Assembly (NCBI RefSeq): GCF_009649845.1
Contig: NZ_WJIE01000004.1
Coordinates: forward strand, 434,001 to 498,000
Origin: Polyangium spumosum
Lineage (GTDB): Bacteria > Myxococcota_A > Polyangia > Polyangiales > Polyangiaceae
DNA: 64,000 bases
Direction of reading: 5' to 3'
A model generated the notes under the pieces. The model ran no database searches. It saw nothing but the letters and a program-made list of their open reading frames with translations, and had not been told where the DNA came from. Position 1 is the first letter of the stretch. Each line of letters opens with the position of its first letter. This document shows positions 1-64,000 of this stretch, piece after piece. Made by a program: the position numbers and the translations under genes.

Positions 1-33
1 GCCGCCCGGGAAACCTGGCGGCCTTCTTCGTTT
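1..33 (+). terminator. Rho-independent terminator-like hairpin at left edge
   Basis: Bases 1-22 fold as GCCGCC/GGCGGC plus an inner GG/CC pair closed by a GAAA tetraloop, with a single C-T mismatch, and are followed by a pyrimidine-rich tail. This looks like the terminator or processing hairpin of whatever lies left of the window, before the tRNA-Tyr gene. Confidence 0.5.
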
Positions 34-53
34 GGGGCCGCTCATGAATATTC

Positions 54-132
54 GTGGACGCTGGGCATGGGTGAGCCCCGACGGCTGTAAACCGTCCGCG
101 TTTGCTTGGAGGTTCGAGTCCTCCCGTCCACA
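54..132 (+). tRNA. tRNA-Tyr(GTA)
   Basis: Acceptor GTGGACG (54-60) pairs with 125-131 and A132 is the discriminator. The anticodon loop 85-91 shows GTA at 87-89. The variable region is 11 bases, at the short end for a bacterial tRNA-Tyr. T-stem GGAGG/CCTCC with loop TTCGAGT. CCA is not encoded. It is the first complete gene of the array. Confidence 0.93.
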
Positions 133-135
133 CCG

Positions 136-190
136 GCGCGTGAGAAATCACGCGCGACAGGCGACGTGTGCGTGCAAGGCGCCGCCTGTT
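136..190 (+). other. Two strong hairpins between tRNA-Tyr and tRNA-Lys
   Basis: Bases 136-143 and 148-155 form a perfect 8-bp stem closed by a GAAA tetraloop. Immediately after it, 157-163 pairs with 183-189 (7 bp) and is followed by TTT. They may separate or stabilise array transcripts; no function can be assigned from sequence. Confidence 0.55.
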
Positions 191-192
191 TC

Positions 193-263
193 GGATTCGT
201 AGCTCAAGGGTAGAGCAGCCGCCTCTTAAGCGGCAGGCGAGGGTTCGATCCCCTCCGGATCCG
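193..263 (+). tRNA. tRNA-Lys(CTT)
   Basis: Acceptor GGATTCG (193-199) pairs with 256-262, one G-T pair, discriminator G263. Anticodon stem 218-222/230-234 encloses loop 223-229 with CTT at 225-227. T-loop TTCGATC. CCA is not encoded. Confidence 0.93.
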
Positions 264-359
264 CGACGTATCCCTCCTCTCCGGAGGCGGGACTCGTTCT
301 ATGACAATCGATTCCGATACACAACGCGATGTCGCAGGGGCACGTTTGCCCCTGCGCGT
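264..359 (+). other. Spacer with hairpins between tRNA-Lys and tRNA-Asn
   Basis: No gene is seen. The strongest structure is a perfect 10-bp stem (333-342 with 347-356) closed by a CGTT tetraloop, ending directly before tRNA-Asn. A smaller ATCG/CGAT hairpin lies near 307-317. It could be an attenuator, a processing signal or part of a small RNA. Confidence 0.4.
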
Positions 360-432
360 TTCAACGTAGCTCAACCGGTAGAGCACTCGCCTGTTAAGCG
401 AGGAGATGGGGGTTCGAAGCCCTCCGTTGGAG
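360..432 (+). tRNA. tRNA-Asn(GTT)
   Basis: Acceptor TTCAACG (360-366) pairs with 425-431, discriminator G432, and CCA is encoded at 433-435. The anticodon arm CTCGC-loop-GCGAG carries GTT. Only one base separates the encoded CCA from the next tRNA. Confidence 0.93.
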
Positions 433-436
433 CCAC

Positions 437-509
437 GCCCCGTTCGTCTAGCGGTCAGGATACCGGCCTTTCAATCCGGTTGCCGGGGGTTCGACTCCCC
501 CACGGGGCG
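437..509 (+). tRNA. tRNA-Glu(TTC)
   Basis: Acceptor GCCCCGT (437-443) pairs with 502-508, G509 is the discriminator and CCA is encoded at 510-512. The anticodon loop 468-474 has TTC at 470-472. The base pair next to the loop (C467/T475) is mismatched. Confidence 0.92.
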
Positions 510-516
510 CCATTGT

Positions 517-589
517 GTGGGCGTTACTCATCTGGTGAAGAGGGCAGGTTGTGACCCTGCGAAGGCGGGTTCGATTCCCGTACGCTCAC
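517..589 (+). tRNA. tRNA-His(GTG)
   Basis: The 7-bp acceptor 518-524/582-588 is extended by G517 facing C589, the encoded G-1:C73 pair typical of tRNA-His. The anticodon arm GCAGG/CCTGC holds GTG. CCA is not encoded. Bases 545-554 of its anticodon arm are complementary to 624-633 downstream. Confidence 0.93.
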
Positions 590-653
590 CCGAGAGGCGG
601 GTCGGAAGGTCTCGGTTATCCAATTGCAACCTGGTGAAACATCCGAGATCACC
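590..653 (+). ncRNA. Possible degenerate Y-RNA-like element upstream of rsr
   Basis: Bases 590-595 (CCGAGA) pair with 610-615 (TCTCGG), followed by TTATCC and AATTG. This resembles the stem-then-TTATCG module seen twice downstream of rsr. An alternative 8-bp stem pairs 608-615 with 643-650, so the two folds exclude each other. The lower stem would have to come from within tRNA-His (545-554 with 624-633). Its place between tRNA-His and the Ro60 gene supports a Y-RNA or leader role, but the evidence is structural only. Confidence 0.35.
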
Positions 654-726
654 CAGCTCATCCGTCCCTCATTCCCTTTCTTGATCCTTCTCTTTCACTC
701 GCCCGCAGCGCGGGCCGGAGGTTCCC

Positions 727-2388
727 ATGGCCAACTACATCCAGCACTTCGCCGCGCTGTTCACCCGACAAAAGGAGAAGGCGCGGCCCGAGCAGGTCGA
801 AAACTACGCAGGCGGCTTCGTCTTCCAGCTCGACGACTGGGCCCGCCTCGACCGGTGGCTCGTCCTCGGCGCCGACGGCGGCACCTACTACGCCACCGAG
901 CGCGCCCTGACGCAGGACAACGCGCGCGCCGTCCTTCGTTGCCTCGACGCGGACGGCGAGCGGGCCGTGCGGCGGATCGTCGAGATCAGCCGCTCGGGCC
1001 GCGCGCCCAAGAACGAGCCCGCGATCTTCGCCCTGGCGATGGCCGCGGGGCACGCCCGCCCCGAGGTCCGCAAGTCCGCACTCGCGGCCTTGCCGGAGGT
1101 TTGTCGCACCGGTACGGATCTCTTCCACTTCGCGCGAGCGGTGGAGGGCTTCCGGCGCTGGGGCCGCGGCCTCCGGAGCGCGATCGGCGCCTGGTACCAG
1201 GGCAAGAGCCCGGATGAATTGGCCTACCAGGCCGTGAAATACCGGCAGCGGGACGGCTGGAGCCACAAGGACCTCTTGCGACTCTCGCACCCGACGCCCG
1301 TCACGGACGAGCACGGCGCGATGTACCGCTGGATCGTCGGTGGTATGGACGCCGTGACGAACGAGGCGGCCCGCGGCGGGGCTCTCGACCCCGAGAAGCT
1401 GCCTGCCGTCGTCCGGGCGTTCGAGGAGGCCAAGGGCGCGCCGCGCGAGCGGCTCGTCACGCTCGTGCGCGAGAATCGCCTCACGCACGAGATGGTGCCC
1501 ACGGAGTGGAAGAACGACCCTGCCGTGTGGGAAGCGCTGCTCCCCCACATGCCGCAGACGGCGCTGCTCCGGAACCTCGGCAAGATGACCAGCGTCGGAT
1601 TGCTCGCGCCCATGAGCGCGGCCGCGAGGCTCGTGGCCAGCCGTCTCACGGACGCCGAGCGCCTCCGGCGCGCCCGGATTCACCCGGTGAGCGTTCTCTC
1701 CGCATTGCGCGTGTATGCGCAAGGGCGGGGCGAGCGCGCCCAGAAGCGCGAAAATGCGCTCACCTGGGAGCCGGTGCGCGAGATCGTGAACGCCCTCGAC
1801 GAGGCGTTTTACCTCGCATTCCGGTCGATCGAGCCGACGGGCAAGAAGCACCTGCTCGCCCTCGACGTATCGGCCTCCATGGATGGGGGCGCGATCGCGG
1901 GGATCCCGGGCCTCACGCCCCGGGTCGCGAGCGCGGCCATGGCGATGGCGACGGCGCGCATCGAGCCGTCGTTTTCGACCCTGGCCTTCGCCTCCGCGGG
2001 CGGCGCCTTTGGCCCTCGCGGGGTCTCGGGCGTCATGTCGCTGCCGCTGTCGCCGAGGCAACGCCTCGACGACGTGCTCGGCATGGTCAGCGGTTTGCCC
2101 TTCGGCGGCACGGACTGCGCGCTGCCGATGATCTGGGCTCAAAAGAACAAGGTCGAGGTCGACACGTTCGTCGTCTACACGGACAGCGAGACCTGGGCGG
2201 GTGAGATTCATCCTTTCCAGGCGCTTCGCGACTACCGGCAGGCGATGGGCCGTCCCGCAAAGCTCGTCGTGGTCGGCATGACCTCCACGGGCTTCACGAT
2301 TGCCGATCCGCAGGACCCTGGCATGCTGGACGTCGTGGGCTTCGACGCGGCCGCGCCGCAGGTGATGGCCGATTTCTCGAGGGCCTGA
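727..2388 (+). CDS. rsr: Ro60-family TROVE protein (Rsr)
   Basis: The 553-residue product has the size and layout of bacterial Ro60 orthologues. An N-terminal alpha-helical TROVE repeat ring (about residues 10-350) binds single-stranded RNA ends in its hole and Y RNA on its outer face. A C-terminal vWA domain (about 355-553) has a MIDAS-like set: DVSASM, GGTDCALP and DSETWAG. The start is fixed by GGAGG five bases before ATG. Ro60 proteins act with Y RNAs in RNA quality control and, with PNPase, in RNA degradation. This gene sits inside a tRNA array, with tRNA-His upstream and tRNA-Asp downstream, and Y-RNA-like hairpins follow it. No rtcB is in the window. A hairpin at 2403-2440 may end its mRNA before the tRNAs. 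Confidence 0.93.
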   Translation: MANYIQHFAALFTRQKEKARPEQVENYAGGFVFQLDDWARLDRWLVLGADGGTYYATERALTQDNARAVLRCLDADGERAVRRIVEISRSGRAPKNEPAIFALAMAAGHARPEVRKSALAALPEVCRTGTDLFHFARAVEGFRRWGRGLRSAIGAWYQGKSPDELAYQAVKYRQRDGWSHKDLLRLSHPTPVTDEHGAMYRWIVGGMDAVTNEAARGGALDPEKLPAVVRAFEEAKGAPRERLVTLVRENRLTHEMVPTEWKNDPAVWEALLPHMPQTALLRNLGKMTSVGLLAPMSAAARLVASRLTDAERLRRARIHPVSVLSALRVYAQGRGERAQKRENALTWEPVREIVNALDEAFYLAFRSIEPTGKKHLLALDVSASMDGGAIAGIPGLTPRVASAAMAMATARIEPSFSTLAFASAGGAFGPRGVSGVMSLPLSPRQRLDDVLGMVSGLPFGGTDCALPMIWAQKNKVEVDTFVVYTDSETWAGEIHPFQALRDYRQAMGRPAKLVVVGMTSTGFTIADPQDPGMLDVVGFDAAAPQVMADFSRA

Positions 2389-2402
2389 TTGCAGTCGAAA
2401 GG

Positions 2403-2445
2403 ACGAGGGGGAGCGTGCCTCCACACGCGCCTCCTCGCCCGGTTT
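2403..2445 (+). terminator. Hairpin downstream of rsr
   Basis: A long interrupted stem (CGAGG with CCTCG outside, GCGTG with CACGC inside) lies between the rsr stop and tRNA-Asp and is followed by GGTTT. It could terminate the mRNA or mark the 5' boundary of the tRNA transcript. The U-tract is short. Confidence 0.4.
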
Positions 2446-2519
2446 GCTCCCGTATGCTCTCTGGTGAGGCAGCCTGATTGTCGATCAGGTGAGGGCGGGT
2501 TCGAATCCCCCCGGGGGCG
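2446..2519 (+). tRNA. tRNA-Asp(GTC)
   Basis: Acceptor GCTCCCG (2446-2452) pairs with 2512-2518, discriminator G2519. Anticodon arm CCTGA/TCAGG with GTC. One T-stem pair is a C-C mismatch. CCA is not encoded. The Y-RNA-like stem begins two bases after its discriminator. Confidence 0.9.
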
Positions 2520-2520
2520 C

Positions 2521-2602
2521 TGGGACAATCGTCCGGTACATCCGTCATCAAACCCTCGCCCGGGGGCCGGGCCGAACGATGATGGTTATCGCAATTGTCC
2601 CA
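2521..2602 (+). ncRNA. Y-RNA-like hairpin RNA
   Basis: The terminal stem is 9 bp and perfect (TGGGACAAT 2521-2529 with 2594-2602). An asymmetric internal loop follows (12 bases on the 5' side, TTATCGCA on the 3' side). The second stem is 8 bp (CCGTCATC 2542-2549 with GATGATGG 2578-2585, one G-T), closed by a GC-rich 28-base loop. Paired ends, an internal loop and a second helix match the general plan of Ro-binding Y RNAs. The element lies between tRNA-Asp and a tRNA-like gene, so 3' processing and RNase P could free it. The same second stem plus TTATCG recurs at 2678-2691. Identification is inferred from structure and from the neighbouring rsr gene. Confidence 0.62.
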
Positions 2603-2609
2603 CGTATTT

Positions 2610-2730
2610 GCCGTCGTAGCTCAGCGGGTAGAGCAACTGACGCCTTCTTCGACAAACTCGTCCGAGTCGGGCCGGCAGAGGAAGGTTATCGTTATTCAGG
2701 ATGTCACGGGTTCGAGCCCCGTCGACGGCG
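2610..2730 (+). ncRNA. tRNA/Y-RNA hybrid: tRNA body with Y-like hairpin replacing the anticodon loop
   Basis: Acceptor (2610-2616 with 2723-2729, G2730), D-arm (GCTC 2619-2622/GAGC 2631-2634) and T-arm (2706-2710/2718-2722, loop TTCGAGC) are those of a normal tRNA. The anticodon stem is reduced to CTGA/TCAG, and its loop is 55 bases instead of 7. The insert has an 8-bp stem, CCTTCTTC (2643-2650) with GAGGAAGG (2678-2685), followed by TTATCGTTAT. This is the same stem-GG-TTATCG arrangement as the Y-like RNA at 2521-2602. No anticodon can be read. It is far too short for a group I intron. Bacterial Y RNAs are known to include tRNA-like modules; here the order is inverted, with the tRNA ends outside and the Y-like helix in the anticodon position. 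It may instead be a tRNA with a small intron. Confidence 0.6.
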
Positions 2731-2744
2731 CAGATTCACGGTTC

Positions 2745-2815
2745 GGGGTGATGGTTCAACGGAAGAACACTGCCCTTGCACGGCAGGGATCGGGGTTCGA
2801 GTCCCCGTCATTCCA
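2745..2815 (+). tRNA. tRNA-Ala(TGC)
   Basis: Acceptor GGGGTGA (2745-2751) pairs with 2808-2814 and includes the G3-T70 wobble that identifies alanine tRNAs; discriminator A2815. The anticodon arm CTGCC/GGCAG has TGC. 71 bases; CCA is not encoded. Confidence 0.93.
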
Positions 2816-2821
2816 CGAAAT

Positions 2822-2892
2822 GCGGTGGTGGTTCAACGGCAGAATCCGAGTGTGCCATACTCGGGATGGGAGTTCGACTCTCCCTCACCGCG
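2822..2892 (+). tRNA. tRNA-Gly(GCC)
   Basis: Acceptor GCGGTGG (2822-2828) pairs with 2885-2891, discriminator G2892. The anticodon stem CGAGT/ACTCG encloses GTGCCAT with GCC. T-loop TTCGACT. CCA is not encoded. Confidence 0.93.
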
Positions 2893-2897
2893 CTCTT

Positions 2898-2971
2898 GCA
2901 CTCGTATTGCTAGTGGGTCAGGCAGCCGGACTCTCAATCCGGTGACGCGGGTTCGATCCCCGCCGAGTGCG
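2898..2971 (+). tRNA. tRNA-Glu(CTC)
   Basis: Acceptor GCACTCG (2898-2904) pairs perfectly with 2964-2970, discriminator G2971. Anticodon arm CCGGA/TCCGG with CTC. It is the second Glu tRNA of the array, reading GAG. Confidence 0.92.
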
Positions 2972-3015
2972 CAAATCCGCCGAGGGGGTGAGCTGCTGAC
3001 TCGCCCCCTCATTCT

Positions 3016-3084
3016 CTCCCTGTCCTGGCGGCCAGGCGTCGGTCTACGAAGCCGACTGGCGAGGTTCGACTCCTCGCGGGGAGA
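3016..3084 (+). tRNA. tRNA-Arg(ACG) with collapsed D-arm
   Basis: Acceptor CTCCCTG (3016-3022) pairs with 3077-3083, A3084, CCA encoded at 3085-3087. The anticodon loop 3044-3050 holds ACG. The D-arm is only CTGG-CGG-CCAG, a 3-base loop lacking the usual GG pair, and the gene is 69 bases. The T-arm is normal. It may be a minimal or decaying tRNA. Confidence 0.8.
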
Positions 3085-3088
3085 CCAT

Positions 3089-3163
3089 GCCCTCGTCCTG
3101 CCGGTGCATGCAGGCGCGAGCGTCCGAAGCTCGACGTTCCAGGTTCGACTCCTGGCGAGGGTA
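3089..3163 (+). tRNA. tRNA-Arg(CCG)
   Basis: Acceptor GCCCTCG (3089-3095) pairs with 3156-3162, with G-T as the first pair; A3163. D-stem CTGC/GCAG. The anticodon stem CGAGC/GCTCG encloses GTCCGAA with CCG. T-arm CCAGG/CCTGG. CCA is not encoded. Confidence 0.9.
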
Positions 3164-3176
3164 TGTCCGAATTCAT

Positions 3177-3250
3177 CTGGGTGTGGCTCAACCTGGTAGA
3201 GCGCCGGCTCGGGGTGCCGGAGGCTGGGGGTTCGAATCCCCCCACCCAGA
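3177..3250 (+). tRNA. tRNA-Pro(GGG)
   Basis: Acceptor CTGGGTG (3177-3183) pairs with 3243-3249, A3250. Anticodon stem CCGGC/GCCGG with GGG. Its 5' half is identical to the following Pro tRNA for nearly 30 bases, indicating tandem duplication and anticodon divergence. Confidence 0.92.
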
Positions 3251-3268
3251 CAAGGCGCGCAGAAACAT

Positions 3269-3342
3269 CTGGGTGTGGCTCAACCTGGTAGAGCACCGGC
3301 TTCGGGAGCCGGGGATTGGGGGTTCGAATCCCTCCACCCAGA
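3269..3342 (+). tRNA. tRNA-Pro(CGG)
   Basis: Acceptor CTGGGTG (3269-3275) pairs with 3335-3341, A3342, CCA encoded at 3343-3345. Anticodon stem CCGGC/GCCGG with CGG. It is a tandem sister of the GGG isoacceptor just upstream. Confidence 0.92.
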
Positions 3343-3346
3343 CCAT

Positions 3347-3430
3347 GTCCACGTGGCGAAACTGGCAACCGCAGCGGTCTCAGAAACCGTGCTCGAAAGG
3401 GCAATGAGGGTTCGACTCCCTCCGTGGATA
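3347..3430 (+). tRNA. tRNA-Leu(CAG)
   Basis: Class II tRNA: acceptor GTCCACG (3347-3353) with 3423-3429, A3430. The anticodon stem GCGGT/ACCGT encloses CTCAGAA with CAG. A long variable arm (GCTC-GAAA-GGGC) is present, as expected for leucine. Confidence 0.92.
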
Positions 3431-3434
3431 TCAT

Positions 3435-3516
3435 GTCGTCGTGGCGGAATGGCATACGTAGCAGGCTGAGATCCTGTGCCCGCGAGGGCGTGTGGGTTCG
3501 ACTCCCACCGACGACA
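3435..3516 (+). tRNA. tRNA-Leu(GAG)
   Basis: Class II tRNA: acceptor GTCGTCG (3435-3441) pairs perfectly with 3509-3515, A3516, CCA encoded at 3517-3519. Anticodon GAG in loop CTGAGAT. The variable arm is GCCC-GCGA-GGGC. Confidence 0.92.
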
Positions 3517-3529
3517 CCAGCATCCCGCT

Positions 3530-3602
3530 GCTCGGGTGGCGAAATGGCAAACGCGGCCGGTTCAAACCCGGTTCATTGGGGGTTCGACTCCCTCTCCGAG
3601 CA
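3530..3602 (+). tRNA. tRNA-Leu(CAA) lacking the long variable arm
   Basis: Acceptor GCTCGGG (3530-3536) pairs with 3595-3601, A3602. The anticodon stem 3556-3560/3568-3572 encloses TTCAAAC with CAA. The D-arm resembles the two neighbouring Leu tRNAs, but the variable region is only five bases (TCATT) where tRNA-Leu normally has a long arm. Either the arm was deleted or the gene is decaying. Confidence 0.8.
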
Positions 3603-3662
3603 CCGGACCATCGCAGTTGGAGAGCGAAATGAAGAAGAAGAGATAGGACGGAGAGGTGGATC

Positions 3663-4178
3663 ATGACCGCGCAGACATTGCTGCTCACGCCCTGGATGGT
3701 GCCGCATCAGGTCATCTCCTGGCAGACCGCCGTGACCCTGAGCTTTCTGGGTAAGGTGGAGGTGCTCGAGACGTACGACGACGAGATTCGCTCGCCCACG
3801 ATGACCATTCGCGCGCCGGCGGTCGTCCGGCTCAAGCGCCATGGGAGTTCGCACAAGCGTGGCGTCAAGTTCTCCCGCACGAACGTGTTCGTGCGTGACG
3901 ACTTCCGCTGCCAGTACTGCGGTGTCCAGAAGGACGCCGGCGAGCTCACGTACGACCACGTCCTGCCGCGCGTGCAGGGCGGCCGGACGGTCTGGGAGAA
4001 CATCGTCGCGTCTTGCCAGAGCTGCAATACGAAGAAGCGCGGTCGCACGCCGGAGCAGGCGGGTATGAAGCTCTTGAAGAAGCCCGTGAAGCCCCGGTGG
4101 CTGCCCGCAGCCCCCGTCGTTCGGCTCGGCGCGCGCAGGATCCCGGAGATCTGGGTGCATTACTGTGCCGCGAGCTGA
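3663..4178 (+). CDS. HNH endonuclease
   Basis: 171 residues. The core HNH fold starts near residue 70 (RTNVFVRDDF), followed by the zinc pair CQYC, then DHVLPRVQGG with the catalytic His, an Asn in WENIVASC, and the second zinc pair CQSC near residue 120. This is the common bacterial HNH group (COG1403-type), usually a metal-dependent DNA nuclease. A purine-rich ribosome site, GGAGAGG, precedes the ATG. It lies between tRNA-Leu(CAA) and the Ser tRNA block. HNH genes often accompany mobile or phage DNA, which would suit a transferred tRNA array. The substrate is unknown. Confidence 0.85.
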   Translation: MTAQTLLLTPWMVPHQVISWQTAVTLSFLGKVEVLETYDDEIRSPTMTIRAPAVVRLKRHGSSHKRGVKFSRTNVFVRDDFRCQYCGVQKDAGELTYDHVLPRVQGGRTVWENIVASCQSCNTKKRGRTPEQAGMKLLKKPVKPRWLPAAPVVRLGARRIPEIWVHYCAAS

Positions 4179-4203
4179 GGTCCCCCCGCGGGGCCTTTTT
4201 TCA
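4176..4203 (+). terminator. Rho-independent terminator after HNH gene
   Basis: GGTCCCC and GGGGCC form a GC-rich hairpin followed at once by TTTTTT. It overlaps the end of the HNH gene and should stop transcription before the next small gene. Confidence 0.8.
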
Positions 4204-4228
4204 ACAATCCCTCATCGAGGAGGTACTC

Positions 4229-4468
4229 ATGACGCTCGAAACCAATCAAATGGCGGGCGTGCGGATTCGTTTGCCCATGGAGTCTGCGGCCGTCGCTGCA
4301 GTCGTGCTCGTTGGTGTCCTCATGCTCGCGATCGCCTCGCGGATCGTCGAGGTGAACGGGGCTTCACGGCCGGCAGGCGCGCGCTCGACGAGCGCGGCGT
4401 CGCCCGCCGACGCGCCGGACTCGGCGCGGTTGCTCGCGGATCGAGGACGCCCTGGGCGGCGGTTCTGA
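4229..4468 (+). CDS. Small predicted membrane protein
   Basis: 79 residues starting at ATG 4229, six bases after a strong GAGGAGG site. Residues about 20-42 are a continuous hydrophobic segment (AVAAVVLVGVLMLAIASRIV) that would span the membrane once. The rest is Ala/Ser/Arg-rich and low in complexity. I recognise no family. It lies inside the array between the HNH terminator and the Ser tRNAs. The good ribosome site is the main reason to call it real. Confidence 0.6.
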   Translation: MTLETNQMAGVRIRLPMESAAVAAVVLVGVLMLAIASRIVEVNGASRPAGARSTSAASPADAPDSARLLADRGRPGRRF

Positions 4469-4534
4469 GCATGACCGTCGAACGTGACCCTCACCTTCAC
4501 CCCCACGCGGCGCTGCGGCGTCGAATGGGGATCT

Positions 4535-4619
4535 GGAAGAAGAACTGGTCGGGGACCAGGCCTGTTTGGAAAACAGTGCGCACCTTTGTAGGTGTGAGGT
4601 TCGAGTCCTCCTTCTTCCG
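4535..4619 (+). tRNA. tRNA-Ser(GGA)
   Basis: Class II: acceptor GGAAGAA (4535-4541) pairs with 4612-4618, G4619. The anticodon loop TTGGAAA gives GGA. Long variable arm with CACC/GGTG. It is the first of four consecutive serine tRNAs. Confidence 0.9.
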
Positions 4620-4623
4620 CCGT

Positions 4624-4706
4624 GGAGAGCATTCCGGGTGTGGACCCGGCGCCGTTTTGAACACGGAGGGCAGCCTCGCTGCGGGGTTCGACTCCTCTGC
4701 TCTCTG
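4624..4706 (+). tRNA. tRNA-Ser(TGA)
   Basis: Class II: acceptor GGAGAGC (4624-4630) pairs with 4699-4705, G4706, CCA encoded at 4707-4709. Anticodon loop TTTGAAC gives TGA. Variable arm GCAGC-CTC-GCTGC. Confidence 0.9.
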
Positions 4707-4713
4707 CCATTCT

Positions 4714-4796
4714 GGAAGACGAACTGATCAGGGATCAGACCTGTTTCGAAAACAGTGGGCACCTACGGGTGTGGGGTTCGAGTCCTCCGGCTTCCG
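4714..4796 (+). tRNA. tRNA-Ser(CGA)
   Basis: Class II: acceptor GGAAGAC (4714-4720) with 4789-4795, one A-G mismatch at position 6; G4796; CCA encoded at 4797-4799. The loop TTCGAAA gives CGA. Variable arm CACC-TACG-GGTG. It is closely similar to tRNA-Ser(GGA). Confidence 0.88.
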
Positions 4797-4808
4797 CCAG
4801 GTGTATCT

Positions 4809-4892
4809 GGAAGCGAGAATCGGCCGTGGGGCCGAGCCCGTTTGCTACTCGGTGCGTGCCTCCGGCATGGTGTTCGACTCACCCCGCTTCCG
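4809..4892 (+). tRNA. tRNA-Ser(GCT)
   Basis: Class II: acceptor GGAAGCG (4809-4815) pairs with 4885-4891, G4892. The loop TTGCTAC gives GCT; the pair next to the loop is a T-T mismatch. It is the last tRNA of the array; the converging RpoC-like gene stops six bases further on. Confidence 0.87.
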
Positions 4893-4898
4893 CCGAGA

Positions 4899-5903
4899 TC
4901 ACTTCGATGGCAGGAGAGGCTCGAGCCCCGAGAGCACGAGCACCTTCATGAGCTCCTCCCCGAGCGGCTCCTGCGGGCGTTTTGCGGCGAGCGTCCACAG
5001 GTGGCGCATGATGGGGAGCCTGCCGCCTTCCGCGTCGCCGATACGTACAGCCTCCGTGATCCATCCGCTGCCGCCCGGGTTTTTCCGGGCAGCCTCCACC
5101 AGCGCCGGCGTGAGTGCCTCGAAAAACAGCCTGGTGGCGTCCATCATCGGCTTTCTGTGGCCTTCGTCGACGTCATCATACGTCCGGAAGTTTTCGAGCT
5201 CGAAATTGGCGAGGAGCTCGTCGACGGCCTCGATCGACATCCTTCGCTCGTTCTCGACGATGACGGCCGGCGCCTCGAGCTCCTTCAATCGGCGGAGCCG
5301 GTTTCTCCGGTTCACGATGCGCCGATATGCGTCGTGTAGCGTGCGGCAGAAGCACGCCTCGCCCACGAGCGCCTGGGATTCCTCCACGGTGGCTGCGCGA
5401 AGTGGGGGCGAAATCACGGGGATCGACCACCAGACGAGCTCCTTGGGGCACCAACCATTCGCCTGCCGCCCCGCCGCTTCGGCCTCGTCGACGCGCGCGA
5501 CGAGCGCGGCCGGGTCCTTGTAGGAAAGCTCGAGGATCTCCTCCTCGGTCATTGCGAGGAGCGGCGCCAGGAGCTGCCGCGCCGGCCACGGGACCACGGG
5601 CTCGACGAGCGCGACGTGCCCGCATCGCCGGAGATCCGGCGGATTGCCGAAGATCGACGGGCACAAGAGCCCTCCCGGCTCGGGACGTCCGGTGCTGAAG
5701 TTCAGCGTCTCCGGGCGCTGGATGTCGCCGGCGGACCACGATGGTGATCGCTCGGCGGCCGCGGCTTCGGGGAAGAGATCGAGCGTGCGGCCGCCGAGCC
5801 GCACGCCGAGCCCGAGCAAGCGGCCGAGCGCGCGGAGGCGCTGGAGGAGCAGCGACGACGGCAGGTCCATGGAGACGGTGACGCTTTGGGTTTCGCCGGG
5901 CAT
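4899..5903 (-). CDS. RNA polymerase beta prime N-terminal stub (RpoC-like)
   Basis: The 334-residue product (ATG at 5903; a TTG at 5924 would add seven) aligns by eye only with the first part of RpoC. WSAGDIQRPETLNF and LLCPSIFG match the beta prime opening (SWSxGEVxxPETINY, GLFCxxIFG). CGHVALVEPVV matches the GHIELASPVV segment, with the N-terminal zinc ribbon collapsed. IPVISPPLRA matches VxPPxLRP. DAYRRIVNRRNRLRRL and VIVENERRMSIEAVDELL match the clamp helices that bind sigma region 2. The protein ends soon after, so the active-site loop and everything beyond it is absent. It cannot polymerise RNA. Retention of the sigma-docking coiled coil suggests a sigma decoy or polymerase modulator, but that is inference. 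It converges on the tRNA array. Confidence 0.75.
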   Translation of the reverse strand: MPGETQSVTVSMDLPSSLLLQRLRALGRLLGLGVRLGGRTLDLFPEAAAAERSPSWSAGDIQRPETLNFSTGRPEPGGLLCPSIFGNPPDLRRCGHVALVEPVVPWPARQLLAPLLAMTEEEILELSYKDPAALVARVDEAEAAGRQANGWCPKELVWWSIPVISPPLRAATVEESQALVGEACFCRTLHDAYRRIVNRRNRLRRLKELEAPAVIVENERRMSIEAVDELLANFELENFRTYDDVDEGHRKPMMDATRLFFEALTPALVEAARKNPGGSGWITEAVRIGDAEGGRLPIMRHLWTLAAKRPQEPLGEELMKVLVLSGLEPLLPSK

Positions 5904-5980
5904 GAAGTCGCCTGTTTGCGTCAATCGACGTCGCGCGTCAATGGCGCCCGCGGGTCCGGGGCTTCCGCCCGGAGCGCTTC

Positions 5981-7069
5981 GTGTGGTACGATCGTCTCGT
6001 GATACGCAGCCTCCTCAGCACTGCGGCCTCGAGCTTCGATACCGCCGTGGGCGGGGCCCTGCTCCTCCGGCGCAGCCGGCCCAAGGGGCAGCCCGATCCC
6101 GAGGCGCTCGGCCACGCAGCGCGTATGGAAGCGCTCGCAGAGCTCCGGCGCACGTACGACCGGCCCGAGCATTATGAGCCGACACACGGGTTTTTCGCGC
6201 CCCCCGCCCCCCTCACGCCCTCCATCACCCGCGTGCGGCCGATGGGCGGGCCCGAGCCCGGCACCGTGCTGGATCTGACCTGGCCGAGCCTCTTCGAGCC
6301 GCTCGCGGAGGACATCCGCGCGAAATATCTCTCGCACGAGGCCAACGCCACGGCGGCGGCCCGGCTCTTCTTGCACGCGGGGCCCGCGCGCCCGGCCGCG
6401 ATCCTCGTTCACGGCTATCGTTGTGGTCAGTATCGGCTCGAGGAGCGCATCTGGCCCGTGCAATGGCTCTACGACCGCGGCCTCGACGTCGCGCTCTTCG
6501 TGCTCCCTTTCCACGCGGTGCGCTCGCACGAGGCGTCGCCGCGTTTCCCCGGCGGTGATCCGCGCGTCACGAACGAGGGGTTCCGCCAGGCCGTGCTCGA
6601 TTTGCGCGCGCTCGTCTCGTTCTTGCGGGATCGCGGCTCCGAGGCCGTCGGCGTCATGGGCATGAGCCTCGGCGGGTATTCGACGAGCCTGCTCTCGACC
6701 GTCGACGATCGCGTCGCGTTTGTGGTCCCGATCATCCCGCTCGCCTCGATCGCCGACGTCGCGCGCGCCGCAGGGCGGTTCGTGGGCAGCCCCGAGGAGC
6801 AGCGGCGCCAGTACGAAGAGCTCGACGCCGTGCACCGCGTCGTGAGCCCGTTCGCGCGTCCGTCGCGGGTCGCTCCGGAGCGGGTGCTCGTCCTCGCGGC
6901 GAAGAGCGACAAGATCACCCCGGTGGATCACGCGCGCCGCCTCGCCGACCATTTCGACGCTCCGCTCGAAACGTTCCACGGCGGTCATTTGCTCCAGTTT
7001 GGCCGGGCAGACGCCTTCCGCGCCGTGGGGCGGATGCTCGGACGAATGGGTATTTTTTCCCGCAGATGA
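5981..7069 (+). CDS. Alpha/beta hydrolase
   Basis: 362 residues, GTG start after GGAG. The nucleophile elbow GMSLGGYS (about residue 225), a late SDKITP (acid) and HGGHLLQ (His) form a plausible Ser-Asp-His triad. AILVHGYRCGQ near residue 137 is the oxyanion-hole His-Gly motif. The family resembles bacterial dienelactone-hydrolase-like or abhydrolase_18-type proteins of unknown substrate. There is no signal peptide, so it is likely cytoplasmic. Its stop overlaps the next start (ATGA), so the two genes are translationally coupled. Confidence 0.8.
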   Translation: MWYDRLVIRSLLSTAASSFDTAVGGALLLRRSRPKGQPDPEALGHAARMEALAELRRTYDRPEHYEPTHGFFAPPAPLTPSITRVRPMGGPEPGTVLDLTWPSLFEPLAEDIRAKYLSHEANATAAARLFLHAGPARPAAILVHGYRCGQYRLEERIWPVQWLYDRGLDVALFVLPFHAVRSHEASPRFPGGDPRVTNEGFRQAVLDLRALVSFLRDRGSEAVGVMGMSLGGYSTSLLSTVDDRVAFVVPIIPLASIADVARAAGRFVGSPEEQRRQYEELDAVHRVVSPFARPSRVAPERVLVLAAKSDKITPVDHARRLADHFDAPLETFHGGHLLQFGRADAFRAVGRMLGRMGIFSRR

Positions 7070-8352
7070 GCACGAGCGGCGAGCCCCCGAGCGAATCGAC
7101 CCTCGTCCTCACGAACGTCACCGTGAGCGAACGTATGCTCCGCCCCGCGCGCACGTTCGGGCTCGTGGGCCTCGCCCTTGCGTTTGCACCGCCGCTCGTC
7201 TCCGTGACCCTCGACGTCCTCCGGGCCGTGACCCGCGCGCCGGCAGGGGAGTTTTACGAAGATACCATTTTACCGATCGTGTGGCTCGTTTGCGCCTTGT
7301 CCGCGCCCGCGTTCGGCATCGGGAGCGTGGTCTTGGGGATTCCGACGACCCGGGGGTGGCGAGGCCCGGCGCGCGTCCTCGCGCATGCCGGGGGCCTGAC
7401 GTTCGAGCGCGGAGAGAGCATCGTCCAGTTCGTACCTCGCGCGGGCATCACGGACGCCGTCGTCGTGCCGGGCCCGGATCCGCGCCTGGACGTTCACCTC
7501 GTGCGCGGCAATGTCCTGTCCATCACGCTGCCGAGCGAGGAGCAGGGGCACGAGGCAACGGAGAAGCTCGGCTTTTCGCCCAGCGATCGGCGGCTCTCGA
7601 TCCAGCTCGCGTCGCCACGAGGCATGATCGTGGCCGCTTGTATGGGTTTGCCCGTGATCGGGCTCGTGCTCGTCGTGTTGGTCCGCGCGTTGCACGATAT
7701 TGGAATACCCAGGACGATGCAGGACGTCCTCGTCTTCGTCGCGGCGGTCTTCGTGACGTGGCTCGTCATTCGGGCGCAGAAGCCCGACGAGATCGTCATC
7801 GGCACGGACGGCGTCGTCGTGCGGCGGTTGTTTTCCCGGACATACCATTCCCACGCGGACATCGAGCACGTGGAGGCGAAGGACAGCAAGCTCGGGTTTG
7901 GCCTGCGCGGGGCAAAGAAGCTCGTCACCGCGGCGAAGGGGGAACCTCGGCTCATCCAGGCCGCCGCGCAGCGGATCGAGGGGGCGCGGAAGACGGGCGC
8001 CGTCGCCGAGGACGGCGCGAGGATCGCCGAATGGCTCGATCTCGGCGGCCGCTCGGTCGCGGCGTGGCGGGCCGAGCTCCCGGACCTTCTGGGGAATGCC
8101 AATTATCGCCGCGCGACCGTGACGCCGAGGGAGCTCGCCTCCGTGCTCGAGAATGCCGCCGAGCGTCGCGACCGCCGCCTCGGCGCCGCCATGCTCCTGC
8201 GGATCGCGGCGCCCGAGGAGGCGTCGAGGATCCGAGGCGCGGCGGACGCGGCGGCCGACGAGGACCTGCGCGCCGCGCTCGAGCGCGCCGCCGAGGAGGA
8301 GCTCGACGACGCGGCGATCGAGCGGGCGCTCGGCCTCACGCGTAAATCTTGA
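7066..8352 (+). CDS. Membrane protein of unknown function
   Basis: 428 residues. Two hydrophobic segments near residues 28-48 and 66-90 and two more near 185-205 and 218-235 separate soluble regions of beta character that could be PH-like domains; each pair of membrane segments is followed by a stretch such as GLTFERGES or IGTDGVVVRRLFS. The C-terminal 130 residues are alpha-helical and Ala/Glu/Arg-rich. No enzyme motif is seen. It is coupled to the hydrolase upstream and overlaps the aminotransferase on the other strand by 17 bases. Confidence 0.7.
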   Translation: MSTSGEPPSESTLVLTNVTVSERMLRPARTFGLVGLALAFAPPLVSVTLDVLRAVTRAPAGEFYEDTILPIVWLVCALSAPAFGIGSVVLGIPTTRGWRGPARVLAHAGGLTFERGESIVQFVPRAGITDAVVVPGPDPRLDVHLVRGNVLSITLPSEEQGHEATEKLGFSPSDRRLSIQLASPRGMIVAACMGLPVIGLVLVVLVRALHDIGIPRTMQDVLVFVAAVFVTWLVIRAQKPDEIVIGTDGVVVRRLFSRTYHSHADIEHVEAKDSKLGFGLRGAKKLVTAAKGEPRLIQAAAQRIEGARKTGAVAEDGARIAEWLDLGGRSVAAWRAELPDLLGNANYRRATVTPRELASVLENAAERRDRRLGAAMLLRIAAPEEASRIRGAADAAADEDLRAALERAAEEELDDAAIERALGLTRKS

Positions 8353-9700
8353 TCATCTTCTCCAGCCGGCCGAGGGCGCGCGTCAGCGACTCCTCGCCCG
8401 GGCCGAACGAGAACCGCACGTGGTGACGGAACCGCGAGGCCCGGTGCGCCCTGCGTTTGCCCGGGTTCACGTCGAAGAACTCGCCCGGCACCACGATGAC
8501 GCGGTGCTCGAGGGCGGCCCGGAAGAACGAATGCCCGTCGTTGATGCCCTGCGGGAGGTCCGCGACGGAGCCGAAGCAATAAAACGTCCCCTCGGGGGCC
8601 ACGTCGACCTGGATCCCGAGCTTGCGCAGGCCCTCCAGCATGAGGTCGCGTTTCTTCGCGAACGTCCGCTGGATCGCCGCCGTCTCGGCCTTCACGTGCT
8701 CCATGTCGAGCAGGGGCACGGCGGCGCGTTGCATCGGCTTCGAGCCGCCGCCGTCGAGGAAGCTGCCCGCGCTCGCCACCGCGTCGATCACCTCGCGCGG
8801 CCCCACGGTCCAGGTCACGCGCCAGCCGGGGTATCGCCAGTTCTTCGTCAAACCGTCGAAGATGACCACCGGATCCTGATCGACGTCCTCCACGTACCGC
8901 GCCGCGCTCTCCATGGGCGCGGGCCCGCCGAGGCCGTACACGTAATGCGAGTAGAACTCGTCGAAGAGCATCGTGCAATCGAGGTCACGCGCGGTGCGGA
9001 CCCACGCGGCGAGCTCCTCGCCTCGAATGTGTTTGCCCGTGGGGTTGCAGGGGTTCGAGGTGAGGATGGCGCCGAGGCCGCGACCCAGGATCTCCCGCCG
9101 GAGATCGCCCACGGAGAAGGCATAACCGCGCTCGCTCTCCAGCAGGATCGGGATCGGGGAGAAGAGGCGGAAGACGTCGAGCAGCTCCTCGTAGGCCGTG
9201 TAATCCGGGAGGAAATGGCCGAGGTTGATCTGCCCGAGGGCGGCGGCCGCGCGCGTGAGCGAGGCCCGGCCGCCGCCGGAGACGCTCACGTTCTCGGCGC
9301 TGTACCGCGAGGGCATGCCCCTCCGGTAGGCGCGGTTGTAGAAATCGGCGATCGCCTCGCGCAGCTCCCACAGGCCCGCGACGGGCGCGTACTCCTGATC
9401 GTCACCCGCGATCGTCACGGCCTCGCATCGCGGCGGCGCGCCGGGCAAGGGGCCGGTCTCGGGCTGGCCTTGGCCGAGGTTGCACCAGGCGTCCTCGCCC
9501 CCTGCGTCCACGCTGGGGCGATAGCCGTGTTTCTGGGCCTCGCCCATCACGTAAATCACCCCCGTGCGGGGCACCTTGCGGAATGCGCCGAGGGATTTCT
9601 CCTCGTTTGGGCCGCGCAGGATGGGCTCGCTGCGTGTCTTCGCCGGAGGGAGGGCCTCGGCGCCTTCGGGGGGCGTCTCGATCGTGTCGTTCGTGCTCAT
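8336..9700 (-). CDS. PLP-dependent aminotransferase, class I/II
   Basis: 454 residues, fold type I. Characteristic pieces appear in order: NLGQGQPETG, the substrate-side Tyr region EYAPVAGLWELREAI, SNPCNPTGK (PLP anchoring), LFDEFYSHYVYG, the Schiff-base lysine in FDGLTKNWRYPGWR, and the C-terminal VRFSFG arginine. This is the AspC/aminotransferase I-II superfamily; the amino acid used cannot be told. About 50 extra N-terminal residues are poorly conserved. It is followed downstream by the convergent membrane gene. Confidence 0.88.
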   Translation of the reverse strand: MSTNDTIETPPEGAEALPPAKTRSEPILRGPNEEKSLGAFRKVPRTGVIYVMGEAQKHGYRPSVDAGGEDAWCNLGQGQPETGPLPGAPPRCEAVTIAGDDQEYAPVAGLWELREAIADFYNRAYRRGMPSRYSAENVSVSGGGRASLTRAAAALGQINLGHFLPDYTAYEELLDVFRLFSPIPILLESERGYAFSVGDLRREILGRGLGAILTSNPCNPTGKHIRGEELAAWVRTARDLDCTMLFDEFYSHYVYGLGGPAPMESAARYVEDVDQDPVVIFDGLTKNWRYPGWRVTWTVGPREVIDAVASAGSFLDGGGSKPMQRAAVPLLDMEHVKAETAAIQRTFAKKRDLMLEGLRKLGIQVDVAPEGTFYCFGSVADLPQGINDGHSFFRAALEHRVIVVPGEFFDVNPGKRRAHRASRFRHHVRFSFGPGEESLTRALGRLEKMIKIYA

Positions 9701-9713
9701 GGCAATGGATCCG

Positions 9714-11654
9714 TCAGGCCTTGGCAGGGGGCATCGATTCGGGCTCGTCTCGGAGGGTGACGACCTTCGGCTCCACCGATTTCGGCAGGAGCGCGAGGAA
9801 GAGGCCCAGGCAGAAGGCGAGCGAGATCAGGGTGAGCGCGGTGTATTTGTCGTCGTTCCAGTAGGAGCTGATCCACACGAACTGGCTCAGCGCCGCGAGG
9901 CCGAAGAGCGGGGCCTCGAAATCCCTCCGCACCTTGGTGAGCGGCGCCGAGAGGATCATGAACGAGTAGTAATAACAGGTGAGCTGGGACAGGAGGATCA
10001 TCCAGATCTGCCCCAGGCACTGGGCCACCCACAGGTTCTTGAGGCGGCGCTGCACGTAGATGCTCAGCGCGAGGGTGAGCCCGATGATCAGGTACGCGAC
10101 GATCTTGTACTTCTTGTACCGCTCGTTGCGCATGTTCTTCCAGGTCTCGAAGGGATCGATGAGCTTGATGTCCTTCGTGAACTTCATGCGCCCGGAGGCC
10201 TTGCTCGCGGCCTCCTTGTAATGGAAGACGTCGCCGATCTTCTGGACCGTGTCCGGGCTCAGGAGGCCGCGGGCCTTGAGGCCGTCCGAGAGCGGCGTGA
10301 GCGCGTCGCCGATCTGCGAGATCGCCTGCGACTTCATGTCGTGCGCGATGATGACGCGCAGGCCCATGTGGTTCGTGAGCGGGGTCTGGTCGTGGACCTC
10401 GAGCGTGTGCTTGTAGAAATCGTGGTACGAGCGCGGGCCCGAGACCGCGATGCTGAGCGGGATGAGCACCGCCGCCGCGGCCGTGCCGCCGAGCAGCATC
10501 TGCACCTGCTCGCCCGACATCTTGCGTTTTCGCACGATCGTCCAGCCCACCGTCACGAGCAGGCCGACCACGCAGAGCCCGGGGAAGATACGCAAGAGTC
10601 CCGCATACACGAGCGAGGCGCCCGCGAGCTTCGGGTACTTCTTCCGGAGCAGGCAGACCGACAGGACGAGGAAGAAGATCCAGTCCTGCCGCAGGAACGC
10701 GCCGCCGGTCCAGTAGAACGGCGCCGACGACTGGCAACCCCAGAAGATCGCGCCCACCGCGAAGACGCGCCAGCCGAACGCCCACCACAGGGCGACGAAC
10801 ATGCCGAGCGTGTAGACGAGGTCGAGCGACGAGAGGAACTGGCAATACCAGACGCTCGCGGGCTGCAGTTCGGCGAAGAACCGGCCCATGATGGTCCACA
10901 CGGGCGGCGGGTTGTACCCGTGGTCCTTCTGCATGTCCTCCCAGTAACCCTTGCCGGAGACGGCCCGGAAGAACTTCACGTCTTCCTTGAACTTCTCCCA
11001 GCGCTCCGGGGGGAAATGGTCCTTGCAGGTCTCGCCGGGGTTCTCGAGGAAGTGCGCGGCGGGAACGAGGAGGTTGTCGCCGCCGAGGTTGCGGATCTTC
11101 TTGTCCGGGTGCCGCACCTCCTTCGTCATGTCGATGCGCTCGACCCGGCCGTTGTCGTGCTTGTAATTGACGACCCCGAGCTCGTCCTGCGCGACGAGGG
11201 CGCACTTGTAGAGGCCGTCGTACCCCATTTCCTTGAAGTACTTGGCCCCCATGTAATAGTGGAACTGATCCCATCGGTGGTAATACTGCGGGTATCCGAA
11301 GCGGAACCCGTTGAAGTAAGCCACGATGGAGGCCACGGCGAGCGTCACGCCGATGTACTTCTTCCAGCGCTCGGAGACCGGTCGCTTCATCGCCGCGCGG
11401 TGCTGCTCGTAGAAGACGCAGCCCGCCGCCGTGATGGCGAGCGCGGCCTTCATGATGTCGACGGTGCGGGCGTGGTCGTCGGTGAGCTTCGTGATGCCGA
11501 ACGCGGCGAGCGCGACCGTGCCGATCACCGCCACGTAGCGGAACCAGACGCGAAGGCGCTCGTCGATGGATCGATCGACGAACCACAGAAGGAAGAAGTA
11601 GACGCCACCGACGCTGACGAGCAGAGATATCTGCGAGATGCTGAGCTGCTTCAT
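9714..11654 (-). CDS. Polytopic membrane protein, probable GT-C-type glycosyltransferase
   Basis: 646 residues with about ten hydrophobic segments spread from the N-terminus to residue 620. A long hydrophilic loop (about residues 135-260) begins HRWDQFHYYMGAKYFKEMGYDGLYKC. Large loops and clustered helices resemble the GT87/DUF2029 and related GT-C glycosyltransferases that use polyprenyl-phosphate sugars at the outer face of the inner membrane. I see no clear DxD or ExD motif in the first loop that proves activity. An inverted repeat lies just upstream of its start. Confidence 0.5.
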   Translation of the reverse strand: MKQLSISQISLLVSVGGVYFFLLWFVDRSIDERLRVWFRYVAVIGTVALAAFGITKLTDDHARTVDIMKAALAITAAGCVFYEQHRAAMKRPVSERWKKYIGVTLAVASIVAYFNGFRFGYPQYYHRWDQFHYYMGAKYFKEMGYDGLYKCALVAQDELGVVNYKHDNGRVERIDMTKEVRHPDKKIRNLGGDNLLVPAAHFLENPGETCKDHFPPERWEKFKEDVKFFRAVSGKGYWEDMQKDHGYNPPPVWTIMGRFFAELQPASVWYCQFLSSLDLVYTLGMFVALWWAFGWRVFAVGAIFWGCQSSAPFYWTGGAFLRQDWIFFLVLSVCLLRKKYPKLAGASLVYAGLLRIFPGLCVVGLLVTVGWTIVRKRKMSGEQVQMLLGGTAAAAVLIPLSIAVSGPRSYHDFYKHTLEVHDQTPLTNHMGLRVIIAHDMKSQAISQIGDALTPLSDGLKARGLLSPDTVQKIGDVFHYKEAASKASGRMKFTKDIKLIDPFETWKNMRNERYKKYKIVAYLIIGLTLALSIYVQRRLKNLWVAQCLGQIWMILLSQLTCYYYSFMILSAPLTKVRRDFEAPLFGLAALSQFVWISSYWNDDKYTALTLISLAFCLGLFLALLPKSVEPKVVTLRDEPESMPPAKA

Positions 11655-11674
11655 TCGACTTCGTGCGGCAGAAG

Positions 11675-11720
11675 GCCCGCTCTCTCGCCGCCTGGGACGG
11701 CCGTGAAGGCGAGAGCGGGC
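11675..11720. promoter_or_regulatory. 13-bp inverted repeat upstream of the GT-C-like gene
   Basis: Bases 11675-11689 and 11708-11720 are complementary over 13 bp, with two extra bases in the left arm. It sits 20-66 bases before the start of the minus-strand gene, so it could be an mRNA leader hairpin or an operator. There is no U-tract. Confidence 0.35.
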
Positions 11721-12140
11721 GGGACGTTCGGCGACACCTTAGGCGGACCTCGGCCGATTGCCTAGTGCGATGAGCCACGTCCCGACACGCAGCGCGTCAG
11801 ACCCCGCGGTTGGCCGCTGCAAACGGCCCTTCGCAGCGGGGTCGGGAGGCGCCCGAGGGGAGGACCGGACACGACCGGAGCGAGGCACGCTCGTCCCCGG
11901 AGGTGATACCTGAAGGGCTCGTTCTCCCGCCTCGGGCGGAGCCGAGATGCGCGAGAACACGCGCGAAATCCCGCGCGCTTCGGCGCTTCGCTCGTGTATC
12001 GTCGCCTCGTGGTCACGAGAGTGATTTCGCCATTCTTCGCGGTGGAGCCAGGGGGTCGCGGCAGGTCGTCGTCGCGTGGTGATCAGAGCCCGCCGTCGGG
12101 CGTCACGCGATCGGGTCGCGGCGAGCGCGAGGAGGGGGAG
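11721..12140. other. Non-coding interval
   Basis: About 420 bases between divergent genes. I see no RNA gene or conserved protein. It must hold the promoters of both the minus-strand membrane gene and the + strand gene at 12141. Confidence 0.4.
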
Positions 12141-12587
12141 ATGGGCTTCGTGCTGGAGTCGGGCGACGCCGCGGGGCCCTTGCCCTGCAGGCTCGTGCTC
12201 GGCTTCCGCGAGGCGCTCTCGGCCGCAGAGGATCCGAGCGTCGTGATGCCCGCGCGGCTCGTGATCGTCGAGCCCGACGTGACGACCGACGACTGGCTCG
12301 CGCGCTGGTCGGAGGACGATCAGCAGGTGCGTCGCACCGTGACGATCTGCAGGACGCACGACGGCACGAAGGTGACGGCGGTCGTGACGATCGCGTCGTA
12401 CGGGCGCGGCACGGCGACGTCGCTCGCGGTCGAGTCGGTCACGCTCCCGCAGCGCCGGCGCATCGTGCGCAGCGGCGTGCACCCGAAGTCGTTCCTCGAC
12501 GCGGTGCTGTCGCGGGTGCGCAGCCAGAGCACGAGTGGTCAAGTGGCCGCGAGCCTCGAGCCGCAAGACCCGTCGCCCTCCGCGTGA
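12141..12587 (+). CDS. Conserved-type hypothetical protein
   Basis: 148 residues from ATG 12141, chosen because GGAGGGGGAG lies just upstream; longer in-frame starts exist without a ribosome site. The product starts MGFVLESGDAAGPLPCRLVL. It has alternating strands and helices, no membrane segment and no motif I know. LVIVEPDVTTDDWLARWS and ICRTHDGTKVTAVVTI suggest a small alpha/beta domain. The gene is monocistronic, followed by the structured RNA region. Confidence 0.6.
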   Translation: MGFVLESGDAAGPLPCRLVLGFREALSAAEDPSVVMPARLVIVEPDVTTDDWLARWSEDDQQVRRTVTICRTHDGTKVTAVVTIASYGRGTATSLAVESVTLPQRRRIVRSGVHPKSFLDAVLSRVRSQSTSGQVAASLEPQDPSPSA

Positions 12588-12629
12588 GCCCTCGAAGAAG
12601 AGCGCGTTCGCCCGGCATTTCCGCGTTTC

Positions 12630-12666
12630 TCGGTTTGCGCCGTGGACGCCAAAGTGATAAGGTCGC
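12630..12666 (+). promoter_or_regulatory. Candidate promoter of the structured RNA
   Basis: TTGCGC near 12635 and TAAGGT near 12658, with 17 bases between them, could serve as -35 and -10 elements and would place the transcript start near 12667. The match is by eye. Confidence 0.3.
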
Positions 12667-12839
12667 GACAGTACCGGAGGGATTCGTGTCCGGGATTGGT
12701 CCTGCTGGGGAGTACCCTGGCGTCGGTACGAAACCACATCGTCGAGCCCTTGGCGCGTCGATGCTTCGAACGAACACCCACGCCTGCCGAGCGCGCGAGC
12801 GCAGGCTCGGCAACGGGGTGCCGGCAAGCCGGAGGAGGG

Positions 12840-12893
12840 ATGGTCACCATGCAGAATACCCGTGGCTCTAACCCGGAGGCTTCGGGCTACTGA
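12840..12893 (+). CDS. Possible 17-residue peptide
   Basis: ATG 12840 directly follows the purine run GGAGGAGGG, a strong ribosome site though tightly spaced, and reads MVTMQNTRGSNPEASGY before TGA. The start codon lies in an 8-bp stem with the stop-codon region, so translation could be gated by folding. It does not resemble a tmRNA tag. It may be chance. Confidence 0.35.
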   Translation: MVTMQNTRGSNPEASGY

Positions 12894-13062
12894 CCATCAC
12901 GTGGTGCTCCGGGCGGCGTTCGCGCTGCCGGGCATCAGGTCCTCCGGCATGGAGTCGCCATAGGACGCGCCTCTTCACCGGCGGGCCGGGTCAGAGTTGG
13001 CCTCCGCTTGGATCTCGACATCGACGGGAGTCGACGCGGTATCCAGGCCAGGGATGTGGGGC

Positions 13063-13106
13063 CTGAGCGGGCTGGAGGTGAGACCTCCGGCCCGCTCTTT
13101 TTTTTG
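13063..13106 (+). terminator. Very strong Rho-independent terminator
   Basis: GAGCGGGC and GCCCGCTC, extended by GGAGGT/ACCTCC inside, close on a GAG loop and are followed by nine T residues. It ends the structured RNA region just before the lipoprotein gene at 13139. Confidence 0.92.
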
Positions 13107-13138
13107 TTTCACGCGCGGCTCGCGCCACCCTCTCGGCG

Positions 13139-13684
13139 ATGTCTCTCTCCGCTCGGAAGACGCTCCTCGTTGGCCTCACCGCGTCGATCGTCGGCTGCCT
13201 CGGCGACGGCAAGGTCGATCCTCATCACCCCGGCGAGCCGCTCGGCACGTACCAGGTCGCAGCCACGCGTGAGACGAACACATGCGGCGAAGGCGCGCTC
13301 GGCTCGACGGCGACGTGGCAGTTCCAGGTCCGCCTCTCGCGCGGCGACGGCGAGCTCTTCTGGGACAGCGGCGCCGAGGTCACCTCGGGGACGCTCGGCG
13401 CCGATGAGCGCCGCTTCTCGTTCGACACGCAGGTCGCCGTCGACATGCGCGCGGGCGAGACGAAGGGCCCCTTGCCACCCTGCGCGGTCGTGCGCGGCGA
13501 TCGCGCCGAAGGCCTGCTCGACGAGGACGCGGGAGGCTTCACGGGAGAGCTCGCGTATACGTTCACGCCGTCGGAGGGCTCGGACTGCGCAGACCTCGTG
13601 ACGGGCCCGGAGCCCGCGTTCGCGGCCCTGCCGTGCATGATGTCGTACGTGCTCGATGCCGAGCGGATCGTCGCGCCACGCTGA
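13139..13684 (+). CDS. Lipoprotein of unknown function
   Basis: 181 residues with a type II signal: a positively charged start, a hydrophobic run LLVGLTASIV and the lipobox SIVGC at residue 20. The mature part is beta-rich with four or more cysteines (CGEG, PPCAV, DCADL, PCMMS) that could form disulfides. It is not a family I can name; the pattern is typical of myxobacterial surface lipoproteins. It begins 32 bases after the strong terminator, so it has its own promoter or is read from a short leader. Confidence 0.75.
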   Translation: MSLSARKTLLVGLTASIVGCLGDGKVDPHHPGEPLGTYQVAATRETNTCGEGALGSTATWQFQVRLSRGDGELFWDSGAEVTSGTLGADERRFSFDTQVAVDMRAGETKGPLPPCAVVRGDRAEGLLDEDAGGFTGELAYTFTPSEGSDCADLVTGPEPAFAALPCMMSYVLDAERIVAPR

Positions 13685-13717
13685 GATCCGCGGCCCTCGT
13701 GGTAGATCCGGGCGGCC

Positions 13718-14440
13718 TTGGTCTCGGCCTACGACAAGAGCCTCGCGCGACGCGCGCTCGGGATCGCCGCGCTCGTCGGGTGTGTCGTGGTGCTGGTCGT
13801 GACGGCGACGGACGAGGGCGCGGGCCTCGCGCGGAGGGTGGCGCTCTGCGCGGCGCTCGCGCCGGTGGCGGGCGGGATCGGCGCGCTCGCTGCGTCGAGG
13901 ATCGCCCGCGCGAGGGGCGAGACGCGCGCGCTCGAGGCGCTCGGCGCGCACCCCGGCAGGGTGTTGCTCGGCGCCGCGCTCGGCGGGGCGATCATCGCGG
14001 CGATCGGCCCGGCCCTCGTGCTCGCAGACGTCGCGGACCTCGAGCCGCTCTTCCCGAGGCCCACGGCGCCGAGCGTCTGGATCGCCGAGCCGGACGGAGG
14101 TTTGCGTGACGTCGTGCGCGGCGCGAGGCTCGGGCCCGGCGGCGCGCTCGAGGTCGCCGCGCGTTCACCCGAAGCCCTCGCGCCGGTAGGGGCTGGCGAG
14201 CGCCGCGTTGCCGTCGGGCTCGCGCTCCTGATCCTCGCGGTCGGGGCGCCGCTCGGGGCCACGCAGGAGGGTGGTTCGTCGGGCCGCGCCGCGTTCGCCT
14301 TGCTCCTCGTCGTCGCCATGATCGCCGCGTTCCAGCTCGTGGCCGCGGGCCACGTGGGCGCGTTCGTCGTGTGCGTCCCGCCGCTCGTCTTGCTCGCGCA
14401 CGCGCTCGTCTCGCGCTACCGTGCCGTCCCTCCCCGATGA
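13718..14440 (+). CDS. Membrane protein of unknown function
   Basis: 240 residues (TTG start assumed). Hydrophobic segments near 15-35, 45-65, 85-105, 170-185 and 195-235 suggest five or six membrane spans, with one soluble loop (about 105-165). The N-terminal half has the look of an ABC-2 or LptF/G-like permease, but no signature is present. It overlaps the peptidase gene by four bases (ATGA), so the pair is translated together. Confidence 0.65.
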   Translation: MVSAYDKSLARRALGIAALVGCVVVLVVTATDEGAGLARRVALCAALAPVAGGIGALAASRIARARGETRALEALGAHPGRVLLGAALGGAIIAAIGPALVLADVADLEPLFPRPTAPSVWIAEPDGGLRDVVRGARLGPGGALEVAARSPEALAPVGAGERRVAVGLALLILAVGAPLGATQEGGSSGRAAFALLLVVAMIAAFQLVAAGHVGAFVVCVPPLVLLAHALVSRYRAVPPR

Positions 14441-15351
14441 GCGAACCGATCGTATCGCAGGGCGGACTCCTGGGCCGGTTCGGCGTCGTCGTGCACGGCG
14501 GCGCCGGCAACGTCAAACCCGAGCGTCGCGCGAAGCACGCCGAGGGCTGCTTGCGTGCCGCGCGCGCGGGCCTCGAGGTGCTCCGGCAGGGCGGCAGCGC
14601 GCTCGACGCCGTGGAGCGCGCCGCGCGCGCGCTCGAGGACGACACGCTCTTCAACGCGGGCACGGGCGCGTGCCTCGACGAGGAGGGGCGCGTCGCGCAC
14701 GACGCCTCGATCATGGAGGGGAAGGGCCTCGCGGCCGGCGCGGTGTGTGATCTGCGCGGCTTCGCGAACCCGATCTCGATCGCGCGTGCTGCGCTCGACG
14801 ATGGTCGACACGTGCTTTATGCGTCCGAGGGCGCGGCGCGGTTCGCGCGGGCGCGTGGTTTCGTCCCGGTGGGGGACGAGGCGCTCGTCACGGAGGCGGC
14901 GCGCGAGGCGCTCGCGACGGCGCGTCAGGGCGCGATGCCGATGGGCTGGGCGGGCAATACGATCGGCGCGGTGGCGCTCGACGGCCATGGCCTGCTCGCG
15001 GCGGCGACGAGCACGGGCGGCGTGGTGAACAAGCGCGTGGGGCGGGTGGGCGACTCGCCGATCATCGGCGCGGGCACGTATGCCGACGACGAGGCGGGCG
15101 CGGTCTCCACGACGGGCCACGGCGAGGGCATGATCCGGCTCTGCATCGCGCGTACGGCCGCGGAGCACATGCGCGGGGGCCTCGCCGCGGAGGAGGCGGT
15201 TCGCCGCTCGATCGAGCATCTCCGGGGCCGGATCGGATCGACCGGCGGCGCCATCGCGATCGACCCGCGTGGCCACTACGGCCTCTCGCGCTCGACGGCG
15301 TCGATGTCGTGGGCGGCGACGTGGGCCGAGGGGGAAGCCTCGGGCTTCTGA
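14437..15351 (+). CDS. iaaA: Isoaspartyl peptidase / plant-type L-asparaginase
   Basis: 304 residues of the N-terminal-nucleophile (Ntn) type 2 asparaginase family. VVHGGAGNV opens the fold. FNAGTGACLDEEGRV and DASIMEG match the family. The autocleavage site is before the Thr of GNTIGAVALD, which becomes the catalytic residue. GDSPIIGAGTYAD and STTGHGEGMIR contribute to the pocket. The enzyme removes isoaspartyl residues from peptides and hydrolyses asparagine. Coupled to the membrane gene upstream by ATGA. The precise substrate preference is not readable. Confidence 0.9.
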   Translation: MSEPIVSQGGLLGRFGVVVHGGAGNVKPERRAKHAEGCLRAARAGLEVLRQGGSALDAVERAARALEDDTLFNAGTGACLDEEGRVAHDASIMEGKGLAAGAVCDLRGFANPISIARAALDDGRHVLYASEGAARFARARGFVPVGDEALVTEAAREALATARQGAMPMGWAGNTIGAVALDGHGLLAAATSTGGVVNKRVGRVGDSPIIGAGTYADDEAGAVSTTGHGEGMIRLCIARTAAEHMRGGLAAEEAVRRSIEHLRGRIGSTGGAIAIDPRGHYGLSRSTASMSWAATWAEGEASGF

Positions 15352-15786
15352 ATCGTGGTTCTTCCAGGCCCAGGGGCCTGATGCACAGACGGGCCACCTT
15401 CGTCAATTCTTTTGCGACGAAGCCCGACCGGTGTCTGCGTTTTCCCTGGATCCTTTGTAGATCCGGGTAGATGGGCGCGGGGGTTTGGTCGGCTTTCGTT
15501 TTGTCGTCCCGCGATATTTACGCCTGCCGTGATTTCGTGCCGGAGGGGGGAGAAGCGGGCAAGAAAGAGACATGGGGCGAGCAAAGAAATGCTTGACGGC
15601 CGGGCAGAAACTCCGAACATACGAACCCACCACACGGTGACCTTCTCGGCTCCCGTGAGGTCGCGGGTTCGGCATCGAGCTTTTCCCGTGAACCATCGTT
15701 CCCGAGAGGTGAGACATCTGCCAGCGCGCAATGGGGCGTAGACTGAGTCCAGATCGATTGCCGCCGAGGGAACAGGTCAGGTCAAC
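15352..15786. other. Non-coding interval upstream of hcp
   Basis: About 435 bases without a supported gene or RNA. A short CTTCGTC/GACGAAG inverted repeat occurs near 15396-15421. The promoter of the first hcp gene must lie here. Confidence 0.4.
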
Positions 15787-16290
15787 ATGGCTCTCAATGC
15801 GTATCTCCGTCTGAAGGGGCAGAAGCAGGGCGAGATCAAGGGCTCCGTGACCCAGAAGGGTCGCGAGAACAGCATCATGGTCATCGCGGTCTCGCACGAG
15901 ATCGTGAGCCCCCGCGATCCGGCGAGCGGCCTGCCGACCGGCAAGCGCATGCACAAGCCCTTCATCGTGACGAAGGAGCTCGATAAGGCGTCGCCGCTGC
16001 TCTACAGCTCGCTCGTCAACAACGAGAACATCTCGGAGTGGGAGCTCAAGCACTACACGCCGCAGGTGAAGGCGCAGCAGGGCGTGGGCACCGAGGTGAA
16101 CCACTACACGGTGCGCCTGATCAACGCGAACATCGCGTCGATCAACTTCCGCATGCCGAACAACCGGAACCCCGATCTCATGAAGTACGCCGAGTACGAG
16201 GAGATCTCGTTCACGTACCAGAAGATCATCTGGACGTGGACCGAGGGCGGCATCACGGCCGAGGACGACTGGGAGACCCCCCTCGTCTGA
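15787..16290 (+). CDS. hcp: Type VI secretion tube protein Hcp
   Basis: 167 residues of the Hcp1 family. It has the beta-barrel order of the family: an N-terminal AYLRLKGQKQGEIKGSVT, then IAVSHEIVSPRDPASGLPTGKRMHKPF, FRMPNNRN, and the C-terminal FTYQKIIWTWTEGGITAEDDW. Hcp hexamers stack to form the inner tube of the type VI apparatus and carry small effectors. No T6SS sheath or baseplate genes are near, so this is an orphan Hcp locus. It has its own terminator and a diverged copy directly downstream. Confidence 0.95.
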   Translation: MALNAYLRLKGQKQGEIKGSVTQKGRENSIMVIAVSHEIVSPRDPASGLPTGKRMHKPFIVTKELDKASPLLYSSLVNNENISEWELKHYTPQVKAQQGVGTEVNHYTVRLINANIASINFRMPNNRNPDLMKYAEYEEISFTYQKIIWTWTEGGITAEDDWETPLV

Positions 16291-16317
16291 GACTGGGCTG
16301 ACGCCCAGCAAAATCAG

Positions 16318-16350
16318 CCGGGCGGCCTTCGGGTCGCCCGGTTTTCGTTT
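16318..16350 (+). terminator. Terminator between the two hcp genes
   Basis: CCGGGCG (16318-16324) pairs with CGCCCGG (16335-16341) and is followed by TTTTCGTTT. A smaller CTGGGC/GCCCAG hairpin precedes it. The two hcp genes are therefore likely separate transcripts. Confidence 0.85.
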
Positions 16351-16413
16351 GTCCGTAGGACGGGGGGAGAGTAAGCTCTTCCAAGATTGGTGCCGAGGCT
16401 TGATGGATCCCCC

Positions 16414-16899
16414 ATGGCCCTGAACGCGCACTTGAAGATCGTCGCGGAAAAACAGGGCGCCATCCTGGGCTCGGTGACGCAAAAAGGTCGCGAAGGATCG
16501 ATTCAGGTCATCGCGGCCATGCACGAGATCGTGAGCCCACGCGATCCCGCGAGCGGCCGTCCGACCGGCAAACGTGTGCACAAGCCGTTCGTCGTGACGA
16601 AGGTGCTCGATCGCTCGACGCCGCTGCTTTACAGCGTTCTCTGCAACAACGAGAACATCAAGAGCTTCGAGCTCCAGTTCTACACGCCGCACAAAAACGG
16701 CATCGAGAAGCAGCACTACACGGTGCGCCTCGAGAACGCGAACATCAGCTCGATCATCTTCCGGATGCCGAGCACGCGCAGCAAGATCGCGGCGCAGCTC
16801 CCCGAGCGAGAAGAGGTCGCGTTCACGTACCAGAAGATCATCTGGACGTGGAACGAAGGCGGGATCACGGCAGACGACGATTGGGAGACGCCTCGTTGA
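16414..16899 (+). CDS. hcp: Type VI secretion tube protein Hcp, paralogue
   Basis: 161 residues, clearly homologous to the preceding Hcp along its whole length (SVTQKGRE, HEIVSPRDPASG, PTGKR, YQKIIWTW, GGITADDDWETP shared). It is shorter in the loop between the NNENI and HYTVRL segments. The pair arose by tandem duplication. The divergence and the separate terminator suggest different expression or different cargo. Confidence 0.94.
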   Translation: MALNAHLKIVAEKQGAILGSVTQKGREGSIQVIAAMHEIVSPRDPASGRPTGKRVHKPFVVTKVLDRSTPLLYSVLCNNENIKSFELQFYTPHKNGIEKQHYTVRLENANISSIIFRMPSTRSKIAAQLPEREEVAFTYQKIIWTWNEGGITADDDWETPR

Positions 16900-16963
16900 C
16901 GATGGGGCTCCGCTCCGCTTCGCGGAGCTGTGCCCCCAAACCCCCCCGGTGTTTGCAGAGTGA

Positions 16964-17731
16964 TCATGCGACGCTGCCGCCATGGCGGCCGGCGCCTTGC
17001 GTGAAGCGGGAAGCGCCTTCGAGGGATTCGCCCCCGCTCAATGCTGAGAGGCCGTGGCGGAGCTCGTTCTGGAGCGCCTCGTGGAGGGGGAGATCGAACT
17101 GCTCGTAGGCGCTCAGCCGGTCGCCGCGCATGCATAGCTGCGGGAAGGCGGCGAGCTCGTGCGCGAGCTTCTCGGCAGCCTCGCGCGAGCGGCCCTTGGG
17201 GACGACGCGGTTCGCGAGGCCGATACGCAGCGCCTCTTCGGCGTCGACGGGCCGGCCCGTGAGGATGAGGTCGAGCGCGCGGCCGAGCCCGATGAGGCGC
17301 GGCAATCGGACGGTGCCGCCGTCGATGAGCGGGACGCCGAAGCGACGGCAGAACACGCCGAGCACCACGTCCTGCTCGACGATGCGCAAATCACACCAGA
17401 GCGCGAGCTCGAGGCCGCCGGCGACCGCATACCCCGCGACGGACGCGATGACCGGCTTCGAGAGGAGCATACGCGTGGGGCCCATCGGCCCGTCGCCCTC
17501 GGCGTCGATGCGGTTCGGCGCGCCCGCGGCGATCGCCTTGAGATCCGCGCCGGAGCAGAAGGTGCCGTGATCGCCGTGCAGCACGCCGACGGACGCATGC
17601 GGGTCACTCTCGAAGGCGCGGAACGCCTCGGCGAGCGCGTGCGCCGTCTCGCGATCGACGGCGTTGCGGCTCTCCGGCCGGTCGAGGATGACGGTGGTGA
17701 CAGGGCCCGATCGTTCGACGCGTACGGTCAT
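16964..17731 (-). CDS. Enoyl-CoA hydratase/isomerase family protein
   Basis: 255 residues, crotonase fold. GTFCSGADLKAI forms the first half of the oxyanion hole; SVAGYAVAGGLELALWCDLRI forms the second half and the trimer interface. In the region where hydratases carry catalytic glutamates the sequence reads GVFCRRFGVPLIDGG, with no obvious paired Glu, so the reaction could be isomerisation or hydrolysis rather than hydration. It is transcribed away from the acyl-CoA dehydrogenase gene, sharing the 75-base gap. Confidence 0.88.
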   Translation of the reverse strand: MTVRVERSGPVTTVILDRPESRNAVDRETAHALAEAFRAFESDPHASVGVLHGDHGTFCSGADLKAIAAGAPNRIDAEGDGPMGPTRMLLSKPVIASVAGYAVAGGLELALWCDLRIVEQDVVLGVFCRRFGVPLIDGGTVRLPRLIGLGRALDLILTGRPVDAEEALRIGLANRVVPKGRSREAAEKLAHELAAFPQLCMRGDRLSAYEQFDLPLHEALQNELRHGLSALSGGESLEGASRFTQGAGRHGGSVA

Positions 17732-17805
17732 GGGGCATGGTATGAAGCGTGCGGCGAGCGCCGCAAGGCCACGCAGGCGCGCGAAGGCAAACGGAGGACG
17801 CGAGC

Positions 17806-18999
17806 ATGAATTTCGAATTGGACCCCGAGATCGCCGCGCTTCGGCAGAAGGTGCGGGCGTTCGTCGAGGAGCGCATCGTCCCGAGCGAGGCCAGGATCGT
17901 GGCCGAGGACCGCGAAAACAAGCGGGAGACGCTCTCGCGGTTGCAGGCCGAAGCGAGGGCGGAGGGGCTCTGGGTGCCGCATTTGCCGGCGGCGTATGGC
18001 GGGCGCGGGCTCGGCATCATGGGCATGTGCGCGCTTTTCCGCGAGATGGGCCGCTCGCCCGTGGGCGCGAAGGTGTTCAACTGCGACGCGCCGAACCAGG
18101 GGAACATGGATCTCCTGCTCGGCGTGGGCAGCGAGGTGATGAAGGAGAAGTACCTGCGTCCGCTCGCGGCCGGCGAGATCACGAGCGCGTTTTGCATGAC
18201 CGAACCCGCGCCCGGCGCAGGGGCCGATCCCTCGAACCTGCGGACCCGCGCCGAGCGGGACGACCGCGGCTGGGTGATCACGGGGCGCAAGTGGTATTCG
18301 ACGGGCGGCCGGGACGCCGCGTTCCTCATCGTGATGGCGAGGACGAGCGACGATCCCCGCGGCGGCGCGACGATGTTCCTCGTCGATCGGAAAGCGCCTG
18401 GCGTGGAGTACGTGCGCGACATCCCGACGATGTCCGAGCCGCTGCTCGATCACCGCGAGGGCGAGATCGCGTTCCACGGCGTGCGCGTGGGCGACGACGC
18501 GGTGCTCAAGGGCGTGGGCGAGGGGTTCCGGCTCGCGCAGCAGCGGCTCGTTCCGGCGCGCCTCACCCATTGCATGCGCTGGCTCGGCCTCGCGGATCGG
18601 ACGCTCTCGATGTGCAAGCAGTACCTCGTGACGCGCGAGAGCTTCGGCAAGAAGCTTGCGCAGCACCAGCTCATCCAGCAGAAGATCGCGCACCACGCGC
18701 TCGGGATCCACGCGGGCAACCTGATGACGTACCATTGCGCGTCGATGCTGGAGAAGGGGCTCGACAAGGAGTCGCGCCCGTACTCGTCGATGGCGAAGCT
18801 GCACGTGGCGCGGCTGCTCTGCGACGTGCTCGACGACGCGATCCAGATGCACGGCGGGCTCGGGTACAGCGAAGACGTGCCCTTCTCGACCTGGTACCGG
18901 TATGCGCGGAGCGCGCGGATCGCGGACGGGCCGGACGAGGTGCACGAGGTGGTGATCGCCCGCGATTTCTTCACGCGTGGGCTCGAGCTGCTCGTGTAG
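17806..18999 (+). CDS. Acyl-CoA dehydrogenase family protein
   Basis: 397 residues from ATG 17806, after GGAGGA. The N-terminal helical domain is followed by FCMTEPAPGAGADPSNL (FAD and substrate strand), GRKWYSTGGRDA, and the C-terminal helices QMHGGLGYSEDVPFSTWYRYAR. The architecture matches the longer ACAD10/11-like branch. It oxidises an acyl-CoA with transfer to ETF. The divergent enoyl-CoA hydratase-like gene suggests a shared fatty or branched acyl catabolic role. Confidence 0.9.
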   Translation: MNFELDPEIAALRQKVRAFVEERIVPSEARIVAEDRENKRETLSRLQAEARAEGLWVPHLPAAYGGRGLGIMGMCALFREMGRSPVGAKVFNCDAPNQGNMDLLLGVGSEVMKEKYLRPLAAGEITSAFCMTEPAPGAGADPSNLRTRAERDDRGWVITGRKWYSTGGRDAAFLIVMARTSDDPRGGATMFLVDRKAPGVEYVRDIPTMSEPLLDHREGEIAFHGVRVGDDAVLKGVGEGFRLAQQRLVPARLTHCMRWLGLADRTLSMCKQYLVTRESFGKKLAQHQLIQQKIAHHALGIHAGNLMTYHCASMLEKGLDKESRPYSSMAKLHVARLLCDVLDDAIQMHGGLGYSEDVPFSTWYRYARSARIADGPDEVHEVVIARDFFTRGLELLV

Positions 19000-19006
19000 G
19001 GCGGGC

Positions 19007-19336
19007 ATGACCGGCAAGAAGAAGCCTCTTTCTGCCCGCGCGGCGCGCCGGGAAGCCGAGCGCGCCGCGGTCAAGCTCGCGCGGGATCGCGAGCGGCTCG
19101 CGTCGCTCGAGCCAGGCGGCGCGCCTTCGCTTCCGATCGAGATCACGAGCGCGTCGGAGGTCGAGATCGCGGCGCGCGGGAAGCCTTGCGCGCGGTGCGG
19201 CGGCGAGGTGCGTGTCGAGGAGCACCTGGCGGAGACGGTCGGGACGTCGCGGCTCCGCGTCGCGCGTGTCTTCTGTCCGGCGTGTGGCGCGCGGCGGGCG
19301 ATTTACTTCCGGCTCGGCGCGGGTTTGCCCAATTAG
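19007..19336 (+). CDS. Small zinc-ribbon protein
   Basis: 109 residues. A basic N-terminal helix (KKKPLSARAARREAERAAVKLARDR) is followed by a zinc-ribbon with CARC near residue 63 and CPAC near 92. It may bind nucleic acid or protein. ATG 19007 lies eight bases after the dehydrogenase stop, so it is probably co-transcribed with that gene. No named family recognised. Confidence 0.65.
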   Translation: MTGKKKPLSARAARREAERAAVKLARDRERLASLEPGGAPSLPIEITSASEVEIAARGKPCARCGGEVRVEEHLAETVGTSRLRVARVFCPACGARRAIYFRLGAGLPN

Positions 19337-19379
19337 CGCCTCTCGGGCTGGCCTACACTCCCCTGCCTGGAGGTGGCTC

Positions 19380-20591
19380 ATGAAAAGCCGATCGTCGTCG
19401 TCGCTTTTGCTCTTGCTCGTGTCCTTCGCGCTCGCCGCGTGCGGGGGAGGGGAGGCCGGCCCGGGGGGCCCGGGCGTGGGCGCCGGACCGAGCCCGGCGT
19501 GTGTCGCGCTCGGCTGCGCGGCCGACCAGAAGATTTGCGTCGAGGACGCCGCCGGCGCGTATTGCGAGGGATGTCCGATGGGCGCGTACGCGGCGTCCTC
19601 GGGGCGATGTGAGACGCTCTCCGGGACGCCGCTCGAGCATACCTTCGCCGAGTTCACCGTGCAGGCGGGGGAGGAGATCAAGGGCCTTTGCCAGAGCGTC
19701 ACGCTGCACAACGAGACGGAGCTCTGGGTCAACGCCGTCGAGCTCCGGCAAGACTCTTCCTCGCACCATTCCAACTGGACGTTCGTCCCGCAGGACAAGT
19801 TCGACGGCCCCGACGGCGTCTGGAATTGCTGGGAGCGTGATTACGACCAGGTCTCGGCGGCGCTCGCGGGCGGCGTGATTTACGCGCAATCGACGCAGAC
19901 CGAGCGCGAGGTGCAGAAGTTCCCGGAGGGCGTGGCCGTCCGCATTCCGCCGTATTCACGCATCATCGGCGACGTGCACCTGCTCAACACCTCGGCCTCG
20001 CCGATCACGGGCGCGCTCTCGCTCACGTTGTATCATATCCCCGAGAAAGAGGTCGCCCACAAGCTCACGCCGTTCCACCTCGATTACCACGGCCTCGACA
20101 TCCCGCCGCACGCGAAATCGCGATTTTATGGGGAGTGCGCCCTCGAGAACGCCTTCGCGGCCGCGGGCAATACGTTCGATCAGAAGGTCTACTACATCCT
20201 GCCGCACACCCACGCGATGGCGAAGCGGTTCTTCCTGGAGATCCTCGGCGGCCCGCGCGACGGCGAGACGATCCTCGAGCTCTCGGCCTACAACGGCGAG
20301 GCGCACGGCAGGGTCTACGAGGAGCCGATCGACATGACGGGCGCAGAGGGGTACCGCTTCGGCTGCGAATACGACAATCCCCGCGACGAGGCCGTCGGCT
20401 GGGGGTTTGGTGATCAGGAGATGTGCGAGCTCCTGGGTTTCGCCGAGTCGACCGTGGGCTTCGAGTCCAAGATCAGCTCGGCGCAGGAGGTCGGCATGGA
20501 CGGAGACGTCCGTCTCTTCACGGCCCCCTGCGTGACGTTCGCCTTCCCCTGGGACCACGACAAACCCGGCGGCATGCCGCCGGCCCCGTGA
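19380..20591 (+). CDS. Lipoprotein resembling copper type II monooxygenases
   Basis: 403 residues. Signal and lipobox LAAC at about residue 20, followed by a Gly/Pro linker and a Cys-rich section (CVALGC, CVEDAAGAYCEGCP). The main domain has a His-His pair in DSSSHHSNW, an HxH in YILPHTHAMAK and late Met residues. This layout resembles the copper-binding domains of ascorbate-dependent type II monooxygenases (PHM/DBH). It is anchored in a membrane and faces outward. Whether both copper sites are complete cannot be judged, so a substrate-binding or inactive relative is possible. Confidence 0.55.
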   Translation: MKSRSSSSLLLLLVSFALAACGGGEAGPGGPGVGAGPSPACVALGCAADQKICVEDAAGAYCEGCPMGAYAASSGRCETLSGTPLEHTFAEFTVQAGEEIKGLCQSVTLHNETELWVNAVELRQDSSSHHSNWTFVPQDKFDGPDGVWNCWERDYDQVSAALAGGVIYAQSTQTEREVQKFPEGVAVRIPPYSRIIGDVHLLNTSASPITGALSLTLYHIPEKEVAHKLTPFHLDYHGLDIPPHAKSRFYGECALENAFAAAGNTFDQKVYYILPHTHAMAKRFFLEILGGPRDGETILELSAYNGEAHGRVYEEPIDMTGAEGYRFGCEYDNPRDEAVGWGFGDQEMCELLGFAESTVGFESKISSAQEVGMDGDVRLFTAPCVTFAFPWDHDKPGGMPPAP

Positions 20592-20594
20592 GCT

Positions 20595-21176
20595 TCACTT
20601 CGCCGATTCGAGCGTCGTCCGGAACGCGTCGCGCGAGGCCTGCACCGTGTCGCTCGGGCCGACCATCTTGAAGAACCACGTGCCTCGATCGGGCGTCTTC
20701 ACGGCCGCCCCGACGAGACGGAAGTTCTCCTTCACCATCTGCATCGCCGCGCGCTTCTTCGGGCCCACGGGCGGGCCGAGGGCGATCTTGTAGGTCCCCG
20801 AGACCTCGACCGTCTCGACCTTCAGCGCGCCGACCTCGAAGCTCTCCCGTTTCGCCTTCGCGCCCGCGTCCCCGTCGAACTGGTCGAACCACTCCTTGAA
20901 GCGCTTCTCCGGGTCCCCTTCGGCGCCCGTGCCGTAGAAGAACACCTCGATGTCGGCGTCTTCCTTGTCGTCGCCGACCTTCAGGGCCTTGTAGGCGGCC
21001 TTCTTCGGCCCGCCCTTGGGCGGATCCTGCGCGGTCCACGCCGCGGGCGCCGTCCACTGGAGCGGGGTGACGGCGGGGCCCTGGGGCGCCGCGGCCGGAG
21101 GCGGGTCGGGCTCGGCGGGGCTCTTCGAGCAGGCCACGAGCGAGAGGAGGAGGAGGGCGAGGTACCGGGAAACCAT
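20595..21176 (-). CDS. Lipoprotein of unknown function
   Basis: 193 residues from ATG 21176, chosen because the product then starts with a proper signal, MVSRYLALLLLSLVACS, with lipobox at residue 16. A short Pro/Ala linker precedes a soluble domain (WTAPAAWTAQDPPKGGPKKAAYKAL to the end) that looks like the fold of small membrane-anchored proteins with repeated VxVSGTYKI-type strands. Convergent with the preceding lipoprotein gene. Confidence 0.7.
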   Translation of the reverse strand: MVSRYLALLLLSLVACSKSPAEPDPPPAAAPQGPAVTPLQWTAPAAWTAQDPPKGGPKKAAYKALKVGDDKEDADIEVFFYGTGAEGDPEKRFKEWFDQFDGDAGAKAKRESFEVGALKVETVEVSGTYKIALGPPVGPKKRAAMQMVKENFRLVGAAVKTPDRGTWFFKMVGPSDTVQASRDAFRTTLESAK

Positions 21177-21293
21177 GATAGACGTCGAAGGGGGCACCTG
21201 GCCCATGGCTACACCATCCTGGGGAGACGCGCACGTCCTGTAAGTCCTCCGGGGGGGTCATCCGTAGGTAGTCCGGCGGATCGGAGACGCGTG

Positions 21294-22523
21294 ATGGAGC
21301 AGCTCGGTGATTACCTCGTCCGGCGCCTGGTCGGCGAGGGGGGGATGGGCAAGGTCTACGAGGGCGAGGAGCGCCTTTCGAAGCGCCGCGTGGCCCTCAA
21401 GGTCCTGCACCCCGAGCTCGCGAAGAGCGAGACCGGCCGCAAGCTCTTCGTGAACGAGATGCAGATCCTCGCGCACCTCGAGCACCCGAACATCGTGCGC
21501 AGCCTGGCCAGCATCGAGGCGAACGGCCAGCTCGCGATGGTGCTCGAGTTCCTCGACGGTCGCACGTTACGCACCGTGCTCGGCGAGGAGGGGCGCCTGC
21601 CCTGGGCCGAGGCGATCCGCATCGTCGCCGCCGTGGCCTCGGCGCTCTCGGCCGCGCACGGGCAGGAGCCGCCGATCATCCACCGCGACCTGAAGCCGGA
21701 GAACATCATGATCCTGAGCGACGGCGCGGTGAAGGTCATGGACTTCGGCATCGCCAAGATGCTGCAGGCGATGAACCAGACGAACACGCAGAGCGTGGGC
21801 ACGCTGCAGTACATGAGCCCCGAGCAGATCGACGCGCGCACCATCGATCACCGCGCGGATCTCTACGCGCTCGGGCTCGTGTTCTACGAGCTCCTCGCGG
21901 GCAAACCGCCCTTCTCGTCGGCCTCGCCGCGCCAGCTCCTGAACCTGCAGTGCACGGCCGAGCCGCCGCCGCTCGAGGCCGAGGTGCGCAGCGGCTTGCC
22001 GAAGGGCGTCGAGCAGCTCCTCTTCCAGCTCCTCGAAAAAGCGCCGGAGGATCGGCCGTATTTCGCAGAGGACGTGGTCGAGAGGCTCGAGCCCTTCCAG
22101 GTCGCGGCGCCCGCGCCCGCGCGCACGAGCCCCGGCCGCACGAGCGCCCACGGCGCCACGACGCCGCACCAGAAATCCCCGACACCCCGCACGATCCCCG
22201 ACGCGGGCGAGGTGAACGACGAGGACAAACCCGCGGCGCGATCGGATCGTCGAGACGACGAGGCGAAGGGCACGCGGCGCGAGGCGGGCGCGCGCAAGGA
22301 CACGATCGCGCTCGTCGATCAGGTGGATCAAGGCCGCGAGGTGCCCGCGAAGGTCGCGGTCGGGATCATCGTCGGGCTCTCGCTGCTCGCGGGCCTCGGC
22401 GCGTACCTCGTCCGATCGACGCAGGCGCCGGAGGAAGGCGCGGACACGGGCGCGCCGACGGCGACGGCGACGGCGACGGCGACGGGGAAGAGCACGGCGA
22501 CGGGGAAGGTGAGGGGGCGATGA
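21294..22523 (+). CDS. Membrane-anchored Ser/Thr protein kinase
   Basis: 409 residues (a GTG three bases earlier is possible). Complete Hanks-type kinase: GEGGMGKVYEG glycine loop, VALKVL lysine, HRDLKPEN catalytic loop, MDFGIAK metal loop, SPEQ and DLYALGLVFYELLAG. An Ala/Pro/charged linker leads to one membrane helix (about 360-380, VAVGIIVGLSLLAGLGAYLV) and a short Thr/Ala-rich outer tail. It is first in a coupled operon: its TGA overlaps the next ATG. It probably phosphorylates operon partners or itself in response to a periplasmic or cytoplasmic cue. Confidence 0.9.
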   Translation: MEQLGDYLVRRLVGEGGMGKVYEGEERLSKRRVALKVLHPELAKSETGRKLFVNEMQILAHLEHPNIVRSLASIEANGQLAMVLEFLDGRTLRTVLGEEGRLPWAEAIRIVAAVASALSAAHGQEPPIIHRDLKPENIMILSDGAVKVMDFGIAKMLQAMNQTNTQSVGTLQYMSPEQIDARTIDHRADLYALGLVFYELLAGKPPFSSASPRQLLNLQCTAEPPPLEAEVRSGLPKGVEQLLFQLLEKAPEDRPYFAEDVVERLEPFQVAAPAPARTSPGRTSAHGATTPHQKSPTPRTIPDAGEVNDEDKPAARSDRRDDEAKGTRREAGARKDTIALVDQVDQGREVPAKVAVGIIVGLSLLAGLGAYLVRSTQAPEEGADTGAPTATATATATGKSTATGKVRGR

Positions 22524-25500
22524 TGAAACGCGCGCGCCCGGAGGCGAGCGGGGTCGCGGCCGGCGCGCCCTTGCCCCCGCTCGGGCGCGCGTCGCGTTTT
22601 GCTTGTGACGGCGGGCGCGAGCTGTTTCGCCTGCCAGGATCGGACGAGGCCGCGGCGCGGCGGCTGCTCGCGTTCGGAGAGGCCTCGATCGGCGGGTTTG
22701 CCCTCGGCGGCGTGGACGACGAGGGCGTGTGGATCGTGCGCCGGAAGCTCGGGGCGAGCCTCGCCGAGCTCGTTCGGGAGCGGAAGGGGCCGTGGCCGTG
22801 GCGCGAGGCGCTCGGCGTCGCGCTCGGCGTCGCGGAGGGGCTCGCGGCGTGCGAGAAGGCGAGCTTGTTCCCGGGGCCGCTCTCGCTCGAGGGCGTGTAC
22901 GTCGACGAGGAGGGCGCCGTGGTGGTCGCGGCGCCGAGGCTCGTGGGCGCGATCCTGGGCGCGCAGGAGGGCGGATCCCGCGGCGGATCGGCGGAGATCT
23001 CCCCACGCTGGACGCCGCCCGAGCAGGCCGCGGGGGCGGTGTGGGACGGCGCGGCGAATCGGTACGTGCTCGGGCTCTTGCTTTATCGGCTGCTCGCGGG
23101 GGAGCACCCGTTCGCCGGCGCGGGCCTGCGACACGCGCTCGACGAGGCCGCGGAGCGCGAGGCGCCTCCGTTCGTGGACGCCGTGGCGCGGGCGCTACCG
23201 ACGGGTCTGCAGAGTTTGTCGCTGCGGATGATCGACCCGGACCCGGCGCGGAGGCCGGATCGCGCGTCGACGATCGCCCAGGAGCTCGGGCGTTTTCTGC
23301 GCGGCGAGAGCCCCGAAGCGCAGGCCGCGCGTCCTCCACGCGAGCGAAAGCCCGTCGAGACACGCGCGAGGAGCGCCGAGGAGAAGACGGCCGATCGTCC
23401 GGCTCCCGCGCCGCGCGCCGCCGCGGAAAAACCGAGCGCCCCGAAGAGCGCGTGGATCTCCGCGGGCCTGCCCATCGGCGCGGGCCTGCTCGTCGCCGCG
23501 TTCGCCTTCTCGCGCCTCGCGCCTGCGCCGCCGGAGGCGCCGAGGCAGGAGATCGCGCCGCTCGCCCCGATCAACGCGACCGGCACCACGAGTGAAGCTT
23601 GCGCCTCGTGCCATCCGCGCCAGGCCGCGGAGTGGCGCCGCTCGGTGATGGCGCATTCCGTGAAGAGCCCGCTCTTCAATGGGCTCGAGAGCCTCATCGA
23701 GGAGCAGGTCGGCCGCGACGAGGATTGCCCGAACGGCGCGGGGATCCTCCGCCGCGTCAATGCATCGACCGCCTGCCGCAATCGCCAGAGTGGTCTGCCC
23801 GTGACGGGCTCGGGCGGCGAGCACTGGTGCGTCAATTGTCACAGCCCCGCCGAGAAGATCGAGCGCCCCTTGCCGGCCTGGGACGGCCGCGCCGGCGGCG
23901 ATCCGAACACCCGCAAGCCCGTTCGTGATCTGCTCGGCGCGCAGGGCATCGAGGGCATTTCCTGCGTCTTTTGCCATACCGTGCACGGCCCCGTCGGCCC
24001 TCGCAGCGGAGGACGCGGCGGCTACGAGGGCAACCCCACCTGGACGTCGTTCGTCACCGGTACCGTTTTTCCGGCCAGACCCGAGGACAACCGCGGCCTG
24101 TTCGGCATCGCGAACAGCGGCTACGAGCTCAGGAACGAGGAGCTCTTCCTCGAATCACGCGCGCCGCGCCCGATCGCCTCGGGATCGGCCGGATCCCCCG
24201 ACGCCGTCGACCCGCTCGTCCACCGCCGCCCGAGCGAACGCGCGGACGCTTATCTCCGCTCGAGCGAGTTCTGCGGCAGTTGCCACGACGTCCGCCTCTT
24301 CGGCTCCGACGTCCTCGGCGCGCAGAAGGGCGAACATTTCAAGCGCCTGCGCAACGCCTACTCCGAGTGGGCCGCCTGGGCGCGCGACGAGGAGCGGCGC
24401 GGCAGGACACCCGCGACGTGCCAGGACTGTCACATGAGCAGTTATCCTGGCGTCTGCGAGCCCGGCGATCCTCCGAGCGGCGAGCCCGAGCCCGAATGCC
24501 CGCCCGGCTCCCATTTCGTCGCCCGCGCGCCCGGCGTGTTCCCGAAGGGCCGCGCCGCCGACAACTCGCCCGAGGCCACGACCGTCAGCACGCATTATTT
24601 CTCCGGCGTCGATCTCCCGCTCTCGGATGAGTTCCCCAATTCGCTCGTCGACGAGACGACCCTCGACGTGCACGGCATCCCGCTTGGCGCGCGCCGCCGC
24701 CGGGATCTGCTCCTGCGCCACACGTTCCGCTTCGAGATCGACGGCGCTCGCCGCGGAGGATCCGGGATCGAGGTCCCGATCGTCGTCGAGAACGTGGGCG
24801 CCGGGCACCGCGTCCCGGCCGGCTTCAGCCAGGAGCGCGAGTTCTGGGTGCACCTCATCGTGCGGGATCGCGACGACCGCATCGTCTACGAGGTCGGACG
24901 CGTGGGCCGGCCCGACGAGGATCTACACGACAAGGTCTTCGTCCGCGTGAACACGAATCCCTCGTCGCTCGACGAGCGCGGCCGGCCGATCGGCCTTTTC
25001 GGCGCCGACGTGCGCGACGGCCCCGACGTCCCGCGCTGGAATCCTCCGCCCGAGCGCGGCGGCACCTCGTTCCGCGGCAAGGGCCTCGTCAATTTCCAGA
25101 ACGGCTTTCTGCGCTGCGTGCGTTGCATCGGCGTGATCGGCCCCGACGGCCGCTGCGAGCCCGGCCCGGGGCAAGGTTTTCTCCGGGCCGATCGTTTCGA
25201 CGACGGCGATTACGACATCGACACGGGCGAGTGCCGCTCGAACCTCTCGCTCGATCACGCGCTCTTCGAGACGTACTTCCCGGTCGGCGCGCTCGACGCG
25301 AGCCGCGGCCAGGTCCGCGGCCCCGACGCGATCGTCGACACGCGATCCTTGCCGCCGAACGTGCCCATCCGCTTCACGTACGACCTCGACGCGGGCGCGC
25401 GTCGCGGACCCTTCCGCGTCGAGGCGCGCCTCCTCTTCCGGGCCTTCCCGCCTTTCTTGATCCGCGCCTTCGCCGCGTACGAGCGCGAGCAAGCGCGGCG

Positions 25501-25594
25501 CGGCCTCCGCCCGAACGGGCCCAACGTCACCGAGGACATGCTCCGTCGCCTGGAGGTCGTCGAGCTCGCGAAGGCCGCCGTGGAGGTGCCGTGA
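22520..25594 (+). CDS. Pseudokinase-TM-pentaheme cytochrome c fusion
   Basis: 1024 residues. About residues 30-275 keep a kinase C-lobe outline (WTPPEQAAG, NRYVLGLLLYRLLAGEHPF, DPARRPDR), but the glycine loop, VAIK lysine, HRD and DFG motifs are absent, so it is a pseudokinase. A Pro/Ala/Lys linker leads to a membrane helix at about 312-335. The outer part has five CxxCH haem-binding sites: CASCH, CVNCH, CVFCH, CGSCH and CQDCH (about residues 361, 437, 481, 588, 634), then a large beta-rich C-terminal domain. The cytoplasmic pseudokinase and periplasmic haem domain in one chain suggest signal coupling to electron transfer. Its start overlaps the kinase stop and its stop overlaps the next start. 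Confidence 0.85.
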   Translation: MMKRARPEASGVAAGAPLPPLGRASRFACDGGRELFRLPGSDEAAARRLLAFGEASIGGFALGGVDDEGVWIVRRKLGASLAELVRERKGPWPWREALGVALGVAEGLAACEKASLFPGPLSLEGVYVDEEGAVVVAAPRLVGAILGAQEGGSRGGSAEISPRWTPPEQAAGAVWDGAANRYVLGLLLYRLLAGEHPFAGAGLRHALDEAAEREAPPFVDAVARALPTGLQSLSLRMIDPDPARRPDRASTIAQELGRFLRGESPEAQAARPPRERKPVETRARSAEEKTADRPAPAPRAAAEKPSAPKSAWISAGLPIGAGLLVAAFAFSRLAPAPPEAPRQEIAPLAPINATGTTSEACASCHPRQAAEWRRSVMAHSVKSPLFNGLESLIEEQVGRDEDCPNGAGILRRVNASTACRNRQSGLPVTGSGGEHWCVNCHSPAEKIERPLPAWDGRAGGDPNTRKPVRDLLGAQGIEGISCVFCHTVHGPVGPRSGGRGGYEGNPTWTSFVTGTVFPARPEDNRGLFGIANSGYELRNEELFLESRAPRPIASGSAGSPDAVDPLVHRRPSERADAYLRSSEFCGSCHDVRLFGSDVLGAQKGEHFKRLRNAYSEWAAWARDEERRGRTPATCQDCHMSSYPGVCEPGDPPSGEPEPECPPGSHFVARAPGVFPKGRAADNSPEATTVSTHYFSGVDLPLSDEFPNSLVDETTLDVHGIPLGARRRRDLLLRHTFRFEIDGARRGGSGIEVPIVVENVGAGHRVPAGFSQEREFWVHLIVRDRDDRIVYEVGRVGRPDEDLHDKVFVRVNTNPSSLDERGRPIGLFGADVRDGPDVPRWNPPPERGGTSFRGKGLVNFQNGFLRCVRCIGVIGPDGRCEPGPGQGFLRADRFDDGDYDIDTGECRSNLSLDHALFETYFPVGALDASRGQVRGPDAIVDTRSLPPNVPIRFTYDLDAGARRGPFRVEARLLFRAFPPFLIRAFAAYEREQARRGLRPNGPNVTEDMLRRLEVVELAKAAVEVP

Positions 25595-27897
25595 CCCAGG
25601 GGTCGCCCGCGGCCTCGGGCGAGCGCGCCGCGTGGCCTCCGGCGGTGTGGGAGGCGCCGGTGTTCCGTGGCCTCGACGCGCGCGCGCGCCGCGAGATCGA
25701 GGACGCGGGGCGCATGGTGTCGCTCGCCGAGGGCGAGGTCGTCTACCGCGCCGGCGAGGCAACGCGCGCGTTTTACGTGGTCGCCGAGGGCCTGGTCGCG
25801 CTCTCGGCCGTGCGTCGCGGCGAGGATCACGAGAGCGAGCTGCGCGTCGCGGGGAAGGGCGCCTCGTTCGGCGAGGAGGCCACGGCGTTCGGGGCGCGCA
25901 GCGCGACGGCCACGGCGCGGGCCTCCTCGCGGCTCTGCGAGGTGCCCGCGCACGTCTTCCAGCGCGCGGCGGCGCGCAGCGGCAAGGCCGAGGTCGCCGA
26001 GCGGCTCGAGCGGATCCTGCGCCGCGCCGCCACGCGCGACCTCCTGCACACGATGGCCTTCGCGCGCGCCCTCGATCCCGAGGACGTCGACGTCCTGCTC
26101 GACGCGGCCCGCTACCAGCGCTTCGAGCGAGGGCAGCCCGTCTATCGCGAGGGAGATCCCTCGACGGACCTCTTCCTCGTCGCCGACGGCATGATCCAGA
26201 TCCAGACCGACGACGGCGAGCGCCTGCGCGTCCGCGCCTACCTCGGCCGCGGCGACTTCTTCGGCGACGCGGAGATCGAGGCTGGATCGCCGCGCCTCAC
26301 GAGCGCCGTCGCGAGTGGCCCCTCGCTGCTCGTCACCATCGACGCGCGCACGTTCCGCGGCATCTCGGCGCGCCACCCCGAGCTCTTCGGCGCCCTCCGC
26401 CGCATCGCCCTCGATCAGCAGGCGGCGCAGCGCGGCGTCGTCGGCCGCGCCGCGCAGAACGCCACGCAGCACGCGTTCCGGGATCTCTATCGGCTGAAGG
26501 TCGCCCGATCGCTGCTCGTGATCGACCTCGAGACGTGCGTGCGCTGCGGGCATTGCGCGTGGGGTTGCGCCGAGCTCCACGGCGAGGCGCGGATCGTGCG
26601 GCGCGGCGACAAGATGGTCGCGCGCGTGGAGGCCCGATCCGAGGCGCCGCGCAGCCTGCTGTTGCCGAACTCGTGCCAGCACTGCGAGAACCCGAGCTGC
26701 ATGATCGACTGCCCCACGGGCGCGATCGGCCGCGAGCCGGACGGCGAGGTCTTCATCCGCGAGGCGCTCTGCACGGGCTGCGGCGCGTGCGCCAAGGCTT
26801 GCCCCTGGGACAACATCCAGATGGCCACGCGTCCCGCAGAAGCCTCACGTCCCGCGGGCGGCGCCTACCCCGACGTCGCGGTCAAATGCGACCTCTGCCG
26901 CGGCTACGAGGGCCCCGCGTGCGTGCAGGTTTGTCCGACGGGATCGATCTTCCGCATGAACCCGAGCGAGGAGCTCGCCGACGTGCGTGATCTCGTCCTC
27001 GGCGGATCCACGGCTCGCGCCGCGGTGCAGGAGCGAGTCGCGAGCTCGGCGGGGCTCGTCGTGGGCGGCGCGATCGCGGGCGCGGCGATCGGCGTCGTCG
27101 GCCTGATCATGCACGCGCGAGGCCTGTGGCATGCGGACGCGGGCCTCGGCGGCGCGGCGGGTGTCCTCGCGGCCGTGGGGTTCGTCCTGCTCGTCCTCTA
27201 TGCCGTCCCCAAGCGCCTCGTGCGCCTCTGGATGCGCAAGCGCGGCGGCGACGAGACCGCCGAACCTCGCGCGCCCGTCGCCTCCCGGGTTCGTCCTCAG
27301 CTCGCCGTTCACCTCGCGCTCGGCCTCGTCACGACGGGCCTCGTCTTCGCGCACGCGCCGGTTTATCCGATCGCCCCGTCCACGGCCGGCGGCGCGCTCC
27401 GGCTCGTCTTCCTCGCGAGCGCGCTCGTGGGAGGACTGTCCGCGTTCGGCTACCTCGTGATCCCGCGCCGCATGGCCCGCATCGAGCGATCGGCCGCGTT
27501 GCCGGAGGATTTCTCCGCCGCGCGGAGGGACCTCGTCGACAGGCTCTACCGCGAGGTCAGCGGCAAGAGTGATCTCGTGAAGAGGATCTTCGAGAAGATC
27601 CTCGTGCCCTTCGCGATGTCGACGTTCGGCCCGCTCCTCTTGCTCGCGAGCGGCCGGACCTTGCGGCAGGAAGAGCAGGCCTTGCGGGCGCGGATCGATC
27701 GGGTCCTCGAGGGTCGCGGCAAGGAGCGGCTCGCGGGCCTCGACGGGCTCGTGCGCATCGTCGTGGAGCTACGCGCGCTGACGGCGCAGCGGCTCCTCTT
27801 GCGCCTGCTCCGCGTGGGGCTGCCGCTGCACATCCTGACGTTCGGGATGGCGATGGCGCTGCTCGTGGTGCACGTGGCGGCGGTGATGAAGCGGTGA
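25591..27897 (+). CDS. Double cyclic-nucleotide-binding, ferredoxin and membrane protein
   Basis: 768 residues, GTG start overlapping the previous TGA. Two Crp-type cyclic-nucleotide-binding domains (about 25-130 and 155-275; FYVVAEGLVALS, GDFFGDAEI) precede an iron-sulfur section with four Cys groups: CVRCGHCAWGC, CQHCENPSCMIDCP, CTGCGACAKACP and CDLCRGYEGPACVQVCP. This spacing matches HydN/DmsB/NrfC-type proteins with about four 4Fe-4S clusters. The C-terminal part has four or more hydrophobic segments (about 485-545, 570-625, and the last 30 residues). Cytoplasmic electron carrier anchored to the membrane and possibly gated by cNMP. Confidence 0.87.
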   Translation: MTQGSPAASGERAAWPPAVWEAPVFRGLDARARREIEDAGRMVSLAEGEVVYRAGEATRAFYVVAEGLVALSAVRRGEDHESELRVAGKGASFGEEATAFGARSATATARASSRLCEVPAHVFQRAAARSGKAEVAERLERILRRAATRDLLHTMAFARALDPEDVDVLLDAARYQRFERGQPVYREGDPSTDLFLVADGMIQIQTDDGERLRVRAYLGRGDFFGDAEIEAGSPRLTSAVASGPSLLVTIDARTFRGISARHPELFGALRRIALDQQAAQRGVVGRAAQNATQHAFRDLYRLKVARSLLVIDLETCVRCGHCAWGCAELHGEARIVRRGDKMVARVEARSEAPRSLLLPNSCQHCENPSCMIDCPTGAIGREPDGEVFIREALCTGCGACAKACPWDNIQMATRPAEASRPAGGAYPDVAVKCDLCRGYEGPACVQVCPTGSIFRMNPSEELADVRDLVLGGSTARAAVQERVASSAGLVVGGAIAGAAIGVVGLIMHARGLWHADAGLGGAAGVLAAVGFVLLVLYAVPKRLVRLWMRKRGGDETAEPRAPVASRVRPQLAVHLALGLVTTGLVFAHAPVYPIAPSTAGGALRLVFLASALVGGLSAFGYLVIPRRMARIERSAALPEDFSAARRDLVDRLYREVSGKSDLVKRIFEKILVPFAMSTFGPLLLLASGRTLRQEEQALRARIDRVLEGRGKERLAGLDGLVRIVVELRALTAQRLLLRLLRVGLPLHILTFGMAMALLVVHVAAVMKR

Positions 27898-30173
27898 AAC
27901 GAGGCGATCCTTCCATGGCAGACCGCGATCGTCGAGACGAACCCTCCGCGGACAAACCACCCGCCGCGCTCCCCACGCTCTACGCGTCGCCGCTCGGTGA
28001 CGCCCGTGATCGCGCCGCCGTCCCGCGCGAGCTGCCCCGCGGACGCGCCGCCAAGCGCGCGGAGACGACCACCGACGTCACCCGCTTCCGTGGCTTCCTC
28101 CCCGCCACGATCGTCGCCGCTCTTGCCGCGGCCCTCTCGGCCTTCCTCCTCCCGCCCCCCGGCGGCCACGCCTCCCCGGGCCCGCTCTCACGCCCGCACG
28201 CGCGCGCGGAGAGCGTCACCTGCGCGAGTTGCCATGGCACCGACGCGTCTCCCAAGCGCCCCGACGAAGCCTGCGCCACTTGCCACGGCCCCCACGCGCC
28301 GCGCCGCGGCCCTCACGCGCGCCTCTTCAAATCCGGCGCCCTCCGCTGCTCGACCTGCCACCCCATCCACCAGGCCGATCAGGGCGTCACCTTCGTCCCC
28401 GGCGAGCCACCGATCCGCTTCGCGCCCGGCGTCGAGCGCTCCCTCGACGACGCGCCACCCGCGCACATCGAGGCCACGGTCCCGATCGTCACCGCCGCGA
28501 GCTGCAAGGGATGCCACGACCCGCGCTCGTCACGTGATCCCATCACCCGCTGCTTCGCCCCCGGCCCGGACAAACTCGGCCCGGACAAACCGTCCCTCTG
28601 CTTCGACGAACATCAGACCGCATTGCCGCCGGACACGCCCGATCGTCCCGGCTCCGCGGCCCGCGGCCGCGTCTGCGCCGCGCAGCACGGCGATGATCGC
28701 CCCGTCGCCTGGGACGCCGCGCGCGACGTCGCCCTCGCCGTGCCGAAGCTCGATCGCCCGCAGACCGGCGCGCTCTCCTGGCTCTGGCTCGGCACGGGCA
28801 CGCTCGCCTTCGCCCTCACGCTCGGCCTCGTCCGCGGCTCCGGCGCCCTCCGCTTGCGCCTCCGCAAGGCCCAGGACAAACCCCCGGCGCCCGAGGCGCT
28901 CCTCAAACCGCAGACGCGCGTCCGCCTCCCGCAGATCGACACCCAGACCTGCCTCGGCTGCTACGCCTGCGTCGACGCTTGCCCCTACGACGTGCTCGAG
29001 GTCCAGAAGTACGTCGCGGTCGTCGTGCGCCCCGAGGCCTGCTGCGGCCTCACGCTCTGCGAGCAACGTTGCCCGAACGGATCGCTCCGCGTCACGGACG
29101 GCGACTTCATCGGCGATCGCCCGCGCATCGACGACGCCCTCCAGAGCGAGGACACGCCCGGCCTCTTCCTCGCCGGTGACGTCACGGGCCTGCCGCTCAT
29201 CAAGAACGCGATCCTCCAGGGCGCGCATGCCGTCGAGAAGATCGCCGCGAGCCTCGAAGCGGAGGGGCCTCGCGCCTCCACGGACGAGCGCCCGAAGGAC
29301 CTCGTCATCGTGGGCGCCGGGCCCGCAGGGATCAGCGCCGCCCTGCGCGCGAAGGAGCTCGGCCTCTCGTTCGAGGTCATCGAGCAAGGCTCGGTCGCGC
29401 AGAGCATCCGCAGCTTCCCTCGCGGCAAGCTCGTCTTCGATCAACCCCTCGACCTGCCGCTCACGGGCAAGCTCTGGCTGAAGGAGTCCACCAAGGAAGA
29501 GCTCCTCTCTCACTGGATGCGGATCATCCGCAAGGAAGAGCTCCCGATCCGGCAAGACACGCGCATGACCGCCGTCGCCCGCGAAGAAAGCGGCAAGCTC
29601 TTCCGCGTCACGACGGAGCCGCGTGACGGCGGTGGTCCGCCGCGAGAGATCCTCGCCCGTCGCGTCCTGCTCGCTATCGGCCAGCGCGGCACGCCTCGCC
29701 GTTTGCCGATCGAGCTCTCGCCCGACATCGAGGCCCGCGTTCACTACCACCTCGCCGACGCCCGAAGCTTCGAGGGCAAACGAGTCATCGTGGTCGGGCT
29801 CGGCGACGTGGCCATGGAAATTGCCGTCGCGCTCGCACGGCAAGCCGGCACCACCGTCACCGTCGTCCACCGCGGCGCCACCTTCACCCGCGGAAAGTCG
29901 AGGAACATCGACGAGGTCAAGCGCATGCACGCCGCGGGCCGCCTCGGCCTGCGCTTCGAGACCGAGATCGCCGCCCTCGACCCCGACGTCGCCACCCTCC
30001 GCACCCGCGGCCGCGACGAGCGCGTCCCTTACGACGCCGTCTTCGTCCTCATCGGATCCATCCCGCCCTGGGACACCTTGAAGGCCTGCGGCGTCCGCGT
30101 CGCCGGGGAAGCACACACCACCGCAGATCGTTCGCCTTCGATCTTCGTCCAAGGACCCACCGGCGCACCGTAA
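27894..30173 (+). CDS. Tetraheme cytochrome, ferredoxin and flavoprotein fusion
   Basis: 759 residues, GTG overlapping the previous TGA (ATG 27915 is an alternative). After about 60 N-terminal residues comes a membrane helix, then a periplasmic part with CASCH, CATCH, CSTCH and CKGCH (about 105-205). A second helix near 300 returns the chain to the cytoplasm, where CLGCYACVDACPYD and CCGLTLCEQRCPNG hold two 4Fe-4S clusters. The last 290 residues are a thioredoxin-reductase-like flavoprotein, with GAGPAGIS for FAD and GLGDVAMEIA for NAD(P)H, but no redox-active CxxC. The chain itself links periplasmic haems to a cytoplasmic flavin. Confidence 0.87.
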   Translation: MKRGDPSMADRDRRDEPSADKPPAALPTLYASPLGDARDRAAVPRELPRGRAAKRAETTTDVTRFRGFLPATIVAALAAALSAFLLPPPGGHASPGPLSRPHARAESVTCASCHGTDASPKRPDEACATCHGPHAPRRGPHARLFKSGALRCSTCHPIHQADQGVTFVPGEPPIRFAPGVERSLDDAPPAHIEATVPIVTAASCKGCHDPRSSRDPITRCFAPGPDKLGPDKPSLCFDEHQTALPPDTPDRPGSAARGRVCAAQHGDDRPVAWDAARDVALAVPKLDRPQTGALSWLWLGTGTLAFALTLGLVRGSGALRLRLRKAQDKPPAPEALLKPQTRVRLPQIDTQTCLGCYACVDACPYDVLEVQKYVAVVVRPEACCGLTLCEQRCPNGSLRVTDGDFIGDRPRIDDALQSEDTPGLFLAGDVTGLPLIKNAILQGAHAVEKIAASLEAEGPRASTDERPKDLVIVGAGPAGISAALRAKELGLSFEVIEQGSVAQSIRSFPRGKLVFDQPLDLPLTGKLWLKESTKEELLSHWMRIIRKEELPIRQDTRMTAVAREESGKLFRVTTEPRDGGGPPREILARRVLLAIGQRGTPRRLPIELSPDIEARVHYHLADARSFEGKRVIVVGLGDVAMEIAVALARQAGTTVTVVHRGATFTRGKSRNIDEVKRMHAAGRLGLRFETEIAALDPDVATLRTRGRDERVPYDAVFVLIGSIPPWDTLKACGVRVAGEAHTTADRSPSIFVQGPTGAP

Positions 30174-30230
30174 GCTCGTCCTCGTGATCCCCGTTTCCCT
30201 GGCGCCGATGCTCGATCCCCGGAGAAGCCC

Positions 30231-31769
30231 ATGAAATCGTCCCGCGTCGCCGTCCTCGCCTTCGCCGGCATGTTGCTCACGAGCCTTTCCGTCTACTCGT
30301 TCACCCCGCCCGGCGGCCTGCCCTCCTCGAACGAGCCCACCATCGGCGCCGAGGTCGCCGAGGACGACACCACGACCGAGAAGACGACCGACGCCACGAC
30401 CCAGACCGAGCTCGCCCACTTCACCGCGGGTTCGACCGTGATGATCGAGGGGCGCATGGGTCACCCCAAGATCCTCAAGAACCCCCGCGGCGAGACGTTC
30501 CTCATGCTCGAAGCCCGCGCGAACGCGTCCGATCGCGCCAAGGCCTCGCCCCAGGTGAACCTCTCCATCGTCATCGATCGCTCCGGCTCGATGAAGGGCA
30601 CGCGCCTGCGCAACGCCGTCAACGCCGCGATCGGCGCCGTCGAGCGCCTCCACGACGGCGACATGGTCTCCGTCGTCACGTTCGACACGCGCACCGAGGT
30701 CGTCGTCCCCGCCGTCGTCATCGGCCCCTCGACGCGTGGCTCGGTCGTCTCCTCCATCTCCGGCATCACCCTCGGCGGCGACACCTGCATCTCCTGCGGC
30801 ATCGAGACCGCCATGGCCGAGATGAGCCGCGCGAGCGAAGGCCGCATCAGCCGCATGATCGTCCTCAGCGACGGCGACGCGAACCACGGCCTGAAGGACG
30901 TCCCCGGCTTCCGCAGCCTCGCCCAGCGCGCCCGCGACCGCGCGATCGGCATCTCCACCGTCGGCGTGGACGTCGATTACAACGAAAAGATCCTCTCCGC
31001 GATCGCCGTCGAGTCGAACGGCCGCCATTACTTCGTGGAGAACGACTCTGCGCTCGCCCGCGTCTTCGAGGGCGAGGCCGAGGCCCTCACGCAGGCCGTC
31101 GCGAGCGGCGCCGAGGTCGACATCGATCTCGCCCCCGGCGTCGAGCTCGATCGGGTCTTCGATCGCTCCTTCCGCCGCAACGGGAGTCGCATCACCGTCC
31201 CGCTCGGGACCTTCAGCGGCGGCGACGTGAAGACCGTGCTCGTCAAGCTCCGCGTCCCTTCGGATGCGAACGGCGAGCTGCCCGTCGCGAGCATCGACAT
31301 GCACTACAAGGACCTCGTCAAGAACGAGGACGGCCGCTGCAACGGCAAGCTCGGCGTCGAGGTGGTCGACACGAACGGGAGCGATCTCGACGCCGTCGTC
31401 GCGGGCCGCGTCAACCGCAGCGAGACAGCCGCCGCCCTCGAAGAAGCCAACCGCCTCTTCGAGCAAGGCAAGGTCGCCGAGGCCCGCCGCCGCATCTCGG
31501 CCCGCGAGCAATCCCTGCGCGACTCCGCCGCCAGGGCCAAGACCTCCGCGCCCGCGCCCCGCGCCGCCGACGTCGCCTTCGACTTCGACCAGCAGCTCGC
31601 CGTCGTTCAGCGGGCGGAGGCCGGCTTCGCGCAAGCCCCGGCCGTCGCCGAGCCCGCCGCGGGCCCGTTCGCCACGCCCCCGCCGCCCGCGGCCGCTCCC
31701 GTCGAGGCCCGCCAAGCGCGCAAGGCCGTCCGCGCCAACCAGGAAGCCGCGACGAACATGGGCTTCTGA
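30231..31769 (+). CDS. Secreted von Willebrand factor A domain protein
   Basis: 512 residues. N-terminal signal-like segment (VAVLAFAGMLLTSLSVY), Thr/Glu-rich spacer, then a vWA domain (about 105-280) with a complete MIDAS: DRSGSMKG, the Thr of GGDTC, and SDGDAN. A beta-rich domain follows, then a helical tail ending in Ala/Pro/Arg. It starts 57 bases after the flavoprotein fusion, in the same direction, so it probably belongs to the same operon. It may bind a partner or substrate outside the inner membrane. Confidence 0.8.
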   Translation: MKSSRVAVLAFAGMLLTSLSVYSFTPPGGLPSSNEPTIGAEVAEDDTTTEKTTDATTQTELAHFTAGSTVMIEGRMGHPKILKNPRGETFLMLEARANASDRAKASPQVNLSIVIDRSGSMKGTRLRNAVNAAIGAVERLHDGDMVSVVTFDTRTEVVVPAVVIGPSTRGSVVSSISGITLGGDTCISCGIETAMAEMSRASEGRISRMIVLSDGDANHGLKDVPGFRSLAQRARDRAIGISTVGVDVDYNEKILSAIAVESNGRHYFVENDSALARVFEGEAEALTQAVASGAEVDIDLAPGVELDRVFDRSFRRNGSRITVPLGTFSGGDVKTVLVKLRVPSDANGELPVASIDMHYKDLVKNEDGRCNGKLGVEVVDTNGSDLDAVVAGRVNRSETAAALEEANRLFEQGKVAEARRRISAREQSLRDSAARAKTSAPAPRAADVAFDFDQQLAVVQRAEAGFAQAPAVAEPAAGPFATPPPPAAAPVEARQARKAVRANQEAATNMGF

Positions 31770-31776
31770 GCGAGCT

Positions 31777-32541
31777 TCAGTCCCCGCCCGTCTCCGCCCG
31801 CGTCGCCGCCAGCTCGTACTCGTTCGTCTCGCCCGGGTGCCGCTGCGACGGCTTGAGCCGCCCGGCCAGCTCCTCCAGATCCGCCAGCGCGAACGTCGAC
31901 GACAGGACCGCCGCCCCGCGGCTGAAAGCGCGATCGTTCGCCTCCATCGCCGCCCGCTTCGCCCGGAGCGTCGCCTCGGCCTCGCGGAGCTCACGCGCCA
32001 CGGCCGCGAGCGCCTTCTCCAGCGGCGGCAGCTCGAGCTCGAGCTCCTCGGCGAACGCCTCCCGATCGAGCGACAAACCCCGCCGCCGCGGCGCCGGCAG
32101 CCGGATCGACTCGTCCCGCAGCGCGTCGAGCACCGAACGCCCGATCGTCGCGAGCACGGAAGGATCGGTCGGCACCGCCTCGAGCAGGTGCAGCCGCGGC
32201 AAACCCGCCATCCCGCAGGTCGTCTCCACCGCGGCGCGTAGATCCACCAGGATCCGCCGCACCTTCTCCACCGCCTCGTCGCGCGCCTTGCGGGGCGCCG
32301 CGTCGTCGGCGAGCTCCCGCTCGTGGGCCGTGTCGGCCCGCACGAGGGCCTCGTTCTCCGTGGCGATGTGCCTCCCGACCAGCCGCAGGAAGAGCGCCAC
32401 GTCCGGCATCTCCTCGTCGGGCCGGAGGTGCGCCGAGAGCAGCTCGGCGACCCGGGTCCCCACCTCGTTTGCGTGCGTGTGGGCTGCCGCGGTCACGGCG
32501 CGCGCGGACTTCTGCCGATCGGTGACGGCCTTGGATGCCAT
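31777..32541 (-). CDS. Alpha-helical hypothetical protein
   Basis: 254 residues, almost wholly helical and rich in Ala, Arg and Glu; the C-terminal 90 residues (ELELELPPLEKALAAVARELREAE onward) look like a coiled coil. No signal, no membrane segment and no recognised family. It converges on the vWA gene and is divergent from mltG. Confidence 0.6.
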   Translation of the reverse strand: MASKAVTDRQKSARAVTAAAHTHANEVGTRVAELLSAHLRPDEEMPDVALFLRLVGRHIATENEALVRADTAHERELADDAAPRKARDEAVEKVRRILVDLRAAVETTCGMAGLPRLHLLEAVPTDPSVLATIGRSVLDALRDESIRLPAPRRRGLSLDREAFAEELELELPPLEKALAAVARELREAEATLRAKRAAMEANDRAFSRGAAVLSSTFALADLEELAGRLKPSQRHPGETNEYELAATRAETGGD

Positions 32542-32649
32542 GCAGGGAAAGGACCTCCTCGTGCCGTGGCATCATCACCCTCGAAGCCGCCCCGTGGCAA
32601 CGATCGGCTTGACGCCCTTCGGCGTTTGGTGCTTTGCACGGGTCCTGCC

Positions 32650-33897
32650 GTGCCCACGAGAGCCCCGTCCTCCCCCGGGCGTCGCCGCCGCCGCGCGTCG
32701 CCCCCTTCGCCCTCCGTGGCCGGCGCGCAGGCTCCCGCGCCCTCTCCGCCGCCGTCGCCCAGGAAAAAGCCTCGCGCGCGCCTCTCGCGCCGCGCGCGGT
32801 CGGCCCTCTTCGCGCTCGCGGGCGCCGCGGGCGCCGTCGTCGCCTCGCTCCTCGTCCTCGTCGTCGGCTACGGCCACCTGCACGCGCCCGACGAGGGCGC
32901 CGTGGTCGAGGTCGACTGGCCCGCAGGCCTCGACAGCGACCAGGCCGCGGCCCTGCTCGCCCGGCACGGCCTCGTCCGCAGCGAGGGCGCGACGGCCATG
33001 TTTTTTCGTACGACCGGCGGCACGGCGGCGTTCGTCCCTGGCCCGCACCTCCTCGCGCAGGGCCTCGATCCCTGGGACCTGCGCCGCCTGCTCGAGCGCT
33101 CGCCCAAGCGCCCCACCGTCCGCGTCACCATCCCCGAGGGGTTCCACCGGTTCGACATCGCGACGCGCCTCGAGAAGCTCCGCGTCGCCGGCAAGGGCGC
33201 CTTCCTCCGCGCGAGCGCCGATCCGCGGCTGCTCGACGAGCTCGGCATCGAGCGCAAGGGCGCGCTCGGCGTCGAGAGCGCCGAGGGGTACCTCTTTCCG
33301 GCGACGTACGAGTTTCCGATCGACGCCGATCCGCGCGACGTCCTCCGCCGCCTCGTCACGGAGGCCGATCGCCGCTGGGCGACGCTCGCGGTGCGGCATG
33401 CCGCGGGGGTGGCGTCGCTCCGCAGCACCCTCGGGTTCGGCCGCCGCGAGATCCTGATCCTCGCCTCGATCGTCGAGAAGGAGGCGGTCCAGGCCGACGA
33501 GCGCCCGCTCATCGCCAGCGTCTTCTTGAACCGGCTGCTCGATCCCGGGTTCAGGCCGAAGCGCCTTCAATCCGACCCCACGGCGGCTTATGCTTGTTTC
33601 TCCGAGCCCGACGTCGTCCCGGCGTGCGCCGGGTTCTCGGGCAAGATCACCCCGGCCATCAACCGGGATTCGAAGAATCGATACAGCACCTACGTGAACG
33701 ACGGATTGCCGCCCGGTCCGATCGCGAACCCCGGCGCCCCGTCCATCGAGGCCGTGCTCTCGCCCGCGGCGACGAAATACCTCTATTTCGTGGCCAAGGG
33801 AGGCGGCAGGCACACCTTCAGCGAGGCGCTCGCAGAGCACAACGAGGCCGTCCGCAAGCTGCGCGCGGCGACGCCGAGCGCCGAGAGACACGAATGA
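32650..33897 (+). CDS. mltG: Endolytic murein transglycosylase MltG
   Basis: 415 residues from GTG 32650. A Pro/Arg-rich cytoplasmic tail precedes one membrane helix (about 65-85, FALAGAAGAVVASLLVLVVG). LysM-like and YceG domains follow: VRVTIPEGFHRFDIA, SAEGYLFPATYEF, ILASIVEKEA with the catalytic Glu, RLQSDPTAAYA, YSTYVNDGLPPGPIANPG. The enzyme cuts nascent peptidoglycan strands at the inner membrane and may terminate chain growth. It overlaps the next gene by ATGA. Confidence 0.93.
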   Translation: MPTRAPSSPGRRRRRASPPSPSVAGAQAPAPSPPPSPRKKPRARLSRRARSALFALAGAAGAVVASLLVLVVGYGHLHAPDEGAVVEVDWPAGLDSDQAAALLARHGLVRSEGATAMFFRTTGGTAAFVPGPHLLAQGLDPWDLRRLLERSPKRPTVRVTIPEGFHRFDIATRLEKLRVAGKGAFLRASADPRLLDELGIERKGALGVESAEGYLFPATYEFPIDADPRDVLRRLVTEADRRWATLAVRHAAGVASLRSTLGFGRREILILASIVEKEAVQADERPLIASVFLNRLLDPGFRPKRLQSDPTAAYACFSEPDVVPACAGFSGKITPAINRDSKNRYSTYVNDGLPPGPIANPGAPSIEAVLSPAATKYLYFVAKGGGRHTFSEALAEHNEAVRKLRAATPSAERHE

Positions 33898-34538
33898 ACC
33901 CCTCCGATCGCAAGCGCCAAACGTTCGTCTGGAAAAACTCGTCGTGGCGCGTGGTCCTCGTGACCGCGCCGCTCCTCGTGGCCTGCTCGGGCGCCACCGC
34001 CCCCGACGGCTCGGCGCCGGCGCCGACGACGAGCGCCGCCGCCCCGCCCGCGTCGGCTTCTGCGGCCGCGCCTGCGCCACCTTCTGCGGCCGCGCCTGCG
34101 CCCTCCGACGCGCCCGCGGCCGCGCCGGCCTCCGCTTCCGCCGCCGCTTCCGCCGCGCCTCCGGAGGCGCCGAAGCCCGAGGAAGCGCCCCTGCCGGCCG
34201 TCAAGGTCAAGAACATCGGCATGCACATCGGCGGCGGGCCGCACGACGACGCCACGAAGGCCCCCTTCAACCGCTCGGTCGAGCCCCATTTCGACGAGCT
34301 TCGCCGCTGCTTCGCCAAGGTCGACGATCCGAAGAAGGGCGGCGATTTCGGCGTCGACCTCCTCGTCGACGGCAAGGGCGGCAAGGCGCAGGTCTCCCAC
34401 CCCCGCACGGCCCTCAAGGGCGAGGGCTTCGTGCCGTGTGTCGTCGGCGTGTTCGAATCCATCGAATTTTTGAAGCCGAAGGGCGGAAAAAAGACGATGG
34501 TCAGTTATTCGATTCGCTTCACCCCCGAGGGGCGCTGA
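33894..34538 (+). CDS. Lipoprotein with AgmX/PglI-like C-terminal domain
   Basis: 214 residues. The signal (SSWRVVLVTAPLLVACS) is unusual in having 14 polar residues before it; the lipobox is VACS. A 70-residue Ala/Pro/Ser linker leads to a C-terminal domain (VEPHFDELRRCFAKV to SYSIRF) like the TonB-type domain at the end of myxobacterial gliding proteins AgmX/PglI. Two Cys may form a disulfide. Coupled to mltG by ATGA, so it may act on or near the cell wall. Confidence 0.7.
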   Translation: MNPSDRKRQTFVWKNSSWRVVLVTAPLLVACSGATAPDGSAPAPTTSAAAPPASASAAAPAPPSAAAPAPSDAPAAAPASASAAASAAPPEAPKPEEAPLPAVKVKNIGMHIGGGPHDDATKAPFNRSVEPHFDELRRCFAKVDDPKKGGDFGVDLLVDGKGGKAQVSHPRTALKGEGFVPCVVGVFESIEFLKPKGGKKTMVSYSIRFTPEGR

Positions 34539-34618
34539 CGACGCGCATCGCTCGCTTGTCGCGCCTCGCCTGCGCGCCATACTCTCCCCTCTTCCATCCA
34601 CTTCTGCGAGGTCACTCC

Positions 34619-35932
34619 ATGCGCTTGCTTGCTGGATTTCTCCGTTCGAACTTCCTCTTCTCGGGCCTCGTCGCGCTGGCCTGTCTCGGCCCGATCGCGT
34701 GCGCGGCGGGAAACGAAACGCGCGGCGCGGGAGGCGGCGGCGAGGGAGGGCAGGGCGCGCAGGGCGGGTCCGGCGGCGCCGGCGGTGAGACGGCCGGTCC
34801 GGGAGGCGCGGGCGGAGCGGGCGGCGCAGGCGGCATGATGAGCGGCTCGGGGGGAGCGGGCGGCGCGGGCGGCGCAGGCGGCGGCGGGGGAATGGGCGGG
34901 CAAAATGGGACGGCGACGAAGGCCGTCACCGTGTTCGGCGGCGGCAGCGCGACCATCGCGAGCGAGACGGACCTCGAATCGGGCGTGACGAAAACGACGC
35001 CCTGGCAGGCGCAGAGCACGGACGCGATCGGCCTCGCCTCCGACGGCACGGGCACCGGCATTTGCGTGCTCCGCTCGAACGTGAACGGCGAGCTTCGCGT
35101 CGCGCTTTACTCGGGGGGGGCGTGGACGCCCGCGTCCGGACAAACCGTGCCTTCGCTCGAGGCGGGCCTCCTGAGCGAGGGCGGCGCGCAGGTCGCGGGG
35201 GGCGGCGGCGTCGGGCACCTCGTCTACAAGGGCACGGACGGCTTCTATTATTATGGCCGTTTCCAGAACGCGCTCTGGGTGAGCAAGAAGGAGGCGATCA
35301 CCGCGAACGGACAGCACTCCTCCGGGCCCAATCCGCCGGCCGTGGCGGCGATCGGCAATGCGCCCGTGATCGCGTTCGTCGGCGCCGACGGGACGTTTTA
35401 CGATCAATCCCGCAGCGGCGGCGCCTGGTCGGCCGCCACGCCGCACCCGATCGCCGGCAAGGCCGCGCCCGCGACGCCCGGCATCGTCGCGCTCGACTCC
35501 GGCCCGGAGCTCGTCGCGGTCTTCGCGAACGAGGCGGGGAGCCTGCATTGGCTCTCGCGCACGAGCGGCACGTGGACGAGCCCCCTGCCGATCGAGGGCG
35601 CCTCGTCGCTCGATCAGCCGAGCCTCGCGCCTCTGCCCGGCGGCGGCGCGTTGCTCGCGTATCGCGGCGCCGACCAGCGCCTCTACACCGCGCGGCTCTC
35701 GGCCGGCGACGCGCCTGCGTGGTCGGTCCCCGTGGCAGGCGCCGGCGCGGCGAACCCGTTCCTGCTCGTCCCGCCGGCCGTCGCCCGCGGCGGCAAGGGC
35801 GCCGAGGCGGAAATGATTTACGCCGACAACCTCGGCAGCGTGTATTCGACCCGCCTCGTCGCGGGCGCCTGGATTGCCCCGGCATTCGCGGGCAGCGCCT
35901 CGGGCCGGGTTGCGATCGCCACCCTGCCTTGA
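34619..35932 (+). CDS. Lipoprotein with Gly-rich linker and beta-propeller-like domain
   Basis: 437 residues. Signal and lipobox PIAC, then about 80 residues of mainly Gly, Ala and Ser (GAGGAGGAGG type), a common myxobacterial spacer. The remaining 320 residues consist of six to seven blades of about 45 residues, each with GxxxxVAVYSGGAW-like strands and Trp (WTPASG, ALWVSKKE, GAWSAAT, GTWTSPL, PAWSVPV). This matches a fucolectin-like beta-propeller and may bind carbohydrate. No catalytic residues seen. Confidence 0.7.
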   Translation: MRLLAGFLRSNFLFSGLVALACLGPIACAAGNETRGAGGGGEGGQGAQGGSGGAGGETAGPGGAGGAGGAGGMMSGSGGAGGAGGAGGGGGMGGQNGTATKAVTVFGGGSATIASETDLESGVTKTTPWQAQSTDAIGLASDGTGTGICVLRSNVNGELRVALYSGGAWTPASGQTVPSLEAGLLSEGGAQVAGGGGVGHLVYKGTDGFYYYGRFQNALWVSKKEAITANGQHSSGPNPPAVAAIGNAPVIAFVGADGTFYDQSRSGGAWSAATPHPIAGKAAPATPGIVALDSGPELVAVFANEAGSLHWLSRTSGTWTSPLPIEGASSLDQPSLAPLPGGGALLAYRGADQRLYTARLSAGDAPAWSVPVAGAGAANPFLLVPPAVARGGKGAEAEMIYADNLGSVYSTRLVAGAWIAPAFAGSASGRVAIATLP

Positions 35933-35955
35933 GCTGCCCGTGCTAGCGTGGGCCC

Positions 35956-36786
35956 ATGACTCACGCGCTCGACGACCTTCAGAGAGCCCGCGTAGGCGGC
36001 TGCCTCGTCCTCCGGGACAACCTCTGGAGTGATTGCGGCATCGACGGCATGCGCGGCGATTTTCGCCGCCTCACCGCCCAGGGCACGCGGGGCTTCTGCA
36101 ACGTGAACGCCGGCCGCCACCACGTCGTCACGCACCACGAGGACGAGCCCATCGTCCTCGATCTCGTGCTCTACCCCGGCGAGACGCTCGTCCGGCGGCT
36201 CGACGTCGACGAGCGCGAGTTCGTCCTCGACGACCCCGAGACCGAAAAGAAATACCTGGCCCTCGCGGCGGGCGGCAGCCGCGGGGCCATGGCGGGCGCG
36301 CTCGTCGATTACGAAAAGGCGATCATCGCGGCGAGGGGCGGCGCGCCCGAGCTCTTGCCGGACGAGGTGGCGAGGCGCGTCGGGGCCGCATTCATCACGG
36401 CCGCGGAGCAGGCGGCGCGCGGCGCCGATCAGGGCGAGCTCATGGAGCGGACGTACAAGGCGGGCCTCGAGCTCATCGGCCACGTCATGCCCTCCTCGCA
36501 CATCCAGAAGTTCGTGGGCCTCTTCTCGATGACGGCGTCGAAACACGCGATGGCGGGCGAATACGAGCTCGCCGCGCGGATCACGCTGCTCGGCCTCTCC
36601 ATCCTGCCGGGCGAGCCCTGGCTGCTCGACCTCCTGGCGAACCTCTATTCGGACGGCGGCGCGCCGGTCTCGGCGCTCCCGTTCAGCGAGGAGGCGCTCC
36701 GGCGCGCCCACGTGTTGCCCGAGAAGCTCGCCCAGCAGCTCCGGGCGTCGTACGAGGAGATCGCGGCGGCGGCGCGGGGGAGCTGA
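35956..36786 (+). CDS. Hypothetical protein with helical repeats
   Basis: 276 residues. A compact N-terminal alpha/beta region contains HHVVTHHEDEPIV. The second half is helical and TPR-like (AMAGEYELAARITLLGLSILPGEPWLLDLLANLYSDG). No signal peptide. I do not recognise the family. Convergent with the oxidase genes. Confidence 0.6.
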   Translation: MTHALDDLQRARVGGCLVLRDNLWSDCGIDGMRGDFRRLTAQGTRGFCNVNAGRHHVVTHHEDEPIVLDLVLYPGETLVRRLDVDEREFVLDDPETEKKYLALAAGGSRGAMAGALVDYEKAIIAARGGAPELLPDEVARRVGAAFITAAEQAARGADQGELMERTYKAGLELIGHVMPSSHIQKFVGLFSMTASKHAMAGEYELAARITLLGLSILPGEPWLLDLLANLYSDGGAPVSALPFSEEALRRAHVLPEKLAQQLRASYEEIAAAARGS

Positions 36787-36793
36787 TCCTGAT

Positions 36794-37873
36794 TCAGCCA
36801 GCCGCCCTCGTTGCCCGCGTGAGCGCCGTCCGGATCGCCCACGCGGCGAGCATCGCATTCACCAGGAAAAACCCGAGGAAGAGCCACCGCCCCGAGACCT
36901 CGGCGGCCCGCGCGTGCTCTGCATAAAGGGCCACGAAATCGACGGCCGTGATGCGCAGGACCTCGCGCACGACCGTCGTCCCGAGGATCACCAAGAAGAG
37001 CCCCGCCGACGCGACGGCCAGAGCTCTCCCGCGCCCCGCCTCGGCCCGGAGCAACCCCAGAAACCCCGCCGCTTCCACGACGACGCCGATCGCCGCCGCG
37101 ACGAGCCACGGCCTCGCCATGGGCCCGATCGCGTGCGCCCTCGCCTCGGGCCCCACGAGCGTCGCGTATCCCGCCGCGCACGCGCCGGCGACGACGAGCC
37201 CCCCGAGCCCGATCCACGCGACGCTCCGGAACGACGCCGCGTCCGCGAGCTTCCCGGCCCGCTCGCGCCGGTGCAATTGCCAACCGAGCAACACCGAGAG
37301 CGTCGGGAGCGCGCCGAGCGTCCAGAGGAGCATCCGCGGCAGGATCTCGCCGTTCTCGTAGATCATCGCCTTCGACGCGTACATCGGCGCCCACGCCGCC
37401 TCGCTCCGCGCGAGCAGGTAGTTCTCCGTCCACGAGAGCGCCGTGAACAGGAAACACGCGAGCGCCCCCATCGGCACGAGCACCCCGAGGCGCGGGCGCT
37501 CCTTCACGAACGCCGTCTTCTGCGCATAGAGCAGGTAAAACCCGACGATCAGCGCCGGCAGGATGAGCATCCAGCGGTGGAAGAGCAGCAGGTTCGCCGT
37601 GTAAAACGATTTTTTGTAGAGGATCTGGATGAAGAGCAGCGGCGCGATCCCCGCCGTGATCGCGGCCGAGAGCGCGAACGGGAGCCAGTCGCGGAGCAGG
37701 TCCACGATCGCGTCGTTCGCCTCGGTTTTCCCGCGGATCCTCCGGACGACGAGGACGCCCGTCCCCGCGAGGACGTAGTTCATGAACACCACGTGCGAGA
37801 CGAGCGTGAGCACGAACGTCACGAGGTAAAATGCGGTCGGCCCGGGGAATCCGAAGGGGAAGGGGCTGTCCAT
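36794..37873 (-). CDS. Cytochrome bd-superfamily oxidase, small membrane subunit
   Basis: 359 residues with eight to nine membrane helices, starting seven bases after the stop of the larger subunit gene. The first helix contains FVLTLVSHVVFMNYVLAGTG, and further His/Trp/Glu (FHRWMLILPAL, SWTENYLL) lie in helices. It does not closely resemble E. coli CydB but fits the partner subunit of the OR-C branch. The protein probably stabilises the quinol or haem site of subunit I. Confidence 0.6.
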   Translation of the reverse strand: MDSPFPFGFPGPTAFYLVTFVLTLVSHVVFMNYVLAGTGVLVVRRIRGKTEANDAIVDLLRDWLPFALSAAITAGIAPLLFIQILYKKSFYTANLLLFHRWMLILPALIVGFYLLYAQKTAFVKERPRLGVLVPMGALACFLFTALSWTENYLLARSEAAWAPMYASKAMIYENGEILPRMLLWTLGALPTLSVLLGWQLHRRERAGKLADAASFRSVAWIGLGGLVVAGACAAGYATLVGPEARAHAIGPMARPWLVAAAIGVVVEAAGFLGLLRAEAGRGRALAVASAGLFLVILGTTVVREVLRITAVDFVALYAEHARAAEVSGRWLFLGFFLVNAMLAAWAIRTALTRATRAAG

Positions 37874-37879
37874 GATGAC

Positions 37880-39307
<1,428 letters not shown>

Positions 39308-39469
39308 GTTGACACCCTGGATGTAAGGGGTGCCCGGCGCGCTTTTCAATGGCAAAATCGCCGCGGTCGGGCCCGCGGGATGCGGCAGGTTGCCGCGGGA
39401 CGTGGCGCGGCGGCCGGTGGATCGTCGGCGCGCCTCCGTTCGTCTCGAGACCTGCTACCGTGCGCGCCC

Positions 39470-40585
39470 GTGCCCGGTCGGTGGTTCGTCATGGTCGTGC
39501 TCGCTCTCGCGCTCGCGGGGTGCAAGGCGAGCTCGAACGAGGAGCGGAGGCCCGCGAAGCCAGGCCCGAGCGCGTCCGCCGCGGCGCCGTCCGCGCCGCT
39601 GCCCGAGGGCGGGGTAGGGGAAGCCAGCGAGATCCACGAGCGACGAGCGGACGCTGGCGCTCCGGACGCGGCGGTCGCAGGCGAGAGGCCGCTGCACCAC
39701 GCGACGCAGGAGGGGCTGCTCGCGCTGATCTCGATCGCGCCGGGGAAGAAGTGGCGGAAGCGGGATCCGGGCGAGTTCTTGCGGCGCTACGTGGGGCCTG
39801 ACGGGCCAGGACAAACGAACCAGGGCAACCCGGCGCTCGCCCGGCACGTGATCGGCCGGGCGCAATGCCTCGAAGGGCTGCGCGGGGTCACCCTGCAGAC
39901 GGAGGCGCAGCGCGAGATGTGCGGCGGGCACGAGAACATGGTGCCCATTTACGCGGGCGGCGACGCGGCGAAGGCGAGAGCGTGCATCGACGTCTTCGAG
40001 TACCCGAACCGCGCCTGCGAGCTGCCCATGGTCTGGGTGCCGCCGGCCCACGCGGCGGCGCTCTGCGAGCTCCAGGGCAAGCGCCTCTGCACGCAGGACG
40101 AGTGGGTCCTCGCCTGCCGCGGTGACCCCGAGGGAGGCGCGCCGAGCACCTACGCCTACGGGAGCGAGCTCGACCTCGATATTTGCAACACCAACAAGCC
40201 GGCGGCGAAGTGGTCGGACAAACCTTGTGATCCGCGGACGATCGACACGACCTGGGCGACGTGCGCGACGAACACGGAGCCCGCGGGCTCGTCCCCGAGG
40301 TGCCGCTCGCGGTTCGGGGTCTACGATCAGCACGGCAACGTGGCCGAGGCGATGACGCGGTTCGATCCCGAGGAGGACAAGGTGGTCTCGCAGCTCAAGG
40401 GGAGCGCGTTTTTTTACGTCGACGTGGCGCGCAGGCTCGACGAGCCGCCGCGGCGCGAGGTGTACTCGGACCACTGCGCGCACGATCCCCGCTGGCACGT
40501 GCAGCCGATCCGGAAGGCGTTCCACGTGAATTACCATCTCGGGTTTCGGTGCTGCTTCACGAGGGGGAAGGGCTCCGGCGGGTGA
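39470..40585 (+). CDS. Lipoprotein with formylglycine-generating-enzyme-like domain
   Basis: 371 residues from GTG 39470: VMVVLALALAGCKASS is a type II signal with lipobox LAGC. After an Ala/Pro linker comes a SUMF1/FGE-like domain with VIDVFEYPN-type start (CIDVFEYPNRAC), WVPPAHAAALCELQGKRLCTQDEWVLACRG, YDQHGNVAEAM and the closing GFRCCF. Such domains either activate sulfatases or act as binding modules; eukaryotic-type catalytic Cys pairs are not assured here. Outer surface or periplasm. Confidence 0.78.
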   Translation: MPGRWFVMVVLALALAGCKASSNEERRPAKPGPSASAAAPSAPLPEGGVGEASEIHERRADAGAPDAAVAGERPLHHATQEGLLALISIAPGKKWRKRDPGEFLRRYVGPDGPGQTNQGNPALARHVIGRAQCLEGLRGVTLQTEAQREMCGGHENMVPIYAGGDAAKARACIDVFEYPNRACELPMVWVPPAHAAALCELQGKRLCTQDEWVLACRGDPEGGAPSTYAYGSELDLDICNTNKPAAKWSDKPCDPRTIDTTWATCATNTEPAGSSPRCRSRFGVYDQHGNVAEAMTRFDPEEDKVVSQLKGSAFFYVDVARRLDEPPRREVYSDHCAHDPRWHVQPIRKAFHVNYHLGFRCCFTRGKGSGG

Positions 40586-40589
40586 GCGG

Positions 40590-41117
40590 TCACCTCGGGG
40601 GCGATCCAATGCGGATCCGCGCCGCGCGCGCGAGCGCCGCGAGCCGGTGGAAGAGTTTTCCGCGGCTGACCCCATAGTGCTGGGCGAGCTCGTCGAGCGT
40701 CATGTCTTCGAGGAAATAGGCGACGAACAGGGCGCGCTCCTCGTCCAGCATGATGGAGAGGGCCGCGTCGACGAGGCGCGCGGCGTTCGCCCGTTCGTCG
40801 AGGTCGGACCCGGGCGCGCGGGCCCGCGCGAGCCCACGATGCCCGAGCTCCTCGTATTCGTGCCGCGCCAGGCGGAGGAAGTTCTGGCCGAGGTGCCAGG
40901 TGATCCTCTCGATCCAGGCGCGCCTTCGCCCCTCCGAGGCGTCCTGCACCTCGTGCCAGCGCGGGAGAGCGATCTCGAACGCGTGCTGGACGATCTCCCT
41001 CGCGTCCTCCGGCGAGACGCCCAGGCGGCGGAGGCGCCTGCGAAGGAGCCGGACGGTGCTCTTGTAGAGATCGGCTTGCGCCTGCGCGAGCGGCGTGCGG
41101 GCAGAGTTCCGGGTCAC
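40590..41117 (-). CDS. ECF-type RNA polymerase sigma factor
   Basis: 175 residues. Region 2 runs from LYKSTVRLLRRRLRRLG to the helix PEDAREIVQHAFEIALPRW, a short linker follows, and region 4 is at LSIMLDEERALFVAYFLEDMTLDELAQHYGVSRGKLFHRL, with a clear helix-turn-helix. No anti-sigma gene is adjacent, though the convergent FGE-like lipoprotein might be a partner. It recruits RNA polymerase to a small regulon. Confidence 0.88.
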   Translation of the reverse strand: MTRNSARTPLAQAQADLYKSTVRLLRRRLRRLGVSPEDAREIVQHAFEIALPRWHEVQDASEGRRRAWIERITWHLGQNFLRLARHEYEELGHRGLARARAPGSDLDERANAARLVDAALSIMLDEERALFVAYFLEDMTLDELAQHYGVSRGKLFHRLAALARAARIRIGSPPR

Positions 41118-41250
41118 ACCTCCAAAATTTGTTGGCGAGCTCGACTTCTTAAAAAATCTCAGAATTCTGCGAGGGCCGGATTCGCAATATCGCTCGCCGA
41201 AATCGTCCCGGAAATCATGGTTGAGCTGCGGCTTCTGTTATCCTGGCCCC

Positions 41251-41823
41251 ATGCTCCCGCTCCGCGCCATCTTCCGGGGCCCGCGCGTCTGCCTCCGCGC
41301 GCCTCGCGCCTCGGACGCGCCGCGTATCGTCGAAATTCGCGCTCGATCCCGCGAGTTTCTCCGGCCCTGGGTGCCCGTCCCCGGCCCCGACGAATTCGAC
41401 GTCACCCTGGCGCGCGCCCGCATTCAGCGGGATCGCCGCGATATACGCGCCGATCGCCACTACCGATTCTGCATGACCCTCGGCGAGGCCGGCCCCGTCA
41501 TCGGCCGCGTCGCCCTCTCCCAGGTCTTTCGCGGCATCTTCCAGAACGCCTACCTCGGCTACTGGATCGACGTCGAGCACCACGGCCGAGGCCTCACCAC
41601 CGAGGGCGTGCGGCTCGCGCTCGACGTCGCTTTCCGCGAGATCGGCCTTCACCGCGTCCAGGCCGCCATCATGCCCCACAACGCCGCGAGCCTCGGCGTC
41701 GCGCGCAAATGTGGCTTCCGGCAGGAGGGCCGCGCCGAGCGATACCTCCAGATCGCCGGCCAGTGGCAGGACCACTTGCTCTTCGCCATCACGGCCGAAG
41801 ATTGGGTAGACCTGCCGCGCTAG
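41251..41823 (+). CDS. GNAT-family N-acetyltransferase (RimJ/RimL-like)
   Basis: 190 residues from ATG 41251. The N-terminal RLRAPRASDAPRI-type opening (VCLRAPRASDAPRIVEI), YLGYWIDVEHHGRGLTTEGV with the acetyl-CoA loop, and HNAASLGVARKCGFRQEGRA are the standard RimJ pattern. It acetylates N-termini, antibiotics or metabolites; the substrate is not readable. Its stop overlaps the stop of glk on the other strand. Confidence 0.9.
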   Translation: MLPLRAIFRGPRVCLRAPRASDAPRIVEIRARSREFLRPWVPVPGPDEFDVTLARARIQRDRRDIRADRHYRFCMTLGEAGPVIGRVALSQVFRGIFQNAYLGYWIDVEHHGRGLTTEGVRLALDVAFREIGLHRVQAAIMPHNAASLGVARKCGFRQEGRAERYLQIAGQWQDHLLFAITAEDWVDLPR

Positions 41824-42830
41824 ACCGCTTCGATCAGATCCTTCGCCATCGCCAGCGCGCCGCGCACGCCGACCAGCGGATCCGTCACCACGGCGATCGG
41901 GATCTCGGCCATGAGCGCCGCGAAGCGCCCCTTCTTGCGGAACCCGTCGAGGAACTGCTTTCGTCGCCCGAGCACGATGTGCCGCGCGATGTTGCCCACC
42001 ACGAACACGCCCCCGAGCGCGAGCTGCTTCAGCGCGAGGTTGCCCGCCTCGGCGCCGTAGATCGAGGCGAAGAGGTCCACCGCCTTCGCCGCCGCGCGTG
42101 ACGCGCCGGACAAACCGAGCTCCGCGATCGTGGCGTTCCGATCCCCCTCCGAGAGCCGCCGCTCCGTCGCTTTCGTCTCGCGCCCGCCGCGCGCCACGAA
42201 GAAATCGTAGAGCGCCCCGAGCCCATCCCCCGAGAGCACGCGCTCGTAGCTCACGTGATCCGGGAACCGCTTCGAAAGGAACTGGAAGAGCTCCACCTCG
42301 AGCGCGTCACGCGCCGCGAAATCCACGTGCCCGCCCTCGGTCGGCAGCACGAGGTGCCTCGACCCGTCCCACACGAGATGCGCCTCGCCGAGCCCCGTCC
42401 CGGCCGCGATCACGGCCACGCTCCGGCCCTTCGACGTCGGCCGCGCCTCGCCGAGCGGCACCACGACGTCCGCGGGCAGGTGCAAGCAGCCACGCGCCGC
42501 GACCGCGAGATCGTTCACGAGGACCACGCGACCGAGCGACAAGCTCCGCGCGAGCTTCACCTCGTCGAGCTTCCACGGCAGGTTCGTCACGGTCGCCGCC
42601 CGATTCCGGATCGGCCCCGCCACCCCGAGCACCGCGACCTTCGGCGGCGGATGATCGGCGCTGCCCAGGAAGCTCCGCGCGATCTCCTCGAACGTCGCGT
42701 GCTCGCGGCTCGGCAACACCGCTTCGAGCAGCAACCTCTTGCCGCGGCCGTCGTAGAGCGAGAGCCGCGTGCGCGTGCCGCCGATGTCGCCGACGAGGAT
42801 GGATCCCGAGACGCCGCGCTTCTTCATCAT
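41820..42830 (-). CDS. glk: Glucokinase
   Basis: 336 residues from the ATG at 42830, chosen because AAAGG lies just upstream of the ATGATG pair. LVGDIGGTRTRLSLY is the phosphate loop; NLPWKLDE, VVLVNDLAVAARG with the catalytic Asp, AGTGLGEA and LPTEGGHVDFA are bacterial Glk signatures. It phosphorylates glucose with ATP in the cytoplasm. It is last in a zwf/opcA-pgl/glk operon, so the operon converts glucose to 6-phosphogluconate. Confidence 0.93.
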   Translation of the reverse strand: MMKKRGVSGSILVGDIGGTRTRLSLYDGRGKRLLLEAVLPSREHATFEEIARSFLGSADHPPPKVAVLGVAGPIRNRAATVTNLPWKLDEVKLARSLSLGRVVLVNDLAVAARGCLHLPADVVVPLGEARPTSKGRSVAVIAAGTGLGEAHLVWDGSRHLVLPTEGGHVDFAARDALEVELFQFLSKRFPDHVSYERVLSGDGLGALYDFFVARGGRETKATERRLSEGDRNATIAELGLSGASRAAAKAVDLFASIYGAEAGNLALKQLALGGVFVVGNIARHIVLGRRKQFLDGFRKKGRFAALMAEIPIAVVTDPLVGVRGALAMAKDLIEAV

Positions 42831-42871
42831 GACCTTTCGATCCCGTACGAACATCGACGCGGGAAAGCAAG

Positions 42872-44665
42872 TTACAGCTTCAGCCGCACGTCGTGGAGGA
42901 ACCACGTGACCTTGCCCCGCGCCCGGAGCAGCACGCGCGCCGGCACCTCCTCTTCCGACCCATCACGCAGCGCTGCCTCGAGAGGTTTTTTCTTCTGCTT
43001 GCCGCGCGCGATGCCCATGACGAACAGCGCCTCGCAGAGCACCGGCGCCGTGAGCGTGAGCCGCGCTTCGAGGCCCTTGTGCGGCTGCGCGGGGATCGCC
43101 GCGACGAGGCGATCGTCGATCGTCGTCGAGCCCATCCCCGGGAAGAGCGAAGCCGTGTGCCCGTCGTCGCCGATGCCGACCGTGAGCACGTCGAACGCGA
43201 CCGCGCTCGCGACGCCGAACGTGCGCCGCAAGCGCGCCTCGTACCGCGCCGCCGCCGCCGCGAGATCCGGATCGTCCGCCTCCATCCGGTGCACCCGCTC
43301 CGGCGGGGCACGATCGAGCCCGAGATCCGCGAACGCGGCCCCGTAGTTCGATCGCTCCGAGGCCACATCCACCGCGCGCTCGTCCACCCAGAACCAGTCG
43401 ATCCGATCGAGCGGCAGATCCATCTGCGCGAGCCTGCGGTGGATCGGACGTGGCGTCGATCCTCCGGAGAGCGCCACCCGCGCTGTCCCATGCTTCGACA
43501 CGGCGCCCTTGATCAGCCCTTCCAGGGCCTTGGCAACACTGTCCACGTAACTCGCCTCGTACTCGGGCCCGAACGAGATGACGTGGTAGCGCGTCTCGGC
43601 GACCCTCGTCCTCCTCGCGGTCCGGGTCCACTGCGCTGCGAGCAGGACCGACGCCTCGAGCACCCGATCTCCCTCCATCGCGTCGATCGCCTTCACCAGC
43701 ACCCACGCCTCGTCCCGCTGCCCGAGCGCGTGCTCGTGCGACGAGACCCGCGCCCCGCGCCGCGTCCACGCGACCTGCTTCGGGCTGTCCTGGTCGCGCA
43801 CGCACGCGAGCGAGAGCGGCTCTCCTTCGATCGACGTCTCGATCCAGATGCCCGTGATCTGCCCCGGCGGAAGGCCCTCCCGCGGATCGTCGCGCAGCGA
43901 GATCCGGACGGCTTCACCGCGCCGGTCCCGCGCCTCGTCGGCCTTCTCCGGGAAGGTCCAGCCGAGCCGCGAGCCGAGCCAGCCGAGGAACATCGCCGCG
44001 GGCTCCGTCACGCCGCCCGGCGTGCGGCCCACCGTGACCTCGCGGATCGACAGAAGCGCCGAGGGCGCGTCGTCGAAGAACCGCGCCACGAGCTCGCGCC
44101 ACTGGTACGTTCGGACGAACTCGCGATCCCCCACGCAGCCAGCCGCGGTTTTTTGCCCGATCTCCTCGATCTCCGTCGCGCTCGTGTGCGCCGAGTCCAC
44201 GATGATCCGATCGGCTCGCGGCACGAGCGAGGACCAGAGCTCGTACGGCGCGTCGCGGCCGATCTCCACGACGACGGGCACCTCGGCGAGCGCGAGCGCC
44301 GCCACGACCGAGCCTGCGCGCTCGCCGGCCGTCTCGCCGAACGAGAGCTCGATCCAGTCCTGGCAGATGGGCGTCGTCCCCCCGTCGAGCCGGCACGCCG
44401 CGCGCACGTCGTACCGCACGTCGAGCGGCGCGAGCGCCTCGTCGATCGACAGCACGAACGAGCGCCCGGGGTGCGTGTCCACGAGTGCGTCGGTCGTCTC
44501 GCGCGCGCGCTCGAGCTCCGACGGCGCCGCGACGTACACGAAGCTCATCGTCGACGAGCGCACCTTCGTCATCGGCGCGCCTGCTTGCTCGTCCGGCGAC
44601 GACCAGAACGACGCGAGCTCCGCTTCGATCCGCGCGAGCGCCTGGCCGACCGGGAGCGCCGTCAC
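42872..44665 (-). CDS. OpcA-like G6PDH assembly protein fused to 6-phosphogluconolactonase
   Basis: 597 residues, GTG start overlapping the zwf stop (GTGA). About residues 1-350 resemble OpcA, the glucose-6-phosphate dehydrogenase assembly/activator factor (CRLDGGTTPICQDWIEL, VPVVVEI, LVPRADRIIVDSAHT). About 370-597 are 6-phosphogluconolactonase (ARVALSGGSTPRPIHRRLA, WFWVDERAVDVASERSNY, GIGDDGHTASLFPG). The lactonase hydrolyses the product of Zwf. Physical fusion to the Zwf activator suggests an assembled two-step enzyme. Confidence 0.85.
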   Translation of the reverse strand: MTALPVGQALARIEAELASFWSSPDEQAGAPMTKVRSSTMSFVYVAAPSELERARETTDALVDTHPGRSFVLSIDEALAPLDVRYDVRAACRLDGGTTPICQDWIELSFGETAGERAGSVVAALALAEVPVVVEIGRDAPYELWSSLVPRADRIIVDSAHTSATEIEEIGQKTAAGCVGDREFVRTYQWRELVARFFDDAPSALLSIREVTVGRTPGGVTEPAAMFLGWLGSRLGWTFPEKADEARDRRGEAVRISLRDDPREGLPPGQITGIWIETSIEGEPLSLACVRDQDSPKQVAWTRRGARVSSHEHALGQRDEAWVLVKAIDAMEGDRVLEASVLLAAQWTRTARRTRVAETRYHVISFGPEYEASYVDSVAKALEGLIKGAVSKHGTARVALSGGSTPRPIHRRLAQMDLPLDRIDWFWVDERAVDVASERSNYGAAFADLGLDRAPPERVHRMEADDPDLAAAAARYEARLRRTFGVASAVAFDVLTVGIGDDGHTASLFPGMGSTTIDDRLVAAIPAQPHKGLEARLTLTAPVLCEALFVMGIARGKQKKKPLEAALRDGSEEEVPARVLLRARGKVTWFLHDVRLKL

Positions 44666-46251
44666 GGCTTCCTCCACTTGTCGCCCGGCACGAGCAGCCG
44701 ATCCGCCTCCGCGGGCCCCCAGCTCCCCGCCTCGTACGTCGCGACGGGCGCGTCCTCTTCGCGCCAGCCCGTGAGGATCGGATCGATGAAGCCCCACTGC
44801 GCCTCGACCTCGTCGGCGCGCGTGAACAACGTCGCGTCCCCGCGCATCGCGTCGAGCAAGAGCCGCTCGTAGGCCTCCGGCGTGCTCGATCCGAACGCCG
44901 TCCCGTAGCGGAAATCCATCGCCACGTTCCGCATCGCCATCCCGCCGCCCGGCACCTTCGTCGCGAAGCGCAGCGCGATCCCTTCATCCGGCTGGATGCG
45001 CACCACGAGCACGTTGGGCTCGTCCTCGCCGCGCCGGATGCTCGGCGGCGGACCTCCGTCGAGCCCCGCCGGCGCGTCGCGGAAGAGCCGGTGCGGCAGC
45101 GGCTTGAAGTGCAGCGCCACCTCCGCGCAACGCTTCGCGAGCCGCTTGCCCGAGCGCAGGTAAAACGGCACGCCGCCCCAGCGGAAGCTGTCGATCCGGA
45201 GCGACATCGCCACGTACGTCTCCGTCTTCGAGTCCGGATCGACGTCGGGCTCCTCGCGATAGCCGGGCACCCGGTCGCCGCGCACCGCGCCTGCCACGTA
45301 CTGCGCGCGCACCGTCTTCTCCAGCACCTCGCGCCCGCGGATGGGCCGGAGTGCGCGCAGCACCTTCACCTTCTCGTCGCGCACCGCGTCCGCGTCCCAC
45401 GACGACGGCGGCTCCATCGTCACCATCGTGAGGAGCTGCAGCGCGTGGTTCTGCACGATGTCGCGCGTGATGCCCGTCTGATCGTAGAACTTGCCGCGCC
45501 CCTCGACCCCGAGCTCCTCGGCCACCGTGATCTGCACGTGGCTCACGTGTTGCCGCGACCAGAGCGGCTCGAAGATCGTGTTGCCGAACCGGAAGACGAG
45601 CAGGTTCTGCACCGTCTCCTTCCCGAGGTAGTGATCGATCCGGTAGATCTGCCGCTCGTCGAGGCAAGCGAGGAGCTGCCTGTTCAGCGCGTGCGCGCTC
45701 GCGAGATCCTCGCCGAACGGTTTTTCCACGACCACCCGCTGGTAACAGGCGTCCGGCGCTTCCGAGGGTGGCTCGATGAGCTTCGCGTCGCAGAGCCCGC
45801 GCACGATCGCGGGCACCTCCGTCGGCGCGACCGCCAGGTAAAACACCCGGTTTTGCCGCATCCCGCGCTCGACCTCGAGCCGCCCGAGCTCCGCCGCGAG
45901 CCGCTCGTACGTGGCCGGATCGTTGAAGTCCCCCTGCACGTAGGCCAGGCCCTTCTCGAGCTCGCACCACGTCGCCTCGTCGAGCGGCCTGCGCCGGGAG
46001 AACTTCGCCACCGCCTCGCGCATTTCCCGGCCGAACTCGGGCTTCGGCCGCCGCGCCACCCCGACGGCCGCGAACCCGCCCGGCAAGAGCCGGCTCAGCG
46101 CGAGGTTGTAGATCGCCGGCAGGAGCTTGCGCCGCGTCAGATCCCCGCTCGCCCCGAAGATCACGACCGTGCACGGCCGCACGGTCCGCTCGTCGGGCAT
46201 GCCCTCGCGGAGCGGGTTTTCCAGGGCGGCGACGTCCTCCGAAAACGACAT
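44662..46251 (-). CDS. zwf: Glucose-6-phosphate 1-dehydrogenase
   Basis: 529 residues. FGASGDLTRRKLLPA is the NADP-binding site, EKPFGEDLASA and RIDHYLGKETVQN (catalytic His) form the active site, and RWGGVPFYLRSGKRL the C-terminal part. It makes 6-phosphogluconolactone and NADPH in the oxidative pentose phosphate pathway. First gene of the operon, overlapping the opcA-pgl fusion by four bases. Confidence 0.96.
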   Translation of the reverse strand: MSFSEDVAALENPLREGMPDERTVRPCTVVIFGASGDLTRRKLLPAIYNLALSRLLPGGFAAVGVARRPKPEFGREMREAVAKFSRRRPLDEATWCELEKGLAYVQGDFNDPATYERLAAELGRLEVERGMRQNRVFYLAVAPTEVPAIVRGLCDAKLIEPPSEAPDACYQRVVVEKPFGEDLASAHALNRQLLACLDERQIYRIDHYLGKETVQNLLVFRFGNTIFEPLWSRQHVSHVQITVAEELGVEGRGKFYDQTGITRDIVQNHALQLLTMVTMEPPSSWDADAVRDEKVKVLRALRPIRGREVLEKTVRAQYVAGAVRGDRVPGYREEPDVDPDSKTETYVAMSLRIDSFRWGGVPFYLRSGKRLAKRCAEVALHFKPLPHRLFRDAPAGLDGGPPPSIRRGEDEPNVLVVRIQPDEGIALRFATKVPGGGMAMRNVAMDFRYGTAFGSSTPEAYERLLLDAMRGDATLFTRADEVEAQWGFIDPILTGWREEDAPVATYEAGSWGPAEADRLLVPGDKWRKP

Positions 46252-46383
46252 GCGTATCTCCCCTCGCGGGACGTCCCGCGTCCCTCGGGCGAGGCTACCA
46301 GAGCCTCGCCCCCGACGTCGGCGCGCGACGTTTGGTTGATATCTTTGCTACGGGCCCGGCCCTGGCTACCCTCTCGGCCACGT

Positions 46384-46860
46384 ATGGCAGACGCAAGCCT
46401 CCCGCGCGTCCGGGTCCCTCATCCGCACGTGCGCTGCGACGCGAGGATCCTCGCCGGCAGCCCCCACGTCGAAGGATCACGCGTGCCCGTTCGGCGCCTC
46501 TGGGTCTGGCACCGCGGCGGCGCCTCGGTCGAGACGCTCCTGCGCCGCTACCCGAACCTCGGCCCGGCCCGCATCCTCGACGCGCTCTCCTTCGCGTACG
46601 ACAACCAGGATCTCATCGACGCCGACCTCGCCCGCGAGCAGGCGCTCTTCGAGAAGCAAGGCGGCCCCTCCGTCGGCGCCCGCCCCCTCGCGCAGCTCGA
46701 GCTGCCTTTTGACCCCGACGCCGCGGAGAACACGCCGCCCCCCAAGCAACCCATGCTCCCCGGCATGTCCGTGTCCGCGCCTGCACCTTTGCCTGCGCCT
46801 TCGGTGTCCGCCCCGACCAAACCGGCGGCGTCCGCGACAAAACCTGCACGTAAGCGCTAG
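46384..46860 (+). CDS. DUF433-domain protein
   Basis: 158 residues. CDARILAGSPHVEGSRVPVRRLWVWHRGGASVETLLRRYPNL (shown as family consensus in parts: ILAGSPHVEGSRVPV, VETLLRRYPNL) is the DUF433 helix-turn-helix-like domain found in antitoxins and small regulators. FAYDNQDLIDADLARE follows. The C-terminal third is Pro/Ala low complexity. No toxin gene is adjacent, so an orphan regulator is more likely than a toxin-antitoxin pair. Confidence 0.78.
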   Translation: MADASLPRVRVPHPHVRCDARILAGSPHVEGSRVPVRRLWVWHRGGASVETLLRRYPNLGPARILDALSFAYDNQDLIDADLAREQALFEKQGGPSVGARPLAQLELPFDPDAAENTPPPKQPMLPGMSVSAPAPLPAPSVSAPTKPAASATKPARKR

Positions 46861-47079
46861 GCCCGAGCAGTCCCTCGGCGATCCAACGGTCTTTACAGCC
46901 CGGCGAGACTAGGGCACAAGGGCGACCGTGCTGGGAGGGATCGACGCGGGGCGTCTGGGCAGCTCTTCGCCTGGTGGGCTCCGTTTGCGGGACCTGCCAC
47001 TTGGCAGAGACACGCGGCTCGGCGCCCAGCGCGTCCGCACACAGAGAGGCGCCCGCCCGGGTGCCGGAGGGTTTCTCAG

Positions 47080-48372
47080 ATGAGCGTCAATCGTTGGAAG
47101 TTGTTCTCCATGCCGGTCGTGGTCCTCGGGATCGCCTCGCCGCTGCTCGCGAACTGCGGCGGCAAGCTCCCCGGCGTCGGCGGCGTCGAGGTCCCCGACG
47201 CGGTGACGGAGGGCATGGAGGCCGCGAAGGGCTGCGACGAGTTCAAGAGCGGCGATTTCGGCTCGCTCGCGATCAAGGGTGACGCGAAGGTCCAGGGCAA
47301 GATCAAGTCGTTCCTCCAGGTCTCGTACGACGTGAACAAGACCGTCGTCGACCTCGAGAAGGGCCTCATCGCCTCCTGCGGCGCGCTCGGCAAGGACCTC
47401 GGCATGAAGGAGGACGAGCTGCGCGCCGAGGTCGGCGGCGGCAAGGGCGCGGACAAGGTCTGCTCGGCGGTCGCCGCGAAGGTGAAGTCGATGCTCGCCG
47501 CCAACGCCGAGGCGAAGATCTCGCTCGAGTACGATCCGCCCAAGTGTTACGCGGACGTCGACGGCATGGCGAAGTGCCTGGACGCCTGTGGCTCGCCGAT
47601 CGAGCCGGGCAAGCTCGAGGCGAGCTGCTCGGGCGGCGAGGTGAGCGGCTCGTGCGACGCGCAGTGCAAGGGCTCCTGCTCGGTCGAGGCGGGCGCGCAG
47701 TGCACGGGCTCGTGCAAGGCGACCTGCTCGGGCTCGTGCGAGGCCGGCTTCAAGGGCACCTGCGGCGGCAAGTGTGACGGCAAGTGCGACGGCAAGGACT
47801 CGAAGGGCGCCGCCTGCGCCGGCCGCTGCGAGGGCAAGTGCGACGCGAAGGCCGAGGGGACGTGCTCGGGGACGTGCTCGGGCTCCTGCTCGGGCTCGTG
47901 CGAGCTGAAGGCCCAGGCGAAGTGCTCGGGCACCTGCTCGGGCGGCTGCTCGGTCGCGTACAAGGAGCCGAAGTGCTCGGGTGACTTCAAGCCCCCCACG
48001 GTCGACGTCGAGTGCCAGCAGAGCTGCACGAACCGCGCGGCCGCGACGGCGAAGTGCGACCCGCCGAACGTCCGCGTCGTGGCGAACGGCAAGGTGAACA
48101 CCGACGTGCAGAAGCTCGTCGGCGCGCTGAGCCGCAACATGCCCGCCATCATCAAGCTCTCCGCGGGCTCGGGCGCGAAGATCAAGGTCGGCGCCGAGGG
48201 CCTCGTGCGGACGGGCAAGGGCATGATCGACGTGGCCGGCGACGCGGGCGGCAAGGCGCTCGCGTGCATCAAGGCCGGCGTGGACGCGACGGCGAACGCG
48301 ACGTCGTCGATCGACCTCAACGTCAAGGCGAGCGTCAGCGTGACGGCGTCCGCCAGCGCGAAGACCAACTGA
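47080..48372 (+). CDS. Cys-rich period-4 repeat lipoprotein
   Basis: 430 residues. Signal and a lipobox-like LANCGG near residue 26. Residues about 155-300 have cysteine at nearly every fourth position, in runs such as CTGSCKATCSGSC and CSGTCSGSCSGSC, with Gly, Ser and Lys between. Flanking parts are alpha-helical and Ala-rich. Regular C-x3-C could form stacked disulfides or bind metal. I know no function. A strong terminator follows. Confidence 0.75.
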   Translation: MSVNRWKLFSMPVVVLGIASPLLANCGGKLPGVGGVEVPDAVTEGMEAAKGCDEFKSGDFGSLAIKGDAKVQGKIKSFLQVSYDVNKTVVDLEKGLIASCGALGKDLGMKEDELRAEVGGGKGADKVCSAVAAKVKSMLAANAEAKISLEYDPPKCYADVDGMAKCLDACGSPIEPGKLEASCSGGEVSGSCDAQCKGSCSVEAGAQCTGSCKATCSGSCEAGFKGTCGGKCDGKCDGKDSKGAACAGRCEGKCDAKAEGTCSGTCSGSCSGSCELKAQAKCSGTCSGGCSVAYKEPKCSGDFKPPTVDVECQQSCTNRAAATAKCDPPNVRVVANGKVNTDVQKLVGALSRNMPAIIKLSAGSGAKIKVGAEGLVRTGKGMIDVAGDAGGKALACIKAGVDATANATSSIDLNVKASVSVTASASAKTN

Positions 48373-48400
48373 GCGGTCTGCCGCTTCCCTCACCCCCAAG

Positions 48401-48433
48401 CCCCCTCTTCCGTCCCGGGAGAGGGGGTTTTTT
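48401..48433 (+). terminator. Terminator after the Cys-rich gene
   Basis: CCCCCTCT (48401-48408) pairs with AGAGGGGG (48420-48427) and is followed by six T residues. It lies between convergent genes and may serve both strands. Confidence 0.9.
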
Positions 48434-48459
48434 GTTGGAGCATCAACCGTTGGTGGTCC

Positions 48460-49842
48460 TCACGCAGGCACCCACGCCGCGTGGAACCCGTACGGCACGC
48501 GCCGGGGCATCCGCACGCGCGCGACGGGCCCACGCGAGACCTCCCGCGCGTCGAGCACGATCATCTCCGATTGCCCCGTGCCCTCGTCGTGAACGAACCC
48601 GACGACGTACCCGTCGTCCTCGCGCGTGGCGCCTTCTCGTGGCGCGAACACCATCTCGCCTCCGTATCGGTTTTTCCCGAACAGGTGCTTCTCGCTCCGA
48701 TTGCGCTCGAAATCGTACCGAGTCACCCCGTCGACGAACGGCATCTCCGTGCCCCGCGCGAAATGCGCCGCCGTGCCGAACCGGTTCTTCCTGCCCGTGA
48801 GGCGGTCGTCGATCCGCGTGAAATCCACCTGCGCGTCGTCGAGCTGCTCCTCCCTGGCCTCGCCCGTCTCGAGGTCGAACGTGAACCGCCACGCGCGCCC
48901 GCCCTCGTAATCGAGCTTCGTCGCCTCGGGCGACGCGCCCATCACGTCGGTCCCCGCGAACCGGCTCGCGAGCAGCACCACCCGCGAGCCCTCCTCGTAC
49001 GCATTCCACACGTGAAAAATGAAGCACGCAGGCAGCTCGAACCAGCGCACCTGCGAGGCATCCCCCCGCCGCGGCATGATCCCGAACCGCGCCGGCCGAT
49101 CCGGCTCGAAGGCGAGCGGCACCTGCCCTCGCTCCATGCGCTCCATCCGGAACGTGTAGGGCAGGTGCAAGAGAATCGAAAAATGCTCGGTGACCGCGAA
49201 GTCGTGCATCATCACCGGCACGTCGAGCGGGATCTCGACGTAATGGTCGAGCCTTCGATCCGGCCCGATCACCCCATATTTGATGTACGGCAGCCAGAGC
49301 GTGTACCCGAAGAAGATCATCTCGCCCGTCACCGCGTCCACCTTCGGGTGCGCCGTGAACGGGTAATCGAGCCGCCCGCCGAAATCGTCCTGCCCCACCG
49401 TCTCCAGGCCCGGCAGCCGGATCTCGTGCGGCGCGTCTCCCTCCCAGGTCGCATAGAGCCGCGACGCGTGTTGCGCGAGCGCCGTGTTCGCCACGTTCTT
49501 GTACATCATCCCGTGCGGCGGATCCGCCACGTTCGGCGGCTCCGCGAAGCCGGTCCAGAGCGCGCGGCCCGCCTCGCGCTCGTATTGAAACCCCTTCGTG
49601 CGCACCCATCGGTTCTGGTACGACGCGCGCCCGTCCTCGACGCGCACCGCGTGTACCATGCCGTCGCCGTCGAAGAAATGGTAACGGCCGATCGGCGCGA
49701 ACTGCGCGTTCGGTCCGATGCGCAGGAACGTGCCCCGGAGGTCCTTCGGCAGCTCGCCTTCCACGTGCAGATCCGAGACGTCGAGCTCGTCGTGGACCGG
49801 TCCCCAGTTCCCCTCGAGGTAAGCGCTCGTGACGATTTGCAT
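48460..49842 (-). CDS. Carotenoid cleavage oxygenase family protein
   Basis: 460 residues of the RPE65/CCO family. LRGTFLRIGPNAQF and FFDGDGMVHAV open the fold. The four iron-binding His occur in FTAHPKVD, MMHDFAVTEHF, FHVWNAYEE and YGFHAAWVP, and acidic second-shell residues are present. Carotenoid oxygenases cleave double bonds with one non-haem iron, making apocarotenals; the substrate (carotenoid, lignin stilbene) is not readable. Located cytoplasmically or at the membrane. Confidence 0.92.
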   Translation of the reverse strand: MQIVTSAYLEGNWGPVHDELDVSDLHVEGELPKDLRGTFLRIGPNAQFAPIGRYHFFDGDGMVHAVRVEDGRASYQNRWVRTKGFQYEREAGRALWTGFAEPPNVADPPHGMMYKNVANTALAQHASRLYATWEGDAPHEIRLPGLETVGQDDFGGRLDYPFTAHPKVDAVTGEMIFFGYTLWLPYIKYGVIGPDRRLDHYVEIPLDVPVMMHDFAVTEHFSILLHLPYTFRMERMERGQVPLAFEPDRPARFGIMPRRGDASQVRWFELPACFIFHVWNAYEEGSRVVLLASRFAGTDVMGASPEATKLDYEGGRAWRFTFDLETGEAREEQLDDAQVDFTRIDDRLTGRKNRFGTAAHFARGTEMPFVDGVTRYDFERNRSEKHLFGKNRYGGEMVFAPREGATREDDGYVVGFVHDEGTGQSEMIVLDAREVSRGPVARVRMPRRVPYGFHAAWVPA

Positions 49843-49866
49843 GACCGAGCAGTTGCCGCCGGCGCG

Positions 49867-52800
49867 TCAGGCTGTCAAGCCGCCCGCCGTCGGCGTGGGC
49901 GCCGGCGCGAGCGGCAATCGAACGGTGAACGTCGCGCCGTCGCCGGGCCTGCTCTCCACCTCGATCGTGCCGCCGTGGCTCGAGACGATCTGGTGGGCGA
50001 TGTAAAGCCCGAGGCCGAGGCCACCATAATGCTCGACGGGCACGGCCCGCTCGAACCGACGGAAGATCCGCTCCTGCGCCGCGGGCTCGATGCCGATACC
50101 ATGGTCGGTCACCACGAGCGTCGCCTGCCCGTCGTCCTCGGAGACGGCGACCTCGATCGGCTTGCCCGCGCCGAATTTCATGGCGTTCGTCAGCAGGTTC
50201 GTGAGCACCTGCTCGAGCCGTAGCCTGTCCCATGAGCCCACGACGGGCCCGTGGATGTTCGTCTGCACCGGACACCCCGCCCGCGTCAGATCCGCCGCGA
50301 GCCCGTCGAGGACGTCACGCGCGACGAGCGCCAGATCCACGGGCTCGAACCGCAAGGAGAGCTCCCCCATCTGGAGGCGCGAGACGTCGAGCAGCGCGTC
50401 GACGAGCTGGTCGAGCCGCTTGACCTGCCGCGCCGAGACGGTCGCGAGCTCGCGGACGGCCTCCGGGGCCAGCGTCTCCTTGCCGGCGAGCCGCTGCAAT
50501 CGCTGGGTCGCGAGCTGGAGCGAGGTCAGCGGCGTCCGGAGCTCGTGTGACGCGACGGACAGGAACTCGTCGCGCAGCCGGACGGCCTCGCGCAGGGCAT
50601 TCTCTCCGCGCTTGCGCTCGGTGATGTCGGTCCCGATTCCGCAGACGCCATACGCTTGCCCGGTCGCGTCGTAGACGGGGAATTTGATCACGAGGAAGGT
50701 GTGCAGCGTGCCGTCGTGGAAGGCGGTTTCCTCGAGTTGCATGGCCTTGCCGGACTCGAGGACGATGCGGTCGTTCCGGCGGTAGCTATCGACCTCGTGG
50801 GGGACGCCGGAGACCTGTGCGTCCGTCTTGCCGAGGATCTCGGTCTTGCTTCGCTGCCAGAGCTCCTCGAACGGCCGGTTGATCAGGATGTACCGGCCCT
50901 CGAGGTCCTTGATGAAGACCACGGCGCTCGTGTTGTCGATGATGGCCTGGAGCTGCTGCTGGCTCTTGCGGACCTTCGCCTCGGCCCGCGTGCGCTCGGC
51001 GTTCTCCTGCTCGAGCTCCGCGTAGAGCTTCGCATTCTCGAGGGAGATCGCCGCCTGCGAGAAGAGGAAATCGAGGACGGTGAGCTTGTCCTGCGTGAAG
51101 GCGCGGGGGGTGAGGTTGTTCTCGAGGTACGCGAGGCCGACGAGCGTGTCCTTGCGGATGATCGGCGCGCAGTAGACCGATCGCGGGCGGAAGCGCAAAA
51201 TGTAGGGGTCCGTCGCGAAGGGGCTCGGCGCCGACGCGTCGCCGAGCAGCACCCTGTCCCGGGTCCGCCGTACATAATGCAAGATCGACATCGGCAGCGC
51301 TTCGAGCGAGCGCTCCTCCGCGCTCGTGACGAGCGTCACCTGCTCTTGCCCCGCCTCCGCCGTGGCGACGACGCTCGAGCCCTCGCCCTTCGCCAGGACG
51401 AGCGTGCCGCGCTGCGCGCCCGCGTGTTCGATCACGAGGCGCGTCAGGGTCGAGAGCAGCCGCGGCAGGACGATCTCCTGCGAAATGGCCTGCGTGGCCT
51501 TGACCACGGTGAGCGTATCGAGCTGCACGTCGGTCCCGCGGACGGCGTCGGCGTCGTCGCCGGAGGGGCGCTTGTCGAGCGCAGGGAAACTCGCGTCGAG
51601 CTGCCGCACCTTTTCGTGCGCCCCCCAGCGTCGATGCCCATCCCGGGCCTCGTGGAGGTACGCGCAGCCGATGGTCACGTACCCGCGGGCGAGGTAATAA
51701 CGGCCCGCGAGCTCGTTCGCGAGCGCCTCGTATTGCAAAAACCCGTGGCGCCGCGCCTCCTTCACGGCCTGCTCGTACAGGGCCATCGCCTGCTCGTGCC
51801 GCCCTTCGAGGCGAGCGAGCTCGGCGTCGACGAGGCTCGCCTTGTGGGCGAAGTTGTCGGGGCACCGCGCGGCCCACGCCGCGAGCAGCCGTCGATGTTC
51901 GGCGATCTCCCGCAGCACCGCGTCGGGCGCTCCGGCCTCGGCGCTCGCGGCGAGGCTCACGGCGCGCACGAATGGATACGACGAGACGAACAGATGGCTG
52001 CGGGCCGTCCAGAGGTCGGCCTTCGCCACCGCGGCCGCGATCGAGGCGCCCTCCATGTCGCCGGCGAAGAGCAACGACTCGGCCTTGAGCATGTAATACA
52101 AGCTCCGCATGGCGCCCTGAAACGGCGCGTCGAGGCGCTTTTCCAGGGCCTGCGCGGAGAGGCTCGGATCGAGGTCCGGCGCCCGCGGATCGTGCAGGCG
52201 GCGGATGGCGAGCCGGATGCCCGCGATGCCGTCGATCATGTATCCGAATTTCGCATTACGAACGTAGGCGAGCCGGCGCTCGCTGTCCGCGAGGATCTCC
52301 TCGAGCGGATCGGACGCGGCCCACCGAAACACGAGGAGCTGAAAGCTCAGGTAACAGGTATAGGTCAAGTTCCCCAGCCGCAGCGCGGCGTCGAGGCCCT
52401 GCTCGGTGAGGCGAATGCCCTGCCGCACGTGGTGGGTCCACGGATCCGTGTGGTTGGCGAAATAGTTGATGACCTTCGGCCGCGAGGCGAGGTTCTCCTC
52501 GCGCTCCGAGAGCTCGCACGCGAGGTGCCCGAACCGGTAGCCCTCTTCATACCGCCCGAACCGGGGCCCGAGCACCATCCCGAAGCAGGCATAACCGTGC
52601 GCGGAGGCGGGCGCGATGCCATTTCGCAAGGTGACGAGCGCCATCTGGCACGCGAGCAGGCAAAGCAGGTTCTCGTCCGTCAAATAAGCCGGGGCGATGA
52701 GGCTCGACATGACGTCGAGGGCCGCGCACGCGTCCGGATCGACCATCGGCGGCTCGTCGAGCAAGGACTCGATCGGGCGCTCGCCGAGCTCGACGAGGAC

Positions 52801-55371
52801 CGCCTCGTAGGCGGCGTCGACCGCCGCGGGGCTCGGGTGCGCGGGCAGGCGCAGGCCGAAGAGCGCGAGGCTCGCGAGGCCGCTCTGGGCCGCCTCGGCG
52901 TACCGAGCCTGCGTGATGTGCAGGTCCGTGAGCACGCGGTGGACGGCGGCGCGCTGGAAGCGCGAGCGCGCGCGGCCGAGCAGCGCGCCGAGCAGCGCCT
53001 CGGCCTCCGCCGGGCGCCCGGCGAGGAAGCGGCACTCCGCGCGGCCGAGCTCGAGCGACCACATGAGGTCGTGGCGGCTCTCCCAGGCGTCCGAGGAGAG
53101 GAGGGCGATGCCCGCCGCATAATAATCGGCGGCGGCGGCATAAGCCGTCGCCCCGTGCGCCTTGCGCGCCGCCGCGAGGTCGATCTCGGCGGCCGTCTCG
53201 CGCTCGCGACGGTCGACGATACGCTCGGCGCCCAGGTTGAAATGGTTCGCCAGATCGAATACGTGCTCCTCCGGCGAACCCGCCTCCCGGAGCAGGTGCC
53301 GGCCGATTTGCAGGTGGATGTCGCCCCGTCGCTCCGGGGGGACGAGGGCATAAGCGGCCTGTTGCACCCGGTCGTGGGTGAATGAAACGAGATCGCCGCG
53401 CCGCACGAGCAGCCCGGCCTCGAGCGGCTCCCAGAGCAGGCGCTGGAGGGCCTCCTCCGTGAGGCCCGTGATCGCCACGAGGGTGCGCATGTCGACCTGA
53501 TGACCGGCGCAGGCCGAGAGCATCAGGACCTCGCGCGCGGCGGACGAGAGCCGCATGAGCTTCGCTGCCATCAGATCGGCGACGTTGTCCGTGTATCCCT
53601 TCTCGTGGATCCGGTCCGTGTCCCAGCGAAAGGCCCGCGCGGAAGCGTCGAATCGGAGCAGGTCCTCGTGATACAGCGCGGTGAGGAACTGGTTGACGAA
53701 GAAGGGATTGCCGGCCGTCTTCTCGTGGATGAGCCTCGCGAGCGGGGCGACGGCCGCGCGGCTCGCGTGCAGCGTGTCGACGAGCAGGGTCTCGAGCTCT
53801 CGGACGTCGAGCGGGCCGAGGTGGATCGTCTGCACCACGGCGTCGGCTTCGGCGAGCGCGCGCAGCATCCCCGCGAGCGGGTGGGACGCGTCGACCTCGT
53901 TGTCGCGATAGGCGCCGACGAGCAACAGGTGCCGCGTGTCGGGGTGGAGCATGAGGTGCTCGATGAGCTCTCGGCTGGCCGTGTCCACCCATTGCAGGTC
54001 GTCCAGGAAGAGGACGAGGGGCTTCTCCGGCGCGCTGAAGAGCGAGAGCAGCTTCCACAGGACCCGGCGAAAGCGGCCTTGCGCCTCGGTCGGGGGCAAC
54101 GCCGGTACGGCCGGCTGTTCACCCACGATGAGCGAGAGGCGCGGCACGAATTCGGTCATCAGGCGAGCGTTCGGGCCGAGGCTGTCGAGGATACGCACGC
54201 GCCACGCCTCGATGTGCTCCTCCGGCGCGCCGAGCAGCTTCTGGACGAGCTCCGCGAGCGCCTGGGAAAAAATGGCGTACGGCCGCTCGCGCATGACCAG
54301 ATCGAATTTTCCTGCGGCGAAGGCGCAATCTCGCTGCATCACGGACCAGCGCAGCTCCCCCATGAGCGTCGATTTTCCGATCCCGGAGAAGCCGCTGAGG
54401 AGGACGAGCGCGGGCCGGCCATCCCGGGCGACGCGCTCGAACGCCTCGTGCAGCGCGGCGAGGTCCGCGTCCCGGCCATAAAGCCGCTTCGTGAGCTGCA
54501 GGCGCTCCGGGACGTCTTGCTCGCCGAGGGGGAAGGGCTCGATATGCGTCGCCTGCCGCCATTGCGCGAGGCAACGCAGGAGGTCGGCCTCGAGCCCCCG
54601 GGCGCTCTGATAACGATCCTCCGGCTCCTTGGCGAGGAGCTTCAGGACGATGTCGGAGACGATCGAGGGAATCGCGGGGAGCCGGGCCGCGGGGGCGCTC
54701 GGTCGCTGGGCCACGTGGCAGTGGATCCACTCGACGGGATCACGCGCCGAGAATGGCAACGACCCGACGAGCATCTCGTAGAAGATGACGCCCAGCGAAT
54801 AAAGATCCGCGCGGCCGTCGACGCGGGCGGCGCGCACGAGCTGTTCGGGCGACGTGTAGGGCAGGGCGCTCGCGATCCCGTGGGCCTCCTCGAGCGGGGC
54901 CTCGTCGTGGCGCAGGACGAAAGCGCGGCTGAAGTCGCCGATCTTCACGCCGCCCTCGTCGTGGAGGACGAAGACACACGCGGGCCTGAGGCTCCGGTGC
55001 ACGACGTCCTGCGCGTGCAGCTCCGACAGGGCGGAGGTTATCTGCGCCGCGAGCGACAGGAAGCGACCTACCGGCATGGGCTCGCCGAGGAGCTGCGCCA
55101 GGGGGACGCCCTCCACATCCTCCAGCACGAGCACGGGGCGCGGGGACGACGTGTCGAGGGCGCAGGCCCGGATGGGCGCCGGGGGGCTCAGGCCGCGGGA
55201 AATCTCGTATTCGCGCTGCAGCCGGGCGTATTCGTCATTCGTGGGGCGGTCGCCGCGGAGGAGTTTGAGGAGCACCGGCCGTCCATCGTCTCGCCGATGT
55301 GCCCGGTACAGGACCGTCCGGCCGTCGTCGACGAGCAGCTCGTCCGTAGAATAGCCGGCGATCTCGAGCAC
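49867..55371 (-). CDS. Giant kinase-like/ATPase/GAF/PAS/histidine kinase hybrid
   Basis: 1834 residues. Order: Ser/Thr kinase-like domain (about 10-265), AAA ATPase (about 290-560; LLSGFSGIGKSTLM Walker A, LVLFLDDLQWVD Walker B), long helical TPR-like region (about 640-1250), GAF (about 1330-1470), PAS (about 1505-1620), histidine kinase (ASHELRTPLTSLQ, LTNAMKFGAG, VTDHGIGIEP). In the kinase-like part the catalytic loop reads HRSLRP instead of HRDLKP and the metal loop GDFSRAF, so phosphotransfer there is doubtful. Such hybrids occur in myxobacteria and cyanobacteria. No response regulator is fused or adjacent. Confidence 0.9.
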   Translation of the reverse strand: MLEIAGYSTDELLVDDGRTVLYRAHRRDDGRPVLLKLLRGDRPTNDEYARLQREYEISRGLSPPAPIRACALDTSSPRPVLVLEDVEGVPLAQLLGEPMPVGRFLSLAAQITSALSELHAQDVVHRSLRPACVFVLHDEGGVKIGDFSRAFVLRHDEAPLEEAHGIASALPYTSPEQLVRAARVDGRADLYSLGVIFYEMLVGSLPFSARDPVEWIHCHVAQRPSAPAARLPAIPSIVSDIVLKLLAKEPEDRYQSARGLEADLLRCLAQWRQATHIEPFPLGEQDVPERLQLTKRLYGRDADLAALHEAFERVARDGRPALVLLSGFSGIGKSTLMGELRWSVMQRDCAFAAGKFDLVMRERPYAIFSQALAELVQKLLGAPEEHIEAWRVRILDSLGPNARLMTEFVPRLSLIVGEQPAVPALPPTEAQGRFRRVLWKLLSLFSAPEKPLVLFLDDLQWVDTASRELIEHLMLHPDTRHLLLVGAYRDNEVDASHPLAGMLRALAEADAVVQTIHLGPLDVRELETLLVDTLHASRAAVAPLARLIHEKTAGNPFFVNQFLTALYHEDLLRFDASARAFRWDTDRIHEKGYTDNVADLMAAKLMRLSSAAREVLMLSACAGHQVDMRTLVAITGLTEEALQRLLWEPLEAGLLVRRGDLVSFTHDRVQQAAYALVPPERRGDIHLQIGRHLLREAGSPEEHVFDLANHFNLGAERIVDRRERETAAEIDLAAARKAHGATAYAAAADYYAAGIALLSSDAWESRHDLMWSLELGRAECRFLAGRPAEAEALLGALLGRARSRFQRAAVHRVLTDLHITQARYAEAAQSGLASLALFGLRLPAHPSPAAVDAAYEAVLVELGERPIESLLDEPPMVDPDACAALDVMSSLIAPAYLTDENLLCLLACQMALVTLRNGIAPASAHGYACFGMVLGPRFGRYEEGYRFGHLACELSEREENLASRPKVINYFANHTDPWTHHVRQGIRLTEQGLDAALRLGNLTYTCYLSFQLLVFRWAASDPLEEILADSERRLAYVRNAKFGYMIDGIAGIRLAIRRLHDPRAPDLDPSLSAQALEKRLDAPFQGAMRSLYYMLKAESLLFAGDMEGASIAAAVAKADLWTARSHLFVSSYPFVRAVSLAASAEAGAPDAVLREIAEHRRLLAAWAARCPDNFAHKASLVDAELARLEGRHEQAMALYEQAVKEARRHGFLQYEALANELAGRYYLARGYVTIGCAYLHEARDGHRRWGAHEKVRQLDASFPALDKRPSGDDADAVRGTDVQLDTLTVVKATQAISQEIVLPRLLSTLTRLVIEHAGAQRGTLVLAKGEGSSVVATAEAGQEQVTLVTSAEERSLEALPMSILHYVRRTRDRVLLGDASAPSPFATDPYILRFRPRSVYCAPIIRKDTLVGLAYLENNLTPRAFTQDKLTVLDFLFSQAAISLENAKLYAELEQENAERTRAEAKVRKSQQQLQAIIDNTSAVVFIKDLEGRYILINRPFEELWQRSKTEILGKTDAQVSGVPHEVDSYRRNDRIVLESGKAMQLEETAFHDGTLHTFLVIKFPVYDATGQAYGVCGIGTDITERKRGENALREAVRLRDEFLSVASHELRTPLTSLQLATQRLQRLAGKETLAPEAVRELATVSARQVKRLDQLVDALLDVSRLQMGELSLRFEPVDLALVARDVLDGLAADLTRAGCPVQTNIHGPVVGSWDRLRLEQVLTNLLTNAMKFGAGKPIEVAVSEDDGQATLVVTDHGIGIEPAAQERIFRRFERAVPVEHYGGLGLGLYIAHQIVSSHGGTIEVESRPGDGATFTVRLPLAPAPTPTAGGLTA

Positions 55372-55531
55372 TGGTCAAACCCCGCGTGTTTCCGCGCCGC
55401 ACCGCGCCATCCCGAGGTGGTCGTGGCGCACTCCGTGGGGGATAGCAACACACGGGCCATTGCCCCTCCCGCGTGCTGCGGCGTGGTGGCGCCGCGCGAG
55501 GCGGCGGGCCCTCGGCTGCTTTGCCGTCTCC

Positions 55532-55972
55532 TCAGCGGAACCGGAGCGACGGCGGGGGGCTGTCGTGCTCGTCGTCGAGGAACCACTCGATCCACGGCAT
55601 GGCGGCCTGCTCGGAGGCGAAGAGCTTCGTGGGCACGGCGGGCTTCGAGACCGTGATCACGAAGTTGCCGATCATGTTGCTGACGGGCGAATTGCCCGTG
55701 ATGACCGCGACGCATTTGCAGACGGCCGGGACGTCGGGGCTCACCCAGAACTTGCGGACCGCGTGATCCGCGCCGCGCAGGCCCCGCTCGTCCACGAGCA
55801 GGGGGCGCGGCAGACCACCCGCGAGCTTCTTGGCCGCCTCGAAATCCTCCTCGGCGTCCTGCAACGTGTACTCCGCGCCGTCCTTCGTCACCTTTTTGAC
55901 GAACCCGCGGGGATCGTACGTCAGCACGGCCCCTCGTGTCTCAATCTCGACCGGAACGTCGCTCGAAACCAT
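55532..55972 (-). CDS. STAS/SpoIIAA-like small protein
   Basis: 146 residues, start overlapping the stop of the PAS-STAS gene (TAATG). Strands and helices alternate as in the SpoIIAA/STAS-SEC14 fold: AVLTYDPRGFVKKVT, RPLLVDERGLRG, CVAVITGNSPVSNMIG, FASEQAAMPWIEWFL. No phosphorylatable Ser is obvious in the helix-1 position. It is probably a partner of the upstream RsbR-like protein. Confidence 0.72.
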   Translation of the reverse strand: MVSSDVPVEIETRGAVLTYDPRGFVKKVTKDGAEYTLQDAEEDFEAAKKLAGGLPRPLLVDERGLRGADHAVRKFWVSPDVPAVCKCVAVITGNSPVSNMIGNFVITVSKPAVPTKLFASEQAAMPWIEWFLDDEHDSPPPSLRFR

Positions 55973-57129
55973 TATGAACTTCTCCTGGGAGCCTCGGCCT
56001 TCTGTGCCTTGCGGTTCATCGAGAGCGCGATCCCGCTCTTCAGCGTGCTGCACGTCCTGACACCGGGCAAATCGAGCCCCATGTCGACGAGGGTCTTCGC
56101 CACCTCGGCGCGTAGTCCCGTCAGGACCACCTCCACGCCGAGCATCCGCGCCGCGTGGGCCGCGCGGACGAGGGCGCCCGCCACCTCCGCGTCGACCACC
56201 GGCACCGCGGTGATGTCGAGGATCGCGACGCGTGGCTTCATCGTCGAGACCCCTCGCAGGAGCGACTCGATCACCTGATCCGCGCGCTCCTGATCCAGCG
56301 TGCCCACGAGCGGCATGACCACGATCTCGTCGGTGATCGGGATGAGCGGCGTGCTCATCGTGCGGATGAGATCGTTCTTCGCGCGGATCGCCTCCTCGAG
56401 GCGCATGCGCTCTTCGTCGGCGCGTTTCCGATCCGTGATGTCCCGCAGCACGCACACGAAACCCTCGATGGTGCTGCCGTTCTGGAGCGGCGAGGTGGAC
56501 ACCGAGACCTCGAGCAGCGCGCCCGCCTTCGTGGCGCACTGCAGCTCGTGCCCGCGCAAGGAGAGGATCCGCGCGGGATCGAGGTCCTCCGCGAGGGGCG
56601 CGAAGAGCGCGCTCACCGACTTGCCGAGCAGCTCGCGGTCCGTGAAGCCGAGCAGCTCCGTCGTCGCGCGGTTCACGGTCTGGATGTCGCCGCTCGCGTC
56701 GGCCACGACGAGCGCGTCCGCCATCGAGGCGAAGACGCTGTCGAGGTACGTCCTCGAGACCGTGGAGCTCTGCAGCTCCTCGCGCAGCATGTTCAGCCCC
56801 GCCGCGATGCCGTCGAGCTTGTCGTTCGCCGGGCTGATGTTGGCGCGCGCGTCGAAGTTCAGCGCCGCGAGCTGCACGACCACGTTCGTCAGCGTGGCGA
56901 TGCGCTCGTCCTCGACCTTGCGCTCCGCGAGGACCTTGCTGCCGAGGGCCTCGATCTCGCGGAGGATCTCGCCGATGAGGCCGCTCCGCTCGCGGCTCGG
57001 GAAGACGAGGTCACCGGCGCGCAGGCGCCGGAGCATGGTCACGGCCTCGCGTAGACCGGCGTCGCTCGGCGGCCCTGCGCTTGGGGGCGGCCAGTCTCGT
57101 CGTCCGTCGTCGCGATCGTCTGTTCCCAT
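55972..57129 (-). CDS. PAS-STAS signalling protein (RsbR-like)
   Basis: 385 residues. N-terminal helices (about 25-130), PAS (about 130-245; MADALVVADASGDIQTVN), and STAS (about 275-375; VVMPLVGTLDQERADQVIE, AILDITAVPVVDAEVA, GVEVVLTGLRAEVAKTLVDMG). This is the RsbR co-antagonist layout of stressosomes, where STAS Thr/Ser are phosphorylated by RsbT. TAVPVVD carries a Thr at the usual site. No RsbT-like kinase is in the window; the small STAS-like partner follows. Confidence 0.85.
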   Translation of the reverse strand: MGTDDRDDGRRDWPPPSAGPPSDAGLREAVTMLRRLRAGDLVFPSRERSGLIGEILREIEALGSKVLAERKVEDERIATLTNVVVQLAALNFDARANISPANDKLDGIAAGLNMLREELQSSTVSRTYLDSVFASMADALVVADASGDIQTVNRATTELLGFTDRELLGKSVSALFAPLAEDLDPARILSLRGHELQCATKAGALLEVSVSTSPLQNGSTIEGFVCVLRDITDRKRADEERMRLEEAIRAKNDLIRTMSTPLIPITDEIVVMPLVGTLDQERADQVIESLLRGVSTMKPRVAILDITAVPVVDAEVAGALVRAAHAARMLGVEVVLTGLRAEVAKTLVDMGLDLPGVRTCSTLKSGIALSMNRKAQKAEAPRRSS

Positions 57130-57218
57130 CCGTGTCTACTGGGGACCGAGTTGCCCGACGCGGGAGCATATACCGACACCGGCGCCCTTGGCTAGCCGAC
57201 CTCGTCCGGGCGCATCGA

Positions 57219-57767
57219 TCAACTGAAACGCGCGGCAAACGCGGGCAGCGAGAGCACCTCGCCGAGGAACGGGCGCTCCATGTCCACGAAGGACATCAGG
57301 TTCGACGGGGCGTTCGGGTCACCAATCACAGGCCAAGGTGGCGGGGGCGCGCGGAAGGATCCGTCCGGCAAGCGCATGTGCGAGCGGTCCGAGGTGAAGG
57401 TCTCGACGAAGAGATCGGCCGGGACGACGCGGAACGAGGGCAAGAAGCGCGGCTCGACGCCGGGGTGGAAGCTCGCGCGGAGCCAGTCGATCGCGGGCAG
57501 GGGCGCGCCGAGGGTGCAGTCGACGTCCCAGATCTCGGCCGGATCCCAGGCGAGCAGGACGACGTGATAATCCCAGACGACGGGTTTGCCCCGACCGGCC
57601 TTCTGCGACCCCATGGGGCAGGCGCGCTCGGCATTCGAGACGAACACCACGTCGCGCCGCCGCGCCGCGAGCGCGGGCTCCTGGCAGAGGTGCCAGACGT
57701 TTTCTTCGCAATAAAAGGGCTGACGCCGGAGGCGCGGGGCGCTCATTTTGGTGTTGGCGGGCTGCAT
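57219..57767 (-). CDS. Protein N-terminal glutamine amidohydrolase (NTAQ1-like)
   Basis: 182 residues from ATG 57767 (an ATG 21 bases inside is possible). FYCEENVWHLC carries the catalytic Cys, VVWDYHVVLL the His, and IWDVDCTLG the Asp of NTAQ1 enzymes. Those deamidate N-terminal Gln to Glu, which in eukaryotes leads to arginylation and N-degron decay. Bacterial homologues exist with unclear roles; here N-terminal Gln could become a Glu recognised by the bacterial Leu-transferase (Bpt) route. Ends FAARF. Confidence 0.88.
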   Translation of the reverse strand: MQPANTKMSAPRLRRQPFYCEENVWHLCQEPALAARRRDVVFVSNAERACPMGSQKAGRGKPVVWDYHVVLLAWDPAEIWDVDCTLGAPLPAIDWLRASFHPGVEPRFLPSFRVVPADLFVETFTSDRSHMRLPDGSFRAPPPPWPVIGDPNAPSNLMSFVDMERPFLGEVLSLPAFAARFS

Positions 57768-57932
57768 TTCATCAGCCGTCGCGGCCCTCCATGGTGGGGC
57801 TTGTCTCAAAAGCGTCCTTCGGAGGTGGTGGACCGTACCTGGGCGCGGTCGCGCGTGTCAAGCGGGTCGTAACGACGGCGCGCGGCGGGTGGCGCGCGTG
57901 TGCAAATCGAGCGAGCGCGGTTGCGGGGAGGG

Positions 57933-58255
57933 TGTTGCGTCGACGCAAGAGGGGTCAGCACATGGACATGGAGCGTCTTGCACCGGTTCGAGGCAGGTCC
58001 CGCGGCGTGTGGGGAGTGTCTTGAACCGGTTCGAGGCAGGTCCCACAGCGTGTTTGAGGTGACTTGCGTCGGTTCGAGGCACCTCCAACAGAGTGTTTGA
58101 GGTGTCTTGCGTCGGTTCGAGGCACCTCCAACAGAGTGTTTGAGGTGTCTTGCGTCGGTGCAAGAGGGGTCCCACAGGGCGTGGGGGTCGATTTGCACCG
58201 GTTCGAGACACGTCGTGCAGGATCCAGGAGGCTTCTTGCGTCCCCGCGAGCGGTC
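57933..58255. repeat. 43-bp tandem repeats carrying palindromes
   Basis: Seven units start at 57933, 57976, 58019, 58062, 58105, 58148 and 58191, each exactly 43 bp, plus a partial eighth at 58234. The units at 58062 and 58105 are nearly identical. Each opens with a 16-bp near-palindrome (CTTGAACCGGTTCGAG type), changed on both sides in some units (CTTGCGTCGGTGCAAG), and holds a second dyad (CACCTC/GAGGTG or CCCAC/GTGGG). Not coding, since 43 is not a multiple of three. It may be a binding array or RNA element. Confidence 0.85.
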
Positions 58256-58336
58256 TTGACAACGTTTCCGCGGCCCGTTCGCATGGACGCATGCGGCGGG
58301 GAGCGAGGTTGGTGAGGGGCGTCGCGTGGGTGCGCT

Positions 58337-58549
58337 CTACGCCCCGAGCGCGCGCGCATGCGTGATGACGTCGTCGACCTCCCAGTGATCGTCCGCGTGG
58401 GCGCCGTCGTGGAGCGCGCGGATGCGCCCCTCCGCGTCGAGGAGGAAGTCCGCGGGCAGGCCATTCTTGCCGCCGCCCCCGGCGAGCGGGTTCCCCGACG
58501 CCGTCGCGAGGCCCTTCATCGCCGAGAGCATCGCGCGCGGGTGGGCCAT
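58337..58549 (-). pseudogene. Peroxiredoxin-like gene fragment
   Basis: The 70-codon reading frame encodes the C-terminal part of an AhpC/TSA-like redoxin: GNPLAGGGGKNGLPADFLLDAEGRI and a C-terminal HWEVDDVITHAR helix (motifs shown in part). The thioredoxin core with the catalytic Cys is missing. Upstream it runs into a LysR fragment on the other strand at about 58535-58550, so a deletion or rearrangement has removed the rest. Confidence 0.7.
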
Positions 58550-59016
58550 GGCGCGCGCCTCGTGCCCACGGCCCGCGCCGCCGCGCTGGCCCCGCGCCTC
58601 AGCGAGGCCCTGCGGCAGCTCGAAGCGGCCGTCGCTCCCCCGCAGGCCTTCGATCCAAAGGCGTCGACGTCGACGCTGTCCACGTCGGCAACGACAGGAG
58701 CAACGTGGTCGCCGAGGCCCTGCGGAGGCGGAAGCTCGCGCGGCGCGTGGCCCTCGAGGTCCCCTCGTTCCTCGCGGGCCTGCACGTCGTCGCGGCCTCC
58801 GACCTCCTCATGAACGTGCCCGTTCCCCTCGTGAACGACGTCGCCGCCGCCCTCGACCTCGTGGTGCGCCCCGCGCCTTTGCCGCTGCCGTCCGTCCCCT
58901 TCGCGCTGCTCTGGCACGATCGTTTTCAGCACGACGAGGCCCACCGCTGGGCGAGGGACGTCGTCGCCGCCGCCGTCGATCCGCGGTTCTCGCGCCCCCC
59001 CGTCGCCGCCCGTTAA
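58535..59016 (+). pseudogene. LysR-type regulator pseudogene
   Basis: One frame gives GHGARLVPTARAAALAPRL and QLEAAVAPPQAFDP, the end of a LysR DNA-binding domain and linker. After about 58700, in another frame, VALEVPSFLAGLHVVAASDLL to ALLWHDRFQHDEAHRWARD is the C-terminal effector-domain end (shown in part). The N-terminal helix-turn-helix and the central part are missing, and the frame is shifted. The stop is TAA 59014-59016, overlapping the stop of the next minus-strand gene. Confidence 0.75.
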
Positions 59017-60824
59017 CGACCGCGGCGCCGCGAGCCCCGGAGCGCGGCGAGCGCGAGGAGGCCCAACGCCGCCGCCGCGCCGCCCGCGGGCGCCGATTGT
59101 CCCGGCACGGAGCAATCGCAGCTCGCGGCCTCGCCCACGCCGCCGTCGCCGCCGCCCGTCGCCGCGCCGCCCGCGCCGCCCCTGCCGCCTTCACCACCCT
59201 CGCCGCCCACGCCGCCCCCTTCGCCGCCCGCGCCGCCCGCGCCGCCCACGCCGCCGCCACCCGCGCCGCCCGCGCCGCCGCCGCCCGCGTATTGCACGAG
59301 CTTCGATTGCGAGAACGACTCGGTGACGAGGGGTTGGTTCGGGCAAACCTCGAAGCCATACCCCCATTTCGCCTTGAGGAAGAAGCCCGCGAGCGCCGGC
59401 GCGCCCTTCACCTCGAGCTCGAGCGTCACCGTCTTCGACTGCCCCGCCGGCAGATCACCAACCGGCACGCCGGCCGTGACCTTCGCCGCGTCCACGGGGT
59501 TCCCAGAGGCGTCCCCCGGCGTGCCGTCGACGGCGAAAGAGACGAGGCCGAGGCTCGCCTCGAGCGGGAGCGAAAAGTCGATCTGCTCGGCCGCGACGTC
59601 CCCGTTGTTCGCGAGGATCGCCGTGACCGTGAACGTGTCGCCGAGCGCGACCGAGGGCGGCGCGTCGATGACGCTGCTCGCCACGCCCTTGAAGTCGGGC
59701 GCATTCACGTCGATCGAGAACGCCGCGAGGATCGGGGCATACGAGTCACCCGTCGTCAGCGTGCGGATCACGGCCGAGCTCTGCCCATTCTGGAGCTGCC
59801 CGTCCTGCGAGCTCAGCGGCACCGTGGTCACGTCCCAGCCCTGACGGCCGCCGCTCACGTTCGTGCCGCCGATCGCGTCCTGGTTCCGGTCGCCGAAGCT
59901 GCCCTGCGTGTCGAGGTTGCCGTCCGCGTCGTTGATCTGCGAGCAGAAGAAATTGTCCGAGGGGTTGTTCGGGCCCGAGAGATTCACGAACGGCCCCGCC
60001 GCGGTGGGGGCAATGCGGAGCTGATCACCAACGAAGTTCGCGTCACCCTCGATGGCGCTCACGACGACGGTGCCCTCGACGAGGCCCGCAGGCGGCGCGC
60101 AGAAGCCGCTCACCGTGTAGTCCTGGGTCGTGTTCTCGTCGACGAACGATCCGCCGACGAACACGCTGAGGTTGCGCATGGGCACGCCCTCGTCGCGATA
60201 CGCGACGACGAGCGTCCAGCCCGCGGCGTTCAGGTTGTTGATCGAGCTCGCCTGCGTGGCCGGGACGCCCGAGACCTCGTACGTGCCCTTGCCAGCCTGC
60301 TTGACGAAATCGGTCACGTCCGCCGAGCGCATGTAATACCGGACCGCGAAGCCCGATTGCGCGGTCTCGTTCAGCGTGAGCGCCGTCGTCGGATCGGGCG
60401 CGACCATCATCGTCGAGCCATTCGCCGCGAGGGTCACGGCCGTGTCGAGCATCGACGTGACGTTCTCACCGCCATAGTCGTAGCTGCCGCCCCAGAGCAG
60501 CTCGGCGTAGAGCACCTCGGCCTCGGGGAGCGAGAGCACGGCGCTCGATCCATTCATCGTCCAGTCGGCCGTGGTGCCCATCGGCCAGGGGTTCGCCGCG
60601 TCGACGGGCTCGTCGACCGAATTGCCGAGGGAGATGAACGCGCCGATGGAGTCGCGATCGCCGGGGCCGTTCACGTTCGTGGCCTTGCTCAGGCCGAGCG
60701 TGTTGCCCGTGCCGGCGATTCCGCCGGGCACCGTCGCAGTGAAGCGGAGCTGTTGCGCCGCCGCGGTCGCAGGGGCGAGCGCAGCGCAGGCGAATGCAAG
60801 GAGGAGAGGTACACGAAGCTTCAT
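59013..60824 (-). CDS. Secreted protein with MYXO-CTERM-like sorting signal
   Basis: 603 residues. Sec signal at the N-terminus (LLLAFACAALAPATAAAQ). Beta-rich body, including a DUF11-like CARDB/Ig repeat near 385-500 (VALGDTFTVTAILANNGDV). A Gly/Ala linker of about 60 residues (GGAGGAGGAG) leads to the C-terminus: CDCSVPGQ, a hydrophobic helix (GGAAAALGLLALAAL) and RGSRRRGR. This Cys-Pro-Gly, helix and Arg cluster is the MYXO-CTERM pattern, processed by a myxosortase-type protease. Cell-surface location is expected. Confidence 0.85.
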   Translation of the reverse strand: MKLRVPLLLAFACAALAPATAAAQQLRFTATVPGGIAGTGNTLGLSKATNVNGPGDRDSIGAFISLGNSVDEPVDAANPWPMGTTADWTMNGSSAVLSLPEAEVLYAELLWGGSYDYGGENVTSMLDTAVTLAANGSTMMVAPDPTTALTLNETAQSGFAVRYYMRSADVTDFVKQAGKGTYEVSGVPATQASSINNLNAAGWTLVVAYRDEGVPMRNLSVFVGGSFVDENTTQDYTVSGFCAPPAGLVEGTVVVSAIEGDANFVGDQLRIAPTAAGPFVNLSGPNNPSDNFFCSQINDADGNLDTQGSFGDRNQDAIGGTNVSGGRQGWDVTTVPLSSQDGQLQNGQSSAVIRTLTTGDSYAPILAAFSIDVNAPDFKGVASSVIDAPPSVALGDTFTVTAILANNGDVAAEQIDFSLPLEASLGLVSFAVDGTPGDASGNPVDAAKVTAGVPVGDLPAGQSKTVTLELEVKGAPALAGFFLKAKWGYGFEVCPNQPLVTESFSQSKLVQYAGGGGAGGAGGGGVGGAGGAGGEGGGVGGEGGEGGRGGAGGAATGGGDGGVGEAASCDCSVPGQSAPAGGAAAALGLLALAALRGSRRRGR

Positions 60825-60970
60825 GAGAGCATGGCTAACCCGGGCGCGCGCGAGGGTCAAATCCTGTACACCGGAGGGCCGGGGCGTCAGCAGAAGCAGT
60901 CGCGCGGCTGTGTTGGTTGACACGTGGCTGGCACCCCGCTTGCCCGGCGAGGACGGAGCGAGGTATTGCT

Positions 60971-61507
60971 GTGCAAATCGGAAGCAGGTGGGCGGCGCTG
61001 GCAGGGCTCTGCATGGCCCTCGCGTTCGGATCGGGCTGCACGGGGGCCACGGTGGCGGCGAGGGTCCCCGTCGGATATGGCTCGGTCTACGGGTATTCGG
61101 TCGTCGATCCGGGCGGCGTCCCGTACGATATTTACAATTACCCGAGTTATTTCTGGAACGGGTCGTACGCCTACCTCGTCGGCTCGTCCTGGTATTATCC
61201 CCATGGCGGCAACTGGGTGGTCTTCCAGGATGAGCCCTGGGATCTCTACCAGTACCGGAGATCCCGGCCGGTCCAGGTCGCGCCGCCCGCCGCGCGATAT
61301 CCGGCGTATCGGGAGTATTACCCCCCGCCGCGGCGGTATCGCGCGCCGGACGTGCGGACCTATCCCGCGTATCGCGCGCCGAGGTACCAGACGCGGCCGC
61401 CCGTCCAGACGGCGCCTCCGGCCTATCGACGGCCTGCGGACGTGCAGGTCGCGCCGCCGCGCTCGCGGGGCAACGTGCAATCGGCGCCGCCTGCGCCGCG
61501 GCGGTAA
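60971..61507 (+). CDS. Tyr/Pro/Arg-rich lipoprotein
   Basis: 178 residues from GTG 60971. Signal and lipobox FGSGC at residue 23. A short domain with repeated Tyr and Trp (YDIYNYPSYFWNGSYAYLV, WYYPHGGNW) is followed by 90 residues rich in Pro, Arg and Tyr (PPAYRRPADVQVAPP). It resembles YXWGXW-type envelope lipoproteins of myxobacteria. Function unknown. Confidence 0.65.
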   Translation: MQIGSRWAALAGLCMALAFGSGCTGATVAARVPVGYGSVYGYSVVDPGGVPYDIYNYPSYFWNGSYAYLVGSSWYYPHGGNWVVFQDEPWDLYQYRRSRPVQVAPPAARYPAYREYYPPPRRYRAPDVRTYPAYRAPRYQTRPPVQTAPPAYRRPADVQVAPPRSRGNVQSAPPAPRR

Positions 61508-61572
61508 GCGCGCGGGGGGCGTATCGCGGCGCGTGGAGGTGGGGTAACATCACGCGGCCTCCCGGGCCGACC

Positions 61573-64000
61573 ATGAACGACATCGCCACGCACTCCCCCG
61601 CGCCCGAGCGCGCGAACCCCACGCCCCGCGTCCGTATCGACGTCATCTCCACGGTGGTCCAGCGCGCCCTGCCGAACGGCGTGCGCATGGAGATCCGCCC
61701 GCCGCGCGTGGTCACGGCGGCGTGGGATCAGGCGCTGCCGCTCTTCGAAGGCTGGATGCAGAGCGCCGAGCTACGCGTCCGCGTCTCGGGCCTCGCCGAG
61801 GGCCCGTTCTTCGCGGCGCTCGAGATCGAGGGCGAGAAGGTCGGCTCCGCGGTCGCGGCTTCGATCGGCGCTCCCCCGGGCGAGGCGGGCGCGGGTCCGC
61901 TCTCGTCGTTCTCGATCGAGCTCGTCGTGCCGCTCGTGCTGCTCGCGCCCCACGCTGGGAAACGTTGCGCGCTCCGGCTGATCCTCTCGCCGCACGGCTC
62001 GCTCGCGGGCGCGCGCAAGGTGACGCTCGCGCGGACGTGGTTCGTGGGCATCCCGGGTTACGGGCCGCTGCTCTCGGCGCTGGATCTGCTCGAGTCGACG
62101 GACTCGGTCCTCGTCGACGCGCCCGAGCGGCGGCTCTTCGATCTGCAGAACCCCGAGGAGGGCCTCTGGATCGGCACGGGCAAGTGGCGCCTGCGGCTGT
62201 TTGCGGACTGGGCCAAGATCGAAGGCGAGCCCTTCGTGATCGACACCAAGCCCTCGCACGTCTTTCACCGCTTCCAGCGTGACGACGACGCGCCCGCCGT
62301 GGTCGTCGAGGACGCGACGCGGCGCGCGGGCGGGCGGCGTACGTACACCGAGCTCGTGCTCGACGCGTCGCACCCCGACCTCCTGCCAATCCCCGAGGAA
62401 GGCAAGGACATCCCGCTCGATCTCACGGTCGAACACGCGCTCACCTACGGCGAGCACGCGGGCGTGTGCACGTGGCACGCGGCGCTGCCCGTGCGCCTGC
62501 GGGATCCACGTCCGCTCTTGAAGTCGTTCCAGCGCCTCTCCGCGGTGGGCATCGATTTCGGGACGACGGCGACGGTCGCGGCGCTCTACCAGAAGGGCTA
62601 TCGCGCGCTGCTCCGGCTCGGCAGCGGCAGCGCGCCGGCCGAGAAATCGGCGGAGAACCCGACGTTTTTGCTCGTCGAGGATCACGAGCGGCTCTGGGCC
62701 GAGGCGGCGCGTGTCGCGGCGAACGACACGCGTTTCCCGAACCTCCTGCGTATCGTGCGCGGCAGCCACGCGGCGCGCGAGGCGATGACGGACTCGCCAA
62801 ACGCGGTCGTGCCCGAGCTGAAGAGCCTGCCCGAGCGCGTGCTCAGCCTCGATCAGTCGCCGCAGCTCCGCGATCGTGAGCGTCGCAAGGACTTCTTGCT
62901 CGACGAGGGCCGCGTGCGCGTCCTCGTGCGCGCCTACGCGTACCTGCTCTCGCGCGCGATCAACCGGCCGGGGCAGGACGTGTACCTGCGCTACTGGCTC
63001 ACGCACCCGGCGAAGTTCGACGAGCGCTCGCGCAAGCTGCTCGAGGAGGAGATCCGCCGCGGGATCCTGCTCGGCATCCCGGAGGGCATCCCGGCCGAGG
63101 AGGTCGTGGTGGAGATGAGCGCGAGCGAGCCCGAGGCGTTCGCGGCCGAGGTTTGTCCGGAGCTCGCGACGTACCCCGAGCTCGAGCCCGTGATCTCGAA
63201 GTTCGGCGAGATGCGCTTCGCGGTCTTCGACTTCGGCGGCGGCACGCTCGACATCGCCTGCGGCCGCTTCCGGCCCGCGACGGACGCGGAGGCGGAGGAG
63301 CTCGGCAGCCGCACGGTGATCGAGACGCTCCAGGTGAGCGGCGACGATCACCTCGGCGGCGACTACCTGACGCACGAGCTCGTGTGGCTCACGCATCAGC
63401 ACGACAAGCACCTGCCCGAGATGGAGGACAAGGAGGTGCCGATGATGCGTCCGCAGACGGTGCCGCCGAACAACCTCGCGAACAAGCCGCACCTCTACAA
63501 GCGGAGCCTCGCCGGGCGGCAGAACCGCTACCGCTTCGAGCGCGAGCTCGGCCTCGAGGCCGTGAAGTTCGCCCCGGAGAACGAGCCGCGCCGCGCGGCG
63601 GATCTCTCCGCGGCGCGCCTCGACGGCAGCGAGGTGCGGCTCGAGTCGCTGGCGACGGACGTGCCGGCGCTCCACGCGAAGCTGAAGGAGCACCTGCAGA
63701 CGCGTATCCGCGACGGCGTGAAGCTCATGAAGAGCATGCTCGCGATCGCGCCCTGGGGGAGCGAAGGGGACTGGCGCGAGCAAGGCGTGACCATCCTGCT
63801 CGCGGGTAACTCGTCGCGCAGCGCGTTCGTGGAGCAGGCGCTCGCGGACGAGCTCGGGATCCCGGGTTTGAAGGTCTGGCGGCCCGGCAGCAGTGATCCT
63901 TTCCAGCAGGTCGTTCTCTACGAGACGCCGCAGCGCACCGAGCGCGGCGTGACCATCGTGGGCGTGACGCCGAAGACGGCCGTGGCACTCGGCGCGCTGA
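61573..64000 (+). CDS. Hsp70-like protein (partial at right edge)
   Basis: At least 809 codons remain open to the window end. The first 320 residues are beta-rich and unlike DnaK. Then comes an Hsp70/actin ATPase: VGIDFGTTATV (phosphate 1), FAVFDFGGGTLDIA (phosphate 2), and ILLAGNSSRSAFV near residue 740 (adenosine site, replacing the usual GGxSR). A divergent Hsp70 with an N-terminal extension, probably specialised. No J-domain partner in view. Confidence 0.85.
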   Translation, partial: MNDIATHSPAPERANPTPRVRIDVISTVVQRALPNGVRMEIRPPRVVTAAWDQALPLFEGWMQSAELRVRVSGLAEGPFFAALEIEGEKVGSAVAASIGAPPGEAGAGPLSSFSIELVVPLVLLAPHAGKRCALRLILSPHGSLAGARKVTLARTWFVGIPGYGPLLSALDLLESTDSVLVDAPERRLFDLQNPEEGLWIGTGKWRLRLFADWAKIEGEPFVIDTKPSHVFHRFQRDDDAPAVVVEDATRRAGGRRTYTELVLDASHPDLLPIPEEGKDIPLDLTVEHALTYGEHAGVCTWHAALPVRLRDPRPLLKSFQRLSAVGIDFGTTATVAALYQKGYRALLRLGSGSAPAEKSAENPTFLLVEDHERLWAEAARVAANDTRFPNLLRIVRGSHAAREAMTDSPNAVVPELKSLPERVLSLDQSPQLRDRERRKDFLLDEGRVRVLVRAYAYLLSRAINRPGQDVYLRYWLTHPAKFDERSRKLLEEEIRRGILLGIPEGIPAEEVVVEMSASEPEAFAAEVCPELATYPELEPVISKFGEMRFAVFDFGGGTLDIACGRFRPATDAEAEELGSRTVIETLQVSGDDHLGGDYLTHELVWLTHQHDKHLPEMEDKEVPMMRPQTVPPNNLANKPHLYKRSLAGRQNRYRFERELGLEAVKFAPENEPRRAADLSAARLDGSEVRLESLATDVPALHAKLKEHLQTRIRDGVKLMKSMLAIAPWGSEGDWREQGVTILLAGNSSRSAFVEQALADELGIPGLKVWRPGSSDPFQQVVLYETPQRTERGVTIVGVTPKTAVALGAL

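Follow-up and report, generated by a model that had tools for sequence, protein, structure and literature searches.

What kind of RNA is encoded at positions 2610-2730 of the window, by which we mean the entire 64,000-nucleotide stretch of Polyangium spumosum DNA analyzed here? The gene lies among tRNA genes close to rsr, which encodes an orthologue of Ro60, and combines the arms of a tRNA with a hairpin where the anticodon loop should be. We consider it probable, at roughly 0.7, that the product is a Y RNA in which an entire tRNA body, ending just as a tRNA does, forms the effector half; no data on its expression, binding or processing are available. Three points are established by sequence comparison: the RNA has a tRNA body, its anticodon arm carries a Ro60-type hairpin, and its gene keeps company with rsr. 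The features concerned are collected in Table 1.

Table 1. Features of the locus, with second-class loci of the same genome. Positions are those of the window unless a locus is named.
Feature	Position	Strand	Basis
Upstream tRNA array (Tyr, Lys, Asn, Glu, His)	54-591	+	ARAGORN
Probable third Y RNA, canonical (unpermuted) order	597-668	+	Read by eye from homologous upstream regions
Leader hairpin UCGCCC...GGGCCG, look-alike of the Ro-type helix, directly before GGAGG of rsr	699-717	+	Loose regular expression
rsr, Ro60 orthologue (TROVE + vWA_Ro60)	727-2388	+	PF05731, PF25045
Downstream tRNA array, with the 2521-2602 and 2610-2730 RNAs embedded	2446-4799	+	ARAGORN
Stand-alone RNA with the same module and its own terminal stem, TGGGACAAT/ATTGTCCCA	2521-2602	+	R2 match 2535-2592, fold z-score
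Putative tRNA-bodied Y RNA: acceptor, D and T arms of a tRNA; anticodon arm bears a Ro60-type hairpin	2610-2730	+	RF00005, covariation
55-base insert	2641-2695	+	R2 67.2 bits (in training), module covariation
Second-class loci of the window genome (G000:C5, C6)	L059 5208-5330; L069 2723-4351		

The tRNA body, its insert and its neighbours

The first-pass annotation had described intact acceptor, D and T arms around a 55-base insert that replaces the anticodon loop, and this description held. The Rfam tRNA model RF00005 spanned the RNA at full length with 49.7 bits (cut-off, 29), and the two ends of the RNA pair in an acceptor stem with seven of seven base pairs (2610-2616/2723-2729). The D stem (2619-2622/2631-2634) and the T stem (2706-2710/2718-2722), read off the sequence, are likewise intact. 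The bounds of the insert follow from the pairing of CTGA at 2637-2640 with TCAG at 2696-2699. Its 8-bp outer stem, with TTATCG (UUAUCG) behind it, was found as annotated, at 2643-2650/2678-2685 and 2686-2691, respectively. The inner, Ro-type helix (2658-2664/2668-2675) comprises seven pairs and a single bulged C, C2673.

Programs that treat the sequence on its own did not recover this architecture. ARAGORN made no call at 2610-2730 with or without its intron mode; the four calls peculiar to intron mode were artefacts and did not include this gene. The window copy lacks a 7-nt anticodon loop with U33 and R37 and has no readable anticodon. The minimum-free-energy fold of the isolated RNA had no D arm, did not yield the cloverleaf, and was of ordinary stability (z = -0.97). 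Support for the predicted structure is thus comparative, not thermodynamic.

In the portions of the literature available to us, the Ro60 site is laid out as a helix of approximately 7 bp with a single bulged C (PMC4726728), and the bulged C of this helix is kept in bacterial Y RNAs (PMC4030889). The insert has this main feature as predicted from its sequence; there are no binding data. The same partly available source gives the vertebrate site a three-nucleotide bulge on the strand opposite the bulged C, and denies any homology between the Y RNAs of bacteria and those of vertebrates (PMC4726728). The window module differs in this respect: beyond the seven-pair helix, 7 nt face 2 nt, a bulge larger than three nucleotides. 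A likeness to human Y1 RNA carries no weight as evidence here.

The rsr gene interrupts the tRNA array and is followed by tRNA-Asp, the stand-alone RNA, the RNA under study and further tRNAs. Its product matched the structure of Deinococcus Rsr (PDB 2nvo) with an E value of 3e-123. Elsewhere in the array, an HNH endonuclease gene occupies 3663-4178. Two tRNA-like stretches, 4623-4706 and 4809-4891, received no ARAGORN call and matched the tRNA-Sec model below its cut-off; they are probably Ser-type tRNAs.

The annotation had noted the same module in the neighbouring RNA at 2521-2602. Indeed, when the 64-kb window was searched with R2, a module model whose construction is given below, a match of 37.8 bits (E = 4.4e-7) was obtained at 2535-2592 to a copy outside the training set, in addition to the match at 2636-2692 to the copy used in training. 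A strict motif regular expression, applied to both strands of the window, matched only these two strong R2 sites, and it had no match in 200 simulated 64-kb Markov-1 sequences. The 2521-2602 RNA had a fold z-score of -2.82.

A third R2 match, at 570-622, was weak (17.6 bits, E = 0.067) and is the only R2 overlap of the probable Y RNA at 597-668. In that candidate, GGGUCG (599-604) comes first, GGUUAUC between, and UCAUCC (658-663) last. It lies between tRNA-His and rsr, and similar sequence occurs upstream of rsr in Polyangium and Sorangium loci. A loose regular expression matched the leader hairpin in 14 of 23 rsr loci at a distance of 28-35 nt upstream of the start codon, and two more loci had it farther away; the same expression has 17 matches across the two strands of the whole window. 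Because a look-alike of the Ro helix sits before the ribosome-binding site, Rsr may also hold down its own production whenever Y RNA runs short, which is a guess from sequence.

Conservation in the order and occurrence beyond it

Relatives of rsr at E = 1e-20 were found in 23 of the 183 genomes searched in the order. The rsr flanks were scanned, and rows were kept if they had seven pairs in the acceptor, showed the module motifs and were of suitable length; this left 24 RNAs of the same plan from 19 of the 23 loci. The other rows of the scan were tRNA pairs and chance joins that failed on acceptor, motif or length. As for the loci without an accepted RNA, L022 and L024 yielded only low-scoring forms (27.9 and 21.0 bits), L027 is cut by a contig end, and the Rsr of L028 is merely 30% identical.

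In the alignment of the 24 RNAs, 86.6% of 882 cells were paired, as compared to 78.0% after shuffling and at most 50.2% with the partner slid, and 21 of 37 pairs showed two-sided changes. The acceptor, D and T helices were 100% paired, two-sided changes included. Pairing was 92.3% in the Ro-type helix, 76.7% in the anticodon stem and 65% in the outer stem, this last value being low because some alignment rows are one base out of register. The R2 model was built from the nine consistent rows of the 24, MAFFT having shifted the outer stem by one base in some of the rows. Refitted with R2, 39 distinct module copies were 95.5% paired overall and 96.9% paired in the Ro-type helix with its bulged C, with two-sided changes in 10 of 16 pairs. 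Fitting an alignment to the structure favours the pairing figure; sliding lowered it to 50.5% or less.

The 183 genomes were also scanned with a model designated R1, using strict filters and 19 candidates scored per genome. Class-1 matches of at least 71.9 bits occurred in 19 of the 23 genomes with rsr versus one of the 160 without. All 19 genomes had supplied training sequences, so the former ratio holds by construction and only the latter is independent. In the single rsr-less genome with a match, G108, the match lies 116 bases from a contig end. R1 matches of approximately 73 nt, which scored no higher than 68.5 bits among the matches listed, were ordinary tRNAs and were left out of the counts.

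Additional rsr loci were fetched by similarity to Rsr, of which 79 of 251 named and 80 of 149 viral loci were kept. Since all were obtained through Rsr, these counts do not address presence without rsr. Ten of the named loci were the same as, or near-identical to, training genomes, and all 10 contained the module. Outside the training set, 27 of 69 named rsr loci and 12 of 80 viral-contig rsr loci had chimera-length matches of at least 69 bits; no match reached this value in the remaining 42 and 68, respectively. By record title, the 27 named loci include Chloroflexi, Armatimonadetes, Gemmatimonadetes, Tautonia sociabilis, Kofleriaceae, other Myxococcales and Actinomycetota; many are metagenome bins with unchecked labels. 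T. sociabilis is a planctomycete. The 27 do not include L121 and L142, whose matches (62.8 and 64.4 bits) showed no clear Ro motif on visual inspection.

Because Ro60 genes of other bacteria and of viral sequences are accompanied by the same combination, the tRNA-ended chimera looks like a real, little-noticed kind of Y RNA and not a broken tRNA. Together with the covariation and the bulged-C helix, this recurrence on bacterial and viral contigs supports the annotated Y-RNA-like hairpin within an outer tRNA that tRNA enzymes could handle.

Several of the loci had features of their own. In L025, L159, L170, L112, L117 and L136, several chimeras stand in a row beside one rsr gene. The chimera at L113 2073-2275 is 203 nt long, its Ro hairpin loop seemingly enlarged by an inserted repeat. 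At L132 5743-5811, a match to RF01656, a nematode small RNA family (38.2 bits; cut-off, 38), adjoins an Actinomycetota chimera. Nematode stem-bulge RNAs are related to Y RNAs, as far as the accessible text of one source goes (PMC4726728).

A Ro-like gene is present in 348 cultured-phage records. In Gordonia phage Cashline, a 144-nt match of 49.9 bits lies just before the Ro gene, and in Streptomyces phage Blueeyedbeauty, a match of 40.0 bits lies approximately 1.9 kb before it. Matches in phages Dietrick and Big4 were weaker than these two, the StarPlatinum region held ordinary tRNAs only, and the region of Agrobacterium phage Atu_ph07 gave no match. By eye, units of the form G-G/A-G-Y-C-G ... 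GGUU followed by a T arm were seen in five of the six phage regions, the exception being Atu_ph07. A blastn search of the phages with the window locus as query returned no match.

R1 also detected a second class of chimera, at 63.7-74.1 bits. Its hairpin has the core UUCUC...GCAGUGA, is inserted at the same point as in class 1, and is followed by GGUUA in most copies. The second class was present in all 14 genomes with a divergent TROVE protein, a second Rsr, of a 62-100% identity group, and in 13 of them the RNA and the TROVE gene share a contig and are separated by no more than about 8 kb. In the window genome, G000, the two lie near the ends of different contigs. Five further genomes encode TROVE proteins of approximately 32% identity; a motif regular expression found no second-class RNA in the four of these that were scanned. 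In one genome, the second Rsr gene (G163:C1:4250126-4251697) has one in-frame TAG in its match. In an alignment of 18 second-class sequences, 98.5% of 600 cells were paired and 13 of 36 pairs showed two-sided changes. The helix 29-31/39-41 was 100% paired, with two-sided changes in two of its three pairs, and the pairs 27-28/42-43 were invariant. In G000, the only genome whose neighbourhood was examined, 3.4 kb separate the class-2 gene from rtcB; rtcR lies in this interval and rtcA on the far side of rtcB.

The anticodon arm and competing readings

The position of the hairpin was analyzed in 81 pooled copies: 28 from the order, 39 from named loci (all matches of chimera length with at least 66.9 bits) and 14 from viral loci (at least 69.9 bits). 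A loose Ro-motif regular expression matched all 81, and UUA followed the motif in 77. A 3-bp hairpin with a 7-nt loop stood just before the variable loop in 46 of the 81 copies (shuffle mean, 8.8). Loops of any other length between 3 and 11 nt were each seen in 6 to 25 copies, the next most frequent being 5 nt, with 25. Requiring U33 and R37 in addition to the 7-nt loop left 31 copies (shuffle mean 1.4 and maximum 5 in 300 shuffles) and excluded 50; these 31, drawn from 26 loci, are not fully independent of one another. In 28 of the 31, tRNA positions 27-28 pair with 42-43 across the insert (partner-shuffle mean 8.0 and maximum 17 in 2000 shuffles). Based on this pairing, the hairpin of these copies lies between positions 28 and 29 of an anticodon arm that is otherwise complete.

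Conservation of the region after the insert differed among groups. In six Polyangium copies its mean pairwise identity was 73%, versus 83-94% for the other parts, and in five Sorangium copies it was 68%, versus 81-94%. This region being the least conserved, decoding does not appear to be conserved in the window's group. By eye, the five sisters of the window copy have loops of 5 to 7 nt, and all fail the 7-nt/U33/R37 test. In four Chloroflexi copies, the region was 79% identical versus 56% for the insert, and in two Oscillochloris copies it was 94% identical. Judged from these sequences, some constraint on the anticodon arm is likely outside the window's group.

A possibility that we regard as unlikely, without setting it aside, is that the RNA is a decoy or sensor, its tRNA body, along with the anticodon arm where one is kept, drawing anticodon nucleases, or enzymes that act on damaged tRNA, towards the Ro60 particle. 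The arms kept in 31 of 81 copies, with their varied anticodons, would suit such a role, as would the proximity of class 2 to the genes for RtcB, RtcA and RtcR in G000. It is harder to reconcile with the degenerate or missing loops of the window copy and its genus, and fragments of YrlA itself were not detected (PMC7790460).

The annotation had left room for a tRNA with a small intron: the Y-like hairpin would be excised and the two halves joined into a functional tRNA, RtcB being one candidate for the joining. We hold this to be improbable, and more so than a decoy. Introns of tRNA genes, archaeal and group I, do lie in the anticodon arm, and in the 28 copies in which 27-43 and 28-42 pair across the insert, removal of the latter would leave a normal arm. 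The better conservation of the post-insert region than of the insert in the four Chloroflexi copies and the rtcB, rtcA and rtcR genes near the second class in G000 point in the same direction. However, the anticodons differ among those Chloroflexi copies, the two Oscillochloris copies differ by one base in loop length, and in Polyangium and Sorangium no other part is as poorly conserved as the stretch behind the insert, where loop lengths vary. The window copy has no anticodon loop at all, and 50 of 81 copies fail the loop test. Moreover, the insert is a conserved hairpin that also occurs outside any tRNA, at 2521-2602, and the anticodon is not conserved, unlike the situation in tRNA-gene introns. 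Group I introns are also far longer than 55 bases. The intron proposal is therefore weakened by the missing loop, the poor conservation behind the insert and the stand-alone module, but it is not excluded.

That the gene is a tRNA pseudogene broken by a chance insertion is scarcely credible: the lost anticodon and the absence of an ARAGORN call would fit, but the covariation, with fully paired acceptor, D and T stems and two-sided changes in 24 homologues, contradicts it, as does the occurrence of such RNAs beside rsr in 27 of 69 independent named loci.

Relation to YrlA and possible role

The reading that we prefer, a Y RNA built on a whole tRNA, bears directly on YrlA. YrlA has been described as a large stem formed from its two ends plus a tRNA-like domain (PMC8394870), and the bacterial Y RNA structure 6CU1 can be superposed on tRNA if the latter is circularly permuted (PMC11472068). 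The Rfam consensus of YrlA runs Ro strand, T arm, acceptor, loop, acceptor, D arm, Ro strand. The window RNA resembles YrlA (RF02553; 6CU1) in having a Ro-type stem, a UUA-like linker, an anticodon-stem remnant, T arm, acceptor and D arm in the same circular order, and thus in its D/T/acceptor tRNA-like domain. The Ro60 partner of YrlA has its counterpart in the neighbouring rsr gene, binding data being absent for the window RNA. In contrast to YrlA, which ends on the Ro stem and has a looped acceptor, the window RNA is opened at the acceptor and its Ro stem is closed by a loop; some chimera copies also retain an anticodon arm. The annotation had placed the tRNA ends on the outside, unlike those of known bacterial Y RNAs, and the 7-bp acceptor stem formed by the ends bears this out. 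Read from its predicted structure, the window RNA is the other circular permutation of YrlA.

At cut-off, the Rfam YrlA model RF02553 had no match in 24 rsr-bearing loci, and the RNAs recognized there were called tRNA. The sole match within positions 1-10000, at 3201-3318 and below cut-off, joined the T arm of one tRNA-Pro to the D arm of the next and was rejected as a Y RNA; its only value is that it displays the arm order of YrlA. Tandem chimeras (L025, L159) read across neighbours would give the YrlA order, which suggests, by inference, a route between the two forms.

The likeness to other RNAs is more partial. As in vertebrate Y RNAs and, according to the accessible parts of reviews, the Deinococcus Y RNA, a bulged-C helix of Ro60 type adjoins a further stem. 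Unlike in the window RNA, the 5' and 3' ends of vertebrate Y RNAs pair and the Ro60 site is on that stem; no tRNA body is described in the portions of those sources at hand. The complete acceptor, D and T arms and the RF00005 match are those of a tRNA, from which the RNA departs by carrying a 55-base Ro-type hairpin and, in the window copy, by having no readable anticodon.

Y RNAs with a tRNA-like domain are already known; what appears to be new is the variant with tRNA ends. No description of this tRNA-ended (unpermuted) form was found in the open-access literature, some of it available only in part. A 2014 study by Chen reportedly identified tRNA-like Y RNAs in more than 250 species, and some of the genes described here may therefore have turned up there incidentally.

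If the RNA is such a Y RNA, we infer that it would be transcribed within the tRNA array, with RNase P and the 3' processing of tRNAs freeing it from that transcript. Rsr (Ro60) would bind the insert hairpin at its bulged-C helix, and a partner that binds tRNA, for instance PNPase, a nuclease or an enzyme that modifies tRNA, would use the tRNA body as its handle. A broader proposal, possible but doubtful when taken as the single claim that it is, would make these RNAs widespread and two-faced. They would be complete tRNAs with a Ro60 docking hairpin at 28/29 and, in many lineages, a working-looking anticodon arm, and through them Ro60 particles would reach the ribosome, anticodon nucleases or enzymes that act on tRNA; YrlA would have arisen from tandem copies by a shift of ends, and at least two Ro60 families would each have their own version.

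A Y RNA with tRNA ends would offer a direct way to ask what purpose the tRNA mimicry of Y RNAs serves and how YrlA originated. The copies with an intact anticodon arm would make a role of Ro60 particles in tRNA cleavage and repair testable.
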